From Acidobacteriota bacterium (lineage in GTDB: Bacteria; Acidobacteriota; Terriglobia; UBA7540), in NCBI GenBank assembly GCA_004298155.1, contig SCRD01000028.1, positions 186,001 through 250,000 of the forward strand: a stretch of DNA of 64,000 nucleotides, read 5' to 3'. This document shows, piece after piece, positions 1 to 64,000 of this stretch. Position numbers and translations under genes: made by a program. Under the pieces are notes generated by a model. That model was not told the origin of the DNA, did not search any database, and worked only from the letters and a program-made list of their open reading frames with translations. How positions within the stretch are numbered: the first letter of the stretch is position 1; each line of letters starts with the position of its first letter.

Positions 1-453
1 CTGCTGGGCTTCCTTTCTGCGAGGGACAATATCGAGGCCCCGCGTCTGATGGGCTGGAAGCCGAAACGCCCTCCCAAATCGATGGAAAGCCTTCTGGCGG
101 CTGTAGGGTTGGAAAGAAAACGGCTGCGGAAAGTGAGCGAATTGTCCGCAGGCGAGCAACAGCGCGTTGCCATCGCACGGGCCCTGATTAACAATCCGGA
201 CATTCTGCTGGCTGACGAACCGACGGGGAACCTGGATTCCAGGAATGCCGAAGCGGTGCTGGATCTGCTGCTGAGGCTGAAGGCGGACCTGGGCCTGACT
301 ATTGTGATGGTGACTCACAATCCTGAGGTTGCGCTGAGCGCGGACCGGGTTATTCAAATGAAAGATGGAAGCGTGGAACGGGAAGTGATGACGGACGAAA
401 TTGAACCGTCGTCTGAATGGATCCAGAGGCTTGAAGGCCGCTTTCCACGCTGA
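1..453 (+). CDS. ABC transporter ATP-binding protein, LolD/MacB type (5' truncated)
   Basis: C-terminal part of an ABC ATPase, open from the first base of the window, so the Walker A region lies outside it. Visible are the signature [15 protein letters not shown], Walker [13 protein letters not shown] with the D-loop, and the switch histidine in VTHNPEVA. The GNLDS version of the D-loop is typical of the MacB/LolD/FtsE branch, which energises lipoprotein release, export of small molecules or cell-envelope work rather than nutrient uptake. An internal ATG at 49 lies inside the conserved core and is not the start. The partner permease should be upstream of the window; nothing downstream looks like one. 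Substrate cannot be told from this fragment. Confidence 0.9.
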
Positions 454-532
454 ATCCGGTGGAAATTCTGTTCGCATGACGGTTTTTGCAGCATGGGGGT
501 TTTATATTGAACCTGTTACTGGAGGTGTTTCT

Positions 533-1954
533 ATGCGCCGCATCCCTGGCGCTATGCTGGCGATCCTTTTCCTGACGTTGATTTCTTTTGCCGGGCAGCG
601 CGTAAAAGTGAGGAAGGCGCATTTCGATCTGAAAGAAGCGCCGAACGTGTTTCTGGTTACTTTTGACACGACGCGGGCCGACCATCTGTCCTGTTACGGG
701 TACGTCCGGAGGACCTCGCCGACCATTGACAATCTGGCGGCGCATGGGGTCCTGTTTGAGAACGCCTACACGGCCATTCCCCTTACCGGGCCCTCGCATA
801 TCTCAATGATGACCTCGCTCTACCCTCAGCAGCATGGCGCTGCTATTAACGGGATGCACATGTCGACGAATCCCCACCCCGTCCTGCTGTCCCAGATACT
901 CCATCAACTCGGGTACCGGACGGCGGCATTTATCAGCGCCTGGCCTCTGAAGAAGGGCATCACAGGTCTGGGGCGGGGCTTTAACGTCTACAATGAGAAT
1001 TTCTCATACCATTACAAAGTGGTCAACGCGGCCCGCCACGGCAACGAAGTTGGCGACGCCAGCCGCCGCTGGTTGGAAAGACACGGACGCTCGAAGTTTT
1101 TCCTCTGGGTCCACTATTTTGATCCGCACCATCCTTATGATTTGCATCCTGAGTTTGCCAATCTTCCGAAGCAAAAGAATGCCAGGATCTTTCCCGTGTC
1201 GTCGGCGATTGATGCAGACCGGGCCGCCAAAATCCGTGCCTACGACAGCGAAATTGCATTTGATGATAACGATCTGGCGAAAACGCTGAAGCTACTGGAC
1301 GATCTGGGCGTACGAGACAACACCCTCATCGTTTTTGTGGCGGACCACGGCGAAAGCCTGGGCGAGAACGGTATCTGGGGACACGGTGATCACATCGACC
1401 AGCCGACGATACACGTTCCTATGATCTATTCGTACCCCAAGGAAATCCCGCAGGGGGAGCGGATCACCACAAACGTCTCCACCGTAGACATTTTACCGAC
1501 GATTCTCAGTTACGTAGGTCTACAATTCCACGTCCCTGGCCAATCCGGATACAGCTTGAACCCATTGATCGCGGACGGTGGAAAGAATGCCACGGGGCAG
1601 CCCACCTTCTTCCTGACCTATCCGGAGCCGACCCTGCTCCCTCCACAGTGGATGAGCGTGTTCTGGAGCTGGGCAGAGACGAAGCGCGCCCCTTCGTTTC
1701 GGGGATTCGTCGAAGGCGACCTCAAGGTGATTACATCCGGAGACAGCGACGCTCTCAAAGTCTACCGGCTCGGGGAAGCCTTTTCACAGGAAAATCCGCT
1801 GCCTTCAAACGAAGTGAGCGTCGCGAACCTCAGCGGATACAGGGAAGATATTGATACCTGGTTCAACCAGACAAATCGGGGACTCAATCCTCAAGGTCGG
1901 CTTTCGAAGCAGGACGTCGAAATGCTGAAAAGCCTCGGCTATGCAAATCCTTGA
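533..1954 (+). CDS. Sulfatase-fold (alkaline phosphatase superfamily) hydrolase with Thr at the nucleophile position
   Basis: A 473-residue protein with an N-terminal hydrophobic segment (about residues 7-20), so probably exported or membrane anchored. The metal-site region VTFDTTRADHLSCYGY (about 42-57) and the later VADHGESLGENG identify the sulfatase fold. The classical sulfatase motif C/S-x-P-x-R, whose Cys or Ser becomes formylglycine, reads T-G-P-S-H here (about 85-89), so a formylglycine-type sulfatase is doubtful. A Thr nucleophile is known in phosphoethanolamine and lipoteichoic-acid transferases of the same superfamily. The reading frame is open back to 401, but ATG 533 follows GGAGG at good spacing and leads straight into the signal segment, so I use it. 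Substrate unknown. Confidence 0.8.
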   Translation: MRRIPGAMLAILFLTLISFAGQRVKVRKAHFDLKEAPNVFLVTFDTTRADHLSCYGYVRRTSPTIDNLAAHGVLFENAYTAIPLTGPSHISMMTSLYPQQHGAAINGMHMSTNPHPVLLSQILHQLGYRTAAFISAWPLKKGITGLGRGFNVYNENFSYHYKVVNAARHGNEVGDASRRWLERHGRSKFFLWVHYFDPHHPYDLHPEFANLPKQKNARIFPVSSAIDADRAAKIRAYDSEIAFDDNDLAKTLKLLDDLGVRDNTLIVFVADHGESLGENGIWGHGDHIDQPTIHVPMIYSYPKEIPQGERITTNVSTVDILPTILSYVGLQFHVPGQSGYSLNPLIADGGKNATGQPTFFLTYPEPTLLPPQWMSVFWSWAETKRAPSFRGFVEGDLKVITSGDSDALKVYRLGEAFSQENPLPSNEVSVANLSGYREDIDTWFNQTNRGLNPQGRLSKQDVEMLKSLGYANP

Positions 1955-2024
1955 CAGCGCCTGCGGCGAGTGTCTACGTGGAATCGGCAGTTTTGGCGTC
2001 TGTTGGCGGCGCAGGCCCTGGAGG

Positions 2025-2306
2025 CTAACTGGCCAAACGCACGCGGATTTTACCCTCATAATCAGGAAAGTAGCGGCCGATGAGGGGCAAATCAAACTCC
2101 CGCAGGATGGATTCCTTGGGCTCGTGCTTCAGCAGGAACTGAAATGACCGCTCAATGAGTACCTCTTGCGAGACCTGCTTTTGGGTGAGCTTTTCATAAT
2201 AGTCGGGGCTGAGAGAAACCCTGTGTGTGGACTTGCTGGCGCCTTCTGTGACGGTGACTTGAAACCTGCCGGGGCCGCACTGTTCAACGCGAATGGTTGG
2301 CGACAT
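2025..2306 (-). CDS. Small conserved protein of unknown function (93 aa)
   Basis: ATG at 2306 follows a clear GGAGG (TCTGGAGGTCCAAC before ATG on the minus strand). The 93-residue product has no signal peptide or membrane segment. It starts with a beta-rich stretch ending in STHRVSLS, then has a helical, charged middle containing IERSFQFLL and KESILREFDLPLI, and ends in PDYEGKIRV. The sequence has the look of a real, conserved soluble protein, but I do not recognise a named family or activity. The frame stays open upstream to 2657, but that extension runs against thiD and has no coding character. It is convergent with the sulfatase-fold gene and divergent from thiD. Confidence 0.65.
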   Translation of the reverse strand: MSPTIRVEQCGPGRFQVTVTEGASKSTHRVSLSPDYYEKLTQKQVSQEVLIERSFQFLLKHEPKESILREFDLPLIGRYFPDYEGKIRVRLAS

Positions 2307-2579
2307 GTTGGACCTCCAGAATAATGACAAGGGATCTATTATATCTATCGGCGAGGCAGGCAGGCCGCCTTTTGGGTGGGCAGATACCAGCACGCTTAAA
2401 TGCAGCCCTAAGGAGGGGTGCGCGTAATGTCTTGGGCCATCAATCCGGTAAACGAATACAGCCGAGAGGCGCCAATTATTCTGGTTGTTGCCAAACAGTT
2501 GGGGCCAGGAATGGTCAATCTGAAAGCAGCGCACGGCCAGACCCCGCCCAGGAGGCAAAGCAGGTAGAATGAGAACGAT

Positions 2580-3392
2580 ATGGAACCGAGAAAAACAAAT
2601 CTTGCCCGGTTGCTTATTGTGGCTGGCTCTGATTCCAGCGGTGGCGCCGGCATTCAAGCTGACCTGAAGACGGCTTCCGCGTTAGGTGTTTACGGAATGA
2701 CGGCCATTACGGCTTTGACCGCTCAGAACACAGAGAGTGTTTTTGGGATTGTGGAAACTGACCCGGAATTTGTTGCCTTGCAGATGAAAGTGTGCTTTGA
2801 AGATGTGGGCTGCGATTCCATCAAAACAGGGATGCTTTCAAATTCCGGGATCATTGGTGCGGTGGCGGAAGAAATCTGCCGGCATCCTGGAATTCCTGTT
2901 GTCGTGGACCCGGTGATGATTTCCACGAGTGGGGTTCCGTTGCTCGATCCCCAAGCCGTTGTGACTCTGCGGGAGAGGTTGCTGCCTCTGGCTGCGGTTG
3001 TGACTCCAAACCTGCATGAAGCGGGTGCTCTGCTGGGCCGGGCGATCGACGGCCTCGACGGAATGAAGGAAGCTGCGAAGGTGATTCATAGCTTCGGCGC
3101 GCAAAACGTGGTGGTTAAAGGCGGGCATGCAAAAGGCAGCGCCGTTGACGTGTTTTTTGACGGGCATGAGTTTGTTGAGTTCCGTGCGGCCAGGATCGCA
3201 ACAAACAATTGTCACGGGACGGGTTGCATCTTTGCCTCAGCGCTTGCATCGGGCCTGGCAAAGGGGAATACGGTGCGGCAAAGCGTAGCTCTGGCGAAGG
3301 AGTTTGTGACCGCGGCCATTCTCGAAGGCCTGCTGCTCGGCCGGGGCCATGGGCCCGCCAATCCCATGCATTCACGAAGAAGCTTGCCCTAA
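2580..3392 (+). CDS. thiD: Hydroxymethylpyrimidine/phosphomethylpyrimidine kinase ThiD
   Basis: ThiD phosphorylates hydroxymethylpyrimidine and then its monophosphate to give HMP-PP, the pyrimidine half of thiamine. At 270 residues it has the family length. The N-terminal VAGSDSSGGAGIQADLK substrate loop, the VVDPVM segment near residue 108, VTPNLHEA, and the C-terminal anion-hole motif GTGCIFASALA with its catalytic Asp/Cys surroundings are all present; it is a ribokinase-fold enzyme of the cytoplasm. No other thiamine gene is adjacent and I saw no THI-box riboswitch in the 270-base gap upstream, so it may act in salvage. An AGGAGG lies about 25 bases before the ATG, farther than usual, so translation signals are not ideal. 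Confidence 0.95.
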   Translation: MEPRKTNLARLLIVAGSDSSGGAGIQADLKTASALGVYGMTAITALTAQNTESVFGIVETDPEFVALQMKVCFEDVGCDSIKTGMLSNSGIIGAVAEEICRHPGIPVVVDPVMISTSGVPLLDPQAVVTLRERLLPLAAVVTPNLHEAGALLGRAIDGLDGMKEAAKVIHSFGAQNVVVKGGHAKGSAVDVFFDGHEFVEFRAARIATNNCHGTGCIFASALASGLAKGNTVRQSVALAKEFVTAAILEGLLLGRGHGPANPMHSRRSLP

Positions 3393-3542
3393 AGGTTTCG
3401 CGAAGGCGAACCTTGGTTTTATACTCTTAGGATAGTGCTTGCGAACGCTGGGCGCGCCGCGTATCCAGTGGATTCGCAAAGCACGAAAGGCAAATCAAGG
3501 ATTGTCTGTGCCGCAGCGGACCCAGACGCCGTAGGATGAGGA

Positions 3543-5186
3543 ATGATGCGAAGACTCTTGCTGATGGCTTTAAGCCTTATTGGGTTATTTGACTCTATTT
3601 ACCTGCTGTGGGAGTACACCTCGCCAGCCCACCCCATGGTTTGTATGGGAGGGGGCTGTGACGCCGTTCGCGCCAGCGCGTATTCTCATTTTGGGGGCCT
3701 GCCGGTACCCATTTACGGTGTCTTAATGTACAGCTTTATTGTGTTGCTTCTGTTTCTCTATCCGCTTCTGCCCACTTCGGCAGCGCGGCTGGTGCAGTAT
3801 GGAGTTCTGCTGGTTTCAGGCGTAGCATTCTTATTTTCGGCCTACCTTACAGGGATTGAAGCTTTCGTTCTGCATTCCTGGTGCGTCTGGTGTGTGCTAT
3901 CAGCCCTGCTCGTGACCGCTATTTTCCTGTTATCCATCGCAGAGCAAAGGCGCCCGGCGACGCGTCTCGAGCCTGCCCAGGCGCTTTCTGCGGTGCAGAG
4001 GAATTTTGCGCTGGTCCTTTTTGCATTTGTGCTCGGAGTCCCCGCTTTTATCACTCTGACCTCCCACGGAAGCATCCCTCCCCCGAAGCCCCCATCGAAT
4101 CAGACGGTCAAGGCTCACCTTATACGTCCGGATTCCCACCTCTACGGCGATCCGAACGCCAAAGTCACAATTGTTGAATTTGGAGACTTCAAATGTCCCG
4201 CCTGCCGCCAGGCTGAGGTGACAGCTAAAAAGATTCGAGAAAATTACGGCGATCGAGTTCGCTTCGCTTTCCGGCAGTATCCGCTCGTTAACGTCCATGC
4301 CGAGTCTGAGAAGGCAGCAGAAGCCGCTGAATGCGCCGGCCAGCAGGGCAAATTCTGGCAGGCGGTGGACATGTTCTACGACCACCAGGAAGATTTAAGC
4401 CTGCCGGCCATCAATCGGTATGCGGGAGAGATGGGCCTCGACTCGCAGAAATTTGTCGCCTGCCTTCAGAAAGGTGAAATGGCGCCGCGCGTCAACCGGG
4501 ACCTCGTGGACGGCCAGGCTCTTGGAGTTCATGCTACCCCCACCTTTTTTATTAATGGCCAGCCGATTGTGGGACCTCTTCCATATGCGTCTTTTGCCCA
4601 ACTCGTGGAGAACGAATTGAAAATAGCCGCTGTGGAAGATTCAGCCCAAGGCGACAATTTAAGGCCCGCCGGGCAGCCGGCGTCAACCCCTGCAGAAAAT
4701 AACAAGGCGGGCCAGAAATCTGCTCCGGAGCGATTGCCAGCCAGGACGTCAGCGGATTCCATGCAGGTTCTGAGTGGAACATCCAATATTCTGGCAGGCT
4801 TTCAGAATTCGGCCGCGGCCTGCAGCGAGGAAGAGACGAAGAAGCGCCAGCCGAAGATGATTGGGACCTCGCAGGTACAGAAACTTTACGACGACCAATC
4901 TCATGCTCTCTTTGTTGACGTGAGGCCCGCAAAAGATTTCCAGTCGGGCCACATTCCGGGAGCTCTCAACATCCCAATTGATTCCTTTGAGGGGCAATGG
5001 AACCGACTGCCCAAAAATAAGACAATTGTGCTTTATCAGGGCGGAGAATCCGGCGGCGACATCTGCGCTTTCAGCCGGTCGGCAGGCCGTATCCTGCTTT
5101 CGCAGGGATATGGCTACGGCGACGTCAACGTTTACCAGGACGGATTGGCAGGCTGGAAGAAAGCAGGGCTTCCTGTCAAGCGTTAG
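3543..5186 (+). CDS. VKOR - DsbA-like thioredoxin - rhodanese three-domain fusion
   Basis: A 547-residue membrane protein. Residues 1-135 form a bacterial VKOR domain: cysteines 34 and 39 (CMGGGC) and the quinone-side CVWC at 114-117, set in about four membrane helices. A further helix near 153-175 leads to a periplasmic DsbA-like thioredoxin domain (about 195-365) with the active site CPAC at 218-221 and the cis-Pro TPTFF near 332. VKOR would reoxidise the thioredoxin domain and pass electrons to quinone, giving disulfide formation in one chain. A Pro/Ala-rich linker (about 366-435) joins a rhodanese-like domain (about 440-547, FVDVRPAKDFQSGHIPGA). Its catalytic Cys position reads VLYQGG, so Gln 499 replaces Cys; sulfur transfer is unlikely unless the nearby Cys 508 serves. 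Confidence 0.9.
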   Translation: MMRRLLLMALSLIGLFDSIYLLWEYTSPAHPMVCMGGGCDAVRASAYSHFGGLPVPIYGVLMYSFIVLLLFLYPLLPTSAARLVQYGVLLVSGVAFLFSAYLTGIEAFVLHSWCVWCVLSALLVTAIFLLSIAEQRRPATRLEPAQALSAVQRNFALVLFAFVLGVPAFITLTSHGSIPPPKPPSNQTVKAHLIRPDSHLYGDPNAKVTIVEFGDFKCPACRQAEVTAKKIRENYGDRVRFAFRQYPLVNVHAESEKAAEAAECAGQQGKFWQAVDMFYDHQEDLSLPAINRYAGEMGLDSQKFVACLQKGEMAPRVNRDLVDGQALGVHATPTFFINGQPIVGPLPYASFAQLVENELKIAAVEDSAQGDNLRPAGQPASTPAENNKAGQKSAPERLPARTSADSMQVLSGTSNILAGFQNSAAACSEEETKKRQPKMIGTSQVQKLYDDQSHALFVDVRPAKDFQSGHIPGALNIPIDSFEGQWNRLPKNKTIVLYQGGESGGDICAFSRSAGRILLSQGYGYGDVNVYQDGLAGWKKAGLPVKR

Positions 5187-5529
5187 CTGCCCGTAAGCGC
5201 AAGAAGATTCAGTCCTCATCAACCGATCGGGAAGAGACTTATTCATTTGTCCGGACTATAAAAGGCCCTGCCTGCGACTGGCCTCTCTCGATTCTGACGA
5301 TTGCCCTCATCCTCATCGAGATTGCATCCACCCATCACGAACCAAGGCAGAAGTCTGCTTCTTCTCATTACCGGCGCAGGCCGCCTTTCTGAATACTTAT
5401 TCCTGAATCCCGCTCATCGTTTTTGATCAATGGCCGATAACCAGGATGTGGGGAGTTCCACCGCAGCCAGCGACTGCCCAGAATTTTGACCATGGGACGG
5501 GGGGGGCTGCAGGCCAACCCTCGAATACT
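5187..5529 (+). other. Intergenic stretch without a convincing gene
   Basis: About 340 bases between the VKOR fusion and the HEAT-repeat gene. Only short, weak hairpins are visible (for example AGAAGTCTGCTTCT near 5349), with no following T-run. I see no clear promoter, terminator or RNA gene. The frame of the next gene is open from 5446, but that part is not protein-like. Confidence 0.4.
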
Positions 5530-7014
5530 ATGCCAATTCTGATTGAAAACATCACTCTGGTGGTTTTTGCGCTTTTCATTCTTGCTCTCCTGGGAAACCT
5601 TTTCCTGATCGGGATTGTTTTCCTTCGCCGCCGACGGCGGACGAAATACTTCAAAGGGGTAGACGCGTTGCGTGAACGCTACGGTCCCCTTATTGCAGGA
5701 ATGCTTTCCTGTCACGTTGACTATGCCAAAGGGCTCGATGAATTACGCAGGATCTCCAGCCCCGGCCGCCTTTCCATTCTGGAGCGGCTTTGCCTTGAAA
5801 AGAAGGCGTCGCCGGCAGAAGAGCCCGTGCTGAGGCGGCTTTGCGAGGACCTGGGACTGGTCAAAATCTGGCAGCAGCGTCTGATGGGTCTGGTTGATCA
5901 GGCATCGCTGCGCGAAGCGCTGACCAATCCCCAGGGACTTCTGAGGAGGGTCAAATTCCTGCATTTTCTGATTCGCTCCAAGAGCGCCGAAAACCTGGGA
6001 CTGATTCGCCATGAAGCCAGCTGGCCGCTGCTGGTGAAGGCGCTCGAGGACCCCAATCCTGATATTCAGGTCGTGGCCGTGCGTTCGCTCGCCGCGATCC
6101 ATCATCCTGGCAGTTTTCTGCCGCTGGTCGAGCACCTCCACAAAGCGGTCCTGGACCCCGCCTCCAACCTTTCCGTGCGGACCTTGAAATCAGCGCTGGT
6201 GAGTTTTTCGCTCCAGAGCGCTGACAAGCTGCGTGGCTCTCTCCGGCACAGGAACCCACGAATTCGCTTTCTCTCGACGGATATCGTCCGCGAAATGGTA
6301 GAACGGGAAGCTTCGGGAAAGCCGGAATTCCGGCTGGACAATGAAAATTTCAACGACGAAATGGCAGAAATCTTCCTGACGGAGCTGCCATTCGACGGCA
6401 ACCCGGACGTACGAGCCAGATCCGCCATTGTGATCTCTTGCCTTACCGACGAGCGTTCAGCCGCTACGCTGTTTAGCCTTCTGGACGATTCTGCATGGTT
6501 TGTAAGGCTCCATGCCGTCAGGTCGCTTGCCAGCAACAGATTCTTTCCGCATGTCGCGCGAATTTCAAATGCTCTCACCGACACCCACTGGCGCGTCCGC
6601 GAAACGGCGGTGCGGGCGCTTCGAGGTTTTGGGCCGCCGGGACTTGATCTCCTGACCATCCACTTTCTTGGTACAAGCGACCGGTATAGCCGCGAACAGA
6701 TCGCGGATGAGTTCCAGCGCGCGGGGCTGATTCCCGCACTGCTGACACGCTGCGCTGAAACCGGCAACGGCCGGGAAACCGCAGTCCTGCGTCATCTGGC
6801 AGAAATGGGTAAGACGAGTTATATGATCGCGGTGCTCGAAGGAGGGGAAGAGAATGGAAATCTGCGCAAGAATTTCCTTCAGTTATTCGGAAACTCTCCT
6901 GACCCGCAGATTCACCAGTGGGTGGAACAGTTGGCGATGAAGGAGCCCGATTTTGACGTTCGCGCCCTGGCCCAGGAGGCCCTGGCAACCGTCCGACAGC
7001 GGGGAGAAGGGTAG
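5530..7014 (+). CDS. Membrane-anchored HEAT-repeat protein
   Basis: A 494-residue protein. One membrane helix (about residues 8-30) is followed by a basic RRRRR stop-transfer, so the bulk probably faces the cytoplasm. The rest is helical, with HEAT/PBS-lyase-like repeats of the type VVAVRSLAAIHH, VRARSAIVISCL, VRLHAVRSLASN and VRETAVRALRGF. Such solenoids act as protein scaffolds; no catalytic motif is present. The stop lies four bases before the GT2 synthase start, so the two are translationally coupled, and the HEAT protein is likely an assembly or regulatory subunit of that synthase (inference). ATG 5530 is chosen because it begins directly before the membrane helix; the upstream extension to 5446 is not protein-like. 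Confidence 0.85.
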   Translation: MPILIENITLVVFALFILALLGNLFLIGIVFLRRRRRTKYFKGVDALRERYGPLIAGMLSCHVDYAKGLDELRRISSPGRLSILERLCLEKKASPAEEPVLRRLCEDLGLVKIWQQRLMGLVDQASLREALTNPQGLLRRVKFLHFLIRSKSAENLGLIRHEASWPLLVKALEDPNPDIQVVAVRSLAAIHHPGSFLPLVEHLHKAVLDPASNLSVRTLKSALVSFSLQSADKLRGSLRHRNPRIRFLSTDIVREMVEREASGKPEFRLDNENFNDEMAEIFLTELPFDGNPDVRARSAIVISCLTDERSAATLFSLLDDSAWFVRLHAVRSLASNRFFPHVARISNALTDTHWRVRETAVRALRGFGPPGLDLLTIHFLGTSDRYSREQIADEFQRAGLIPALLTRCAETGNGRETAVLRHLAEMGKTSYMIAVLEGGEENGNLRKNFLQLFGNSPDPQIHQWVEQLAMKEPDFDVRALAQEALATVRQRGEG

Positions 7015-7018
7015 TCTC

Positions 7019-8437
7019 ATGGAACTGTGGCGGCAGATTTTTATACACGGGATGAACGTGTTCAACGTCCTCATCGTTTCCTATTTCTTTATCGGGAACG
7101 GTGTCTACACGTTGCTGATGGTGTTGTCCCTGGCAACGGTATGGCTTTACAACCGGCGGCTGGCTTATCAGGATATGGATGAAATCCGCGAGTCGTCGGT
7201 GACGCCCCCCGTCACGATCGTGATCCCGGCGTGGAATGAAGAGCAGATCATCCTGGAAACGACAAGATCCACGCTCCAGACCGACTACCCCGAGCTGGAG
7301 GTCGTGGTTGTTGACGATGGTTCCAACGATGCCACGCTGTCACGCCTGATCGAGCAATTCCAACTGGTCAAGATGGACCTTATCTACCGTCCGCAAATTC
7401 CAACCCAGCCGGTGCGCGGTTTCTACATGAATCCGGACCTGCCCAATCTTCTGGTGGTTAGCAAGGAGAACGGTGGCAAGCCGGATGCGCTCAATGTCGG
7501 CATCAATGTCTGCCGCACACCGTATTTCTGCACCTTGGATTCGGATTCGATTCTGGAGAGGGACGCCCTGTTGCGCCTGATGCGCCCGGTAATCCACTCA
7601 CCTGTTAACACCGTTGCCAGCGGCGGGATCGTTCGCGTAATGAACGGCTGCCAGATTCGCGACGGACGTGTTACGCGAGTGGCCCTTCCCAAGTCTCTGC
7701 TTGAACGCTTCCAGGTGGTGGAATATCTCCGCAGTTTTCTGTTTGGCCGCACCGGATGGGACCTGCTGGGCGGGACACTCATTGTATCGGGCGCATTTGC
7801 GATTTTCCACCGCGAAACTGTAGTGGAAGCAGGTGGGTTTGCACACGACACGGTCACCGAAGACATGGATCTGGTTGTTCAGCTGCATCACTGGGCGGCG
7901 CTACATAAGAGACGAATTCGGATGTCGTTCACCTCTGACCCTGTCTGCTGGACGGAGTGCCCGGCCACGCTGAAGATGCTGGGCAAACAGCGGCGGCGGT
8001 GGCAGCTCGGTTTGTGCCAGACGCTTTGGAAACATTCCGATATGCTGTTCAACCGGAAGTACGGAATGGTGGGGAACTTCAGCTTTCCTTTCCACCTCTA
8101 CGTGGAGGCCCTCGGGGCTGTAGTGGAATTTATGGGTTATTTCATGGTGCCACTCGCCATCATTTTTGGCATGGTGCCGGCCATGCTCTACCTGCTGTTT
8201 GTCCTTCTCAGTCTGGCGTACGGCGGGCTGCTTTCCATCGGTGCTGTTCTCCTGGAGGAGCTGACTTACCGCCGCTACCCGAGTTACCGTGACCTCGCAA
8301 CGCTGCTGTGGTTTGCCTTCATCGAAAATCTCGGCTACCGCCAACTTGTGCTTTATTACCGGTTTGAAGGTGTTGTGCGATTCCTGACCGGGGCTTGGCA
8401 CTGGGAAAAAGTCACTCACGTTGGAGTCACACAGTAG
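7019..8437 (+). CDS. Processive family-2 glycosyltransferase (PgaC/BcsA-like synthase)
   Basis: A 472-residue inner-membrane polysaccharide synthase. An N-terminal membrane segment is followed by the GT-A domain with VVDDGSND (UDP-binding Asp), TLDSDS (metal-binding DxD), TEDMDL (catalytic base) and QRRRW, the Q-x-x-R-W signature of processive beta-glycan synthases such as PgaC, BcsA and hyaluronan synthase. Several C-terminal membrane helices (after about residue 360) would form the export channel. It starts four bases after the HEAT gene and is followed by a TPR/barrel protein, so it most likely makes an exopolysaccharide that is secreted across both membranes. The sugar cannot be read from the sequence. 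No PilZ domain or polysaccharide deacetylase is seen nearby. Confidence 0.9.
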   Translation: MELWRQIFIHGMNVFNVLIVSYFFIGNGVYTLLMVLSLATVWLYNRRLAYQDMDEIRESSVTPPVTIVIPAWNEEQIILETTRSTLQTDYPELEVVVVDDGSNDATLSRLIEQFQLVKMDLIYRPQIPTQPVRGFYMNPDLPNLLVVSKENGGKPDALNVGINVCRTPYFCTLDSDSILERDALLRLMRPVIHSPVNTVASGGIVRVMNGCQIRDGRVTRVALPKSLLERFQVVEYLRSFLFGRTGWDLLGGTLIVSGAFAIFHRETVVEAGGFAHDTVTEDMDLVVQLHHWAALHKRRIRMSFTSDPVCWTECPATLKMLGKQRRRWQLGLCQTLWKHSDMLFNRKYGMVGNFSFPFHLYVEALGAVVEFMGYFMVPLAIIFGMVPAMLYLLFVLLSLAYGGLLSIGAVLLEELTYRRYPSYRDLATLLWFAFIENLGYRQLVLYYRFEGVVRFLTGAWHWEKVTHVGVTQ

Positions 8438-8955
8438 ATCTCTGAGCGCGCCTTTTTAAGAGCCTTATTGTTCGGTGTCGGGTTCCAACTTTGCCAGCCG
8501 ATTGCATTTAGGAGTTTTATGCCGGTGCCATCTCCGGGTTGGTTTACGCAGGGGCTTCGTTTCTGGCAGAAAAGCAGCCAGGCACCAACCTTCGAAAGGA
8601 GTTTTTGTCATCGCCAGAGAGGCCTGTTTGGTTTGTACCTGCGGGAACGGCCGGCGGTGAGGCAAAGGCTGTGGATAGGCAGGCAGACGCCGCCATTAAA
8701 GCCGGGGCGTCGCACGGCCGATTGACGTGGTGGGCGAAGAAGGTCCCGAAGCTACGATTTCTACTGTCGCCTGCTGCGCTGTGCCGGGGCCAGGGCTGGC
8801 TTTTCCGGTCCTGCAGAAAAAGTCGAGGGCTGCGACTTTACGGAAGGCCATTTCCACGGACCTCGGCAACAGCAAGGCGGGAACCTTGCCTGAAAAGGTC
8901 GAACCGAAGTGGCACAGTCTCGAGTGAGGCTGCATCTTTTAAACCAGGAATCTGT
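8438..8955 (+). other. 518-base untranslated stretch with several inverted repeats
   Basis: Lies between the GT2 synthase and the TPR/barrel gene, all on the same strand. The downstream frame happens to be open through most of it, but the translation is not protein-like. It contains paired segments that could fold as RNA: GGTTGGT (8537-8543) with ACCAACC (8583-8589), and GGCGG with CGCCGCC around 8653-8695. I looked for a c-di-GMP (GEMM-I), cobalamin or other named riboswitch and could not match a conserved core. It may be a structured leader for the export gene. Confidence 0.35.
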
Positions 8956-10737
8956 ATGACTGTCTCGTACTTAAGAAGGTCCCGGCGTGCGATGCCTGCC
9001 ATTGGCTGCGTCATGGTGCGGACGGGCGGCTGCAGAAGGCGGCTGCTTCCATGGCTGCTTTTCGCGTTTGTAGTATGCGGGGTATGCCGGCATGCGGCAG
9101 CAGAGCCTCAGCGCAACGGGGAACTTCAGGAGGCGGGCCGGCGGAAAAACATGAGGCCCGCGGCAGACGCCTCACCGCAGTCGTGGATCGAATTCTATCG
9201 CCAGCGGCTTGAACACAACCCGAAGGACCGGCAAGCCCTGAAAGGACTTGCATATCAGGAGTCGCAGCTGGACCAGAGGCAGGCCGCCATTCAGGATTAC
9301 CGGCACGTTCTCGAAATTTATCCGGATGACCGCGACTCGATGCTTGAACTGGCCCGCCTGTTGAGTCTTGACCGCCAATATGCCGCGGCGTTTAGAGAAT
9401 ACGATCTCCTGCTGAAACAAAACCCGCAGGACGCCACGGCTATGCTGGGCAAAGCCCGCACCTTTTTTTATCAGGGCAAGTTGCAGGAGGCCTACTCTGC
9501 GGCAACACAGGCAGTCGAGAAGCAACCGAATGACTTCCCCGCTGTCTTTCTGATGGCCAGTATTGAGCATGCCCAACACCACCGCCGCAAAACCCTGCGT
9601 CTCCTGGACCAGGCGGAAAAGCTGAGCCCAGGGAATGCTCAGGTAGCTTCCCTGCGCAGCCGCGTGCTCACGGAAACACGAGTGACACTGACCACCACAG
9701 CAGCATACACGCGCGAAATTGGGCCGCCCAGCCAGTCCAACGGCCGAAATGGGCTGCCCAACGAAGACCTCCGGATGTACACTTACGGGACCACGATTGC
9801 CATGGACCTGCTCCCTGCAACTACCTCCAATATCTCTTTCACATCCCTTCCCAGCGATAGCCCTCCTGGGCCGCTGCGTGACAGCAACGGCAACCAGATT
9901 CCGACGGGGATCACAGGCGCCACGGCGCCCTACAATTTTCTCTACTGGCAGTCCACGCGTTTCAGCCGCTGGCTGTCCGTGCGCAGCGGCGCGGGGCTCA
10001 CTCGCTTCGGGCCGGGCGGACCCGTTCCCATTCCCGGGCAGTCCAATCTTATCAAGGGAGCAACGGAGCGTCCTGTGGGGCTGGCAGGCATCAGTTTCGC
10101 GCTTAACAAGAAGCTTTCCCTCGATCTCGATGCCACAAAGTCGGCCATCACGTACACTCCGTTGTCTACCCGCCTTGGAGTAATCGAAGACCGGCTTGAG
10201 GGAGGCATCAACTTCTTCTTTAATCCGCGAACAGAATTGCGCGCGGCCTACTGGTACGGACGGTATTCAACCGAGGATTATTTGCACACGGTGGCTGTGA
10301 ATGGAATTGCGCAGGGTACGGTTCTGCCTGATCGGGACCATGGGCATGGGGGATTATTCATTCTTAACCGGCAGGTGCTGCATTCTTCAGGATTTTCGTT
10401 GGACCTGGGTTACGAAGGTTTGGTCTACGGCTTCGCGCGGCAGAAAGTTTTTCTCGGCTTTTTTAACCCGGGCTTTTACCAGCGGCACGAGCTTGTTCCG
10501 CGCATCTATGGACCACTCTGGGGGCCTCTGGGTTACGACTTGAGCGGCGGCGTTGGCATCCAGCAAACGGGAAGGGAGGGGGCAGTCACGAACGCCTGGA
10601 AGGTGAGTCCCAACCTTTCGCTGCGGGTCAGCAGGCAGTTGAGCCTGATCTTCGGATACACGCATTACAACACGGCTCAGATTCTGGGCCCGCTTCGCGG
10701 AAACGAGGTGCGGGTTGGCACCAAGTGGCAATACTGA
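8956..10737 (+). CDS. TPR protein with C-terminal outer-membrane beta-barrel (PgaA-like export porin)
   Basis: A 593-residue protein. The N-terminus has a basic region and a hydrophobic stretch LLPWLLFAFVVCGVC, then a cleavage-like AAAEP near residue 53, so it is exported. Residues of about 70-240 form four or so TPR units (for example NPKDRQALKGLAYQES, YPDDRDSMLELARLL, NPQDATAMLGKA). The C-terminal 350 residues alternate hydrophobic and polar residues, are rich in aromatic belts and end in VRVGTKWQY, an outer-membrane-barrel style ending. This is the architecture of PgaA/BcsC-type polysaccharide exporters and fits the synthase just upstream. ATG 8956 follows AGGAA at six bases; the earlier open frame from 8539 has no coding character. 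Homology to PgaA itself is inferred only from architecture. Confidence 0.75.
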   Translation: MTVSYLRRSRRAMPAIGCVMVRTGGCRRRLLPWLLFAFVVCGVCRHAAAEPQRNGELQEAGRRKNMRPAADASPQSWIEFYRQRLEHNPKDRQALKGLAYQESQLDQRQAAIQDYRHVLEIYPDDRDSMLELARLLSLDRQYAAAFREYDLLLKQNPQDATAMLGKARTFFYQGKLQEAYSAATQAVEKQPNDFPAVFLMASIEHAQHHRRKTLRLLDQAEKLSPGNAQVASLRSRVLTETRVTLTTTAAYTREIGPPSQSNGRNGLPNEDLRMYTYGTTIAMDLLPATTSNISFTSLPSDSPPGPLRDSNGNQIPTGITGATAPYNFLYWQSTRFSRWLSVRSGAGLTRFGPGGPVPIPGQSNLIKGATERPVGLAGISFALNKKLSLDLDATKSAITYTPLSTRLGVIEDRLEGGINFFFNPRTELRAAYWYGRYSTEDYLHTVAVNGIAQGTVLPDRDHGHGGLFILNRQVLHSSGFSLDLGYEGLVYGFARQKVFLGFFNPGFYQRHELVPRIYGPLWGPLGYDLSGGVGIQQTGREGAVTNAWKVSPNLSLRVSRQLSLIFGYTHYNTAQILGPLRGNEVRVGTKWQY

Positions 10738-10770
10738 GGCGGGCCCTTCTTTCCGGGCAGGATGGCGGAG

Positions 10771-11550
10771 TTACTCTCCAATGCCCTGGGCCAGAAAGCC
10801 GCCGTCGACAGGGATGGAAGCGCCAGTAACGAAGCTTGCACTGTCCGAGGCCAAAAAGATGGCGGCACCTTTGATTTCCTCCACCTGACCAAAACGCTTC
10901 ATCGGAGTATGCGCAAAGATGGATGCCTTTCTTTCAGGCCGATTGATGATGTTACGGTTGAGATCAGTCTCAAAGACGCCCGGCGCGATAGCATTAACGG
11001 TGATGTTGTACCTGGCCCACTCTGCCGCCAGGCAGCGAGTGATCTGGACCACCCCGCCCTTGCTGGCTGCGTAAGGGGCAACCTCATGCGCGCTCACGAA
11101 AGAAGCAATCGAAGCGATATTGATAATGCGCCCGTGTTGTTGATCTTTCATGACCCGGCCGGCCATCTGGCAGGTATTCCAGACGCCTTTCAGGTTGACT
11201 TCCATGATCCGGCTCCACAGACTTTCCTCGACCTCGAGCGACGGGACCTGTTTCGTCACTCCAGCGGAATTAACCAGGATGTCGATCTGGGCCATCTCGT
11301 CCAGCATCTTGTCAATCACCGCCTGGATCTGAGGCCGGTTGGTCACATCACCGGTCATCTCGAACGTCCTTCGTCCAGCCGACCTGATTTCCTGCGCGGT
11401 CCTGTAAACTTCCTCGGCCCGGCGCCCCACGGCGACCACATCAGCGCCAGCTTCGGCGAATCCGACGGCGATGGCTTTGCCAAGCCCGCTGGTTCCGCCA
11501 AACACCAGAGCGCATTTTCCCTCGAGACTCAGCCCTTTGTAGTATGTCAA
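10771..11550 (-). CDS. Short-chain dehydrogenase, gluconate 5-dehydrogenase/KduD-like
   Basis: Classical SDR with a Rossmann NAD(P) loop reading GGTSGLG instead of TGxxxGxG, the NSAG structural motif, a catalytic Ser in INIASIAS, and YAASK with catalytic Tyr and Lys. The C-terminal TPMKRFGQVEEI and PVDGGFLAQG are typical of sugar-acid and polyol dehydrogenases such as gluconate 5-dehydrogenase and KduD. The substrate cannot be settled by sequence alone; its divergent neighbours handle hexuronates. Start: a TTG at 11550 directly follows GGAAAGGAAG on the minus strand and leads into KGLSLEGKCALV; the ATG at 11595 has no ribosome site and adds 15 non-conserved residues. Confidence 0.85.
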   Translation of the reverse strand: MTYYKGLSLEGKCALVFGGTSGLGKAIAVGFAEAGADVVAVGRRAEEVYRTAQEIRSAGRRTFEMTGDVTNRPQIQAVIDKMLDEMAQIDILVNSAGVTKQVPSLEVEESLWSRIMEVNLKGVWNTCQMAGRVMKDQQHGRIINIASIASFVSAHEVAPYAASKGGVVQITRCLAAEWARYNITVNAIAPGVFETDLNRNIINRPERKASIFAHTPMKRFGQVEEIKGAAIFLASDSASFVTGASIPVDGGFLAQGIGE

Positions 11551-11786
11551 GCGGCTTCCTTTCCGCAGCCAGATGCAAGAGTGCCATCCTACCATCAGGG
11601 AAAAAAATCAGGCAACAAGCGGAAGCGCATCCCTTGCGCCATTGCTCGCGGGAATGTTAGGCTTCCACCTTACTCACACCCGTGGACAGGTTGGGCGGGC
11701 GCTGGGCTGATGCACACGACAGGTCTGGGCACGGATAATGGTGTGCTCATTTCAATCCTGGAAACCCGATGGGAGGTTATATCTGA

Positions 11787-12620
11787 ATGGAATTGGAACA
11801 GCTTACTCGAATGTATGACTTTACCGGGCGAACGGTCGCCATTACGGGAGGAGCGGGCGTGCTGGGGGGCGACATTGCGCAGGCCCTTGTGGGATGCGGA
11901 GCCAACGTGGCGATTCTGGATCTGAATCTCGATCCGGCAAAAGCCATCCTTGAGAAGATGGGCCCGCGTGCAGGCCAGGCGTTTACGGTGAAGACCAACG
12001 TCCTGGACATAGACAGCCTGCGGCAGGCTTCCGCAGCGGTTCTGGAGAAGTTCGGCGCGGTGGATTGCCTGGTGAACGCAGCCGGAGGGAACAAGCCGCA
12101 GGCGACCACCAGCGCTGACCTCACATTCTTTGATCTGCCGGCTGACGCGTTGCGATGGGTTTTTGATCTCAATATCATCGGGACCGTTCTTCCCTCACAG
12201 GTGTTTGGCAAGGTCATGGCGGAGAAAGGTGAGGGGACCATTCTCAATATCTCCTCCATGAATGCCTTCCGCCCCCTGACCCGAATTCCGGCCTACTCGG
12301 CCGCGAAAGCGGGCGTCAGCAACTTTACGCAGTGGCTGGCGGTACACCTGGCCCAACTGTATTCTCCGAAGATCCGGGTGAACGCCATCGCGCCTGGCTT
12401 CTTTATGACTCAACAGAACAGATTTCTTCTGACTGATGAGAAGTCGGGTGAATTGACCGCGCGAGGCAAGTCAATTATTGACCACACTCCGATGGCGCGC
12501 TTTGGCGATCCAGCGGACCTGTTTGGGGCAGTCTTGTGGTTGCTGTCGCCGGCTTCGGCATTTGTGACGGGGGTTATTGTGCCGATCGATGGTGGATTTT
12601 CGGCGTATAGTGGAGTGTAG
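11787..12620 (+). CDS. uxuB: SDR-type D-mannonate oxidoreductase (fructuronate reductase)
   Basis: A 277-residue SDR. The cofactor loop is TGGAGVLG, followed by NAAGGNKPQATT, catalytic NISSMNAF and YSAAK. The stretches NAAGGN, FFDL, FTQWLAVHLA, NAIAPGFF with NRFLLT, and DGGFSAYSGV are hallmarks of the SDR branch annotated as D-mannonate oxidoreductase in Bacillus-type hexuronate pathways, distinct from the long-chain E. coli UxuB. It would reduce D-fructuronate to D-mannonate with NAD(P)H in the cytoplasm. Next on the same strand, 63 bases on, is the LarA-family gene; a UxaE-like gene faces them. The start ATG sits about eleven bases after GGGAGG. The activity is assigned from family resemblance. 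Confidence 0.8.
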   Translation: MELEQLTRMYDFTGRTVAITGGAGVLGGDIAQALVGCGANVAILDLNLDPAKAILEKMGPRAGQAFTVKTNVLDIDSLRQASAAVLEKFGAVDCLVNAAGGNKPQATTSADLTFFDLPADALRWVFDLNIIGTVLPSQVFGKVMAEKGEGTILNISSMNAFRPLTRIPAYSAAKAGVSNFTQWLAVHLAQLYSPKIRVNAIAPGFFMTQQNRFLLTDEKSGELTARGKSIIDHTPMARFGDPADLFGAVLWLLSPASAFVTGVIVPIDGGFSAYSGV

Positions 12621-12683
12621 GGGCTGTGGAAGCTCGGGGCCAAAGCATGCCGCGAACATAAGAGATTCTGAAGGAGTCATGTC

Positions 12684-13952
12684 ATGGTGATTGGACAAGG
12701 TTTTGCGGACCGCCACCTGACCAGCGAGGAGATCAGCCGGACTGTACACGAAGGTCTGGCTACCCTGGCCGTTGACGGCAAGCGCGTGTTGATCATTATC
12801 CCGGACGGCACTCGCACCATGCCCATGCCGCTGATGTTCGACTTGTTCGAACAGCAGCTTTCCTCGCGTGTTGCGGCACTCGATTACCTGGTGGCGCTCG
12901 GCACGCATCCGATTATGGATGACGAGCACCTCGGCAAGCTGGTGGGGCGGCGGGTGGTGGACGGAAAAGTTGGCAAAATCCACATCTTCAATCATCACTG
13001 GGAAAAGCCGGAAACCTTCGTGACACTTGGCGTGATCCCAGCAAAGGAAGTAGGCGAGATCACGGGCGGGATGGTGGAGAAGGAGATTCCCGTCCGCCTG
13101 AACAGGATGATTCTGGATTATGACCAAATCATCATTTGCGGCCCGGTCTTCCCGCACGAAGTGGTTGGGTTCTCCGGCGGCAACAAATACTTTTTCCCTG
13201 GTATCGGCGGGCCAGAGATTATCAACCAGACCCACTGGACGGGAGCCCTGATGACCAACTACAAGATCATCGGCGCAGGTTATACGCCGGTGCGGGCCAT
13301 CATTGACCGGGCTGCCGGGATGATTGACCGTCCGGCAGCGTGCTTTGCGTTGGTGGTAACGCATGGTGGCTTTGAAGGGCTGTACTTTGGGCCGGCCAAG
13401 GAAGCCTGGCAAGCGGCGTCAGAACTCTCTGCGCGCAAGCACATCATCTATGTGAAGAAGCCTTTCCGGCGCGTCCTCTCTGTAATGCCGAAGCTCTATG
13501 ACGATTTGTGGACGGGCGCGAAGGGGATGTACAAGATGGAGCCCGCCGTGGCTGACGGCGGTGAAGTGGTGATCTATGCGCCGCACATCACGGAGGTCAG
13601 CTACACGCACGGCGCGATCATCGACGAGATCGGCTATCATTGCCGAGACTATTTCCTGGCGCAGTGGGACAAGTTCAAGGACTATCCCGGCGGCGTGCTT
13701 GCGCACTCGACCCATGTTAAGGGGCTGGGCAAGTACGATGCCGCAACTGGCAAGGAGACGCCGCGCATTCAGGTAACCCTGGCGACAGGGATATCTAAAG
13801 AGCGCTGCAAGCGTATTAACCTCGGTTATCTCGATCCGGCAAGCATTAACCTGGAGGATTGGAAGGGCCGGGAAGACGAAGGCATTCTGCTGGTTCCGCG
13901 CGCTGGCGAGATGCTCTATCGCGTAGAAGAAAGAGCTTCAAAAGCCGCGTAA
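12684..13952 (+). CDS. LarA-family nickel-pincer hydroxyacid racemase/epimerase
   Basis: A 422-residue member of the lactate racemase (LarA, DUF2088) superfamily, whose members use the nickel pincer nucleotide (NPN) cofactor to racemise or epimerise 2-hydroxyacids. The cofactor-binding DGTRTMP is at 41-47 and a histidine of the LGTH segment at 75. H158, K168 (GFSGGNKYFFPG) and H184 (NQTHW) keep the same 10- and 16-residue spacing as the H174, K184 and H200 known in LarA, so cofactor attachment should be intact. Other superfamily members act on larger hydroxyacids, including interconversion of D-gluconate and D-mannonate. Sitting behind a mannonate oxidoreductase, that is the most attractive role (inference). 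No larB, larC or larE is in the window. AGGAG lies eight bases before ATG 12684. Confidence 0.85.
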   Translation: MVIGQGFADRHLTSEEISRTVHEGLATLAVDGKRVLIIIPDGTRTMPMPLMFDLFEQQLSSRVAALDYLVALGTHPIMDDEHLGKLVGRRVVDGKVGKIHIFNHHWEKPETFVTLGVIPAKEVGEITGGMVEKEIPVRLNRMILDYDQIIICGPVFPHEVVGFSGGNKYFFPGIGGPEIINQTHWTGALMTNYKIIGAGYTPVRAIIDRAAGMIDRPAACFALVVTHGGFEGLYFGPAKEAWQAASELSARKHIIYVKKPFRRVLSVMPKLYDDLWTGAKGMYKMEPAVADGGEVVIYAPHITEVSYTHGAIIDEIGYHCRDYFLAQWDKFKDYPGGVLAHSTHVKGLGKYDAATGKETPRIQVTLATGISKERCKRINLGYLDPASINLEDWKGREDEGILLVPRAGEMLYRVEERASKAA

Positions 13953-13973
13953 CGCTGAACGCCGCAGGCCCTG

Positions 13974-15863
13974 TCATCTGCGGAGGTGCTCAGCCAGCCA
14001 GACGACGTACCGGCTGTTGCGCTGTCGCACCTCTGCAAGAAGGTTATCCGGAAGTTCGTCAATCTTCTCTTTGAAAAAGCGCCGGTCACCGTCTGGTGAA
14101 TCTACATCCCGGCTGCCGACCAGGTTCCCCAGCCAGAAAACCAGGAAGAGATTGCCGTCGACGCGCCCGCGTGATGCGTCGCCGAGATCGTACTCAAGGC
14201 CCATGGATGCGTACCTGGCGGCAAGCTCGCTTTCATAGCCAAACGCTCCGGCAGCGGCAAAATCATTGGCCCGCTTCACCATCCGTTTATAAAGGTCTCG
14301 CCACTGGGAGCCCGCCGGCTGGCTTCGCAAGACATCGAAAAGCTGCAACTGAAGTTCGCCGGAGATCTTGTAATTCACACGCCCTGCAGTTGATTTTCCG
14401 ATCCGCTCCAGGACTTCGGGCTGTTTGCCGCTGCCAGAGTGAATGCTCAATGTTGTGTCAAAACTCCTGGCCACGTCAGCCAGTTCGGCAACGCGCGCGG
14501 CCAGTTCTTCAAGGGGCTTCCCGCCAAATTCTTTTTCAACCCGCGCCGCAAGTTCAGGCCACATTTTGTGGTGGCAATAATCCACCAGGCCCACGCCGTC
14601 CGCAGGCGAGGAGGCCATCGCCACGGGATAAGCCTGCCGCTTTTTGAATCCAAGGTTGGGTGGGCAAAGCTGAGCAGCCCTTCCGCGCGCCTTGAGCCAA
14701 TGCATGTAAAACAGAAGCTCTTTAGAGGTAGTCAGAGTTTCGGCTTCATCGATGGACGGCTCGAAATCGAACGATGTGTCCAGGCCGGCTTCGGATTTGG
14801 TCTTAATGATGTAATCGTAGAGTTCCTCGTTGAGTTTCAGACTCTGGCCGAATTTGACGCCCAGGCGAAAGATTTCCGACTCGCTGAAAGTATATCTCCT
14901 GCCACCGAGCTCGAACTTCTTCGAGAACTCACTGCGCAACCACCTCTGCTCCTCGCCGGAAAAAACCTGCCGGAATTTCTCGCTGACGGTGGAATCGCTC
15001 CAGGGGGCCGGGTGTCGGGAATCAGCCTGAAGTTCGAAGAGGCGCGAGGTATCGGTGGTGAACTTCGTGTAGCCGGCGGCGTGGCGTATGGCTGTCTTTA
15101 CCATATCGACAGACTGGGCAACCTCTTTCGCGCTGTTGCCGGAAACAATGAAATGGTCTGCTTCGGCGCTGTATCCGTCGCGCCATCCGGAACGGATGGC
15201 GGCCCACAGGCCGGCGTGGTACAAGTGGCGGATGGAAACCCGCGTGTGCCCGGTTGCGACAGGGTCCTCGCCGTCTCGCCGTTCCAATGCATCCTCAGTG
15301 GTCATCTCACGAGTCGCGGAAAGCTGTACTGTTGACGCCATGTTGACGTGCAGCTTGTTCAGAATGGTCCGGTAGGCGTCAAAGACGGCTGGCAAACTGA
15401 TTTCCGGATGGCGATTGCCAGCCGCTACGGCCGGCTGAGAGCGTTGGGGTCTGGGAAGGAAAGCCCGGTCAACCTGTTCGGCGAACTTCCGGATGGTTTC
15501 ATGGTCATGACTGCCAAAAGGGATGAAGCTGAGCAGCACGTCTTTCCCGTCAACCTGAGCACGCTCGCTGCAGGCAGGCTTATCCACAAGCCTGGGGGAC
15601 GAAAATGGGTCAAAGGCCACATGCATCAGCAACGGCGTGGTTTTACCATCCGTCACAGCGTCAGCCGCCAGATAAAAATTCGACGAATGGGCAGGATCAT
15701 TTGCGAGCGACCCGGCGTAGGGCCTGAAAGTATTAAGACTTAGATCTGCGACGTGTTTCGCGAGTTCCTCACGGGATTTTGCATCAATGGCCTGGCCTTT
15801 CGCATGTTGCATGATTTCACTTACGACCGCCACGGCTTCCTTGATTTCGAACTGAGGTTCCAT
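13974..15863 (-). CDS. uxaE: UxaE-like tagaturonate/fructuronate epimerase
   Basis: A 629-residue cytoplasmic protein resembling the UxaE tagaturonate epimerase family known from Thermotoga. Shared-looking elements are the ADHFI and KFTTDTSRLF segment in the first half, FDFEPSIDEAETLTT near the middle and LSIHSGSGK later; the acidic and His residues there are the expected metal and catalytic ligands. It would interconvert D-tagaturonate and D-fructuronate, letting galacturonate carbon join the glucuronate branch. It is longer than the roughly 480-residue Thermotoga enzyme, with an extra N-terminal region of about 150 residues, so substrate scope may differ. ATG 15863 follows AGGAGAGCT. It is convergent with the LarA-type gene, their stops 21 bases apart. 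Confidence 0.75.
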   Translation of the reverse strand: MEPQFEIKEAVAVVSEIMQHAKGQAIDAKSREELAKHVADLSLNTFRPYAGSLANDPAHSSNFYLAADAVTDGKTTPLLMHVAFDPFSSPRLVDKPACSERAQVDGKDVLLSFIPFGSHDHETIRKFAEQVDRAFLPRPQRSQPAVAAGNRHPEISLPAVFDAYRTILNKLHVNMASTVQLSATREMTTEDALERRDGEDPVATGHTRVSIRHLYHAGLWAAIRSGWRDGYSAEADHFIVSGNSAKEVAQSVDMVKTAIRHAAGYTKFTTDTSRLFELQADSRHPAPWSDSTVSEKFRQVFSGEEQRWLRSEFSKKFELGGRRYTFSESEIFRLGVKFGQSLKLNEELYDYIIKTKSEAGLDTSFDFEPSIDEAETLTTSKELLFYMHWLKARGRAAQLCPPNLGFKKRQAYPVAMASSPADGVGLVDYCHHKMWPELAARVEKEFGGKPLEELAARVAELADVARSFDTTLSIHSGSGKQPEVLERIGKSTAGRVNYKISGELQLQLFDVLRSQPAGSQWRDLYKRMVKRANDFAAAGAFGYESELAARYASMGLEYDLGDASRGRVDGNLFLVFWLGNLVGSRDVDSPDGDRRFFKEKIDELPDNLLAEVRQRNSRYVVWLAEHLRR

Positions 15864-15950
15864 AGCTCTCCTGATTAAAGTTTGATGCCACAATCTTACA
15901 CCCTGAGCGCGCGCAGCCGATAGGCGCAGAATCAGGCGGGGACGAATTGG

Positions 15951-16445
15951 CTATTCGGAGTGCCCGGTGCGTCCCTGAATCTGATCGATGGCGTGGGGAA
16001 TGACCCCGATGATGCTTTCGAGGGATTCGCGGGCGCCGCGCGGACTCCCAGGAAGATTTACAATCAGCTTGCGCTTCCGCACTCCGGCGATGGCGCGGGA
16101 AAGGGCTGCGAGAGGCGTGCTCTTTGTCCCCTCGGCGCGCATCAACTCTGCAAGGCCGGGTACTTCGGTTTCGATCACCGCGCGCGTCGCTTCAGGGGTT
16201 ACGTCGCGCGGCCCAATTCCCGTCCCGCCGGAAGTGAAGACAGCATCGCAGTCTTCGGAATCCGTCCAGGCCTCCAGACATCCGCGAATCTGATCAAATT
16301 CATCGGGCAGTACTTTGAGTGCGGTTACGTGCCAGCCATTAGATTCGAGAATTTCGCGGACCGCCGGGCCTGACCGGTCTTCCCGCTCCCCTCGTGTGGC
16401 CAGATCACTTAAGACCAGAATTTTTGCATGAAAACCGTGCTTCAT
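15951..16445 (-). CDS. mog: Molybdopterin adenylyltransferase, MogA/MoaB family
   Basis: A 164-residue protein of the MogA/MoaB/MoeA-C family. The signature TSGGTGIGPRDVTPEAT (about residue 70) binds molybdopterin and ATP, and VNLPGSPRGARE near 130 is the second family motif. It adenylylates molybdopterin to prepare it for molybdate insertion by MoeA. moaC and moeA lie upstream on the same strand with a response-regulator gene between them, so the four genes form one molybdenum-cofactor transcription unit. Whether it is MogA-like or MoaB-like cannot be told with certainty; the two share chemistry. Confidence 0.9.
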   Translation of the reverse strand: MKHGFHAKILVLSDLATRGEREDRSGPAVREILESNGWHVTALKVLPDEFDQIRGCLEAWTDSEDCDAVFTSGGTGIGPRDVTPEATRAVIETEVPGLAELMRAEGTKSTPLAALSRAIAGVRKRKLIVNLPGSPRGARESLESIIGVIPHAIDQIQGRTGHSE

Positions 16446-16500
16446 TTAGCTCATCAATTTTGCTGTAGAAATACTGCTGGTGGCTTCCTGCATGCTGCCT

Positions 16501-17238
16501 TCACTCCTGGTTCGCATTTCGGCTTGCCTCGTCCAGCAGGCGCAGACCCTCCATCATAAGCGCCTGGGTTGACATGGTGGTCGTTTGTTCATGGGAGGTC
16601 CTGGTGAAGTCGACCTCCCATTCGCCGTCGGACCACGTCAGGACTCTATAAACCGCTTCATTTCCTTTAACCGCACCGCACTCGGCGTGCGTCACCTGTC
16701 CCTGGTTGAAATAGAGCTTGCAGGTATCCGCCCCTGAGCGCAGCAGCAGCGTGCATGTCTTTCGCCCCTGTTCAAGAGTTTGCATCCAGTCGATCAGGCT
16801 CATTTCGGTCAGAAGGCCGGCGATGGCGCCTCCGCGCGACTGCAGATTCTCCATCTTCTTTCCGTACAACCTTGCGGCGATATGCTGGACCTGGCGCGAG
16901 AGCTCCTGCACAAAGAAGGGCTTGAGGAGAAAATCTTCAACACCTTCTGCTAAAACGCGAAGGCGCTCGTCGAGCTCTTTCTGAGATGCCAGGAAGACGA
17001 AAGGAATTTGAGAGGTTTCGTTCTTCCCGCGTAGGCCCTCGAACAACTCCTGGCCATCCATGCCGGGCATGGAGTAATCGGAAATAATCAGGTCCGGCTG
17101 GATCTCGACGGCCTTCTGCATTGCGTCAGCGCCGCTGCTGGCCATGGTTATGTCACCACAATTTTCGAGGCACTGGCAGAGGAGCTTCAAGACGGTCGGG
17201 TTATCGTCAACCACAAGAATCTTTAATGCCGCCGGCAT
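16501..17238 (-). CDS. Response regulator receiver with DUF4388-like (PATAN) C-terminal domain
   Basis: A 245-residue protein. Residues 1-120 are a REC domain with the acidic pair D11/D12, the phospho-acceptor D54 in ISDYSMPGMDG and K106 in LLKPF. After a linker, about 135-235 resemble the DUF4388/PATAN domain found behind receivers in Acidobacteria, Myxococcota and relatives (LLTEMSLIDWMQTLEQGRKT, LYFNQGQVTHAECG). There is no DNA-binding helix, so it likely works through protein contacts. No histidine kinase is adjacent. It lies between mog and moaC with gaps of about 50 bases, which ties a signalling protein to a cofactor operon without obvious reason. Confidence 0.85.
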   Translation of the reverse strand: MPAALKILVVDDNPTVLKLLCQCLENCGDITMASSGADAMQKAVEIQPDLIISDYSMPGMDGQELFEGLRGKNETSQIPFVFLASQKELDERLRVLAEGVEDFLLKPFFVQELSRQVQHIAARLYGKKMENLQSRGGAIAGLLTEMSLIDWMQTLEQGRKTCTLLLRSGADTCKLYFNQGQVTHAECGAVKGNEAVYRVLTWSDGEWEVDFTRTSHEQTTTMSTQALMMEGLRLLDEASRNANQE

Positions 17239-17287
17239 CAGACCAATCCTTCCCGTGGGGTGTTAACCAATCCGCGAATCGATTTTC

Positions 17288-17779
17288 TCACTTTGACGCA
17301 CGAAATTCGCCGGACTTGCCACCGCTTTTGTAGAGAAGCTTCAACTCCGTGATTTCAATTTCATGGTCGATAGCCTTGCACATATCGTAGACCGTCAGGG
17401 CTGCAACTGCGGCGCCCGTCAGGGCTTCCATTTCGACGCCTGTTGGTCCTGTCGATCTCACCGCGGCTGTAATCGTAACGCCATTGCTACAAAACTCAGC
17501 GCGAACATCAATGTGGCTAAGCAGCAAGGGATGGCAAAGCGGAATCAGGTCAGCCGCGCGCTTGGCCGCTGCAATTCCTGCCACACGCGAAATTTCCAGG
17601 GGGTCGCCCTTGGGGTTCTTTTTGATTTTCTTCAGCGTTTGAGGTTTCATTCTCACGAGCACGCTGGCAAGGGCCTGCCTGTGCGTTTCCGGCTTTTTGG
17701 AAACGTCCACCATGCGCGCGCGGCCTGCACGGTCGTAATGGCTCAAGGTCTTCGCTTTTTCTGAAGTTTTGTTCTTCAA
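17288..17779 (-). CDS. moaC: Cyclic pyranopterin monophosphate synthase MoaC
   Basis: MoaC converts the 3',8-cyclo-GTP made by MoaA into cyclic pyranopterin monophosphate. All family motifs are here: LSHYDRAGRARMVDVS at the N-terminus, KRAADLIPLCHPLLLS (catalytic His and Lys), TGVEMEALTGAAVAALTVYD and KLLYKSGGKSG. At 163 residues it has the usual length. The frame begins with TTG at 17779; the first in-frame ATG would cut off the conserved LSHYD segment, so a TTG start is likely. It follows moeA with a 34-base gap. moaA, moaD and moaE are not in this window. Confidence 0.95.
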   Translation of the reverse strand: MKNKTSEKAKTLSHYDRAGRARMVDVSKKPETHRQALASVLVRMKPQTLKKIKKNPKGDPLEISRVAGIAAAKRAADLIPLCHPLLLSHIDVRAEFCSNGVTITAAVRSTGPTGVEMEALTGAAVAALTVYDMCKAIDHEIEITELKLLYKSGGKSGEFRASK

Positions 17780-17813
17780 CTCTCTTGCCTTGGTTTTCCC
17801 GGGCTGTGCCTTC

Positions 17814-19052
17814 CTAACTTGTCATGGGCAGCACATCCACCCAGTCGCCCGCAGCGGGCGAGGGTTGTTTGGGATGGACCACCAAAAAGCCGTTGGCCTC
17901 CGCGACGCCCACAAGATCGCCTGATCCCTGCCATCCCACAAGGCTGACGACTGGTTCCGCGTTCTGCGTTTCAATCCGCGCAGGCATGAAGGTTGTCAAC
18001 CCCGTTCTATGATGCACCGATTTCGCCAGCCGCGCACGAAGGAACGCTGGGCGCGCAAACGTACTCCCCGCCAGCACGCCAAGTGCTGACCGGACGAAAA
18101 GATTGCAGGTCACAAAACCCGAAACAGGATTTCCCGGTAGTCCGAAGAAGAACTTGCCCTGAATCCGGCCGAAAACCAGGGGTTTTCCGGGGCGGATAGC
18201 CACGCTCCGAAAATAAAACTCTGCGCCCAGGCCAGCGAGGACGTCTTCCACAAGATCATACTTTCCCATGGACACCCCGCCGCTCAGAAGGAGCATATCG
18301 GCTTCCAGGGCCTTCTCGATGAGGTTCCGCAAATCTTCTCTTCGGTCCGACGCAATACCGATTTCCCATGGAGTTGTACCCGCAGCAGTCACGACAGCGG
18401 CCAGCATGGCCGAGTTGCTGTTTCGCACCTGGTACCACTCGGGCTGGCGATCAATCGGGACCACTTCATCTCCTGTGGGAATAATGGCCACACGCGCGCG
18501 GACGTAAACTGCAACATTCACTTTGCCGACGGAAGCAAGAAGGCCGATCTCACCCGCTCGAAGCCGCCTGCCCTTTGGCACGATGCGCTGTCCAGCCTGA
18601 GCTTCGCTTCCTCTGCGAACGACATTCTCAAACGAAGCCACCGGCTTTTCGATCTCAACCTTGTCGTCCCGAGTCCGGGCATGCTCAACCATGACGACCG
18701 CATCCGTCCCGGCGGGCAGTGGCGCTCCGGTCATGATAGCGGCACAATGGCCGCGTGCAATATCTCTGTTGAAATATTCACCGGCTCGCACTTCACCATC
18801 GAGAGCGAGAATAGTGGTTGCCCGCCGTACGTCATCAGACAGCACGGCGAAGCCGTCACGCGTAGAGCGGTTGAAGGGAGGATAATCGCGGTCCGCGTTT
18901 ACGTCTTCTGCAAGGACGCGGCCCCATGCCTGGCTGAGGGGCACAACTTCAATTGCGGGAATGATGCCGGCAGCAGTGAGCCTGGTTTCAACTTCCAAAA
19001 GCGCCTGTTCAAAGCTAAGCATCTTTGTGACTGGGGTTGCGCCAGGCTTCAT
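17814..19052 (-). CDS. moeA: Molybdopterin molybdenumtransferase MoeA
   Basis: MoeA inserts molybdate into adenylylated molybdopterin to finish the cofactor. The 412 residues match the four-domain family length. Visible motifs are PPFNRSTRDGFAV (domain II junction), IMTGAPLPAGTDAVV, PTGDEVVP and LSGGVSMGKYDLVEDVL in the MogA-like domain, and the PGKPLVFG and GLPGNPVSGFV loops; domain IV is at the C-terminus. ATG 19052 lies 43 bases after the purA stop on the same strand, and moaC follows by 34 bases, so it is part of a minus-strand run from glgA to mog. Confidence 0.95.
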   Translation of the reverse strand: MKPGATPVTKMLSFEQALLEVETRLTAAGIIPAIEVVPLSQAWGRVLAEDVNADRDYPPFNRSTRDGFAVLSDDVRRATTILALDGEVRAGEYFNRDIARGHCAAIMTGAPLPAGTDAVVMVEHARTRDDKVEIEKPVASFENVVRRGSEAQAGQRIVPKGRRLRAGEIGLLASVGKVNVAVYVRARVAIIPTGDEVVPIDRQPEWYQVRNSNSAMLAAVVTAAGTTPWEIGIASDRREDLRNLIEKALEADMLLLSGGVSMGKYDLVEDVLAGLGAEFYFRSVAIRPGKPLVFGRIQGKFFFGLPGNPVSGFVTCNLFVRSALGVLAGSTFARPAFLRARLAKSVHHRTGLTTFMPARIETQNAEPVVSLVGWQGSGDLVGVAEANGFLVVHPKQPSPAAGDWVDVLPMTS

Positions 19053-19094
19053 CAGACTATGCTCACCGGCAGAAAGGCTTTGCCGGGACCAGAA

Positions 19095-20423
19095 TCACCT
19101 TGAGGTGATGAGATTAGCGAACCGGTTTTCGTCGCACCAGATCGCCTGTTCGCGCTCGGGTCCCGTTGAAACCATGGCAATTTCCACGCCGACCTGATCA
19201 GAAAGAAAATGCAGATAGTCCTGGGCCTTTTGGGGGAGCTTTGAAAATTCCTTCAATCCGAACGTTGACTGTTTCCAGCCCGGGAGAACGCGATAGTGAA
19301 CTTTGATCTCATCCAGAATATCGACGTCCGCGGGAAAGCTCGTAAACCTTTCCCCCTGATATTCGTATTCCATGCCAACCGGTATTTCGTCAAGCGTGTC
19401 CAGGATGTCGAGCTTAGTGACGATCATGGCGCTTAGCCCATTCACTCGGGCCCCGTAGCGTGCTGCCGGCACGTCAAACCAGCCACAGCGGCGCGGACGC
19501 CCGGTCACGGCGCCGTATTCGCTTCCTCTCGCCCGCAATTCTTCGCCGCTGTCGTCCAGTATTTCCGTTGGAAAAGGCCCGCTGCCGACGCGCGTTGTGT
19601 ACGCTTTTGACACACCCATCACCGCCGCGATCCGGGTTGGGCCTACGCCAGTGCCCGTGGATGCCCCTCCAGCCGAGGCGTTCGAAGATGTTACGAACGG
19701 ATACGTACCGTGATCAATGTCGAGCAAGGTGCCCTGCGCCCCTTCGAAGAGAATGCGCTTGCCCTGGTCGATTTTATTATTGAGGTATTCGGAAGCGTCA
19801 ATCAGCATCGGAAGCAATTCTCGTGCTTTCTCGACATATTCCTCGATCCACTCGTCGCCGCCAAAAGGGGCGCCGTCGAATAGTGCTGAAGCAATCCGGT
19901 CCTTTTCTGAAAGGACTGCCTTGCACTTGCGGAGGAAGGCCTGGGGGTTGCGCAAGTCGCCAGTGCGCAGCCCGCGCCTGCCGGATTTGTCTTCGTAAGT
20001 CGGCCCAATCCCCTTGGCCGTAGTTCCAATCTTTCCCACCCCCCGCGCCTGTTCTGCGGCCACTTCGTGGCTGCGATGATAAGGCATGATCAGGTGGGCG
20101 CGGTCGCTGATTTTAAGCCTTTCGCGGGCATTTACCCCGCTTTTTTCAAGTCCCTCGATCTCATGTAGCAAAGCCTCAGGGTTAACCACAACTCCCTGGC
20201 CGATCACCGCGATTTTTCCCGGTCGAAGAATCCCTGTGGGAACCAGTTGTAGAATGAACTTCTTGTCTCCGGTAATTACGGTGTGGCCGGCATTTGCGCC
20301 GCCCTGATAGCGGGCGACGATTTCGAAGTATTCTGAAAGAGTATCGACGACTTTGCCCTTGCCCTCATCGCCCCATTGGAGGCCGACGATGGCAACGTTG
20401 GTATTTTCCTCGCTTGTTCTCAT
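19095..20423 (-). CDS. purA: Adenylosuccinate synthetase PurA
   Basis: Catalyses the GTP-dependent joining of IMP and aspartate, the first committed step to AMP. The phosphate loop GLQWGDEGKGK (about 14-24) with the catalytic Asp, the GGANAGHTV IMP-binding segment, FEGAQGTLLDIDHGTYPFVTSS split over its usual site, and VGPTRIAAVMGVSKAYTTRVG are all present. At 442 residues it has full length. It sits between trxA and moeA; the grouping appears to be a housekeeping run rather than a purine operon. Confidence 0.97.
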   Translation of the reverse strand: MRTSEENTNVAIVGLQWGDEGKGKVVDTLSEYFEIVARYQGGANAGHTVITGDKKFILQLVPTGILRPGKIAVIGQGVVVNPEALLHEIEGLEKSGVNARERLKISDRAHLIMPYHRSHEVAAEQARGVGKIGTTAKGIGPTYEDKSGRRGLRTGDLRNPQAFLRKCKAVLSEKDRIASALFDGAPFGGDEWIEEYVEKARELLPMLIDASEYLNNKIDQGKRILFEGAQGTLLDIDHGTYPFVTSSNASAGGASTGTGVGPTRIAAVMGVSKAYTTRVGSGPFPTEILDDSGEELRARGSEYGAVTGRPRRCGWFDVPAARYGARVNGLSAMIVTKLDILDTLDEIPVGMEYEYQGERFTSFPADVDILDEIKVHYRVLPGWKQSTFGLKEFSKLPQKAQDYLHFLSDQVGVEIAMVSTGPEREQAIWCDENRFANLITSR

Positions 20424-20576
20424 ACTTTTAGTTGTTTGCCTTCTTCGTCACATTGTAGCCTGACCAGGACGGCCAATGGGCCAATTGGTGCGGGAAATCC
20501 TCGCTCTGCTCAGGACCCGGGGAACAAAACTTTTAAGGAATTTCAGTTCCTGCCAGTTGTTTGTGGCCAGGCAATG

Positions 20577-20906
20577 TTAGAGGTTCTTGTCCAGGAGCTT
20601 TGCGAGATTATCTTTCGATGTTGTCCCGACAAGCTGGTCTTTGATTTCCCCGTTCTTAAAAACCAGCAAGGTAGGAATGCTTCGGATATTGTAGCGACTC
20701 GTGACCGACGCATTCTCGTCCACATTCAGCTTTCCCACCTTAGCCCGGCCAACATATTCGCCGGCGATTGCCTCCACTGCAGGAGCAATCATGCGGCAGG
20801 GAGCGCACCACTCCGCCCAGAAGTCCACGAGCACAGGCTTGTCAGCCTTTAGGACTTCCTGCTCGAAATTCTGGTCACTAAACTCCAGGATGTTACCTCC
20901 AGCCAT
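20577..20906 (-). CDS. trxA: Thioredoxin
   Basis: A 109-residue classical thioredoxin with the WCAPC active site (Cys 34 and Cys 37), the FWAEW lead-in, NVDEN and the cis-Pro in [11 protein letters not shown]. Cytoplasmic: no signal peptide. It reduces protein disulfides using thioredoxin reductase, which is not in the window. GGAGG precedes the ATG by nine bases. It starts 35 bases after the glgA stop on the same strand. Confidence 0.97.
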
Positions 20907-20941
20907 CTGTGAAATCCTCCAGGTGAATGCAAAATTTAAGA

Positions 20942-22414
20942 TTACGATACAACACTGGATATTGCTCTCTCAGCCCTGGTTGCGTAAAGGCTTTCGTAGA
21001 GGCTCGCGTATTTCCCGGCTGATTGCGACCACGAGAAATCTTCCTGCATGCAGTTATGCTGCAGTCTGGACCACGCGTCACTGTCGCGGAAAGTGGCGAT
21101 TGCCCGCTGGAGACACGCGAGCAACGCTACGGGTGAATACTGCCGGAATCGGAACCCCGTTCCCTTCTCGCCATCGAATGGCTGAACGGTATCATCCAGG
21201 CCGCCGGTGGCCCTCACCACGGGCACCGTACCATATTTCATGCTGTAGATCTGATTCAGGCCGCAAGGCTCATAACGGGAAGGCATCAAAAACATATCGG
21301 CGCCGGCTTCAATCTGGTGGGCGAGGGTGTTGTCATACGCCACCCTGACCAGGAATTTATCCGGATACTTCTTCGAGAACGAACGGAACAGTTCCTCGTA
21401 TTCCGGCTCTCCTGTCCCGAGCGCCGTGATGTAAAGCTCTTCCCTCATCAGCTCATCGGCAACCTGCGCGATCAGGTCGAACCCTTTTTGCCGTACAAAC
21501 CGCGACACGATGCCGAGCACAGGGCGGTCCGTGACGGGATTCTGAACGCCCAGCTTTTGAAGCAGCGCCTTCTTGCAGACTTCCTTCCCCTTCATATTCT
21601 CAGGCGTATAATTTGCAGGAATCAATTTGTCCGTGGCGGGATTCCAGTCATCGTAGTCAACCCCGTTTAAAATTCCAGTCAGACGATCGGCGCGGCCTCT
21701 CAGTACGCCTTCAAGCCCGTGCCCGAACTCGTCGGTCTGGATCTCCTGCGCATATTTCTGGCTGACGGTGGAAACAAAGTCTGAAAAGACAATCCCACCC
21801 TTCAGCAGATTCACCTTGCCGTAATATTCCAGCCCCTCGATTTTGAACAGACTTTTATTGATGGATATTCGAGGCATAATGTCGGGCGGGAAGAGTCCCT
21901 GATAGCCGATGTTATGGATGGTAAACAGCACTGAAGTATCTTTGTAAAACGTGTCCCCCTCGTAAAGGCTCCGCAAGTAGACAGGGACCAGCGCAGACTG
22001 CCAGTCGTGGCAATGAATCACCGCCGGCGGCGCGGGTAATCGCTTCATGAATTCCAGCGCTGCCATTGAAAATGCAGCGAAACGCTCTGCGTTGTCGGGA
22101 TAATCTTTGCCTTTCTCCATATAAAGTTCATCCCGATCAAACAATTCCGGACATTCCATCAGATACGTTCGGACCCCGTTCGATTCACCGGCAATTTGGA
22201 TGGAGGCAAACTTAAAGCCTCCGGAGAGAGGGACAGTGATGCTGCCCGCGCCCGGGACAACGGCTCCGGGTCTTGTCGCTTTGTAACGGGGAAGGAAAAC
22301 CTCTACTTCGTAGCCGAGCGACGCCAACGCCTTGGGTAGTGCGCCTACAACATCAGCCAATCCTCCCGTTTTGGAATAGGGCACACCTTCAGACGCTACA
22401 AAAACAATCTTCAT
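20942..22414 (-). CDS. glgA: Glycogen synthase GlgA (GT5)
   Basis: Transfers glucose from ADP-glucose to growing glycogen. The 490 residues fit family GT5. The N-terminal [17 protein letters not shown] with Lys 15 binds ADP-glucose; [15 protein letters not shown] and [12 protein letters not shown] are GT5 signatures; the C-terminal Rossmann half has [12 protein letters not shown], and [22 protein letters not shown] carries the Glu of the E-x7-E pair. No glgB, glgC or glgP is nearby. It begins the minus-strand run that continues through trxA, purA and moeA. Divergent from rsmA across about 140 bases. Confidence 0.96.
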
Positions 22415-22553
22415 AGAAGTTATCCACGGAATATGTTAAAGCGACTTAATAGGCTAAATTAGAGTATGGAGTCAGCAAAGTCAAGGCATTGGATTCGACG
22501 TACCAATAGCCGAAGGGCACGGTTTCGCCTTAGCCAAACCGCTGTGCTGCTGC

Positions 22554-23357
22554 ATGTCTATGGTTAAACGTCACCGGCCGAAGCTGGGGCAACACTTTCT
22601 CTCGGATCCTCGCTATTGCTCGCGTGTTACGGATGCGCTTGGGTTGAATACCGATGACCTCGTCATTGAAATTGGTCCGGGCCACGGAGCCGTGACGGGG
22701 TTGCTGGCCTCTCGCGCTCAGCGAGTTGTGGCAATTGAGATCGACCCTGAACTTGTGGATGAGCTTGGGCAGAAGTTCCGGCAATCGCCCAACGTGGAAA
22801 TTGTTCCCGGCGATGTTTTGTATACCGACCTGGGTGAAATTTGCCGTCGTCACAACGTGGAGCGGTGCTGCGTATTTGGCAATCTTCCTTACTACATTAC
22901 TTCCCCAATTATCCATCATGTGCTTGGATTTGCTGCGCGGGTTCGCGTCATAGGCTTGTTGGTCCAAAGAGAGGTTGCCGAACGGCTGGTGGCAAACCCG
23001 GGGTCGCGCGATTACGGTTATCTCACAGTCATCACACGCATGTATTCTTCCGCCCGCATGATTCTCGAGATTCCTCCCGGGGCTTTCGCCCCGCCGCCCA
23101 AGGTCCACTCAGCCTTTGTCCGGTTTGATATGGACGCAAGGAAACGAAGTATAAGTCCTGAAAACGAGCAGGAATTTCTCAGCTTCCTGAAACAGTCTTT
23201 TGCTTTCAAACGAAAGAAGCTTCTGAATTGTCTTGCTCCTATATCTTCACGGCAGAGAATTGAAGCAGAACTCGAGCGCCTTGCACTGCCCCTGAGTGTA
23301 CGGGCTGAACAGCTTTCGCTTGAGCAGTTCATCGCTATTTTTTTAAACCTTCGCTAG
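22554..23357 (+). CDS. rsmA: 16S rRNA dimethyladenosine transferase RsmA (KsgA)
   Basis: Dimethylates the two adjacent adenosines in the 3' hairpin of 16S rRNA late in small-subunit assembly. The 267-residue protein shows KLGQHFLSD at the N-terminus, the SAM-binding EIGPGHGAVT (39-48), EIDPEL, and the catalytic NLPYYIT (110-116). The C-terminal helical domain follows (FAFKRKKLLNCL). Two in-frame ATGs (22554, 22560) are possible starts. It is followed by the RNase J gene in the same direction. Confidence 0.96.
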   Translation: MSMVKRHRPKLGQHFLSDPRYCSRVTDALGLNTDDLVIEIGPGHGAVTGLLASRAQRVVAIEIDPELVDELGQKFRQSPNVEIVPGDVLYTDLGEICRRHNVERCCVFGNLPYYITSPIIHHVLGFAARVRVIGLLVQREVAERLVANPGSRDYGYLTVITRMYSSARMILEIPPGAFAPPPKVHSAFVRFDMDARKRSISPENEQEFLSFLKQSFAFKRKKLLNCLAPISSRQRIEAELERLALPLSVRAEQLSLEQFIAIFLNLR

Positions 23358-23461
23358 GGCAGGGAGTCACAATGGGCCTGGCCATTCCAGGCTTGCAGAT
23401 GTCGACTCTCTGGACTGCCGCAGCTATGATAAGATTCTGACGAATGTGAGGAGGAACTGAC

Positions 23462-25135
23462 ATCTCAAATTCTGATAATAAGTTACGAGCCATCCCCCTT
23501 GGGGGGCTCGGTGAGTTCGGCATGAACATGATGGTCTTCGAGTATGGCGATCATGCTGTGGTGGTTGACTGCGGCGTGATGTTCCCGGACTCCGAGCTGC
23601 CTGGTGTTGACATCATTGTTCCCGATATTACTTATCTCCGCCAGATCCAGGACCGGATCAGGGCCATTCTTCTTACCCACGGCCATGAAGACCACATCGG
23701 CGCACTGCCTTACGTGGTGGATGAAATCGATGCGCCCGTTTACGGAACTGCATTCACCCTCGAGCTGGCGAAGGCCAAACTGGTGGAGCACGGGCTGGAA
23801 GACAGCGTCGAGATGCGTGAGATGAAGCCTGCCGCCCCATTTGACATCGGGCCGTTCCACGTGGAGTTTATTCATCTTACCCACAGCATTATCGAGTCGG
23901 GTGCGTTGGCCATCACGACGCCTGCCGGGACCATCATCCATACAGGTGACTTCAAGTTCGATCCGACGCCCATGGACCAGCGCCAGAGCGACTTGCATAC
24001 CCTTGCGGATTATGGCCGCAAAGGGGTGCTGGCGCTGTTTTCGGACTCCACCAACGTCGAGCGTCCGGGCATCACACCCTCGGAACGCGCCGTCCGTGAG
24101 CGGCTTTCTGAAATTATGACGGCCGCCGAAGGGCGCGTGTTGATTACCTGCTTCTCAACTTCCGTCCACCGGCTGCAAATTGTGGCGGACCTCGCCCATG
24201 AACGCCGCCGCCGGCTCTGTTTTCTGGGGCGCAGCATGCTCCAGATTTCGGACATTGCCCAGAGGATGGGAAAACTCCGCCTCCCGCCGGGCCTGCTGGT
24301 TGAGCAACACGAACTCCGTAACCTCCCGCGATCCGACGTGGTCGTGGTGCTAACTGGAAGCCAGGGCGAACCGATGGCCGCGCTTCCACGGGTTGCAGTC
24401 AATCGCCACAAGTGGGCATCGGTTGAGCCGGGTGATGAAGTGGTTATCTCTGCCCGCGTGATTCCTGGCAACGAGAAGTCCATCTTCCGCATGATCGACC
24501 ATCTGTACCGCCGGGGAGCTCACATCCATTACGACGATGGCAGCCAGCCACCCGTCCATGTTTCCGGGCATGGAAGCGCAGAGGAATCCAGCCTGATGCT
24601 CAACCTGATTCGGCCACGATATTTTGTGCCGATCCACGGCGAATATCGCCAGCTTTTTCAACATGCAGAGGCGGCTAAACGGGTAGGCATCCCGCCCGAG
24701 AACGTCTTTCTGCTGGAAAGCGGCGATGTGCTGGAATTTTCTGGCGACGGGGCAAAGAAAGCTGATCGCGTTCCCGTGGGCCGCGTCTGTATTGATGTCG
24801 GGACACTGGATGAGGTGGACGACATCATCCTCAAGGAAAGGCGGCACATATCTGCAGACGGCATCGTTATTCCAATTCTTGCGATCAACGAACATACCGG
24901 GCAGCTGGAGGTGCCACCGGAAATCGTTTCACGCGGATTTATTCCTATGGATGAGGCGAAGGACCTGGTGGAAAGCGCGCGCCAGGTGATCTTCAAGACC
25001 ATTGAGGTTTCCAATGCGGAGGAGATTGCAGACTGGGGCGTCATCAAGGAGAAGATTCGGACGGCTTTGCGCCGCCATTTTGACCAGGAAACCGGCAAGC
25101 GCCCCATGGTTCTCCCTGTTGTGCTTGAGGTGTGA
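23462..25135 (+). CDS. rnj: Ribonuclease J with an apparent ATC start codon
   Basis: Metallo-beta-lactamase fold RNase with combined endo- and 5'-exonuclease activity in mRNA decay and rRNA maturation. The THGHEDHIG metal motif, GDFKFDPTP, SDSTN, the beta-CASP segment with STSVHRLQ, TGSQGEPMAAL, VSGHGSAEE and FVPIHGEYRQ are all present; the C-terminal domain is complete. The first ATG (23522) would remove the first conserved strand and loop, LRAIPLGGLGEFG, which is encoded in frame just before it. The only opening between the upstream stop (23447) and that block offers no ATG, GTG or TTG, but an ATC at 23462 lies seven bases after AGGAGG. I therefore set the start there (557 residues). Confidence 0.85.
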   Translation: MSNSDNKLRAIPLGGLGEFGMNMMVFEYGDHAVVVDCGVMFPDSELPGVDIIVPDITYLRQIQDRIRAILLTHGHEDHIGALPYVVDEIDAPVYGTAFTLELAKAKLVEHGLEDSVEMREMKPAAPFDIGPFHVEFIHLTHSIIESGALAITTPAGTIIHTGDFKFDPTPMDQRQSDLHTLADYGRKGVLALFSDSTNVERPGITPSERAVRERLSEIMTAAEGRVLITCFSTSVHRLQIVADLAHERRRRLCFLGRSMLQISDIAQRMGKLRLPPGLLVEQHELRNLPRSDVVVVLTGSQGEPMAALPRVAVNRHKWASVEPGDEVVISARVIPGNEKSIFRMIDHLYRRGAHIHYDDGSQPPVHVSGHGSAEESSLMLNLIRPRYFVPIHGEYRQLFQHAEAAKRVGIPPENVFLLESGDVLEFSGDGAKKADRVPVGRVCIDVGTLDEVDDIILKERRHISADGIVIPILAINEHTGQLEVPPEIVSRGFIPMDEAKDLVESARQVIFKTIEVSNAEEIADWGVIKEKIRTALRRHFDQETGKRPMVLPVVLEV

Positions 25136-25206
25136 AGGCCCCACTTCAGGGATCCCGCCTGGGCGTGGCCTTAAAGCTGCCCCCTGGATGCCGATATAAA
25201 CGCAAT

Positions 25207-25235
25207 TTGCTGTCTTGCAGAGGCCGTGGTAGTAT
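25207..25235 (+). promoter_or_regulatory. Candidate sigma-70 promoter for ftsK
   Basis: TTGCTG at 25207-25212 and TAGTAT at 25230-25235, 17 bases apart, in the gap between RNase J and ftsK. This would give a leader of about 130 bases. Confidence 0.35.
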
Positions 25236-25370
25236 TTCCCATCGGATGAGGATAGCGCCACCGCATCCGATGCTGGACCTAAAAGCACGGTGAAGTAGAA
25301 TCTCAAAGCCAGAAATCTGCGGCAGGGAGGGTGACCGCAGCAATGGGCTTTGCCGGAGAGATTGCGGCGC

Positions 25371-27758
25371 ATGCCAACCTCCTCTTCAATATCCAAAAAA
25401 GACCTTGCAAAGAAGTCTTCCACTCATCCGCTGATCGGCTCGGCGCGCTTCGCTGAGCTGGTAGGTTTTCTGCTGGTTATTCTGGGCCTGCTGGTGCTGT
25501 GCAGTCTGGTTTCCTATTTTCCCCGTGATCCATCTTTTGATACCAGTGGCAGCGCTCCGGGAGCCATCCACAACTGGATTGGCCTGATCGGGGCTTACGG
25601 TGCCGATGCTTTCGCGCAGGCGCTGGGATGGGTGGCTTATCTGATTCCCCTGGCCCTTTTCCTTGCGGGGGGCAGACTGATCTGGGCAAAAACTCTCGAG
25701 GCGCCCCGTACCAAGTTGTTTGGACTGTTATTTTTGATCTTATCCCTTGGCGCTCTGCTGCAACTGTTTCCTTATACACCTCGCATTCAGGGAGTGATCC
25801 CAGGAAGCGGCCTGGTCGGATATCTGGTGGCAACCGGTCTAGTCAATGTATTGAATCCCCTGGGTGCCACGATTGTTGCGGGCACAGTGTTCTTGAGTTC
25901 GTTGTTCCTCGTCACGCGGTTTTCTTTCTCAGCCGGCTCGGCAATCCTGCAAAGGCGCTTCGCGTTTGCAGGCAGAATGGCTGCCCGCTGGCAGGACTGG
26001 CGCGAAAGTCGCCGGGCAGAACGTTTACGGCGCCAGATTGAACGGACGAAGGCTGCAGGCCGGCAGCCCGTGGTAACACAACAGGCCCGCCAGCTCTCGC
26101 CGCGTGCGGAAGCCAGGAATGAGTCGCCCAGAATAGCAGGCAGCCAACCGGCCGAGCCGCCGGAATTGGAAGAGCTTGACACGCCAGATCCCGAGATTGT
26201 TGAGCGCACCCCTGAAAGCCGGCCTCTAGAAACCGAGGCGGCGGCGCCCAGGCCTCAAAAGACTTCCGCGCGTGGCCGCGGCCGATACAAGCTGCCCAGC
26301 CCCAATCTGTTACGCCCCCCCGACGTGGAAGAGAGGATTGATGAGAACGAGCTGAAAGAACGGGCGCTCAGGCTGACCGAAAAGTTTGCCGAGTTTGGCG
26401 TCACCGGGACGGTCACTCAAATTCATCCCGGCCCCGTCGTAACCACTTATGAATTCAAGCCGGAAGCGGGCATCAAGTACAGCCGCATTGTGAACCTGGC
26501 GGACGACCTTTGTCTTGCTCTGAAAGCGGAATCAATCCTGATTGAGCGGATTCCAGGCAAATCGACTGTAGGCATTGAGGTGCCCAACGCGCATCGCGAG
26601 ACAATCCATCTGCGGGAGACGCTCGAATCAAGCGAGTTTAATAGTCCCAAATCTAAGCTGGTCCTTTCGCTGGGGAAAGACATCACGGGGAAAATGCGGG
26701 TTGCGGACCTGGCCCAGATGCCCCATCTTTTAATTGCCGGTTCAACGGGTACCGGGAAGAGTGTCGCAATCAATTCCTTTATTGTTTCGATCCTCTACAA
26801 GGCGACGCCGGATGAAGTCAAAGTGATTTTGATCGACCCCAAGAGGCTTGAGTTGAACCTCTATGACGGCATTCCGCACCTGTTTACGCCGATTGTAACG
26901 GAGCCCAAGCAGGCCGCCAACGTACTGCGCCGGGCCACGATGGAGATGGAACGGCGGCTGAAGTTGCTCGCCGAACAGGGTGTGCGGAACATTGAGCAAT
27001 ACAACAACCTGTTTGAGGAAACCTCAACTCTGGACTTATTTGACACCGACCCGGAACGTAACCGTCCGTTGCCTTATATCATGATCGTCATCGATGAGCT
27101 CGCCGACCTGATGATGGTTGAGCCCCAGGGGGTTGAGGAATCCATCACGCGCCTCGCCCAGATGGCCCGGGCGGTCGGTATCCATCTGATTCTTTCCACG
27201 CAACGCCCCTCGGTTGACGTCATCACCGGACTGATCAAGGCGAATCTGCCTTCACGCATTGCTTTCAGAGTAGCCTCGAAGGTGGATTCCAGAACGATTC
27301 TCGACTCGAATGGTGCAGAAGCCATGCTGGGCCGTGGCGATATGCTCTTTCTGCCGCCGGGAACGGCCCGTCTCGTCCGCCTGCACGGCGCGCTCGTAAC
27401 CGAGAAGGAGATTGAGAAGGTCGTTGGCTGGTGCAAGCAGCAGCGTGAGCCCCAGTACAACGAAGAGTTCCTCAAACCCGTGCGTGATAAGGATGACCGC
27501 GACGGGGACCTGGGCGATGAAACCGATTCTTCAGAACTGGACGCTGTTTACGAGGACGCAGTTCGCGTAGTGGTTGAATCCGGCAAGGCATCGACGTCGC
27601 TTTTGCAGCGGCGGCTGCGGTTGGGCTATGGCCGGGCGGCCCGGCTGCTTGATCTGATGGAGCGGGATGGAATCATCAGCGCCCCGGATGGATCGAAGCC
27701 ACGCGAGGTCTTGAAGCGCCCCGACTGGGTGCGGGAAGTGGATGAGCCATTGCGGTGA
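25371..27758 (+). CDS. ftsK: DNA translocase FtsK/SpoIIIE
   Basis: Septal DNA pump that clears chromosome ends from the closing septum and activates dimer resolution. The N-terminus carries four or so membrane helices (about residues 20-190), followed by a basic and acidic linker. The motor domain has Walker A GSTGTGKS (bases about 26740-26765), Walker B IMIVIDELADLMM and the STQRPSVDVITG arginine region. The C-terminal gamma domain, a winged helix that reads chromosome polarity sequences, is complete (STSLLQRRLRLGYGRAARLLD). A TTG at 25350 is also in frame, but ATG 25371 has a GGAGAG ahead of it and is the simpler start. Confidence 0.95.
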   Translation: MPTSSSISKKDLAKKSSTHPLIGSARFAELVGFLLVILGLLVLCSLVSYFPRDPSFDTSGSAPGAIHNWIGLIGAYGADAFAQALGWVAYLIPLALFLAGGRLIWAKTLEAPRTKLFGLLFLILSLGALLQLFPYTPRIQGVIPGSGLVGYLVATGLVNVLNPLGATIVAGTVFLSSLFLVTRFSFSAGSAILQRRFAFAGRMAARWQDWRESRRAERLRRQIERTKAAGRQPVVTQQARQLSPRAEARNESPRIAGSQPAEPPELEELDTPDPEIVERTPESRPLETEAAAPRPQKTSARGRGRYKLPSPNLLRPPDVEERIDENELKERALRLTEKFAEFGVTGTVTQIHPGPVVTTYEFKPEAGIKYSRIVNLADDLCLALKAESILIERIPGKSTVGIEVPNAHRETIHLRETLESSEFNSPKSKLVLSLGKDITGKMRVADLAQMPHLLIAGSTGTGKSVAINSFIVSILYKATPDEVKVILIDPKRLELNLYDGIPHLFTPIVTEPKQAANVLRRATMEMERRLKLLAEQGVRNIEQYNNLFEETSTLDLFDTDPERNRPLPYIMIVIDELADLMMVEPQGVEESITRLAQMARAVGIHLILSTQRPSVDVITGLIKANLPSRIAFRVASKVDSRTILDSNGAEAMLGRGDMLFLPPGTARLVRLHGALVTEKEIEKVVGWCKQQREPQYNEEFLKPVRDKDDRDGDLGDETDSSELDAVYEDAVRVVVESGKASTSLLQRRLRLGYGRAARLLDLMERDGIISAPDGSKPREVLKRPDWVREVDEPLR

Positions 27759-27900
27759 CAGGCCGTAATTTAGAATTGCCGCATCGATAAATCACCCAGG
27801 AAGATGCAATAGCTTGCAACGCCAGCCTGCACGTTCTTCTGTGTGCTTACCGGGATGAGCAAGGTGGATCTCGAAGGCGGCACACAATTCTGGCAACCCG

Positions 27901-29808
27901 TCAAAAGTCAATCAGACTCCTGGGCTCAAAAGCCGCTCGAATAGCATTGAGGATAGCGAGAAGATCGATGGCTTCCTGGCAGATTGCTCCTGCAACCGGC
28001 GGCAGGTAGCCCGCGGCTGCAAAGACCATCCCAATCATACTCAAAACCATGCCCCCGATAGCGCTCTGTAGTGCGATGGTGCGCATCCGCCTTGCTATGT
28101 GGAAAAACTCATCCACTTTTTCGAGCGATGTGTCCATGATCACGGCGCCCGCGGATTCCGTGGTGATGTCGCTGTTATGCCCGAAAGCAATCCCGATGGA
28201 TGCAGTCATGAGAGCGGGCGCGTCATTGATACCATCGCCGAGGAATAGCGTCTTGGCCTCCTGCGTGGCCTTGCGGACCAGTTCGACCTTTTCTTCTGGG
28301 CTTTGCGATGCGTAAACCTCTTTTACGCCGACAAGATCTGCCAGGTATTTGACTTCGCTCTCCCGATCGCCTGAAACAAGCATCAGCCTGTCAAATCCGT
28401 GCTTCTTGCCGAGATGTTGAATAAAAGGCTTGCTTTCAGTCCTCGGGGCATCATGGAAAACGTATGTCGCGGCGTAAATGCCGTCAAGCGCGATCTCGCA
28501 GGTCAGGCCGCCCGTAATCAGCGGAAAAATCGATTCGGGTATTCCCAACTCTTTGAGAAGGACTGGGCGGCTGGTGATGCGAATGGCCCTGCCACGGACC
28601 ATCCCGCGGAGGCCGCCGCCGGGAGCTTCGCTGATCTCGCTGGCGTGGTCAAGTCCAAGGCCTGATTCTCGCGCGGCATTGAGAATAGCCCGTGCGAGAG
28701 GATGCTTGGAATACTGCTCGACGCTTGCGACAAGCTGCAGGACCTCCGTTTTGTCAAAACCAGGCGCAACAATTTGCTGCGTCAGGTGGGGGAGGCCGTA
28801 AGTGAGCGTTCCAGTCTTGTCAAAAATGATAGTCCGGCAGGTGTCGAGCTGCTCAAGGACCGAAGGGTCTTTTACTACAATGCCGCGGCGGGCTGCCAGT
28901 GAGATGGAACCGATGATGCTCACCGGAATGGCAATCAGCAAAGGGCAGGGCGTTGCGACAACCAGGACCGCAAGGAACCGCACGGCGTCTCCGCTCGAAG
29001 CCCAGGCTATGATCGCCACTGCCACGGCGATGGGCGTGTAGTATGCGCCAAGCTGGTCACCCAGGCGGCGGATGCGGGGGCGGTTTTCTTGCGCCCTCTT
29101 CATCACCCCCATAATTCGGGCATAACGGGAGTCAATGGCCAGCTTTTCCGCCTGTATGGTGAGTGCCGATGCGCCGTTTATCGCCCCGGACAAGACTTGC
29201 GCGCCGGGCGTCTTGGATATTTCGAACGGTTCGCCCGTCAGGTACGACTCATCCATGATTCCTTCGCCGGCAATCACAACGCCATCAACCGGGCAGATTT
29301 CATGAGGAAAAACCGTCAATACGTCGCCAGGCCGAATTTTATCAAGCGGAACGTCCGTGATGGCGCTGCCTTGCTTTCTGTGCGCAACGCTGGGGACGCG
29401 TTTGGCGAGGGCTTCCAGCACCGAAGACGCGCTGCGGACCGCATAGGCCTCCAGAACGTTTCCGCCGGAAAGCATCAGGACCACCAGCGTACCGGCAAGG
29501 TATTCACCCAGGATGACGGATACGACGATGGAGATGCCCGCCAGCAGGTCCGAGCCGAATTCCCTTCGATAGGTTTTGACGCCGAGGTCGTATACGAGAG
29601 GTGTGCCGCCGAGGATAAGGGCTGCAAACAGAGGAACGTCGTAAGAGAGTTGCGGCGACTTTACTAGAAACCGTAGCACAAGATGGGCAGCAATTCCCGT
29701 GATTGCAATGATGGCAATGGCGTTCTCGGTCCGAATGTGGCTCTTTTTGGGGGCCTGGGCAGCCCTTGGGGGGTTTGTGTGTCTCACGTTATTCTTACCG
29801 CCTATCAT
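27901..29808 (-). CDS. P1B-type heavy-metal-transporting ATPase with TPC motif
   Basis: About 635 residues. The phosphorylation site FDKTGTLT, actuator loop TGEP, SGDRESEV and GDGINDAPAL define a P-type ATPase; the membrane metal-binding motif reads ATPCPLL, i.e. T-P-C rather than the C-P-C of ordinary copper or zinc pumps. There is no N-terminal heavy-metal-associated domain, only a short basic tail. TPC pumps are a minor P1B group with poorly settled metals, so I leave the substrate open. The frame can also begin at a TTG (29832). It is convergent with ftsK and divergent from ffh, with no metal-responsive regulator adjacent. Confidence 0.88.
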   Translation of the reverse strand: MIGGKNNVRHTNPPRAAQAPKKSHIRTENAIAIIAITGIAAHLVLRFLVKSPQLSYDVPLFAALILGGTPLVYDLGVKTYRREFGSDLLAGISIVVSVILGEYLAGTLVVLMLSGGNVLEAYAVRSASSVLEALAKRVPSVAHRKQGSAITDVPLDKIRPGDVLTVFPHEICPVDGVVIAGEGIMDESYLTGEPFEISKTPGAQVLSGAINGASALTIQAEKLAIDSRYARIMGVMKRAQENRPRIRRLGDQLGAYYTPIAVAVAIIAWASSGDAVRFLAVLVVATPCPLLIAIPVSIIGSISLAARRGIVVKDPSVLEQLDTCRTIIFDKTGTLTYGLPHLTQQIVAPGFDKTEVLQLVASVEQYSKHPLARAILNAARESGLGLDHASEISEAPGGGLRGMVRGRAIRITSRPVLLKELGIPESIFPLITGGLTCEIALDGIYAATYVFHDAPRTESKPFIQHLGKKHGFDRLMLVSGDRESEVKYLADLVGVKEVYASQSPEEKVELVRKATQEAKTLFLGDGINDAPALMTASIGIAFGHNSDITTESAGAVIMDTSLEKVDEFFHIARRMRTIALQSAIGGMVLSMIGMVFAAAGYLPPVAGAICQEAIDLLAILNAIRAAFEPRSLIDF

Positions 29809-29832
29809 GGAGCATGGGCCTGCTTTTTTCAA

Positions 29833-30047
29833 CCGTCACGAGTTCCCTTGGGATGAAATAATGAGGTTTTGGGAAGACTCGCTGGTTTCGGGCATTTCGA
29901 AAGCAGCGTCTGCTAATCATTGCACATCCAGCAGGTTGCCGAAAAAGGCTGCCCGCCATGCTGCGCCCGTCAGGCCTCCATTCGCGAAGGCTATGGTTTT
30001 TCCAGTAACTTGCCCGGGAGATCGGAAAATTGAATGGGAAGCTTTCC
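29833..30047 (+). other. Non-coding gap between the P1B ATPase and the ffh promoter
   Basis: About 215 bases. I see no gene, hairpin with T-run or small RNA signature here. Any promoter for the ATPase on the minus strand would lie in this stretch, but none is convincing. Confidence 0.3.
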
Positions 30048-30076
30048 TTGACCTGTGGGGTATCGTAAAATAGTAT
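30048..30076 (+). promoter_or_regulatory. Sigma-70 promoter of the ffh-trmD-rplS operon
   Basis: TTGACC at 30048-30053 and TAGTAT at 30071-30076 are exactly 17 bases apart, with an A/T-rich discriminator after it. Transcription would start near 30083, about 85 bases before ffh. Confidence 0.55.
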
Positions 30077-30166
30077 AGATAATTTTGCCCATTGCGCCGC
30101 CCTGGTTTATTCGAATGTGGGCCGGGGGAAGGATTGCGATGTCAGGATCGGCACGCGAGGTAGTAG

Positions 30167-31522
30167 ATGTTTGAGGCTCTTCAAGATAAGTTCCAGCAGG
30201 CGTTCAAGAACCTTCGGGGAAGGGCCACCCTGACTCCGGAGGCCATTGACGAGACGTTGCGTGAGGTGCGTTTGGCTCTGCTGGAAGCCGACGTTAACTT
30301 CAACGTGGTCAAGGCGCTGCTCGAGAGGGTGCGTGTCCGCGCGCTGGGTGAGGAGATTGCCGCGACGTTTACGCCCGCTCAGGAAGTCGTGCGCATCGTA
30401 CGAGACGAACTTGTTGACATCCTTGGACATGACGCGTCACTGCTGAGTTTTTCAAAAGAATATCCCACCGTCTTGCTGATGGTGGGCCTGCAGGGTTCGG
30501 GAAAGACGACCACCTCCGGGAAGCTGGCCCTCTGGCTGGACAAGAAAAAGAAGCGGCCGATGCTGGTTTCGACTGACGTTTACCGCCCGGCGGCGCGGGA
30601 ACAATTGGCCGTTATCGCCCAGGCTGTTGGCATTCCCTGTTTTGCGGGTGACGGCATCAATTCTCCCGTTGAGCTGGCCATGGCGGCCAGAAAAGATGCC
30701 GCCGACCGCGGGCACGACGTCCTGATTGTCGATACTGCCGGCCGGCTGCACATTGACGAACCGTTGATGGAGGAAGTTGCCAAATTGCGTTCCGCCTTGC
30801 GCCCCAGCGAGGTCCTGTTGGTTGCCGATGCCATGGTGGGGCAGGACGCCGTAAAAAGTGCGCAGGAATTCCACGAGAGGCTCGGCGCAACGGGCGTCAT
30901 CCTGACCAAGCTTGATGGAGACGCGCGGGGCGGTGCCGCGCTGAGCATCCGCCATGTGACGGGGCAGCCGATCAAATTCATCGGCGTAGGCGAAAAATAC
31001 GACGCGCTCGAGGTTTTTTATCCGGACCGCATCGTTTCCCGAATTCTGGGAATGGGCGACATCCTGTCACTGATTGAGAAAGCGGAAGAAAAGATTGATA
31101 AGAAAAAGGCACTGGAGGTCCATCAGAAGCTGCAATCGGATTCTTTCACGCTTTCGGACTTCCGCGACCAACTGGCCCAGATGCGTTCCCTCGGCCCGCT
31201 GGACCAGATGTTGGGCATGCTGCCGAAGGTGGGCATGCTGAAAAATATCGGCAAGGTCCAGGTGGACGAGAAAGAGCTGCTCCGGATTGAGGCGATCATC
31301 AATTCCATGACAGAGAAGGAGCGGCGCCGTCACGACATCATTAACGGGAAACGCCGCAAACGCATTGCGCGCGGCAGCGGGACCACTGTTCAGCAGGTCA
31401 ATCAGGTGCTCAAACAGTATGTCCAGATGCGGAAGATGATGAAAACTATGAGCACTAGCCTGCTGGGGAAACAGATGAGCCGTCTGAAATTGCCTTCCGG
31501 GCTGGGCGGGCTGAGTTCATGA
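30167..31522 (+). CDS. ffh: Signal recognition particle protein Ffh
   Basis: GTPase that binds signal sequences and 4.5S RNA and delivers ribosomes to FtsY. The N domain (1-90) leads to the G domain with GLQGSGKTTT (107-116), DTAGR, TKLDGDARGG and the insertion box; the methionine-rich M domain follows, with the RNA-binding RRKRIARGSGTTVQQVN segment near 405-425 and a Met-rich tail (MRKMMKTMSTS). The 451 residues are of normal length. It heads the operon that continues with rpsP, khpA, rimM, trmD, rplS and rnhB. No 4.5S RNA gene was recognised here. Confidence 0.97.
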   Translation: MFEALQDKFQQAFKNLRGRATLTPEAIDETLREVRLALLEADVNFNVVKALLERVRVRALGEEIAATFTPAQEVVRIVRDELVDILGHDASLLSFSKEYPTVLLMVGLQGSGKTTTSGKLALWLDKKKKRPMLVSTDVYRPAAREQLAVIAQAVGIPCFAGDGINSPVELAMAARKDAADRGHDVLIVDTAGRLHIDEPLMEEVAKLRSALRPSEVLLVADAMVGQDAVKSAQEFHERLGATGVILTKLDGDARGGAALSIRHVTGQPIKFIGVGEKYDALEVFYPDRIVSRILGMGDILSLIEKAEEKIDKKKALEVHQKLQSDSFTLSDFRDQLAQMRSLGPLDQMLGMLPKVGMLKNIGKVQVDEKELLRIEAIINSMTEKERRRHDIINGKRRKRIARGSGTTVQQVNQVLKQYVQMRKMMKTMSTSLLGKQMSRLKLPSGLGGLSS

Positions 31523-31649
31523 TCGCACGGCTGGCCACCCAGAAATAAGGGAAGGCCCTTGAAAGTTTTGCTATTGTTATTGTGAGGATCGGCTGGGCAA
31601 GGATGGTTGGCCCCTGGTCGCCGACTAATTTGAACAACAGGGAGGACGA

Positions 31650-31886
31650 TTGTTAAGAATACGGTTGGCTCGGACGGGAGCTAATAAAAAACCGAGTTAC
31701 AGAGTTGTTGTGATAGAACGGGAGCGCGCACGTGATGGTAGGTTCGTGGAAATTGTTGGGCATTATAACCCGCGGAGGCATCCTGTTGAGTTGGTCTTGA
31801 AACGAGATCGCGTGGATTACTGGCTGGGTAAAGGCGCTCAGCCGTCCGAGACAGTACGGAGCCTTCTGATGAGGAAGTCAGAATAG
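31650..31886 (+). CDS. rpsP: Ribosomal protein bS16
   Basis: A 78-residue small-subunit protein needed early in 30S assembly. The N-terminus LRIRLARTGANKKPSYRVVV and IVGHYNPRR are diagnostic. The start is TTG at 31650, four bases after GGAGGA; no ATG exists before the conserved strand, so this ribosomal protein uses a TTG start. Second gene of the ffh operon, about 130 bases after ffh. Confidence 0.95.
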   Translation: MLRIRLARTGANKKPSYRVVVIERERARDGRFVEIVGHYNPRRHPVELVLKRDRVDYWLGKGAQPSETVRSLLMRKSE

Positions 31887-32003
31887 CAAAGGGCGGAAGG
31901 TCCGTGCAGTTCGCCTCACCATGGCGCAGGGTCCACCATTTGGGTTTCCCAAGTACTCTTTCTTCAGAGCTAGAGCAAAACTCAGTTCGGCAGGAGGGAC
32001 CAA

Positions 32004-32240
32004 GTGGAAATGAAGAATCTCATTGAGGCGATAGCGAAGGCGCTAGTGGATAATCCCGACCAGGTGTCTGTCCGGCCGGTGGAAGGAGAGCAGATCACTG
32101 TTCTGGAACTTCGAGTTCATCCCTCGGACCTTGGGAAGGTCATCGGCAAGCAGGGAAGAACCGCACGGTCGATTCGAACCATTCTCGGGGCTGCCGGTAT
32201 GAAACTCAAGAAGCGTTTCACGCTCGAGATCCTGGAATAG
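32004..32240 (+). CDS. khpA: KH-domain RNA-binding protein KhpA
   Basis: A 78-residue single-KH protein (YlqC family). The GxxG loop GKQGRT is in the segment [18 protein letters not shown]. KhpA, usually with KhpB/Jag, binds many transcripts and affects cell elongation and division in Gram-positives. It starts with GTG at 32004 after AGGAGGGACCAA; an ATG lies two codons later. Its place between rpsP and rimM is the standard one. Confidence 0.92.
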
Positions 32241-32277
32241 AGTGGGTAGCGGCGCTTCTGGCAAGTATCAGGACGGG

Positions 32278-32874
32278 ATGAGTGACACCGCCTCGCAGCG
32301 GCAGGTTCGGCGTGGGGCACGCGCCACCGAAGCTGGCGGCGACATGCATGGTTTCATTGCCATTGCGCGTGTCGTGCGTCCGCAGGGTCGCAAAGGGGAA
32401 GTGCTGGCGGAAATTCTGACCGATTTTCCCGCCCGCTTCCGGGACCTTCGGCAGGCATTTCTTGACAAGCCCGGCAAACATCCCCAGGCTGTAACCATAG
32501 AGCATACCTGGTTGCATAAAGGGAAAGTGGTTCTCAAGCTTGCCGGAATTGGCTCCATCGATGACGCCGAAGCGTTGCGGGAACGGTTGGTGCTGGTTCC
32601 GGCGGACGAGAGAGTTGCCCTTTCGGCCAATCAGTATTACGTGTGGGAGCTTAAGGGATGCCAGGTGGTCGTGGAAACCGGCGGAATGAGAACACCGCTG
32701 GGGACCGTAATCGAGGTTGAGCGCACGGCCGGAGCGGACATGCTCTACGTTGCGGACGGTTCGCGGGAAGTCATGGTCCCTTTTGCTGAGGAGATCTGCA
32801 AACTGATCGACCTTGAGTCCAGGCTGATCGTTATCGAACCGCCGGAAGACCTTCTCGATCTGAATCGCGACTGA
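32278..32874 (+). CDS. rimM: Ribosome maturation factor RimM
   Basis: Assists folding of the 3' domain of 16S rRNA through uS19. The N-terminal barrel IARVVRPQGRKGEVLAEI and the C-terminal PRC-barrel region (YYVWELKGCQV, GTVIEVERTAGADMLYV, VPFAEEICKLIDLE) are clear. The frame is open from a GTG at 32242, directly after the khpA stop. ATG 32278 has AGGACGGG just before it; ATG 32344 would begin right at the conserved core. I prefer 32278 but the N-terminus is uncertain. trmD follows by about 45 bases. Confidence 0.88.
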   Translation: MSDTASQRQVRRGARATEAGGDMHGFIAIARVVRPQGRKGEVLAEILTDFPARFRDLRQAFLDKPGKHPQAVTIEHTWLHKGKVVLKLAGIGSIDDAEALRERLVLVPADERVALSANQYYVWELKGCQVVVETGGMRTPLGTVIEVERTAGADMLYVADGSREVMVPFAEEICKLIDLESRLIVIEPPEDLLDLNRD

Positions 32875-32920
32875 GGGGCATCATTGCCGTGCGGGCGAAC
32901 ATGAGCAAGCCCCCAAAACG

Positions 32921-33703
32921 ATGGAATTTGATGTTGTCACCATTTTCCCGGATTTTTTCGGGAGCATATTGGCCCACGGCGTCTTGAAACGGGCCACGGC
33001 CGGCGGCCAGCTTGCGGTCCGCCTGCATGACCTTAGAGATTTTACGGAAGACCGCCACCGGACGGTCGATGATCGTCCGTTTGGCGGCGGGCCGGGAATG
33101 GTCCTCAAACCAGAACCCATTTTTCGCGCCGTGGAATCGATAAAGTCAGAACAGCCGGGGAAAGACCTTCCGGTTGTTCTTTTATCCCCCCAGGGCCGGT
33201 TATTGCAGCAATCGGTTGTGGAGGACCTGTCGCGGCACTCGCGCATCACGCTCGTCTGCGGGCGGTACGAGGGCATGGATGAGCGCGTGGCAGAGGGGCT
33301 GGTGACGGATGAGTTGTCAATAGGCGACTATGTTTTAAGCGGAGGCGAGATCGCCGCAGCCGTGGTGATGGAATGCGTCGCACGGTTAATTCCGGGCGTG
33401 CTCGGCAACGAGGAATCGGTTGTTCAGGATTCGTTTGGCAACCAGAGCGTCTCTGGCCGGCGCGTCCTGGATTGGCCGCATTACACCCGCCCCGGAGAGT
33501 TCAGAGGGATGCGCGTGCCGGAAGTGCTGCTTTCCGGCAACCACGAAGAAATTCGCCGCTGGCGCCGGCGGAAGGCACTCGAGAAAACCTGGCGGAAAAG
33601 ACCGGAACTGCTGGCCGGCTTCCCGCTTGACGAGGAGGACCGGCAGGTTCTGGAAGACTTGAAGCAGGCGCCGCGGCTGCCCGTTTTGCCCCGGCAGGGT
33701 TGA
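32921..33703 (+). CDS. trmD: tRNA (guanine-37-N1)-methyltransferase TrmD
   Basis: Methylates G37 next to the anticodon, which prevents +1 frameshifting. At 260 residues with VVTIFPDFF at the start, RPFGGGPGMVLKPEPI, LSPQGR, the SAM-binding knot CGRYEGMDERV and SIGDYVLSGGE, it is a typical SPOUT-fold TrmD. Same order with rimM and rplS as in most bacteria. Confidence 0.97.
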   Translation: MEFDVVTIFPDFFGSILAHGVLKRATAGGQLAVRLHDLRDFTEDRHRTVDDRPFGGGPGMVLKPEPIFRAVESIKSEQPGKDLPVVLLSPQGRLLQQSVVEDLSRHSRITLVCGRYEGMDERVAEGLVTDELSIGDYVLSGGEIAAAVVMECVARLIPGVLGNEESVVQDSFGNQSVSGRRVLDWPHYTRPGEFRGMRVPEVLLSGNHEEIRRWRRRKALEKTWRKRPELLAGFPLDEEDRQVLEDLKQAPRLPVLPRQG

Positions 33704-33781
33704 ATTCATCCCGTTGCCATAGCCTGAAGTTGTGAGCAGACGTCACAGGAATTTCTATTTAGAAGATGGAGCGTTACCACC

Positions 33782-34138
33782 ATGAGTATCCTTGAGAAGA
33801 TCGAGCAGGAACAAATGAAGAAGGACCTTCCGCACTTTCACGCTGGTGACACAGTGCGCGTCCACGTGAAGATCAGGGAAGGGGACAAGGAGAGAATCCA
33901 GGTGTTTGAAGGCATCGTTATGGGACAACACCGCGCCCAGAACCACTCCACCTTTACCGTTCGAAAAATTTCATTCGGCCATGGCGTCGAGCGGATTTTC
34001 CCCTTGCACTCGCCAGTCATCGAAAAGATTGAGCGGGTCAAGTCAGGCCGGGTACGCCGTGCCAAGCTGGGTTACCTGCGCGGGCGCCGTGGCAAGGCTG
34101 CGCGCATCCGCGAGTCCCGTACGGAGCGCGGCGGTTAA
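33782..34138 (+). CDS. rplS: Ribosomal protein bL19
   Basis: A 118-residue large-subunit protein at the subunit interface. [44 protein letters not shown] and [15 protein letters not shown] are diagnostic. It follows trmD by about 80 bases and is followed by a terminator-like hairpin. Confidence 0.97.
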
Positions 34139-34165
34139 CCGGCAATACTTTTAGAGAAGCTCGCG

Positions 34166-34193
34166 GGCGGCAGGCTCCATCGCCGCCATTTTT
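34166..34193 (+). terminator. Intrinsic terminator-like hairpin after rplS
   Basis: GGCGGC (34166-34171) pairs with GCCGCC (34182-34187) across a ten-base loop and is followed by ATTTTT. It lies 27 bases after rplS and 25 before rnhB, so it may end most operon transcripts and leave rnhB on partial read-through. Confidence 0.5.
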
Positions 34194-34218
34194 CAGGCGG
34201 AACTCTGGTCGTTATCCC

Positions 34219-34893
34219 ATGCCGCGACTCTGTACTCCGAGAGACTTGAAATGTTCCCCACGGCTTGAATCCTGCCTGCTCCGCCGGGGAGTGAGGTTCG
34301 TTGCAGGGACGGATGAGGCCGGGCGCGGGTCTTTGCTGGGCCCTTTATACGTTGCGGCCGTGATTCTGGACGCGGCCCAGCCCATTCCGGGGCTGAATGA
34401 TTCAAAGAAGCTTTCCTCGCAGGTGCGCTTCGGCTTTGCTGAAGAAATCCGCCAAAAGGCGGTCTCCTGGCAGGTGATTACCGTGCCGGCGAGAGAAGTA
34501 GACGACCTGAATGTATACGAGGCCACGCGGCAGGCCATGATCCGTGCGCTGCTGGCGCTCAACCCATTGCCGGAGTTCGTTCTGGCGGACGCCATGCCGT
34601 TGCAAAACGGCCGCCGGCCGGCCTTCTCCATCCCTTACTGGCCGCTCATCCACGGTGACGCGCGCTCGGTTTCGATTGCGGCCGCCTCCATCCTGGCCAA
34701 AGTCGCCCGCGACGAACATCTGGACCAGCTTGACCGGCAATATCCCCAATATGGCCTGGCGCGGAACAAAGGCTATGGAACGCGGGACCACCTCGAAGCC
34801 CTGGCCTGCTATGGGCCCTGCCCTGAACACCGCCGCACCTATCAGCCTGTAAAGGACCTCCTTTCACCCCGTTTGCCATTCGGCCCGGCTTGA
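34219..34893 (+). CDS. rnhB: Ribonuclease HII
   Basis: Cleaves RNA in RNA-DNA hybrids and at single ribonucleotides in DNA. The catalytic acidic motif GTDEAGRGSLLGP is near residue 30; further motifs are LNDSKKLS, LADAMP (third acidic residue) and HGDARSVSIAAASILAKVARD. At 224 residues it is of ordinary length. The first about 25 residues before the core are not conserved-looking, so the true start could be a little later. Confidence 0.95.
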   Translation: MPRLCTPRDLKCSPRLESCLLRRGVRFVAGTDEAGRGSLLGPLYVAAVILDAAQPIPGLNDSKKLSSQVRFGFAEEIRQKAVSWQVITVPAREVDDLNVYEATRQAMIRALLALNPLPEFVLADAMPLQNGRRPAFSIPYWPLIHGDARSVSIAAASILAKVARDEHLDQLDRQYPQYGLARNKGYGTRDHLEALACYGPCPEHRRTYQPVKDLLSPRLPFGPA

Positions 34894-35607
34894 GTGGATT
34901 TAGGACGTTCCGCGCGGAGAAATTCCCAACCTCAGTGGCGCATTCGAAGCGGCGTTGGCGATGTATGCGTTCACCGGAAATGTCTCAGGACGATCGGCCG
35001 GACGTTACGGAGCCGCAGCTTAAGAACAGCACAAATGGCAAAATGCACCCCGCGGGCGCTACCCTCGGAGGCATTCCACCGGAACTCCCCTGCCCTTTGC
35101 CGGGCCGATTTTGCTTGACTTTTGTGGGCTAGTGTAGTAGTCTTCAAAATGCCTTCGGGCCGCGGGCTTTTTTGAGACAAACGGGACAAATGGGACAAAA
35201 CATTTCTGTTTTTAAAAAACGAACCGGAGAGGTTGTTGAAAACACAGGGAAATGGCCAAAAAACGAACCGGAACGAACCGGAAAACGAAGCGGAGAAGTT
35301 GTTGAAAACACGTGGCCGTTGAAAAAACGAACCGGAAAACGAAGCTACCGATCTTATTGAAAATAAAGGAAGGCGAAAAAACAAGCCGGAATGGATTTGG
35401 GAAGCTGACGTGAAGCTGTCTAGCCTGTTTTCAGATCCAGAATCGGCTGTCGTTTACCCCGTCTTTCGAGCGCTCTGCCACGGAACAGCTCAAATCGCCA
35501 GCCTGGTTCCCAGCCGGCGTGGTTGGTTCGACGCGCTTCGCCTTCCAAGCCAGCGCCCTTTTGATGGTAAGCTTCTAAACCGAAATTTACTTTCTGGGGT
35601 GATTTGA
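34894..35607 (+). other. 714-base spacer between rnhB and pyrC, with a repeat block
   Basis: No convincing gene. It holds a possible promoter (TTGACT near 35116), a short GCCTTCGGGC hairpin with a T-run after a G+C-rich piece (about 35151-35174), and then the repeat block listed separately. The open frames on either strand through the block owe their length to the repeats and are not protein-like. Confidence 0.5.
35174..35392 (+). repeat. Irregular direct-repeat block
   Basis: First come three 9-base copies of GRGACAAAY (35174-35200). Then AAAAAACGAACCGGA or close variants begin at 35214, 35258, 35322 and 35376 (spacings 44, 64 and 54), and GTTGTTGAAAACAC occurs in the first two units, with a degenerate ATTGAAAATA in the third. 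GAACCGGAA is further duplicated inside unit two. The sequence is A-rich on the plus strand, unlike the flanking genes. Spacings are too irregular and the units too unlike for a CRISPR. Confidence 0.7.
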
Positions 35608-36936
35608 GTGGCTCGATTGCTGATTCGCAATGGACGTGTGATTTCGCCGGAGGATCATCTGGACGGCGATCTGGACCTGTTGATTGAAGACGGCGAGATC
35701 CGTGAAATCGCGCAGGGCCTTATCGCCTCTGCTGATGAAAGCATCGATGCCAGGGGGCAGATTGTTGCGCCGGGTTTTGTGGACATTCACGTCCACCTTC
35801 GCGAGCCGGGTGGAGAAATTTCAGAAACGCTTGAAAGCGGCCTTCGCGCCGCCGTGGCGGGCGGATTCACGGCCGTGTGTCCCATGCCCAACACTCGCCC
35901 CGTGAATGACAGCCAGGAGTTGACGCGCCGCCTTGTCACCCGCGCGGAGGAATTGAAGCTGGCGCGCGTTTTCCCCATCGCGGCGGTCACTGTGGGAAGC
36001 ATGGGTGAAAGGTTGACGGATTTTGAGGCCCTTATGATTGCCGGGGCGGTGGGGTTTTCCGACGATGGCAAGCCCGTAAAGACAAGCGCCTTAATGAAGG
36101 AAGCACTCGAGAAGGCAAAGGCCCTCGGCGTCCCGATTATCGACCATTGTGAAGTGCCGGAGCTGAGCGCCGGCGGAGTCATGAATGAAGGTGTGTACTC
36201 GACGTCCCTGGGCCTGCATGGCATCTCAAATAGCGCTGAGGATGGTTGCATTGCCCGTGACATTGAGATTGCCGAAGCGACCGGGGGGCATCTGCACGTG
36301 GCGCACCTGTCAACGGCGGGTGGCGTCAGGATGGTGCGTGAAGCCAAAGGCCGGGGGCTGAAGGTAACCTGTGAGGTCACGCCGCACCACTTTACCCTGA
36401 CCGACGAAGATGTCACGCGTTATGGAACCAATGCCAAAATGAACCCTCCCCTTCGCAAGGCTGACGACGTGGAAGCTATCCTCCAGGCCATTCATGACGG
36501 CGTTGTAGATGCGATAGCCACAGACCACGCTCCACACGCGAAGGAATTGAAATCACGGTCCATGGCCGAAGCGCCATTTGGAGTGACCGGACTCGAGACG
36601 GCCCTGGCGCTTGGCCTCAAACAACTGGTCCACTCCGGAAAGATCTCGATTGGCCAACTCATCGCCTTGATGAGCTCAAAGCCTGCGAGCATCATCAACA
36701 AACCGTTTGGCCGCATCCGGGTGGGAGGCGCCGCAGACCTGACGGTGTTCGATCCGGACCTCAAATGGACCTATCGCGCAGCCGCGGGTTCGTCCAGAAG
36801 CCATAATTCCCCCTTCGACGGGTGGAAGTTTCTGGGAGCCGTAACGGCCACTGTGGTCGAGGGGCGGATTGTATTCCGGCGCGGAATCGCGCGGAAAGGT
36901 GGGGCGTCACTTGACTTTTCGCGTTCCGCATCCTAA
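35608..36936 (+). CDS. pyrC: Dihydroorotase PyrC
   Basis: Closes the pyrimidine ring from carbamoyl-aspartate. The 442-residue protein is a class I amidohydrolase: DIHVHLREPG with metal ligands H61 and H63, CPMPNTRP, DHCEVPELSAGG, the third His region in HLHVAHLSTAGG and catalytic Asp in AIATDHAPHAKELK. It starts with GTG at 35608. pyrB, its usual partner, is not adjacent; pyrE and pyrF lie 1.2 kb on, in opposite orientation. Confidence 0.95.
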   Translation: MARLLIRNGRVISPEDHLDGDLDLLIEDGEIREIAQGLIASADESIDARGQIVAPGFVDIHVHLREPGGEISETLESGLRAAVAGGFTAVCPMPNTRPVNDSQELTRRLVTRAEELKLARVFPIAAVTVGSMGERLTDFEALMIAGAVGFSDDGKPVKTSALMKEALEKAKALGVPIIDHCEVPELSAGGVMNEGVYSTSLGLHGISNSAEDGCIARDIEIAEATGGHLHVAHLSTAGGVRMVREAKGRGLKVTCEVTPHHFTLTDEDVTRYGTNAKMNPPLRKADDVEAILQAIHDGVVDAIATDHAPHAKELKSRSMAEAPFGVTGLETALALGLKQLVHSGKISIGQLIALMSSKPASIINKPFGRIRVGGAADLTVFDPDLKWTYRAAAGSSRSHNSPFDGWKFLGAVTATVVEGRIVFRRGIARKGGASLDFSRSAS

Positions 36937-37059
36937 CGTACTGCTGCCGGCTGAATTCTACAGTCGGGATGTGTTGCAAGGCGATCCAATGGCGGGCGCC
37001 GCCACCGGGGTTGAAGGATTAAACCTCCGCTGCAGTGAGCCCGCCAGCAAAGGTTGACC

Positions 37060-38169
37060 ATGCCTGCACCGCTCTCCGCGATTGACGCCATTTCGCCCGC
37101 CTTTGATCGAGCGAAGCAGCAGCTCTTTCAGCCGTTTCGATTTGCCTTCTGGGCGCGCATGGGCCTGGTGGCGCTGGCGACGGGGGAATTTTACAGCAGC
37201 AGCAGTTGGGGCGGCATGCACTTCACGCTGCCGTCCGCAAGAAGGAACTCCGGCTACGCCTTTCCTGGCCCGCTGCAGCCACACTGGGAATATCTGAAGC
37301 GCTACCTTCCCTGGATCATTGTTGCTGCGCTGCTGTTGTTTGTGGCCATCGTCTTATGGGTGTATGCCTCGAGCGTCTTTCGTTTTATCCTTTTTGACAC
37401 GGTCCTGACAGATCGCTGCGCTATCAAGGCGCAATGGCGGCAATGGCGTTCACAGGGAACGAAATTCTTCCTGTGGAGGATCTGCCTGGGGCTCGGGATC
37501 GGCGCGGCGCTCGGGATATTAGTAGGCGCGTGCGCCCTGGTGGTCGCGGCCACGGGGGCGCTTAGGGACCCTCGCCAGCACCTCGCCTTGCTTGTGCTGG
37601 GAGGCTTGGCAGCGTTTCTGCTGCTGATATGCCTGATTATCCTGGCCGCGCTGATCACATTGTTCGCCAGGGATTTTGTGGTGCCCGTGATGGCCCTGGA
37701 AAACGTGGGGGTCATCGATGGGTGGCGGCGCGTGATCGCCTTGCTGGGCGCTGACAAGAAAGGCTACGCGGGATATATCTTGATGAAGATTGTCCTGGTG
37801 GTGGGCTGTACGATTCTTTTCGGGATACTGACCCTGATTGCCGTGCTGGTGCTCCTGATCCCGATTTCGATTGCCGGCGCCGGAGCCTACTTGTTTGCCA
37901 GATCGGCCGGGCTTCTGTTGAGTTTCCCAGCCATCGCCGTCGGCGCGGTCCTGGCGGCCATTGCGTTCGCACTCATCTTTTACGTCATCGCCCTGATTTC
38001 GGCCCCGGCCATGATGTTCTTCCAGGCTTACGTCATCCGCTTCCTGGGATCGCGCTACTCGCTGCTCGAAGCCCGCATTTCTGCGCCGCCTGCGCCGCCC
38101 ACGCCGCCCACGCCGCCCATGCCACCGGCTTTCCCAGGCGCCGGCGTTTTGCCGGCAGGCCCGGGTTAA
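37060..38169 (+). CDS. Polytopic membrane protein of unknown function
   Basis: About 369 residues. After a soluble N-terminus with an amphipathic segment (PAFDRAKQQLFQPFRFAFWARMGLVAL) there are six or seven strongly hydrophobic segments, then a Pro-rich cytosolic tail (PPAPPTPPTPPMPP). It recalls DUF7544-type or glycerophosphoryl-diester-phosphodiesterase-like membrane domains seen in Acidobacteria, but I cannot give a function. ATG 37060 follows AAAGG; a TTG two codons earlier is also possible. Its stop overlaps the pyrE stop by four bases (convergent). Confidence 0.75.
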   Translation: MPAPLSAIDAISPAFDRAKQQLFQPFRFAFWARMGLVALATGEFYSSSSWGGMHFTLPSARRNSGYAFPGPLQPHWEYLKRYLPWIIVAALLLFVAIVLWVYASSVFRFILFDTVLTDRCAIKAQWRQWRSQGTKFFLWRICLGLGIGAALGILVGACALVVAATGALRDPRQHLALLVLGGLAAFLLLICLIILAALITLFARDFVVPVMALENVGVIDGWRRVIALLGADKKGYAGYILMKIVLVVGCTILFGILTLIAVLVLLIPISIAGAGAYLFARSAGLLLSFPAIAVGAVLAAIAFALIFYVIALISAPAMMFFQAYVIRFLGSRYSLLEARISAPPAPPTPPTPPMPPAFPGAGVLPAGPG

Positions 38170-38756
38170 CGGGCGGGCCTGGTTGAGCCTGGGCGGCTGC
38201 CGGGTTTCACGGCAGGCTTGCCCTCCTTGCATAGAGGGCAATCATCCGGGTCCCAGGTTTTTACATCGAGTGTGACGAGGGCAGCCTTGGGGACGTCAAA
38301 CTTAACATTGCCGCCGCTGCGGTCAACCAAAGCGCCGATGCCCACCACCTTGCCGCCCGCCTCCTCGACGCAATGGGCGGTTTCACGAGTGGACTTGCCG
38401 GTTGTGATGACGTCTTCAACAACCAGCGCCGGTTCGCCCTGCTCGAGATGGAAACCCCGGCGCAGGGTCATCTCGCCGTCCTTGCGTTCGGTGAACAACG
38501 CTCTCAGGCCGAGCGCTCTTGCAACTTCATGCGCGACGATCACTCCGCCCAATGCCGGGGCCACCACGGTCTTTGCACCAAGTCCATCGAGTTTGGGCCC
38601 GAGTTCGGCGCATAGCTGTTCGGCGATGCGGGGATGCTGAAGCACCAGCGCGCACTGGATATAGCGGTCGCTGTGAAGCCCTGATGAAAGTACAAAATGC
38701 CCTTCAAGCAGGGCGGAATACTTGCGGAAGATCTTGAGAATTTCTTCTTCAGTCAT
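38166..38756 (-). CDS. pyrE: Orotate phosphoribosyltransferase PyrE
   Basis: Joins orotate to PRPP to form OMP. The PRPP-binding motif LVVEDVITTGKST is near residue 110; FVLSSGLHSDRYIQ and APALGGVIVAHEVARAL are typical of the family. ATG 38756 begins MTEEEILKIF; the frame extends upstream into pyrF but that part is a shadow. It starts eight bases after the pyrF stop, so pyrF-pyrE is a coupled pair catalysing the last two steps of UMP synthesis. The C-terminus has an extra CPLC-containing, Lys/Pro-rich tail. Confidence 0.95.
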   Translation of the reverse strand: MTEEEILKIFRKYSALLEGHFVLSSGLHSDRYIQCALVLQHPRIAEQLCAELGPKLDGLGAKTVVAPALGGVIVAHEVARALGLRALFTERKDGEMTLRRGFHLEQGEPALVVEDVITTGKSTRETAHCVEEAGGKVVGIGALVDRSGGNVKFDVPKAALVTLDVKTWDPDDCPLCKEGKPAVKPGSRPGSTRPAR

Positions 38757-38764
38757 GGATTGTC

Positions 38765-39508
38765 CTATGAAGATTGCCGGGTGTGCGTGGAAGCATTTTG
38801 CATTTCTTTCACGATTGCTTCTGCCGCTGCAGCCGGGTCCGGGGCCGCCGTTATGGGGCGGCCGACAACCAGGTAATCCGCTCCTGAGTCGAGAGCAGCC
38901 TGCGGTGTCGCGGTTCTCGACTGGTCGTTCGCAGCAGCGCCCGCGGGCCGAATGCCCGGAGTCACAATCAGGAAATTCGGTCCGCACTCCTTGCGCAGAG
39001 CGGAGACTTCTCTTGCGGATGCTACCACGCCATCCAGTCCCTGCGACTGGGCTAAGTGAGCCATGCGAAGAACAGCGCTCTCAGGCGGTCCGGCAATGCC
39101 CATTTCATCCAGGTCTTCGGCTGCCAGGCTGGTGAGGATGGTTACGGCCAGCACCAGCGGACGGGGTTGGCTTGCGGTTGTCCCTTCCGTGGCCCCATCA
39201 AGTGCAGCACGAAGCATTTTTCTTCCGCCCAGCGCGTGGACGTTCAGCAGCGTGGCCCCCATCTTTGCTGCGGCCCGGCAGGCGCCACGCACGGTGTTGG
39301 GAATATCAAGGAATTTAAGGTCGAGAAAAACCTTTTCGCCGGAATCGACCAGATACCGGGCCAGCATCGGGCCTTCGGCAGTGAATGCTTCCATCCCCAC
39401 TTTGAACATGCCGACCCGGCCGCGCAGTTTATCCGTCATTTGCGCGGCGGCCTCCGCGGAATTGAAATCCAGGGCAACAATCAGTTTGTCTCGGACGTGC
39501 ACCTGCAT
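38765..39508 (-). CDS. pyrF: Orotidine 5'-phosphate decarboxylase PyrF
   Basis: Decarboxylates OMP to UMP. The barrel enzyme motif DLKFLDIPNTV carries the catalytic Asp-Lys-Asp set; LIVALDFNSAEAA at the N-terminus, TPGIRPAG, and DYLVVGRPIT complete the phosphate site. ATG 39508 is very close to its AGGAG; a GTG six bases later has better spacing and may be the actual start. The much longer open frame upstream is not coding. Located directly before pyrE. Confidence 0.93.
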   Translation of the reverse strand: MQVHVRDKLIVALDFNSAEAAAQMTDKLRGRVGMFKVGMEAFTAEGPMLARYLVDSGEKVFLDLKFLDIPNTVRGACRAAAKMGATLLNVHALGGRKMLRAALDGATEGTTASQPRPLVLAVTILTSLAAEDLDEMGIAGPPESAVLRMAHLAQSQGLDGVVASAREVSALRKECGPNFLIVTPGIRPAGAAANDQSRTATPQAALDSGADYLVVGRPITAAPDPAAAAEAIVKEMQNASTHTRQSS

Positions 39509-39671
39509 TCTCCTGGTTCCGGTTCGCCTGGCGTGGCCGAACATTACTTTACGAACAGAAAAGGCAATAAAGGATTGTAAATGGACACGGGAAAAAACTA
39601 AATGGAAAAACTTCATCTTCCCGCATGGAGCAGGGAAATGCCATTGAACAGCGGGTTGCCTCTTTTCCATT

Positions 39672-40727
39672 TTACTTTTTGTGCGGGCGTTGTGATATTT
39701 CCGCTTTGTCCGGGGAAAGGCGCCTGAGAGCGGCCGCTTGTTTACGATATCGCGCCACGTTGCGCTGGTGCTCTGGCAGAGTTCTCGCAAATTGGTGGCT
39801 GCCGTGGTTGTTGCTGACAAAGTAGAGAAAATCCGTAGAGGCAGGATGAAGGGCCGCCAGGATGGAGGCTTTCCCGGGATTGCAGATCGGGCCGGGAGGC
39901 AGCCCTGTGTGGACATAGGTGTTATAAGGAGACCTCCGATTCAGGTCGCTTTCGGTGATTGGCGCTGGCGGCAAATGTACCATTTCGGCGGCGTATGCCA
40001 CAGAAGGGTCACACTGCAGAAGCATCCGTTTTTGCAAACGCAACCCGAAAACCTGAGCAATAATGGGACGCTCGTCAGGGTCGGGCGTTTCTTTTTCGAT
40101 CAAGGATGCGAGCGTCATGACCTGGTGGATGTTTTCATCTGAATGGCTGAGGTCCTTCAGGAAGCCCTCGTGCAGAACTTCCCGAAAACGCGCCAGCATT
40201 GTCATTGCGATGTGTGCTGCCGAGGGGCGGAATTCAAAACGATAAGTGTCCGGAAAAAGGTACCCTTCCAGCGATGGCGCCTGTGGATCGAGGTCATGGA
40301 CGAGAGAGGCTTCCTGGGTGACCCGCAGAAAGTCTTCAGGGTCGATTCCGAGCCTTCTTTGCAGGATTCGCGCGATATCAAAACGGTTGGAACCTTCAGG
40401 AATAACCACCGTGCGGAAATAGACGTCACCGCGGACAATCTTGCGGTAGACATCCAGCGGCCGCAGGGGGTGGTTGAAGAGGTACTCGCCAGCCTTCAAA
40501 TGATGGCGCCATCTGCCGGCGCCATAGATCAAAAGGAACGGTGCCCTGTGGGCGAGGACGCCCTTCTCTACCAGCCGGGTCGCAACTTCCGGCGCCTGCA
40601 TTCCTGGCGGAATATCCACGATGACCTCACCGGAGTAGCCGCGATAAGGCCGGAAAATGTCAATAGCCGCCAGGCTAAGGGCCGCAATGAATGCGATGAC
40701 AGCCAGCGCCAGGATCCATTTCTTCAA
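39672..40727 (-). CDS. mltG: Endolytic murein transglycosylase MltG
   Basis: Cuts nascent glycan strands inside the chain and so helps set glycan length. One N-terminal membrane helix (about 4-24), then a LysM-like region (VIVDIPPGMQAPEVATRLVEKGV) and the YceG catalytic domain with SLEGYLFPDTY, the catalytic Glu 211 in LASLIEKET, and SPYNTYVHTGLPPGPICNPG. At 351 residues it is normal. Its start overlaps the ruvX stop by four bases (ATGA-type), so the two are coupled. Confidence 0.95.
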   Translation of the reverse strand: MKKWILALAVIAFIAALSLAAIDIFRPYRGYSGEVIVDIPPGMQAPEVATRLVEKGVLAHRAPFLLIYGAGRWRHHLKAGEYLFNHPLRPLDVYRKIVRGDVYFRTVVIPEGSNRFDIARILQRRLGIDPEDFLRVTQEASLVHDLDPQAPSLEGYLFPDTYRFEFRPSAAHIAMTMLARFREVLHEGFLKDLSHSDENIHQVMTLASLIEKETPDPDERPIIAQVFGLRLQKRMLLQCDPSVAYAAEMVHLPPAPITESDLNRRSPYNTYVHTGLPPGPICNPGKASILAALHPASTDFLYFVSNNHGSHQFARTLPEHQRNVARYRKQAAALRRLSPDKAEISQRPHKK

Positions 40728-41179
40728 AGGTCGCCTCCACCGGCGTCAGTCTGGCTGAGCTGGTTGGCATGGTGGTCCAGGTAGTTCTGGAGGAGCAGAA
40801 CAGCCGCCACTCGATCAACGGCATGCTGGCGCTTGTTGATGCTGAGGCCCGCCGACCTTAGCATCCGGTTGGCCTCCGCGCTGGTCAACCGTTCATCCCA
40901 CAACTCCACAGGGAAGGTGAATTTGCCCTGCAACCTTTTGGCAAAATCTTCGGCCTTGAGTGACATCGATGTCGCTTTCCCGGAATGGCCGATGGGGTTA
41001 CCCACGATGATTCTCCCGACGGAATATTCCTCAGCCACAGCGCGTATGTATTCAATATCTTTTCGAATGGCGGTTCGCTCAAGAGTTGGGAGTCCCTGGG
41101 CGGTGATGCCCAGAGCGTCAGAGACGGCCAGACCAATGCGCCTGAGTCCAAAATCGATAGCCAATACCCTTGCCGGCAA
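40724..41179 (-). CDS. ruvX: Putative pre-16S rRNA nuclease / Holliday junction resolvase RuvX (YqgF)
   Basis: RNase H-like fold nuclease implicated in 16S 5'-end maturation. VLAIDFGLRRIGLAVSD with the first catalytic Asp, IIVGNPIGHSG, LWDERLTSAEA with the Glu and DRVAAVLLLQNYLD with the final Asp are present. A TTG at 41179 right after AGGAAGG gives 151 residues, the family length; the frame continues upstream to a GTG at 41251 without conserved sequence. Coupled to mltG, the usual neighbour in many bacteria. Confidence 0.88.
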   Translation of the reverse strand: MPARVLAIDFGLRRIGLAVSDALGITAQGLPTLERTAIRKDIEYIRAVAEEYSVGRIIVGNPIGHSGKATSMSLKAEDFAKRLQGKFTFPVELWDERLTSAEANRMLRSAGLSINKRQHAVDRVAAVLLLQNYLDHHANQLSQTDAGGGDL

Positions 41180-41363
41180 GCTTCCTTCCTGTCGGGCGGA
41201 GCGGTATCCAATAGATCGTTCCCTTGCTGCCCATCGAGTTTTCACTGTCACTTATGATACACCGCGTTGCGCAATGTCTCGATTGCCCCCGGTTGTTGGA
41301 GGAAACGCTAAAGATGATCGGATGCTTCTTGGCTGGGCGGGAAGGAGAAATGCTGGATAGTGT

Positions 41364-42296
41364 TCAGCCACCCTTTCCTTCTGGGTTCTGATGGTCATTG
41401 AACATTGCAGAGGAAGCTCCGGCTCCGGCCGGGGCAAAATACTTGAATCCCTGGAAGGTAACAAAAAGGCTCGTTGCCAGGACAAGCTCGCCCACTGCGG
41501 CGTGAGTTACATTCATGACTGTGAGTCCGGGTTGGGGACCCGATACGGCACGGGCGTTGAGATTCATGCTGTAGGATATGATCCCGAAGAAAAGCTGCAA
41601 GCCAACGACTTCCGCGAGGAAAACGGCCGAAATCTTGAAGGCGCGCATATGCGAAAACTTGGTCATCGCCATCTCCAGAACCCACAAGGAGCAGGCCATC
41701 ACGGCAATTCCCAACACCAGGTGCGGCGCAATGCCAAGTGCTTTTTCCCGGAAACCTTTTCCCAGAAAGGGCTGTATGAACACCGCTGTGGTTGTGAAAA
41801 CCAGTACCTGCCGCATTGAGGGGGATGCGAGGTCGGGCGCCTTGGGCTCATCCCACCGCCAGTCCGTTCGCGTAAAGAGGGCCAGGCATACCGTCAGGCA
41901 GAAAAATGTCTGAATGCCGAATACATAACCAACCGACACCTCTGCCGGAAACCGGTGCTGGGTGGGGCTTAACACTGCAAACGCCATGGCGAGAAGAACG
42001 CCCACTGCAATGATTCCCAGGTTTTTCAGGTATCGGCGCGATTTGCTCTTCCACAACCACCAAACGAAAACGACAGTTAATGCGGTCACCGTTATGGCCA
42101 GGATCAAGAAGGCATGTGCATACTTACCGGGAGAAGGGGGTGAAGGGAACCCGGCGCCGCTAGGGAAGGGCGTGATAAGGCTTGCCCCGTGGCTCGACGA
42201 AGCGAGCACCCCGGTCATGTAAAGGAGAAACGCCATAACGGCAATCAGGCTTCCAAACCTGTGCAACCAGGAAACGCCGTTTTCAGTTTCACTCAT
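41364..42296 (-). CDS. COX15/CtaA-like heme A synthase family membrane protein
   Basis: About 310 residues with eight hydrophobic helices arranged as two similar halves, each with paired histidines (WLHRFGSL and KYAHAFLI in the first half; APHLVLGIAV and NVTHAAVGELVLAT in the second), as expected for the heme-binding helices of COX15/CtaA. Heme A synthase oxidises heme O for aa3-type oxidases. No ctaB or oxidase subunit gene is near, so function rests on the fold alone; a divergent member is possible. ATG 42296 starts directly at MSETENGV; a TTG ten codons earlier is also in frame. Confidence 0.7.
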   Translation of the reverse strand: MSETENGVSWLHRFGSLIAVMAFLLYMTGVLASSSHGASLITPFPSGAGFPSPPSPGKYAHAFLILAITVTALTVVFVWWLWKSKSRRYLKNLGIIAVGVLLAMAFAVLSPTQHRFPAEVSVGYVFGIQTFFCLTVCLALFTRTDWRWDEPKAPDLASPSMRQVLVFTTTAVFIQPFLGKGFREKALGIAPHLVLGIAVMACSLWVLEMAMTKFSHMRAFKISAVFLAEVVGLQLFFGIISYSMNLNARAVSGPQPGLTVMNVTHAAVGELVLATSLFVTFQGFKYFAPAGAGASSAMFNDHQNPEGKGG

Positions 42297-42420
42297 GATG
42301 AAGAGCCTCAGACCGATCCGCTGCAAGCATGGAAGCCAAAACTAACCCTACTGATGGTTGACTGGGTATGAAAAACACTCCGATGGATCGCCTTGTGGCT
42401 GCCCGGTAACCCGGCCCCGG

Positions 42421-43200
42421 TCAGGGCTTGCTCATCCTGGCCAGGAGCCTGGCAACAGTTTCGCGTGGAAGGAACCGTTGTGCGAAAATGCTGGCCTTAT
42501 TAACCAAACGCGGCACCACCAGCCCACCGCCTTGCTGGAGCTGCATGAGCGCGTCATTGACCACTTCCTCAGGTGGCTGCGGGCCGCCCGGAAACTTGTG
42601 GCGTCCCTCGCGCGCGCCGATGTTCACAAAATTGGTTCGTGTGCCGCCGGGGCAGAGTGTTACCACAGCCACCTTGTAAGGCCTCAACTCTTCCCGAATC
42701 GCCATCGAGAAGCTGCTCATAAAGGCTTTTGTAGCAGCATATGCTGTTGCGTATGGAATCGGCTGAAAGCCTGTCATCGATGAAACATTGATGATTCCGC
42801 CATTTTGCCGTTCAATCATCCCCGGCAGAAGGTGGTAAGTTAGCTCCATCAGGGCCTCTATTTGCAGGCGCATCAAGCTCGTTTGTTGATCGAAGGGCAG
42901 TTCCCAGAACTTCCCTCGGGCGCCGAAGCCTGCGTTATTGACAAGGAGGTCGATTGCATACCCGCGCTGATTGACCTGCCGGGCAAGTTGTCCGCCTGCC
43001 CCGGGCACGCTCAAGTCTATTTCCAGAGGTTCGGCGAGAATGGTGTGTTTAGTCTTGAGTTCGCTTCCCAGAGTCTCGAGTTTGTGGCCAGAGCGTGCAA
43101 CCAGGAGTACATTCTTCCCACGCGCAGCGAGCTGACGGGCAAAACATTCTCCGATGCCGCTTGACGCGCCGGTAATCAGTGAGTAAAAGGGAGGACTCAT
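42421..43200 (-). CDS. Short-chain dehydrogenase, DltE-like
   Basis: A 259-residue classical SDR with TGASSGIG, LVNNAGFGARG, NVSSMTGFQ (catalytic Ser) and YAATKAF (Tyr and Lys). PGGTRTNF and the C-terminal FLPRETVARLLARM resemble the DltE/YqjQ branch, often found next to lipid-modifying enzymes. Its ATG overlaps the stop of the fatty-acid-hydroxylase gene (ATGA), so the two are translated together and likely act on one lipid. The substrate is unknown. Confidence 0.88.
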   Translation of the reverse strand: MSPPFYSLITGASSGIGECFARQLAARGKNVLLVARSGHKLETLGSELKTKHTILAEPLEIDLSVPGAGGQLARQVNQRGYAIDLLVNNAGFGARGKFWELPFDQQTSLMRLQIEALMELTYHLLPGMIERQNGGIINVSSMTGFQPIPYATAYAATKAFMSSFSMAIREELRPYKVAVVTLCPGGTRTNFVNIGAREGRHKFPGGPQPPEEVVNDALMQLQQGGGLVVPRLVNKASIFAQRFLPRETVARLLARMSKP

Positions 43201-43955
43201 GCCTCAAGCCCGGTGGCTGAACTTTGTGAGCTCCTGGCGCTTGTACTAAAGCCTACAGAGCGCTTCCGATGATAAAGAGCTTCACGCACGGGCCCCGGAT
43301 AGCGCGTCTTGAAGATGATATCCCAGAAACCGTTGGTGAGGCCGTAGCCCTTCTCCATGCCTTTCGGGCTGTGGTGGTAATAGTGGTGCCTCTTGATATA
43401 ACGGAAGTAAGGACTTCGGAAGTTATAAAAGTGCACAGAGTGATGTATCCATTCCTCGATCACATAGCATTGCACCACACCCGCCAGGAGGACGGGAAGC
43501 GTGTAGACCGGTGCAATAAAGCTCACCGGCGCGGCAACGAAAAACAAGGGAAGGAGATCCCGCAGCTCTCCGTTGATGTGATGTCCGTCGAAAGGGCGCT
43601 CATGATGTTCCCAGTGGAGCGGATCCAGGCGTTCGTGCAGGAACCGGCGGATGATCCCTTCGCCCGGAGCAAAGCGCCCATGCAGCACGAATCGATGGAA
43701 GAGGTATTCTACAAATGTCCAAATCGGCAGCCCGCAGGCATAGAAGAAAATCGCAGCCAGAGGGTGCGGCGAACGCAACGCGAAGAAAAGTACGACAAGG
43801 GCATAGAAAGTGTAAAAAACCGTCATCGGGTAGAGCCGATGGCGGGAAATGCGGGCCTGCTGGCGCTTGTAGACGCCGAATGGTACATCGGTATATGCCA
43901 ACCGGAGCTCGCTCTGCTCAACTCGCGCGGTTTCACCTGAAACGATCTTCCCCAT
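43197..43955 (-). CDS. Fatty acid hydroxylase / sterol desaturase superfamily membrane enzyme
   Basis: About 252 residues with three to four membrane helices and the full histidine-box set of di-iron membrane oxygenases: EYLFHRFVLH, HWEHHERPFDGHH, WIHHSVHFY and RHHYYHHSP. Such enzymes hydroxylate or desaturate lipid tails using oxygen. ATG 43955 is chosen because the 17 residues before it look non-coding. Overlap with the SDR gene suggests hydroxylation followed by oxidation of a lipid (inference); chemistry on the phylum's unusual membrane lipids would be an interesting possibility, but nothing in the sequence proves it. Confidence 0.85.
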   Translation of the reverse strand: MGKIVSGETARVEQSELRLAYTDVPFGVYKRQQARISRHRLYPMTVFYTFYALVVLFFALRSPHPLAAIFFYACGLPIWTFVEYLFHRFVLHGRFAPGEGIIRRFLHERLDPLHWEHHERPFDGHHINGELRDLLPLFFVAAPVSFIAPVYTLPVLLAGVVQCYVIEEWIHHSVHFYNFRSPYFRYIKRHHYYHHSPKGMEKGYGLTNGFWDIIFKTRYPGPVREALYHRKRSVGFSTSARSSQSSATGLEA

Positions 43956-44497
43956 TGATGCCCCCAGCGTGTAATGTTCCCGCTTCTTCAAGCAATAGAT
44001 GCACAAGCCAGGTTGCGGTTACACCTTTGCGCCCGTGTGAGTTATTAGCGGTGCGAGCCGATTGTCCAGTTTACAGATAATAGATTCTAACCCGGGACTC
44101 CGACATCATCAATACTGTTGTTCTTAACCCAAATAAGCGCGCGCAAGGCCAAGTTGTATTTGTGCCTCTGCGCAATCTACGCCTAAGGTGGAAGGATGTA
44201 CGCAGGCTCGTAAGAACCATCCGCCAGAGGCTGTCTCGACCGAGTTCGCAATCTGGCGGCGGACGGCTATCACAATCATGATTGGTGTTGTGTTCAACAA
44301 CTGGATATAGAAGGCCATCTTGGAGTTTTACTGCATAGCTTTTCGCAGAAGATTGGATACAATAAACGCGATGAGCTGAAGAGTATTGTCGCGGGCAGAT
44401 CGTGAGGCGCCGGGCGTTCGTGTGGTGGGGCTAAGGTGCAGAGAAAAATGGTTGCTATGCCTCCATGAATTTATCTGGTGCGGCGCGGGAGAAATTT
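43956..44497 (+). other. Intergenic region between divergent genes
   Basis: About 540 bases between the hydroxylase and the DipZ-like gene. A GATACAAT (-10-like, near 44354) is present, without a good -35. A 64-codon frame on the minus strand (44124-44318) has no ribosome site or family resemblance. I see no RNA gene or terminator. Confidence 0.35.
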
Positions 44498-45826
44498 ATG
44501 TGTAATCTCAAGCGAGACTTTGATGGCGGAGGCGGCCTCTATACCGCATGCGCCTTGCTTGCTTTTCTCTATCTTGCAATCAGTTCGTGGACGAATCCCG
44601 TTCGCCTCCTGCCGCAGGAAATTGATTCTTCGGTCTTGATTAAGATGCGCGAACGCGCGCCGGAATTCCCAAACGAATCGCCATCCAATCCTCGGTTTTC
44701 TTCGCCGCCATCTCTTCCGCCAACCCCCATAGGTTCTCCACGGGGAATGCCGGACACTGGCGTGTCGCAATCCCCGGGCATGTCAGCACCCTCAATGGCA
44801 CCATCCGCTGCGAACGTGGAGTGGATTAATTCACTGCCTCTGACGATGGCGGGGCTGAGGGGAAAAGTTGTTCTGATCGATTTCTGGGAATACACCTGCA
44901 TCAACTGCATTCGTACCTTTGGTGAAAACAAGAAATGGTATGAGAGATACCACAAGTACGGATTTGAAATCATCGGCGTCCACTGCCCGGAGTTTGATAT
45001 TGCCTATCGGGTTTCTAACGTGAAGGATGCTGTCAAAAGATTTGAACTTCACTATCCGGTTGTTGTTGATGATAAATTCCTGATTTGGCGGGCCTATCAT
45101 AATTCAACATGGCCGAACCGGTTCCTGATTGATGCCAAAGGTTATATTCGTTATGATCGTTCGGGCGAAGGTGGCGACAGCGCACTGGAGCACGCCATCC
45201 AGCAGCTGTTGAAAGAGGCGACTCCAAGTCTAGAATTTCCTGCGAGCTACACGATCCCGCCGGAGCAGAACGCCTTTGCGGCCTCATGCGGTGCGACGAC
45301 GCCTGAGATGTATGTGGGCCAGTGGGGAGACCGTGGGATCCTTTCAAACAAGCAGGGATATTCCAAGGGTAAGGCAATCAACTATACCCTTCCAGCGAAT
45401 CTCGAGGACGGGCACGCTGCCGTCTCAGGGCGTTGGGAAACTGATAAGGGCAGCATTTCCGGCCAGAGCAACGGCATGATTTACCGGGGGAAGGTAAATG
45501 GGAATGCTCCCTCGAGTGACGAACTGGTCATGCGCTATCATGCGCGGGAACTGTATTGTGTGATGAATGTGGAGCACGGCCGTGCTTCTCGCGTTTACAT
45601 TCGCCAGGACGGGAGAGATCTGACACCGCAGGACAAGGGTGTTGACGTCAAATTTGATGCTGAAAGGCACTCGTATATCGAAGTGCGTGAGCCGCGGATG
45701 TACTACCTTACTGCCAACCCGAAGTCCGGCAGCCACAAGGTGGAGTTGTTTCCCACCCGGCCAGGCTTAACGATCAATTCATTCACGTTTGGCAACGATT
45801 GCCAGACGAAATTTTCTCACCTTTAG
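44498..45826 (+). CDS. Exported DipZ-like thioredoxin with C-terminal carbohydrate-binding-like domain
   Basis: About 442 residues. An N-terminal membrane helix (LYTACALLAFLYLAISSW) is followed by a Pro/Ser-rich linker (about 65-110) and a redoxin domain with WEYTCINCIRTF; the CINC active site and the later IIGVHCPEFDIAY and FLIDAKGYIRYDRSGEGG closely recall the extracytoplasmic part of DipZ/CcdA2 proteins. The C-terminal 160 residues, beginning near PEMYVGQWG, resemble the beta-sandwich that follows the thioredoxin in DipZ. The CcdA membrane half is missing, so it must get its electrons from elsewhere. ATG 44498 has GGGAGA at good spacing; ATG 44465 is the alternative. Confidence 0.8.
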   Translation: MCNLKRDFDGGGGLYTACALLAFLYLAISSWTNPVRLLPQEIDSSVLIKMRERAPEFPNESPSNPRFSSPPSLPPTPIGSPRGMPDTGVSQSPGMSAPSMAPSAANVEWINSLPLTMAGLRGKVVLIDFWEYTCINCIRTFGENKKWYERYHKYGFEIIGVHCPEFDIAYRVSNVKDAVKRFELHYPVVVDDKFLIWRAYHNSTWPNRFLIDAKGYIRYDRSGEGGDSALEHAIQQLLKEATPSLEFPASYTIPPEQNAFAASCGATTPEMYVGQWGDRGILSNKQGYSKGKAINYTLPANLEDGHAAVSGRWETDKGSISGQSNGMIYRGKVNGNAPSSDELVMRYHARELYCVMNVEHGRASRVYIRQDGRDLTPQDKGVDVKFDAERHSYIEVREPRMYYLTANPKSGSHKVELFPTRPGLTINSFTFGNDCQTKFSHL

Positions 45827-45909
45827 AGAACGTTTCATGCCGTGGCCGGGAAGCTGGTTGAGAGCGAAAGGCGCCTGCCTGAATTACTCGTTGCCTCTCT
45901 GTCCAGTCC

Positions 45910-47196
45910 TTATTCTGTGGCGGAAGTAATCTTCACGTCATCGAGCCAGACTCTTCCCGTAATGGCAGTGTCATCGTCGGCTTTGCTCGGTGCGCGGACT
46001 AGAAGGATGAGGATGAGTTGGGTTTGGGGGCCGGTCTTGAACTTCATGTTCAGCGGATTCCACCCGCGGCTTGTTCCTATCATTCCGGGAGTGAACTTGT
46101 CGAGTGCACGAGGGTCGTAGGCATCGACAACCTCTAGGCGCGGCCCACTGTCGCTTGTGATGTCCTGTGTTTTCATAAAGGCATCCAGTTCGTAGGCCTG
46201 ATTGGCCGACACCCTTACAAACTGGAAAACCTGATGATAGTCCAGGTTTTGTTTGCCGGTGAATTGCACGGAAAGGGAGTGTCCGGGCGAATGAAAGATC
46301 GCCGTGTCAGGCGCGGCGTAGACTCCCGGAACATCCTGAATTCTCCAGCCGAAGCCCATGTTCAGCAGAGGATCTTCAAAATTTCCGTTGGCGATCAGGT
46401 TCTGGTTGGGCCCGTCCGGCGAAGTCTGGACCAGTCCCTTCCCCTGAAGGGTGGTCCATACCTGGTAGGCTGCGTCCACCCGGCCGGTTTTGATCAGCAT
46501 GTCGATATAACCCGATGCCTCTTGCGGTTTAAAGGTTTCAGGGGTCGCCGCAATTCGCTTCCACACTCCCTCGGCCTCGGGGAAATGTCGCTCGGCGACC
46601 AGATAGTTCAGGTAACTGAATTCCGCCGGTAGTTCATTTGGGATGAGTTCATGGAGTATCTGTTCCGCGTCGCCGGAAGCCTTCCAGGCAACGTTGAAGA
46701 CGGCATGGTCATACTGGCGTGACCCCGCCAGGACCACTTTCAAATGCTGGAATGCCTCCTGCGTATTCCCCTGAAGCAGGAAATAGTTTCCAATGGTCCA
46801 CTGGAATTGGGGCAGGTTGGGTGCCAGCGCGGATGCGCGCCACAGATCCTCTTCGGCGCTGGAGACGTCTCCCTGGAACTCGCGTGCTGCCGCCAGGTTG
46901 ATCCATGCGTTTGGGTCGTAAGGGTTCGCCTTGACGGCCTCCTGGAACTGTTGAATGGCTTCGGCTGGCTTTGGGTTGTCGACGCTGTACTGATATAAAC
47001 GGCCCAGTTGAACGTGGTAAGTGGAGTCCCACGGGTTCAGCCGGGTAGCTCGCTGTAGGCTTTCGATGGTCAGGATGTGACCGGCGCGGTATGCAAAGTA
47101 AGTTTTAACAATCCATGTTGTAGCCAGCACAAATCCCGTGATCAGGGAAATCATCAGGATATTCTGTGCAGGCCGGCTCTCCACATGTATCCGCAT
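45910..47196 (-). CDS. Membrane-anchored TPR protein with C-terminal beta-sandwich
   Basis: About 428 residues. One membrane helix (MISLITGFVLATTWIV) is followed by TPR units (for example NPWDSTYHVQLGRLYQYS, NPYDPNAWINLAAAREF, APNLPQFQWTIGNYFL), and the last 160 residues look like a carbohydrate-binding beta-sandwich (NGNFEDPLLNMGFGWRI, GHSLSVQFTGKQNLDYHQVFQFV, GRVWLDDVKI). Such proteins are frequent in Acidobacterial exopolysaccharide loci. ATG 47196 follows GAGG at five bases; the open frame continues to 47295 without protein character. Convergent with the DipZ-like gene. Exact role unknown. Confidence 0.8.
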   Translation of the reverse strand: MRIHVESRPAQNILMISLITGFVLATTWIVKTYFAYRAGHILTIESLQRATRLNPWDSTYHVQLGRLYQYSVDNPKPAEAIQQFQEAVKANPYDPNAWINLAAAREFQGDVSSAEEDLWRASALAPNLPQFQWTIGNYFLLQGNTQEAFQHLKVVLAGSRQYDHAVFNVAWKASGDAEQILHELIPNELPAEFSYLNYLVAERHFPEAEGVWKRIAATPETFKPQEASGYIDMLIKTGRVDAAYQVWTTLQGKGLVQTSPDGPNQNLIANGNFEDPLLNMGFGWRIQDVPGVYAAPDTAIFHSPGHSLSVQFTGKQNLDYHQVFQFVRVSANQAYELDAFMKTQDITSDSGPRLEVVDAYDPRALDKFTPGMIGTSRGWNPLNMKFKTGPQTQLILILLVRAPSKADDDTAITGRVWLDDVKITSATE

Positions 47197-47314
47197 TCGA
47201 CCTCGTCTGGGTTGCCGTTGCCGCCCGATGGAAGATCCGTATCCCCTGCCTTTTCGGGTAGCACTGATGGATTTGCTCCATTGTTGCCACGTCATGGAAC
47301 AGGAGCAGTGCCGA

Positions 47315-47323
47315 AGTATATCA
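47315..47323 (-). promoter_or_regulatory. Extended -10 promoter candidate for the TPR gene
   Basis: On the minus strand TGATATACT forms an extended -10 element about 120 bases before the TPR start, with no good -35. The remaining gap (47197-47556) between it and the TonB receptor gene shows no gene. Confidence 0.35.
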
Positions 47324-47556
47324 AATTATGTCTGGAATTTAGGTGTGTGTGGGCGGGAGCGCGCGTGCTCCAAAGCATCCAGTTCGCTGGCAAGGAGTTT
47401 AACCTGGAGGTTGAAGGCGGCCTTATAAGACGCCACTTCCGCGACAAAACGCAGGGGCAGGCAGCCAGCCCACCCCTGCAATTCTGCTGAAACTTTTAAA
47501 TGAGATTCTTCGCGCTCCTGGTGTGCCCTTTTCGCGGCGCTCGAATCTCCTGGTGG

Positions 47557-50500
47557 TTAGAAATAAAAACGCAGTGAGAGCTGAATATTACGCTCGCTGC
47601 CCTTGGTTGTAACTTCGCCAAATGTGGAGCTCGTTGGATTGAAATTCACGCCGCCGCCGCTCGAACCACCCAGGTTGGGATGGTTCAGGAAGTTGAAGGC
47701 CTCGGCGCGGAATTGAAGCCCCATGCTCTCGTGTATCGGGAATGTTTTGAATAGCCCGAAGTTCCAATTGTTGAACCCAGGCTGGTAGATGATGTCGCGA
47801 ACAAGCTGCGTATTGAATGTTCCCTTGGGAGGTGCTGTAAAAATGGGCGTTCCGTCAGAATTTGTTGTGGCGAACCATTTACCGGAGCCGAAGTTCCCAA
47901 GAATCTTCGGATCACCATTCTTAACCCAGAACTGACCGTTCACGCCACAACCGAAGTTCGAGTCAAGACCCACGCCGGCGTAGTCGCTCGACCCGGCTAC
48001 GCTGCAAGGATTCCCACTCTGGAATTGCAGGAGGCTGGACACTTCCCATCCTCCGAGGGTCTGGCCGGCGAGGCCCTTTTCGTTGCTGAAAAACGGGAGC
48101 TTATACAAGAAGCTGGCAACCACGTTGTTACGAGCATCGAACTCGGACGGTCCCCACATGAAGCTGGTGTCATAAGTGTCCGGGACAACATCTCGGACAT
48201 TTGAGCCGCTATCCATACTCTTCGCGAGTGTATAGGCAAAGCTGAACAGGAACCCCTTGGTGAAGGGGTGGGTAAAGCCAATTTGCAGCGATTTGTACTG
48301 AGAAGTTGCCACGCCGTTGGATTGGCGAATGGATCCGAAGCCCTTGTAAGGCCGCAGTGCATTGGGGTTGACGCCAGGGTTAGCCAGGACTGTCGCCAGG
48401 GTAGGCTGGTTGATATCCGCCTGGCGTTGCAAATGCAGTCCATGGCTGCCAACGTAGGCCACGCTCAGGAGTGAATGCCAGGGGAGTTCACGTTCGACAG
48501 TGAAATTCCAGGCCCAGGCCTCCGGGCTCTTTGTGTCTCTTGCTGCTGTGGTCACCACCAGAGGCACAGGGTTAACTCCGGTGCCTCCAGGGTCGTCCAC
48601 GGACCCGAACGTAGTGCTGGCGTTTGGCTGGAAGGGGGGATTTCCGCCCAGGAAGATTGAGTCGCTATCCCCCAGGCGTGTAATGAAACGGCCTATGCCC
48701 GCGCGCAACACGGTTTTGTCCGTCAAACGATAGGCGATGCCGGCACGCGGCTGGAAAGCATTTTTCGGAACATAACCATAATAATCGGGTAGGCCGTGAA
48801 AGAGGCTATTGTACAGGCCCGAGGCCGCTTCAGGAACCCGCCCGTTCGCGGAAGAAGGGAAGCTACTGCCAGGGATGACCATGCCGTTGTAAAGCTGTGC
48901 GATGGTCGGTGAACCGGTGATCAGGCCTGTTTTGGGGTCGACCGTCACGGCATTTGCAGGATTGTAGAACGTTGGGTCAAAAACGATCATGTTTCCCCAA
49001 TCTGCGTGGTAGGGATAGATGAGAGAGTACCGGACGCCATAGTCGATATGCAGCTTGCTCGTGACTGACCATGCGTCCTGACCGAAGAATTCGTACATGT
49101 TGCCCCGGAAAATTGTGTAGGCGCGGTGTCCGATCTCCGAATAAGAGTCAAAGAGGCCGAGTGCTGCGTTGGCCGCCGCGGCGCCTGAAGATGCCGCCGT
49201 ATAGCCCGGACGCACGAACTTCCCACCGTTATCGCTAAAGAGAAACTGGCCGTTCTGCGTGTTCGTGCAGGTGTTGCAGGCCGAGACGTTAATTTCGTCA
49301 TTGTTGTTCTCGCCCTGCCATTCCCAAAGGCCTCCGAACTTGAAGGTGTGATTGCTCTTAACCCAGGAGAAGTTGTCCGACAAGTCCACGATGGGGCCTG
49401 CGGAGTGCGATGGATACGGTCCGCCGCTCAGTCCGGAAAACTGCGACATATTTATCGTGGAGATCCGGGTAGGGATCAGCTTCTCGGAGATTGGAAAGAT
49501 GTAGGGGAAGTTGAGGCCGACCGTTGTGCGGTCCAGGAAACCTGCCTGGTTCACAGGAATCAGCACTCGGTCGTGGCTGACGGTGAACAGCAGTTCGTTC
49601 ACCTTCGTGGGGCTGAGCACCCAGGTGTAATCGAGAGAGTTTGTAAAGTTCGGGCGGTCAAAGTACTTCGGTGTTTCACCGCTGCCGCCGTCGAGCGGCT
49701 GGTACTCCCAGAAGCTGTAATAGATGCCCCGGTAGCGGAGCCGCTGGTTTGGCGTCGCGTTCACATCCACAGAAATGGTTTTCTTCTGCTGGCGCTGTGG
49801 ATGGCTTGCGTAAGCAGTCCAGTTCCGGTTGCCGAGCGGGACCGCAAGATTCGGCGCGGGATACGATTTGAGGAGTCCAAGCCCGTTGGGGCTAATCGTT
49901 GACCCGCCCGGCGTGATGGGTCCTGTGGTAGACATCACGTTGCCCGGAATGTTTTGGCCAGTCTTTGGGTCCACCAGTTGTACGGAATGACCATAGAATA
50001 TATTTTGGGGATCCAGCAGTTCGCTGAAGTTGCCGTTTCGCATCAAGAGCGTCGGGACAGTCATGCTGGACGTGTCCGTATAGTAATTCCGAGTGAACTC
50101 CTGCCCCCAGTACCAGAACACTTTGTCCTTGTTGGTATTGAAATGTCCCGGGATGTAGAAAGGCCCGCCGATGTTGTATCCGAAGTCATTGTAGTGATCG
50201 GGGGCGGTAAAGGCAGTGGTCGGATTGGTATTGCGCTGCCATGTGTTGGCGTTCAAGTCGGTGTTCCGAACGTATTCGTAAGCGGCCCCGTGGAACTGAG
50301 GACCGCCGCTCTTGGTGACGATGCGAATCTGTCCGCCGGAAGTTCGCCCGTATTCGGCGGAGTAATTCGCGCCCAGAACCTGGACCTCCTCGGTGGAGTC
50401 CTCGTCGGCGGAACCCAGGCTGGTGCCGTTGGCGCGCGTGCGGGTAGCGGGTGCTCCATCATAGGTGATCAGGTTGTCCCAATTGCGTGAACCATTAAAG

Positions 50501-51042
50501 TGCGAGGGGCCCTGGCCAAAATTGAAATTCAAGCCCGATAGGTTGCCGCCCTGAGCTCCGGGCGCAAGTTGGGCCAGGTTGACCGGGTTGCGTCCGTTGA
50601 GTTCCAGGGAGTCAATCTGTTGCCGTGTAACCAGCTTTTGCACGGCTGCGGATTGGGTTTGTAGAGTTGCGACCTGTGCCGTGACTTCCACGGTCTGCGT
50701 CGTTGCGCCCACTTTCAATACGGCATCCAATGCCAAACGCCCGCTTGGGTCAAGCTTGTTATTATTTGAGACATACTTCTGGAAACCAACCGCCTCGATC
50801 GTCATTGTGTAGTAGCTGGGGGGGAGGTTGGGAATGGAGTAGAAGCCGCTTGCGTCAGTCGTGGCCTGGCGCCGGAGGCCGCTCTGGTTGTTCACCGTGA
50901 CCGCAGCCCTCGGAACTGTCGCTCCCGAGGGGTCCTTGATATACCCGGATATGCTTCCGAAATCCGACTGCGCCCAAAGGGTTCCGGATAGCATGAAACC
51001 AAGACACACCGCGATAATGGCTTTCCTTCGAACTTTGCGCAT
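47557..51042 (-). CDS. TonB-dependent receptor with carboxypeptidase-regulatory domain (Oar-like)
   Basis: A 1161-residue outer-membrane protein. A clear signal peptide (AIIAVCLGFMLSGTLWAQ) is followed by a carboxypeptidase-regulatory domain (about 27-120, GSISGYIKDPSGATVPRAAVTV), a plug domain (about 120-250, with NGRNPVNLAQLAPGAQ and GGQIRIVTKSGGPQFHGAAYEYVRNTDLNAN) and a large barrel ending in NIQLSLRFYF, whose terminal Phe is typical for outer-membrane insertion. This Oar-like branch is greatly expanded in Acidobacteria and is thought to take up large glycans or peptides with TonB energy. No substrate-specific enzyme or SusD partner is next to it, so the ligand is unknown. Confidence 0.93.
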   Translation of the reverse strand: MRKVRRKAIIAVCLGFMLSGTLWAQSDFGSISGYIKDPSGATVPRAAVTVNNQSGLRRQATTDASGFYSIPNLPPSYYTMTIEAVGFQKYVSNNNKLDPSGRLALDAVLKVGATTQTVEVTAQVATLQTQSAAVQKLVTRQQIDSLELNGRNPVNLAQLAPGAQGGNLSGLNFNFGQGPSHFNGSRNWDNLITYDGAPATRTRANGTSLGSADEDSTEEVQVLGANYSAEYGRTSGGQIRIVTKSGGPQFHGAAYEYVRNTDLNANTWQRNTNPTTAFTAPDHYNDFGYNIGGPFYIPGHFNTNKDKVFWYWGQEFTRNYYTDTSSMTVPTLLMRNGNFSELLDPQNIFYGHSVQLVDPKTGQNIPGNVMSTTGPITPGGSTISPNGLGLLKSYPAPNLAVPLGNRNWTAYASHPQRQQKKTISVDVNATPNQRLRYRGIYYSFWEYQPLDGGSGETPKYFDRPNFTNSLDYTWVLSPTKVNELLFTVSHDRVLIPVNQAGFLDRTTVGLNFPYIFPISEKLIPTRISTINMSQFSGLSGGPYPSHSAGPIVDLSDNFSWVKSNHTFKFGGLWEWQGENNNDEINVSACNTCTNTQNGQFLFSDNGGKFVRPGYTAASSGAAAANAALGLFDSYSEIGHRAYTIFRGNMYEFFGQDAWSVTSKLHIDYGVRYSLIYPYHADWGNMIVFDPTFYNPANAVTVDPKTGLITGSPTIAQLYNGMVIPGSSFPSSANGRVPEAASGLYNSLFHGLPDYYGYVPKNAFQPRAGIAYRLTDKTVLRAGIGRFITRLGDSDSIFLGGNPPFQPNASTTFGSVDDPGGTGVNPVPLVVTTAARDTKSPEAWAWNFTVERELPWHSLLSVAYVGSHGLHLQRQADINQPTLATVLANPGVNPNALRPYKGFGSIRQSNGVATSQYKSLQIGFTHPFTKGFLFSFAYTLAKSMDSGSNVRDVVPDTYDTSFMWGPSEFDARNNVVASFLYKLPFFSNEKGLAGQTLGGWEVSSLLQFQSGNPCSVAGSSDYAGVGLDSNFGCGVNGQFWVKNGDPKILGNFGSGKWFATTNSDGTPIFTAPPKGTFNTQLVRDIIYQPGFNNWNFGLFKTFPIHESMGLQFRAEAFNFLNHPNLGGSSGGGVNFNPTSSTFGEVTTKGSERNIQLSLRFYF

Positions 51043-51063
51043 GCTGCGCTCCTTTCATGAAAT

Positions 51064-51081
51064 CCTCAAGTTTCCTTGAGG
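51064..51081 (-). promoter_or_regulatory. Hairpin in the leader of the TonB receptor gene
   Basis: CCTCAAG TTTC CTTGAGG: seven perfect base pairs with a four-base loop, about 22 bases before the receptor ATG and next to its ribosome-binding region. It could modulate translation. Confidence 0.4.
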
Positions 51082-51229
51082 TGGAATGAAGAAACTTCAA
51101 AATGAGCTTCTCGACCACCGGATTGGCTTGTGAAATCCCAAACCGGAAGCTGTCCTGGCTACTGCCCCAGGACGGCGCCGGCTGTAGCCGGTCAAAGTTT
51201 TCTGAAGGCAAGCGAAAGGATAGAACGGA

Positions 51230-51251
51230 ATTGTTACCCGATTGTTACGCC
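51230..51251 (-). repeat. Two tandem 11-base repeats upstream of the TonB receptor
   Basis: ATTGTTACCCG and ATTGTTACGCC lie head to tail, one helical turn apart, in the leader between promoter and gene. They could be binding sites for a regulator; the repeat count is too low to be sure. Confidence 0.4.
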
Positions 51252-51486
51252 TGGAAGATTTTCAAATTAAGAAAATGAGGACAGACGTTGTCATCGATTG
51301 GCTAAGCCTCCCTTGTCCAAGGGGGGATAAACCTCTGGCGATTGGCTTGCCCTGCTTAAATCGAGTTTTGAGCATCCGCAAAATCTCTCGTTTGCTTTCG
51401 ACAACAATGGAATCGAAAGGCCCAAGCAACTCGACGCAACGATCAACGCCATGACGGCAGGAATTGACCACCAATTGATAAACTAC

Positions 51487-51515
51487 TGTATATGGCAACT
51501 TTATCATCATGTCAA
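51487..51515 (-). promoter_or_regulatory. Strong sigma-70 promoter reading toward the TonB receptor
   Basis: On the minus strand TTGACA (51515-51510) and TATACA (51492-51487) are separated by exactly 17 bases. Transcription would begin near 51480, giving a leader of about 440 bases before the receptor gene. Confidence 0.55.
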
Positions 51516-51769
51516 GCCCTTTAAGAGGATTCCCGGAGGCATTTTGCGCCTCTATAAGTTATCTTTCGAAAAACGCGATAGTTAAGGTCGATTGACACCT
51601 CAAACAGCGCCGGATATGCTGATAGAAGTTCTTCGTTTGGGCGCCGATCCAGCACAGCCTTCCGAAGAAGAAGAAATCGAACACGGCGAGAGTGGGCCGG
51701 AGTTTGAATGACTCTTGTGCGGTGGGGTACTGCTGACAGCGTGTCGGGGGCCTCTGACAAGGTTTTGAA

Positions 51770-52855
51770 ATGCATTTTCTTGCCAGGCTGGAAGAAATCG
51801 AAAAGCGCTACGAGGAGCTGACGGTAGCGTTGAGCGACCCGCGAGTGCTGGGGGACCCGTCTGTCTATCAAAAGGCCGCCAAAGGCCACGCCGAACTCCA
51901 GGAACTCGTCGATCGTTTTCGGGAGTGGAAGGAAGTTCAGAAATCGCTAGTGGGCACCAGGTCTCTGCTGGAAGATTCATCCTCTGATTCAGAAATGCGT
52001 GCGCTTGCGCAGGAAGAGATGGCGGAACTCGAGAAGCGGCAGGAAGCGGTTGAAGGCCAGTTAAAGGTCTTGCTGCTGCCGAAGGACCCAAATGACGAAA
52101 AGAATATCGTACTCGAGATCCGCGCGGGGACGGGAGGCGATGAAGCCACGCTCTTTGCGCAGGAGATCTTCCGCATGTACGGACGTTATGCGGAGGAACA
52201 GAACTGGAAAGTTGATGTGCTATCTTCCTCCCTCTCAAGCGTTGGCGGCCTGAAAGAAGTGATCGCCGTGATCGAAGGCAAGAACGTTTACAGCCGTCTG
52301 AAATACGAAAGCGGCGTCCACCGCGTGCAGCGCGTTCCTGCTACTGAACAGCAGGGCCGGATTCACACCTCCGCGATAACGGTTGCCGTGCTTCCCGAGG
52401 CTGACGAAGTCGACGTGCAGATTGATCCCAAGGAGATCCGCATTGACACGTTCTGTTCTTCAGGGCCTGGCGGCCAGTCGGTAAACACAACTTATTCCGC
52501 CGTCCGCATCACGCACCTGCCTACTGGGATGGTCGTCTCGTGCCAGGATGAGAAATCGCAGATCAAGAACCGGGCCAAGGCCCTTCGCGTTTTGCGTTCG
52601 AGGCTTTATGAGCAGCGGCTCGAAGAGCAGCAGAAGCAGATTTCTGAAGAGCGCCGCACGATGGTAGGCACCGGCGACCGCAGCGAAAAGATCAGAACGT
52701 ATAACTTTCCGCAGAACCGTGTGACGGACCACCGCATTGGCCTCACGCTCCACCAGCTTGACCGCATCATCGACGGAAAGCTGGACGAAATCATCGACGC
52801 CTTGATCACCCACTTTCAGACCGAAAAGCTCAAGCAGGCGACGGTCGCTGCCTGA
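51770..52855 (+). CDS. prfA: Peptide chain release factor 1
   Basis: RF1 reads UAA and UAG. The 361-residue protein has the codon-recognition PAT in [15 protein letters not shown], the GGQ peptidyl-hydrolysis motif in [12 protein letters not shown], and [11 protein letters not shown]. Its length and the PAT motif separate it from RF2. prmC, which methylates the GGQ glutamine, follows 30 bases later, the usual pairing. Confidence 0.97.
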
Positions 52856-52885
52856 TGGCCGCTGGCCTGAGTTCTGGTTTCAGCA

Positions 52886-53758
52886 ATGCAACTTCGTGAG
52901 GCGCTCCAGGCGGGGCTGAAACGCCTCCTGGAACATGACGTACCTTCTTCGAGCCTGGCCGCGGAACTACTGCTGATGCACGTCCTCCAGCAGGACCGCT
53001 CTTTCCTTTACATGCACGCCGATCAGGACTTACGGCCTGAGCAGTTGGAGGGCTACATGAAATTGGTTGGCGAGCGCTGCACAGGAAAGCCCACGCAATA
53101 CGTTACGGGCCATCAGGAGTTCTGGGGCCAGGATTTTGAAGTGACTCCCGCGGTCTTGATTCCGCGGCCGGAAACCGAACATGTCATCGAAGCCGTGCTT
53201 GACCTGATAAGCCGGAAAGGTCTTTCTAAAGAAGGGCCTCTTCGCATTGTAGACGTAGGCACAGGCTCAGGATGCATCCCTATCGCTCTAGCCCGGGAAC
53301 TTCCTTTCGCCGAGCTGTACGCCACGGACATCTCAGCCGATGCGCTTGATGTCGCATCACGGAACGCCCGGCGTCTGGGAGCGGCAGGGCAGGTTAAATT
53401 CCTGGAAAGCGACTTGCTTTCCTGTCTGATTAAGCCCGAATTCCTAAGCACATTTGATTTTGTCGTCTCCAACCCACCCTATGTGGGACATGATGAACTT
53501 GCCGACGTGCAGCGCGAGGTGCGCGAATTTGAGCCGCGCCTGGCGTGGGGTGATCTGGCCCAGGGTGAGGAAATCTATGCCCGGCTGTTCCCGCAGGCGC
53601 ACCATCTTCTCAAGTTCGGCGGCTCGGTGGTGGTTGAGATTGGCTACAATAAGAAGGACGCGGTTCTGCGCCTGCTGGGCGAGGGCTGGCTGCAGCGGGA
53701 AGTGCGTCAAGACCTCGCCGGCATTCCACGCGTGGTCACTGCGCGCAAGACGGGCTGA
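52886..53758 (+). CDS. prmC: Release factor glutamine methyltransferase PrmC
   Basis: Methylates the GGQ glutamine of RF1 and RF2. The N-terminal helical domain is followed by IPRPETEHVIE, the SAM site VDVGTGSGCIPIAL and the catalytic VSNPPYVG (about 193-200). At 290 residues it is complete. Coupled to prfA upstream and only six bases from dinB downstream. Confidence 0.96.
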   Translation: MQLREALQAGLKRLLEHDVPSSSLAAELLLMHVLQQDRSFLYMHADQDLRPEQLEGYMKLVGERCTGKPTQYVTGHQEFWGQDFEVTPAVLIPRPETEHVIEAVLDLISRKGLSKEGPLRIVDVGTGSGCIPIALARELPFAELYATDISADALDVASRNARRLGAAGQVKFLESDLLSCLIKPEFLSTFDFVVSNPPYVGHDELADVQREVREFEPRLAWGDLAQGEEIYARLFPQAHHLLKFGGSVVVEIGYNKKDAVLRLLGEGWLQREVRQDLAGIPRVVTARKTG

Positions 53759-53764
53759 ATTGTT

Positions 53765-54934
53765 ATGCTTCGCCAGATCCTTCATGTTGACATGGACGCC
53801 TTCTTCGTGTCAGTGGAAGAACTTGCTGACCCATCACTCAGAGGCAAGGCGGTTGTTGTGGGCGCGGACCCGGACGGACGGGGAGTTGTGACAGCGGCCA
53901 GTTACGAGGCGCGCAAATTCGGTGTACATTCCGCCATGCCTATCGGAACGGCAAAAAAGCTTTGTCCCCACGCCATCTTCCTTCGTGGACATTACGCAAA
54001 ATATCGTGAGTATTCTCGAAGAATCTGCGAGGTTTTCCAGGAATTCACCCCCGTGATTGAAATGGTTTCAATCGATGAAGCGTATTTGGATCTGACCGGT
54101 TCCGAGCGCCTGCACGGAGGAATGCTGAGCGCTGCTGACCGGCTGATCCGGACGATCAAGAAGCGGACGGGGCTGGACTGCTCAGTGGGCGCGTCCACAT
54201 CTCACCTGGTGTCGAAGATCGCATCCGATCAGGCAAAGCCTCATGGGTTGCTCTACGTATTTCCTGGATGCGAGGCGGCCTTCCTTGCGCCATTGCCGGT
54301 TCGTCGTATGCCGGGCATTGGGAAAGTGACTGAACCAGAGCTCCTTGCGATGGGCATTGCAACCATCGGAGACCTCCAGATTTACGGGGCCGAGCGCCTG
54401 CAAAAGAGATTTGGGAAGTACGGCGACTGGCTCTACACCAAGTCGCTGGGGAAGGACATTGACGCTTATGCCTACCAAGAAGAGCCGAAATCGATCAGCC
54501 ACGAAACCACTTTCTCCGTAGACACGGTGGACGGCGGGGAACTGGAGCGGACGCTTTCTTACCTTTCTCAGCTTGTTGCAAGGCGCCTGCGGGAACACCA
54601 GCTTTTTGCGCGCACGGTCGGCTTGAAGCTCCGCAACCATCGATTCAAAACGATCACGCGTGACACAACACTGGATGAGCCGACCCATCTGGATTCGGTG
54701 ATTTTTAACCATGTCCTGCGGATGTTCAATGCGGCGTGGGACGGGCGGGAAAGCATTCGGCTGGTGGGCGTGCGTGCGGCAAAACTGGACAGCTCAACCT
54801 TCCAACGTGGTCTGTTCGATTCTGCAAAGCGCGAAAAGCTCGACCGTGCCTTTCACGCGGCAGACCAGGTCCGGGGGCGCTATGGGTTCGATGCGGTTCA
54901 ACTGGCGCGTTCTATTGATCCGGATAAGAAGTAG
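53765..54934 (+). CDS. dinB: DNA polymerase IV (DinB)
   Basis: Y-family translesion polymerase. The 389 residues include the catalytic HVDMDAFFVSVE (Asp 9), YEARKFGVHSAMP, SIDEAYLDLTGS with the second acidic pair, the thumb HhH segment MPGIGKVT and a little-finger domain (SISHETTF). There is no C-terminal beta-clamp peptide that I can name with confidence. It is in a run with prfA and prmC, so it appears constitutively placed rather than under an obvious SOS operator; I saw no LexA box. Confidence 0.95.
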   Translation: MLRQILHVDMDAFFVSVEELADPSLRGKAVVVGADPDGRGVVTAASYEARKFGVHSAMPIGTAKKLCPHAIFLRGHYAKYREYSRRICEVFQEFTPVIEMVSIDEAYLDLTGSERLHGGMLSAADRLIRTIKKRTGLDCSVGASTSHLVSKIASDQAKPHGLLYVFPGCEAAFLAPLPVRRMPGIGKVTEPELLAMGIATIGDLQIYGAERLQKRFGKYGDWLYTKSLGKDIDAYAYQEEPKSISHETTFSVDTVDGGELERTLSYLSQLVARRLREHQLFARTVGLKLRNHRFKTITRDTTLDEPTHLDSVIFNHVLRMFNAAWDGRESIRLVGVRAAKLDSSTFQRGLFDSAKREKLDRAFHAADQVRGRYGFDAVQLARSIDPDKK

Positions 54935-55024
54935 AGCATGTTACTTTAGGCGGAAGGGAAGGCCGGGCTACGGATGGTGAGGAAAGGACCGGCGAGAGGG
55001 ACTGCAGGTCCTTATAGAGCATTC

Positions 55025-56344
55025 ATGGAACCTAAGCGCCAGGCTGCAACTGACATTGTTCGACGATTGCGGGAAGCAGGGTTCGATGCATATTTTGTGG
55101 GCGGCTGCGTGCGTGACATCGTGATGGGCAAGGACCCTAAGGATTACGATGTTGCAACCTCCGCGCATCCCGCACAGGTCGTCGGGATGTTTCCTGACAG
55201 CCTGACGGTGGGTGCGCATTTCGGGGTAGTGATGGTTCCGCGCGAAGCAGGGAATGTGGAAGTCGCAACCTTCAGGCGCGACGGCCTCTACGCGGACGGG
55301 CGGCACCCCGTCCAGGTCGAGTATGCGAAGTCTGCCGAGGAGGATGTCAGCCGTCGTGATTTTACCATCAACGGACTGCTCTATGATCCGATAGAAAACA
55401 CAGTGCTCGATTATGTTGGAGGGCAGCTGGACATTCGCGACCGCAGAGTCCGCACCGTTGGCGACCCTTACAAACGCTTCAGCGAAGACCGCCTTCGCAT
55501 GCTTCGCGCCGTGCGTTTTTCCGCTCGGTTCAATTTTAAGCTCGACTCCGCGGCTGCAGACGCCATCAGAAAACTGGCCGGCGAGATCCGGCTGGTCAGC
55601 GCCGAAAGAATTCGCGACGAGATCCTGAAGATTCTAACAGAGGGACAGGCACGCCGAGGTTTCGAGTTGCTGGACGCCACCGGCCTGCTGGAGCAAGTGC
55701 TGCCGGAGGTGAAGGCTATGCAGGGTGTTGAGCAGCCGCCGGAGTTCCACCCTGAAGGCGACGTCTGGACGCACACACTGATGATGCTGGATAGGCTTAA
55801 AGACCCGGCGCCCACACTGGCACTTGGCGTATTGCTGCACGATGTTGGCAAGCCGCGTACTTTCGTCATACGGGAGCGCATCCGCTTTGACAACCACGTC
55901 GAGGTAGGCGCCAAAATGGCTGAAGAAATCTGCAGAAAGCTGCGGCTTTCTCTCCGTGACACGGCGAGGGTCGTTGAATTGGTGCGCCATCACATGCGAT
56001 TTAAGGACTTTCCGCGAATGAAGCGGTCCACTCAGATTCGCTTTCTGCGGATGGATGGTTTTAATGAACATCTGGAGCTTCATCGGCTGGATTGTCTGGC
56101 CAGTCACGGCAAACTTGAAAACTACGAGCTGGCCAGCCAAATGCTCCGCGAGATTCCGGAAGACGAAATCAGACCTGCCCGCCTTCTGAGGGGCCGTGAC
56201 CTTATCCGTGACGGTTATAAGCCGGGTCCGATGTTTAAGCTGATTCTTCAGGCTGTGGAGGATGCACAATTAGAAGGCGAGATCCGGACGAAGGAAGATG
56301 CACTTCAGCTCGTGCACCAGCGATTCCCTATTCCTCATTTGTAA
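55025..56344 (+). CDS. cca: CCA tRNA nucleotidyltransferase / poly(A) polymerase family with HD domain
   Basis: About 439 residues. The class II nucleotidyltransferase head shows FVGGCVRDIVMGKDPKDYDVAT (catalytic Asp pair in DYD), RRDFTINGLLYDP and RFSEDRLRMLRAVRF; the C-terminal part has an HD phosphohydrolase motif LLHDVGKP with RHHMRF. It adds or repairs the tRNA 3' CCA end, or acts as a poly(A) polymerase; the two are hard to separate. The single visible tRNA in this window already encodes CCA. ATG 55025 begins close to the conserved head; an earlier ATG (54974) is in frame but adds a non-conserved tail. Confidence 0.92.
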   Translation: MEPKRQAATDIVRRLREAGFDAYFVGGCVRDIVMGKDPKDYDVATSAHPAQVVGMFPDSLTVGAHFGVVMVPREAGNVEVATFRRDGLYADGRHPVQVEYAKSAEEDVSRRDFTINGLLYDPIENTVLDYVGGQLDIRDRRVRTVGDPYKRFSEDRLRMLRAVRFSARFNFKLDSAAADAIRKLAGEIRLVSAERIRDEILKILTEGQARRGFELLDATGLLEQVLPEVKAMQGVEQPPEFHPEGDVWTHTLMMLDRLKDPAPTLALGVLLHDVGKPRTFVIRERIRFDNHVEVGAKMAEEICRKLRLSLRDTARVVELVRHHMRFKDFPRMKRSTQIRFLRMDGFNEHLELHRLDCLASHGKLENYELASQMLREIPEDEIRPARLLRGRDLIRDGYKPGPMFKLILQAVEDAQLEGEIRTKEDALQLVHQRFPIPHL

Positions 56345-56485
56345 TCACTTTCCAAACGGTGTGGTGGCGAAGAAGTATACCACTCCGCCCAGAGCCGCAC
56401 TAAGAACAACGAATAGCCCAACTTTAACCCACAGCATCTTCCGGTCTTCTGCGGTGGGTTTTTCTTCATTGATCATCTGAAACAT
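56345..56485 (-). CDS. 46-residue single-pass membrane protein
   Basis: ATG at 56485 is preceded on the minus strand by GAGGAGGGTCCC, an ideal ribosome site. The product starts MFQMINEEKPTAEDRKMLW, then has one hydrophobic helix (about 20-40, VGLFVVLSAALGGVVYFF) and ends in a short TTPFGK tail. A charged N-terminus and one helix suggest a small inner-membrane protein; I do not recognise a function. Its stop codon directly abuts the cca stop (convergent, no gap). Confidence 0.6.
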   Translation of the reverse strand: MFQMINEEKPTAEDRKMLWVKVGLFVVLSAALGGVVYFFATTPFGK

Positions 56486-56836
56486 GGGACCCTCCTCATA
56501 CCAACGGATCCAGCAGACAGAAACGTCGACCGCAAGAGTAGAATCGTGGCCCTATGGTTCGGTTAGAAAAGTTGCTAGCAGCTTGAGTTCTTGTGGCTTC
56601 ACACCGGGACCCTGTTCTCCGAACCGGCGTACAGCACATGTACCTCTGTGCCTCCTGCTACTAATTTAGTCCTTCGAATGCAAAAGTCAAGCTGAATGCG
56701 AATGTCGAATCTTAACCGTGTGGCAGCTATAAAAGGGCGCTCCCGTACTTCCAAGTTTTCGTCTGGAGAAATAAAGGTCCGTTGAGCAACCCCTCAACTG
56801 GTGTAGAATCTATCTGTCTTTGGATAGGAGCGCTAA
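56486..56836 (+). other. Intergenic region before the Gfo/Idh/MocA gene
   Basis: About 350 bases with no supported gene; the promoter and palindrome at its downstream end are listed separately. A TGTGGCAGC/TATAAAAG stretch near 56720 has no matching partner element. Confidence 0.4.
56781..56809 (+). promoter_or_regulatory. Promoter overlapped by a palindrome, for the Gfo/Idh/MocA gene
   Basis: TTGAGC (56782-56787) and TAGAAT (56804-56809) are 16 bases apart, 27 bases before the ATG. The -35 is part of GTTGAG-CAACCC-CTCAAC (56781-56798), a 6-6-6 palindrome that could be a repressor site. Confidence 0.45.
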
Positions 56837-57877
56837 ATGACGAACAACAAAAGAGTTGGTTACGCTGTAGTGGGCTTGGGGAGAATCTCGCAAGTTGCAA
56901 TCCTGCCTGCTTTTCGCCACAGCAAAAAGGCAAAACTTGTGGCCGTCGTAAGCGGAGACTTGAAGAAAGCCAAACGGCTGGCTGCCCGCTTTGGCGCGAG
57001 CGCTTCATACAACTACGAGAATTATGACCAGTGTCTCGAGAACCCGGACGTCACCGCTGTCTTTATTGCCACAAACAACGGGACGCACGCCCCGTATTCT
57101 GTGCGAGCAGCCGAAGCCCGACGCCATGTGCTATGCGAGAAGCCGATGGCCAGAACCGCCGAAGAGTGCCGGCAGATGATCCAGGCGTGCAGGGAGAGCA
57201 GGGTCCGGCTGATGATTGCCTACCGCAAATATTTTGAGCCCGCTAGTCTTGCTCTTAAGAAGCTTGTTACTGCCGGCAAGCTCGGCAAGCTAAAGCTTAT
57301 CCATGCTGCTTTCACCATCTTTCTGGGATCGAGAGAGAAAGTTCCAGCTTGGCATTTCGATCCGGTGGCTTCAGGCGGAGGGGCACTCGTGGACGTTGGC
57401 ATCTATTGTGTCAATACTATCCGGTGGTTGTCAGGCAAGGAGCCTGTTGAAGCCAACGCCTATAGTTGGAGCACGCACCCCGCACGCTTCAGCAGCGTCG
57501 AGGAGAGCATCGGTTTTCAGCTTAAATTTCCTGATGATCTGCTCGTGCAAGCCAGCGCAAGTTTTGGGGCTGCACAGGCTAGCTACCTCAAAGTCTTTGG
57601 AGAAAGGGGCTGGGCGGCGCTCGATCCTGCGTTTGCGTTCGACGAGGAAAGGCGGCTGACCGGCAAAATCGGCGGACGCTGGTTTGAAAAACGCTTCCGG
57701 ATCATCGACGAGTTCGCTTTGGAACTCGATGCCTTCGCTGACTGTATCCAGCGGGGTAAAGATCCCGAGCCTGACGGATGGGAAGGGCTCCGCGACGTTG
57801 TAACCATGCAGGCGATTTATGATGCGGCCCGTGAAGGACGCTGGGTTCCAATCGGCTCTTCGGGAGGAGCCTTGTAA
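56837..57877 (+). CDS. Gfo/Idh/MocA family oxidoreductase
   Basis: A 346-residue NAD(P)-dependent sugar or polyol oxidoreductase. The N-terminal Rossmann domain has VVGLGRISQVAILPAF, then the family motif CEKPMARTAEEC with the catalytic Lys, and IAYRKYFEP; the C-terminal domain has DVGIYCVNTIRWLSG with the second catalytic region. The closest look is to the glucose-fructose oxidoreductase subgroup but there is no signal peptide, so it is cytoplasmic. AGGAG lies six bases before the ATG. It stands alone, which gives no clue to substrate. Confidence 0.9.
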   Translation: MTNNKRVGYAVVGLGRISQVAILPAFRHSKKAKLVAVVSGDLKKAKRLAARFGASASYNYENYDQCLENPDVTAVFIATNNGTHAPYSVRAAEARRHVLCEKPMARTAEECRQMIQACRESRVRLMIAYRKYFEPASLALKKLVTAGKLGKLKLIHAAFTIFLGSREKVPAWHFDPVASGGGALVDVGIYCVNTIRWLSGKEPVEANAYSWSTHPARFSSVEESIGFQLKFPDDLLVQASASFGAAQASYLKVFGERGWAALDPAFAFDEERRLTGKIGGRWFEKRFRIIDEFALELDAFADCIQRGKDPEPDGWEGLRDVVTMQAIYDAAREGRWVPIGSSGGAL

Positions 57878-58141
57878 CCTTTAATGGTTAAATGGGCCCA
57901 ATGGATCGCCCGGAGCCGGAATCTCAAAGATCGGCATTGGGGGCAAGCTTTCAGGCTTAAGTGTAGCGGGAAGGCCGTACGTACGCATCTGCTTAATGGG
58001 CTTTGCCCGGGTTTTTTGAAATTCACCCGCACTATGGAAATTTTCCACTTTACTAGAAAACTGTTCTCATTGACTCCGCCAGGGAATCTCCAGCCATCTA
58101 CTTAACTTCTTGCACATAAATCAGTTAGAGATCCGAGCTTA
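57878..58141 (+). other. Spacer upstream of the sigma-54-like promoter
   Basis: About 260 bases between the oxidoreductase stop and the sigma-54-like site at 58142. I saw no gene, no terminator and no unambiguous enhancer palindrome, although an activator site would be expected 80-200 bases upstream of the promoter. Confidence 0.3.
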
Positions 58142-58157
58142 TGGCATGACGTTTGCT
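58142..58157 (+). promoter_or_regulatory. Sigma-54-type promoter
   Basis: TGGCATG-ACGT-TTGCT fits the sigma-54 consensus TGGCAYG-N4-TTGCW at every defined base, with GG and GC at the required 12-base spacing. Transcription would begin near 58169, about 200 bases before the coiled-coil gene. Such promoters need an AAA+ activator; none is in the window. Confidence 0.6.
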
Positions 58158-58367
58158 TGGCTAAAGGTTGGCGCGTTGTGTTGAAAAACGACACAAGCGA
58201 CTTCCGATTGATACGGTTGTTGTGAAGGGCCTGGTTGGGATTATTCAGGAGTGAGCTCCGAGCGCCAAATTACCTTGCGGTGGGCGGCTTCCTGAAGAAG
58301 GACTTTCTCCTGTTTACCGTGTTTCCAATCCGAGTGGCTTTTCAGCAACCTGACTGAGAGATTAAAG

Positions 58368-59303
58368 ATGGACCAGAATGCCTATCAGCATACAAACGAG
58401 AACACTCCCGACCAGCCCCGCAAGACCTTAAATCCCCTGTGGGTGGCTGCAGTGCTTTTCCTGTGTGTTGTAGCGGTTGCTGTCGGATTTATTATCCAGC
58501 AGCAAAAAGTGGCGAACCAACTGTCGGCTCGCAATGAGGAATTGACGACCTCTCTGACGCAGACGAAAGGGCAAGTTCAAAATCTTTCCTCTGAGTTAAA
58601 CACACTGCAAACGCAGCAGGCGGCACGCGAAAAGGCTGAAGAGGAAACCCGCCGGGCGGCTGAGCTCCGGCGGGAACACCTTCACCACCAGGCTGGCGCA
58701 AGGAAAGTGGTAAACAGGGATGACCCGCGATGGAAGGAAGTTCAGGCCGAACTTGCAGCCCATCAGAAAGCGATTGCGTCGAACCAGCAAGACATTGAGA
58801 AGGCCCGGACCGAACTCCAGGGCAATTTGGACTCGACTCGAACCGAGCTAACCGGGTCGATCGCCAAGACGCACGGCGAACTCGTCGAACTGGAAAAGAA
58901 AGGCGAGCGGAACTACTACGAGTTTGACATGCTCAAAGCCAATCAGTTTCAGCGCGTAGGACCGATCGAAGTATCACTCCGCAAGACAAACGCCAAGCAC
59001 CAGTTTTGCGACCTTCACGTAATTGTGAACGACCGGGAACTCATTAAGAAGCATATAAACGTTTATGAGCCGGTGATCTTTTACACTGAGCAGACTGGTC
59101 AGCCGCTTCAGCTTGTGGTTAACAATATCAGCAAGAACCACATGCACGGATACGTAAGCGCCCCCAAATACGAAGGAAGCCGGATGTCGGCCGCGAATTC
59201 CGGTGACTCCCAGGCTACGAGCGGGAACGCGGCCGGGACCCCCGCCGGACAGCCTGCTGTGAGTGATTTGCAACATAGGGCAACGGCTGTGAACAACCAG
59301 TGA
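58368..59303 (+). CDS. Membrane-anchored coiled-coil protein of unknown function
   Basis: A 311-residue protein. A short polar N-terminus is followed by one membrane helix (about 25-45, PLWVAAVLFLCVVAVAVGFII), a long coiled coil (about 46-180, rich in Gln, Glu, Lys and Ala) and a C-terminal globular part (about 185-275, EFDMLKANQFQRVGPIEVSLRKT, ending in YVSAPKY) that may be a beta domain exposed outside the cytoplasm; a low-complexity tail follows. I do not recognise a family name. It stands behind the sigma-54-like promoter, so it may be made under a special condition. Confidence 0.75.
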   Translation: MDQNAYQHTNENTPDQPRKTLNPLWVAAVLFLCVVAVAVGFIIQQQKVANQLSARNEELTTSLTQTKGQVQNLSSELNTLQTQQAAREKAEEETRRAAELRREHLHHQAGARKVVNRDDPRWKEVQAELAAHQKAIASNQQDIEKARTELQGNLDSTRTELTGSIAKTHGELVELEKKGERNYYEFDMLKANQFQRVGPIEVSLRKTNAKHQFCDLHVIVNDRELIKKHINVYEPVIFYTEQTGQPLQLVVNNISKNHMHGYVSAPKYEGSRMSAANSGDSQATSGNAAGTPAGQPAVSDLQHRATAVNNQ

Positions 59304-59868
59304 CTCTCAGGCCATGGGTGAAATGAACGGCCCACTGTATCAGCATGCGTTGCAACAGATGATAATTTTTCGGAAGGTATAAGCGACTCTCTACAGGATA
59401 GTGGAACGCACCGACCGCGCCGTACTAAGGCTTCCTCAACAGTTATTAAAGGCTCCTTGGGGCTCGTAGCTGGACCCGGAGGCGCGGTTGGGGCGAATTG
59501 GGCAAGAAAGAGCTCAAAGCAATCTGGGGCCGCTCGTTTTGCTACTTAGTTACTGCCTGGCCAGCTATTGAAGCTGCGGCCTCTATAGTGATATTACAAA
59601 CTTATACGGGGGGATGCTGGTATAGGGTTTTGTGCTGGATCAACCGGCCCAGGGGTGGTTTTGTGTGATCCCCATCGGCTTAGGTGTTGGGAAGGTGCGA
59701 GCGATCAGCTTTGTTGGCGAATTCTTACACGCAAATGACCCACATTATTCAATAGATCCTGTGAAGGCAAGAGAAGTGACCTGGCTCGTGGAAGGGATTT
59801 TGAAGAACGGATATTGAATCCAAAGAACGAGAATTGAAGCTCAACACGCTCAAATTGATGGAGGAACC
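59304..59868 (+). other. Intergenic region upstream of the DUF4382 lipoprotein
   Basis: About 565 bases. A 61-codon frame from a GTG at 59632 to 59817 has some protein-like ending (PVKAREVTWLVEGILKNGY) but no ribosome site; I leave it uncalled. A weak promoter-like pair TTGAAG and TATTAC, 18 bases apart, lies near 59566-59598. Nothing else is visible. Confidence 0.4.
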
Positions 59869-61317
59869 ATGAAGTTCTATAGAAGCTACGCCTGTACCTT
59901 TACGGCCTTTGTGTTTTCATTCGTTTTGTCACTGGCCGTCTTTGCCATGATCAGTTGCGGTGGGAGCACAACTCCTACAACGGCTACAACCGGGACTGTT
60001 AACTTAAGCATGACTGACCCGGCAACTTGCACGTTTGCCTTCAGTCACGTCTATGTGACGGTGACTAAGGTTACTGCTAACATCGATCCCAACGCCGACC
60101 CCAACGGCAGCGGTTGGCAGACACTGATCGACTTGACTAACTCGCCGATGCAAATTGATTTGCTGAGCCTGGCCAGCCCAACCACGGTATGCCTCTTAAA
60201 GTCGCTAGGCGCCAGCGGACCCCTTCCCCCAGGGAAGTACCAGCAAATCCGGTTGTACCTGCTTGATAACAGCACTTCTTCAAGCGGTTCGAACTTGTGT
60301 CAGAACAATACCGGCTGGAACTGCGTGGTGTCTGGCACTAGCCAAAATCCCGTTTATTCCGAGCTTCAGTTGTCGAGCGAAGTGCAGACCGGCATCAAAA
60401 TCCCATCGACCAACATTACCAGCGGTGGCCTGACGGTTACGGCTGGACAGAGCGTGGACCTGAACATTGATTTTCAGAGCTGCGCGTCTATTGTGCACGA
60501 AGGAAACGGCATGTACAGGCTGAAGCCGGTTCTGTTTGCCGGAGAAGTCAGCAAGAACATGAATTCTATTAGTGGCCAGGTGGTGGATAAGTCTAATAGC
60601 AATCCGGTTCCAAACGCGACTGTGCTTTTCGAGCAGCCTTCAGGCGGGTCCGAAATGATCATCGATTCGACTGTGACCGACTCCAATGGGAACTTCTTTG
60701 TTTGCCCTCTGCCCGGCAGCAGCTACGATATCGTGGTTGCCGCACAGGTCAGCGGAGGATCGGGAACAAAGACCTATAACCCTACAATTGCTTTCAGTGT
60801 TCCCCTCGGAACTAATCTCGGCCAGATACCGCTTGTGCCCGAGACGCTGAGCACCGCTGTAACGGGTGGTGCGGGGACCCTTAAAGGGCAGGTGGACACA
60901 TCCTCGCACTCTGAAGCGGTCAGTCTCATCCCAACTATGTCTGCTACCCCGACTGGCGGATCTGCTACGGACGTAATCATCCCTGTTTTCACCGTGAATG
61001 GCACCGCGTTACTGGCGACTGGTCAGCCTCCGACAGTTGTGACCGTCTCGCCGGCTACTCCTGCCTGCACCGTCGCCGGTGCGAATTGCTATAACTACGC
61101 GCTGACTGTGTCGGCCAGCAATCCCAGTATCGGGACATTCAGCAGCGGATCTGTTACGTTTGGGGCCCCTGCCGCTGGAAACGTCATTTACAAACTGACG
61201 GCCACGTCTGCGGGCTGCACAACAACAGGAACGGATTCCCAAACAACGCCGAGCCCTGGAGTCACGGCCGATGGCACCGTCACCCTGCCGGATCTGAAGC
61301 TGACAGGCTGCAATTAG
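59869..61317 (+). CDS. DUF4382-type lipoprotein with carboxypeptidase-regulatory-like domain
   Basis: A 482-residue exported protein. Signal peptide with a lipobox-like AMISC-GG around residue 30, so likely a lipoprotein. The DUF4382 domain (about 42-230, GTVNLSMTDPATCTFAFSHV, PPGKYQQIRLYL and VTAGQSVDLNIDFQSC) is followed by a carboxypeptidase-regulatory-like beta domain (about 235-320, SISGQVVDKSNSNPVPNATV) and Thr/Ser-rich repeats with several Cys. Such proteins are common surface proteins in Acidobacteria; the role is unknown. GGAGGAACC precedes the ATG. Cysteine pairs near the C-terminus suggest disulfides. Confidence 0.8.
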   Translation: MKFYRSYACTFTAFVFSFVLSLAVFAMISCGGSTTPTTATTGTVNLSMTDPATCTFAFSHVYVTVTKVTANIDPNADPNGSGWQTLIDLTNSPMQIDLLSLASPTTVCLLKSLGASGPLPPGKYQQIRLYLLDNSTSSSGSNLCQNNTGWNCVVSGTSQNPVYSELQLSSEVQTGIKIPSTNITSGGLTVTAGQSVDLNIDFQSCASIVHEGNGMYRLKPVLFAGEVSKNMNSISGQVVDKSNSNPVPNATVLFEQPSGGSEMIIDSTVTDSNGNFFVCPLPGSSYDIVVAAQVSGGSGTKTYNPTIAFSVPLGTNLGQIPLVPETLSTAVTGGAGTLKGQVDTSSHSEAVSLIPTMSATPTGGSATDVIIPVFTVNGTALLATGQPPTVVTVSPATPACTVAGANCYNYALTVSASNPSIGTFSSGSVTFGAPAAGNVIYKLTATSAGCTTTGTDSQTTPSPGVTADGTVTLPDLKLTGCN

Positions 61318-61510
61318 TGCGGCGAAAGCTCTATGGCGCCTCTGTTGGAACTCTTGACAGTCGAGTACCGGGGGGCGCCCAGTTTTTATTGAAGTGGATA
61401 CCAATGCGGCGTGGGGGCGAGGTGATCAGAATGTCCCTCACGCCGCGTTGCTTTTACAGTAGTTTTCGAACACTGGAACGAGGTTGCGATGCCGTGCCTC
61501 CCGCTTTTTG

Positions 61511-62275
61511 CTAGCCTTGGATTTCCGGTTGCTGCAGGAGCGTCTGTGGCGAGTTCGGCGCCTGCGGCGTGCAACCCGCATCGCTTGATTTGATCTTCAA
61601 GTCGGTAAAGTCTCCGGTTTCGTCAAACGATCCCAACCCGATCTGCCCGCATGTGAAATGGTGGTCAATTACCGAGAACAGAGGCGTTTGTTGAACATCT
61701 GAGTAAACCTGGATCAGGCCCGATTTGACATTCCGTACGACGCGGATGGTATGCCACTTCATGTCCGGCAGGGCAGGCTGCGCCTCGGTGCCCGCAATCC
61801 GCCTGCGCGGCGCTCCATCTACAAGGAAGATTCCATTGTGCACCGGCTGGGCCGTTCCACGGTCGCGGGAGATATGCGTGTAATAGAAGTGCAGGGTGTC
61901 AACATAATTAAAGACGATGATCATGGAACTGCCTTCGCGCCGCACTTTGATGCTGAGGTCAAAGCTGCCCACGTTCACATTCTTGATTCGAGCAAATTGC
62001 AACGGCCGGCGGGGAACGCCGGGATCAAGCGGGCGCAGCATGTGCAGGTAAGTCTGGCCGCCTTCGGTCTTGCTCGCCCAATCCTCGCCGTGCGGAAAAA
62101 TCCACTCGCTGAGCTCCTTCGGGCTAAAATTGCACTGGAAACTGAGCTTTTGCAAGGCCGCAAGCGCGCTGCTTGAGTAGCCGAGGCCGAACGCGACAAG
62201 GCCTGCGCCGAGAAGTGCGCCAAACAAAACGGGCGCCCGCCGACGATGATGCGCAACTCTTTCAATGGATTTCAT
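61511..62275 (-). CDS. Exported concanavalin/laminin-G-like (lectin-fold) protein
   Basis: A 254-residue protein with a basic N-terminus and signal-like helix (APVLFGALLGAGLVAFGLGYSSSALA). The rest alternates beta strands in the manner of a concanavalin-like sandwich (DUF1080/LamG type): LQFARIKNVNVGSFDLSIKV, IIVFNYVDTLHFYYTHISRD, WHTIRVVRNVKSGLIQVYSD, GQIGLGSFDETGDFTDLKI. No catalytic residues can be named; it is probably a carbohydrate-binding or structural secreted protein. GGAGGTATCC lies before the ATG. Confidence 0.75.
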   Translation of the reverse strand: MKSIERVAHHRRRAPVLFGALLGAGLVAFGLGYSSSALAALQKLSFQCNFSPKELSEWIFPHGEDWASKTEGGQTYLHMLRPLDPGVPRRPLQFARIKNVNVGSFDLSIKVRREGSSMIIVFNYVDTLHFYYTHISRDRGTAQPVHNGIFLVDGAPRRRIAGTEAQPALPDMKWHTIRVVRNVKSGLIQVYSDVQQTPLFSVIDHHFTCGQIGLGSFDETGDFTDLKIKSSDAGCTPQAPNSPQTLLQQPEIQG

Positions 62276-62435
62276 TTGGGGATACCTCCATCCTTTTCTA
62301 CGGAGTATGGAACTGTAACTCAGTGTTCTCGAGGGAATGCATCAGTTGTTGTGCCGTGAGGACAGACCGGCCGGCGATAGATTTGTCAACGTCAGTCTGC
62401 CTGGAGTGTAGCAACAACGCGGGGAACCAAATACC

Positions 62436-62522
62436 TGGTGCCGAAGAGAGGACTCGAACCTCCACGCCCTGACGGGCACTACACCCTGAATGTAGCGCGT
62501 CTGCCAATTCCGCCACTTCGGC
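62436..62522 (-). tRNA. tRNA-Leu (anticodon CAG)
   Basis: The minus strand begins GCCGAAGTGGCGGAATTGGC and ends with GGCACCA. Acceptor GCCGAAG pairs with CTTCGGC, the T-arm GGTTCGAGTCC is canonical, and the anticodon stem CTACA/TGTAG encloses TTCAGGG, placing CAG at 34-36. The long variable arm (about 15 nt) fits class II tRNA-Leu. The 3' CCA is encoded. It reads CUG codons. Confidence 0.95.
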
Positions 62523-62595
62523 GCAATGTTTCGCGGGAGCCGCCACCGATCAACAACCTCCGGCGGAGGCAGCGTTGATGTTAACGGCAGTTTTC

Positions 62596-62624
62596 ATGTT
62601 GCCATTGGCCTCATATCGTGTCAA
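62596..62624 (-). promoter_or_regulatory. Promoter of tRNA-Leu
   Basis: On the minus strand TTGACA (62624-62619) and CAACAT (62601-62596) are 17 bases apart. The start point would lie about 67 bases before the tRNA. Confidence 0.45.
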
Positions 62625-62773
62625 GCAGCGCAAGGCGCTCGCTACTGACTCCGCCATGCGAAAGGCCGCTTTTATAGTCCTTTCTTCAGATCTTCCGTTG
62701 CGGCCCTCATCACACTACAGCGGCTGAATTCCAAAAAGCTCGCGGGTTGGCAGCCACCTATTCAGGGCCTGCC

Positions 62774-63295
62774 TCACGAAAGCGCAATCAATCGAATCAT
62801 GAGAAAGATTCCACACAGCAGTTTAGTGCCGTCAAGCCCCGTAAACGTCATGTGCAGCTTCCAAAACCGCTGGTAGCCGGGTGGCGGCGGAGTCCGGGGA
62901 AGGAAGTCAATATTCCTGCCCAGCGCAATGATCTGCGGCATCACGCCCAGTGTCAGGATGATCACGATGAAGAGCATGATGGCGGCGATGGCCGCATTCA
63001 GGCCATTCCGCGGCGTTTTCCATGCCAGGAGGAAAAGCAGGACCGTCCCAAGCACGAGTTGCCCCCAGCCATAGGCCCGGAAATAGGTGCGGTTAATTTC
63101 CGAGGCGAGGTAGCGCAGGACCTCCCGTGTCTGCCCAGGCTTCATGCTCTGCGCGTCGCTGCTGAATTGGGCCGGCGGCAATTTGAGCACTTCGTCAACA
63201 GTCCGAAAGCTCCGCGTGGCCGCGAACCACATGAAAAGGGTCCACCCGACCCACATGCCGAGAACTGCAATCGATAAAGCATGGATTCGTGTCAT
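62774..63295 (-). CDS. Small membrane protein, DUF4149-like
   Basis: A 173-residue protein with four hydrophobic helices: ALSIAVLGMWVGWTLFMWF at the N-terminus, WGQLVLGTVLLFLLAW, AAIMLFIVIILTLGVMP and a C-terminal one around CGIFLMIRLIAL. A charged loop after helix one carries DEVLKLPPAQFS. The layout resembles DUF4149 membrane proteins, and no function is known. ATG 63295. It lies upstream of tRNA-Leu and downstream of the DUF4185-like gene, on the same strand as both. Confidence 0.65.
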   Translation of the reverse strand: MTRIHALSIAVLGMWVGWTLFMWFAATRSFRTVDEVLKLPPAQFSSDAQSMKPGQTREVLRYLASEINRTYFRAYGWGQLVLGTVLLFLLAWKTPRNGLNAAIAAIMLFIVIILTLGVMPQIIALGRNIDFLPRTPPPPGYQRFWKLHMTFTGLDGTKLLCGIFLMIRLIALS

Positions 63296-63451
63296 TCTCT
63301 TCCGCTCGCCTCACGTGGCCCGTCTGGCAGGCGTCCTGTAATGCGCCAAGAAGCATACTACAGCGGCCTGAAAGCTCAAACTCCGAAGTCGGGCGCCCGG
63401 GAGGACCGGGCTTATTGTCGGCCGCAGCTTCTGCAAGCTGGATTTTTCGCC

Positions 63452-64000
63452 TCAGGTAGAGAACTCCAGGCCGAGGCGGCGCACGCAGAAAGCATCGTAT
63501 TCAACACCGCTATACTCTCTGCCAGAGAAGACCAGCGCCATTGTTTTCCCATCATCGCTGATCCATCTCGAGGGGAGTCGATAGTCGTGGGTCTGCCCAA
63601 GCCCCCAGCCGTCCGTGAAGAAGGCCGTAGTCCATGGCCCCCAGGGTTCAGGCGCGTCGAAGATTCCCCATCCTCCCGACTGGTCAAAGCCAAGGGACAG
63701 CAGGTATCGCCTGCAAACTGGATTGTAAACGGCTCCAACGCGCTGGCAATGGCCCGGAAAAGAGAAAACGGGGCCCCGGCGGCGAATATCCCTTGTCCAC
63801 ACTGGTTTCCCGGACGGATCCACATGCGAGAAGAATTCGTAGGCCTCTGGCCGGCGTATCCGGTCTTTCGCGACCCTTGCCAGGATGATGCCGTCCGAGG
63901 CTTCATAGGCGCTGGGGCCATCCTGCGAATAGACGTATACAAATCCATCGCGCGCACCGGCATAATTTCTCCCAAACTGAAGGAAGGCGGGAGAGCCGAA
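63452..64000 (-). CDS. DUF4185-like beta-propeller protein (5' part outside the window)
   Basis: The minus-strand frame is open from the window edge (64000) to the stop at 63452, about 182 residues and without an internal start in the conserved part. Visible stretches NYAGARDGFVYVYSQDGPS, YEASDGIILARVAKDRI, AVYNPVCRRYLLSLGFDQSG and ISDDGKTMALVFSGREY resemble DUF4185 five-bladed propellers, often secreted glycan-active or glycan-binding proteins. The N-terminus and any signal peptide are not in the window. No catalytic residue can be assigned. Confidence 0.7.
   Translation of the reverse strand, partial: FGSPAFLQFGRNYAGARDGFVYVYSQDGPSAYEASDGIILARVAKDRIRRPEAYEFFSHVDPSGKPVWTRDIRRRGPVFSFPGHCQRVGAVYNPVCRRYLLSLGFDQSGGWGIFDAPEPWGPWTTAFFTDGWGLGQTHDYRLPSRWISDDGKTMALVFSGREYSGVEYDAFCVRRLGLEFST

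Follow-up and report, generated by a model that had tools for sequence, protein, structure and literature searches.

An AUU, AUC or AUA codon at the start of infC is the classical start controlled by initiation factor IF3, through which IF3 limits its own synthesis. To our knowledge, few genes besides infC keep a start other than AUG, GUG or UUG throughout a clade. The sigR gene of Streptomyces has a GTC start whose repression by IF3 was shown experimentally (PMC5472188), and infC (AUA), ccpN (AUA) and cvfC1 (AUU) of S. aureus are described with extended Shine-Dalgarno (SD) sequences (PMC13009471). In E. coli, pcnB encodes an RNA-decay enzyme whose translation is limited by an AUU start, as stated in the title of Binns and Masters (2002).

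We analysed a window of 64,000 nt from an Acidobacteriota genome (contig SCRD01000028.1) that carries rnj, the gene for RNase J. Judging from the sequences of this genome and its relatives, translation of rnj almost certainly starts at an AUC or AUU codon. The arrangement resembles that of infC in that a near-cognate AUH codon stands behind an SD and is conserved across a clade, and AUC/AUU starts are found on both genes in the same family; the comparison with infC made in the sequence-only reading was thus an apt one. Unlike that of infC, the product of rnj is RNase J, so any control by IF3 would fall on another gene and would not be feedback. The likeness to pcnB lies in an RNA-decay enzyme with a limiting AUU start, but poly(A) polymerase is an unrelated protein from an unrelated clade. 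Like rnj, sigR is a gene other than infC with a conserved non-canonical start; it differs in its GTC codon, in encoding a sigma factor, and in that control by IF3 is experimental for sigR and deduced for rnj (PMC5472188). Conserved non-canonical starts with a strong SD are also shared by ccpN (AUA) and cvfC1 (AUU) of S. aureus, but these are other genes in another phylum, with starts mapped by ribosome profiling (PMC13009471).

The rnj locus and its start site

The rnj coding sequence occupies positions 23462-25135 of the forward strand (557 codons including the AUC). Its product matches TIGR00649 at 575 bits (cut-off 400) and the RNase J1 chain 3zq4_A at E 2.2e-142 (phmmer), and the beta-lactamase, beta-CASP, RMMBL and C-terminal domains are all over cut-off (PF00753, PF22505, PF07521 and PF17770, respectively); against the narrower RnjA model NF047419 it scores 599, below the cut-off of 820. 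By these matches, the product is RNase J, a beta-CASP metallo-beta-lactamase ribonuclease.

Direct reading of the sequence shows a frame that is open from the ATC at 23462-23464 to the TGA at 25133-25135. The last in-frame stop ahead of rnj is the TGA at 23447-23449, and between this stop and the ATG at 23522-23524 the frame contains no ATG, GTG or TTG. An SD, AGGAGG (23449-23454), is spaced 7 nt from the ATC. The sequence-only reading had described this SD and its distance, which direct reading confirmed, and had placed the conserved N-terminal strand of RNase J upstream of the first ATG in a stretch lacking canonical codons; its coordinates proved right when the sequence was re-read. The ATG at 23522, the first canonical codon in frame, encodes residue 20 of the query protein, an internal Met rather than the start. 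It is preceded by a conserved block, LRAIPLGGLGEFG, that is common to relatives and in part to solved RNase J chains. For the 18 solved chains matched, the alignment begins at query residue 2-8, which is 12-18 residues ahead of the Met of ATG 23522; a start at this ATG would therefore, according to the alignment, delete a conserved stretch.

Translation from ATG 23522, or reinitiation or a frameshift from an ATG at 23444, is very improbable. What speaks for it is that ATG 23522 is conserved as Met within the motif GEFGM and that ATG 23444 overlaps the SD. However, the residues encoded ahead of 23522 form a block that is conserved among the loci read in the class and the phylum and can be aligned with solved RNase J chains, and ATG 23444 is missing in L003-L005. 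The latter ATG belongs to an ATG-TGA start-stop pair overlapping the SD (23444-23449, forward strand). That the pair exists, as had been pointed out earlier, is correct, but a role for it is not supported, as the pair is missing already in the closest relative (L003). Start-stop regulation was rejected because the pair does not occur in the nearest relatives, L003-L005, and it is probably incidental.

Upstream of rnj lies rsmA/ksgA, the 16S rRNA dimethyltransferase gene (22554-23357, forward strand; TIGR00755, 240 bits, cut-off 171), which is separated from the AUC by a gap of 104 nt. In a BLAST with the window's protein, 11 of 33 order loci, the window's own among them, have rsmA upstream of rnj in the same orientation. 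BLAST did not recognise rsmA upstream of rnj in the other 22 of the 33 loci, where the upstream DNA may sometimes be short, or divergence or another gene order may be the cause. To regard this neighbourhood as a tie to 16S maturation is speculation.

A putative extended -10 promoter element of rnj, TGATAAGAT (23427-23435, forward strand; motif TGNTANNWT), is located 26 nt before the ATC. The motif occurs no more than 60 nt upstream of AUU/AUC in 26 of 33 order loci, at distances of 21-34 nt; at 20-32 nt it is present in 23 of the 33 loci, compared with 6 of 1042 ORFs from the window's own genome. From its position we infer a transcript start near 23442 and a leader of ~20 nt. An RNA switch or an SD-sequestering hairpin in this leader was considered and rejected: a search of positions 23300-23800 against Rfam gave nothing at E ≤1, and no consistent RNA structure was found in four leader stretches cut by hand rather than at mapped transcript starts (z-scores -1.5, 0.17, 1.43 and 1.91).

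Start codons of rnj in the family, the order and the phylum

The family of the window's genome comprises 39 genomes. A match at E ≤1e-100 is missing in five, and the start was read in every one of the remaining 34. Behind an SD, rnj starts with ATT in 20 and ATC in 12, that is, in 32 of the 34 genomes, and the sole genome of the order's other family (G236, L062) has ATT. The two remaining family genomes, both of one genus (G014/L064 and G015/L061), have an ATG start without SD, 10 codons ahead of the block; L061 has a GTG as well. AUU/AUC is therefore dispensable in this genus, which has lost it.

The sequence-only reading had taken AUC as the start and had proposed aligning close relatives to see whether they have ATG here. 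The closest relative, with a 94% identical protein, keeps ATC/ATT behind an SD, which bears out the AUC start, and the wider alignment gave the same answer for all family genomes with rnj except the two of the one genus. Because relatives keep ATC/ATT behind an SD, it is very unlikely that position 23464 is a G or that translation begins at 23522. The probability of faulty sequencing or assembly, or of a pseudogene that has lost its start, is close to nil. The genomes of the family are drafts, and of its six named records five are titled MAG, which leaves some room for errors of this kind, but the same codon class with open frames recurs in 32 of 34 genomes, and the relatives thus already refute error and pseudogene alike. 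As read across these genomes, the AUU/AUC start of rnj is order-wide and not an error.

In the order as a whole, the AUU/AUC class with a properly spaced SD is kept in 33 of 35 loci. From the upstream stop to the conserved block, 18 of the 35 loci (the window included) have no canonical codon, while the nearest one lies at least 15 codons before the block in 11 (judged by distance, not by SD) and inside the N-terminus in 4 (L009-L011 and L023); the two ATG loci make up the rest. The distance from AUU/AUC to the block is exactly 7 codons in 30 of the 33 loci that have this start, and the SD match is at least 5 bases in 32 of these 33 and 4 bases in the remaining one. Where a second ATT/ATC occurs nearby (L006, L008, L015 and L029), the one with the better SD was chosen. 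Residue 2, directly after AUU/AUC, is Pro in 21, Ser in 11 and Thr in 1 of the 33 loci; all three allow removal of the initiator Met.

In a tree built from 31 proteins of the family and 21 of the outgroup (20 from family f2 and one from f3; long branches are flagged at L035 and L135), the family forms one clade (support 100/100). Six changes are needed to place all four labels (ATT, ATC, ATG and outgroup) on this tree. The ATC label alone needs four, three of them forced by well supported branches, which indicates that T and C at the third base were swapped a few times with the codon remaining AUU/AUC.

An RNase J match is present in 248 class genomes outside the order, of which we read 56, and in 106 genomes outside the class, of which we read 48. 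All 56 class loci have a canonical codon no more than 11 codons from the block, a count of available codons rather than proved starts, as the script chose among canonical codons only; its choices were ATG in 33, TTG in 19 and GTG in 4. A canonical codon also precedes the block in 47 of 48 loci outside the class (L239 is unreadable). A candidate AUH start at L241, an ATC behind AGGA, was rejected, as a GTG follows directly. Among five Desulfobacterales loci sampled from other phyla, L137-L140 have ATG or GTG close to the block. Given that a canonical codon is available elsewhere, the AUU/AUC start of rnj is a property of the order among the Acidobacteriota sampled. A literature search in the open-access subset found no earlier report of a non-canonical rnj start; gene finders restricted to ATG, GTG and TTG cannot put the start of the order's rnj at AUU/AUC.

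The rnj genes of family f2 carry the extended -10 element, in a slightly looser pattern, at 8-13 nt before the ATG in 19 of the 21 loci listed (L032-L052 in part, L083 and L084). An element so close to the ATG predicts a leaderless or near-leaderless rnj mRNA, and by its sequence the f2 transcript is probably leaderless.

infC and other weak starts in the same genomes

In a BLAST-based reading of 30 family loci, infC starts with ATC in 27 and with ATT in 2, and the one remaining locus is truncated by the end of its contig; in-frame canonical codons also occur further upstream in some of the 29. Our own reading of the other class families gave an AUH start of infC in 20 of 22 loci (L208 and L210 are unclear; in L202 and L212 an ATG follows a few codons later). 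With AUH starts of infC across the class, the IF3-controlled type of start looks old there, and rnj joined it in one order. The window's own genome encodes an IF3 with both domains (PF05198 and PF00707 over cut-off in infC) and has one ordinary initiator-type tRNA-Met(CAT). A dedicated initiator tRNA was rejected: the one anticodon-arm pattern used has 2 sites in the genome, which are, by ARAGORN, the ordinary tRNA-Met(CAT) and a non-tRNA.

The infC leaders of the family (up to 40 nt before the start; L101-L130) contain a short stem, rich in G+C, immediately 5' of the SD; a perfect stem of at least 4 pairs is present in 25 of 29 leaders (raw count). In this respect infC is unlike rnj, whose leaders show no consistent counterpart in the four folds made. 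A genome of family f73 (G253) has two IF3_N genes (C20:44504-44713 and C71:13143-13349), one of which scores like the divergent IF3 of family f3 and may reflect transfer or contamination.

We scanned 2.06 Mb (39.5%) of the window's own genome, with 1696 ORFs from a simple codon-usage caller, for further AUH starts. The scan deliberately included the infC region as a positive control, and it detects only AUH codons with a strong SD at least 8 codons before the first canonical codon. Among all 11,154 codons so placed there are 150 ATC; those standing behind an SD number 119 and include 4 ATC, 2 ATT, 1 ATA and 2 CTG. Relatives were compared for the ATC candidates, and rnj and infC are the only AUH starts of the scan that they back. 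A third ATC is codon 2 of ruvA (TIGR00084), for which the CTG before that ATC is the likelier start. The ATC at C1:233762, in a peptidase-like ORF, was also rejected, as none of 13 relatives has ATC/ATT at the corresponding position; its coding score is 0.26, compared with 0.15 for rnj. One ATA on C7 and two ATT on C8 have poor coding scores (0.01 to -0.39).

The ruvA gene (C6:27999-28652 of the same genome, equivalent to L182:7999-8652) starts CTG ATC TCA behind AAAGGAG. Its starts in 25 family loci (L266-L290) are CTG with SD in 13, ATG without SD in 8, GTG with SD in 2 and TTG in 2. The occurrence of CTG with SD in the same family means that a weak start with a strong SD is not confined to IF3-linked genes.

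Proposed control by IF3 and rival explanations

Our reading of the locus as a whole, to which we give a probability of about 0.65, is that start-codon discrimination by IF3 keeps translation of rnj low, that a strong SD compensates, and that the gene is transcribed from its own short-leader promoter. The ordinary initiator tRNA would start translation of the rnj mRNA, made from this promoter with a short leader, at AUC 23462. The near-cognate codon would expose the 30S complex to IF3 proofreading, causing a putative repression for which the strong SD makes up; when IF3 is scarce relative to 30S subunits, more IF3 and more RNase J would be made in parallel. Retention of the AUU/AUC class through the order's history would then amount to selection for low, IF3-sensitive synthesis of RNase J, a physiological purpose that we infer. 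Taken by itself, control of rnj by IF3 is somewhat more probable than its absence.

Stabilising selection on the expression level only is an alternative that we consider possible, at clearly less than even odds. The gene would need modest initiation, which an AUG could give with a weak or absent SD and a weak codon could give with a strong one; AUU/AUC would be one drifted solution, and IF3 would have no regulatory role. Consistent with such a trade-off, an SD of at least 5 bases occurs in 1 of 35 AUG rnj among class loci (33 outside the order plus the two family exceptions) vs. 32 of 33 AUU/AUC rnj, and loss of AUU/AUC in the one genus goes with absence of the SD (L061 and L064). The same relation of start and SD is seen, with CTG, in ruvA, and compensation between start codon and SD has been reported in general (PMC5622118). 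However, drift would be expected to reach UUG or GUG, as in other families, and 32 of 34 genomes remain AUU/AUC; elsewhere, switches to AUU are very rare, with 1 per 61,358 ancestral AUG starts and 1 per 5,080 GUG starts reported (PMC5622118). The trade-off is also imperfect, in that UUG rnj has an SD of at least 5 bases in 6 of 19 loci and none in 7 of 19, and GUG rnj has one of at least 5 bases in 0 of 4. Moreover, many AUG starts have no strong SD in any case: in the window's own genome, 240 of 964 ORFs with ATG as the first canonical codon have an SD of at least 5 bases. Both control by IF3 and the trade-off are compatible with the data, and the constancy of AUU/AUC favours control by IF3.

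A broader reading, which we regard as rather doubtful, has two rnj architectures under IF3 in the class, a leaderless AUG mRNA in f2 and AUU/AUC with a strong SD in the order. Leaderless mRNAs are reportedly inhibited by raised IF3, on mixed evidence (PMC9031893). Since leaderless mRNAs and AUU/AUC starts have both been reported as IF3-sensitive, the link between IF3 and rnj would be an old constraint whose parts were swapped. If two architectures do exist, 30S status would be tied through IF3 and rnj to RNA decay or 16S maturation, and the UUG families f72, f74, f75 and f77 would be an exception that needs explanation.

An AUC/AUU start common to an RNA-decay enzyme and IF3 suggests that RNA turnover is coupled directly to the level of the initiation factor, and the bacteria of this order may tie RNA decay to the state of the ribosome. 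RNase Y was not found over cut-off in the window's own genome; RNase E/G is over cut-off there, and RNase J is therefore not the sole decay nuclease.

In families f72, f74, f75 and f77 (L067-L070, L075-L077, L079, L085-L090, L093-L098 and L100), TTG is the apparent rnj start in 19 of 21 loci, a repeated use of weak starts within the class.
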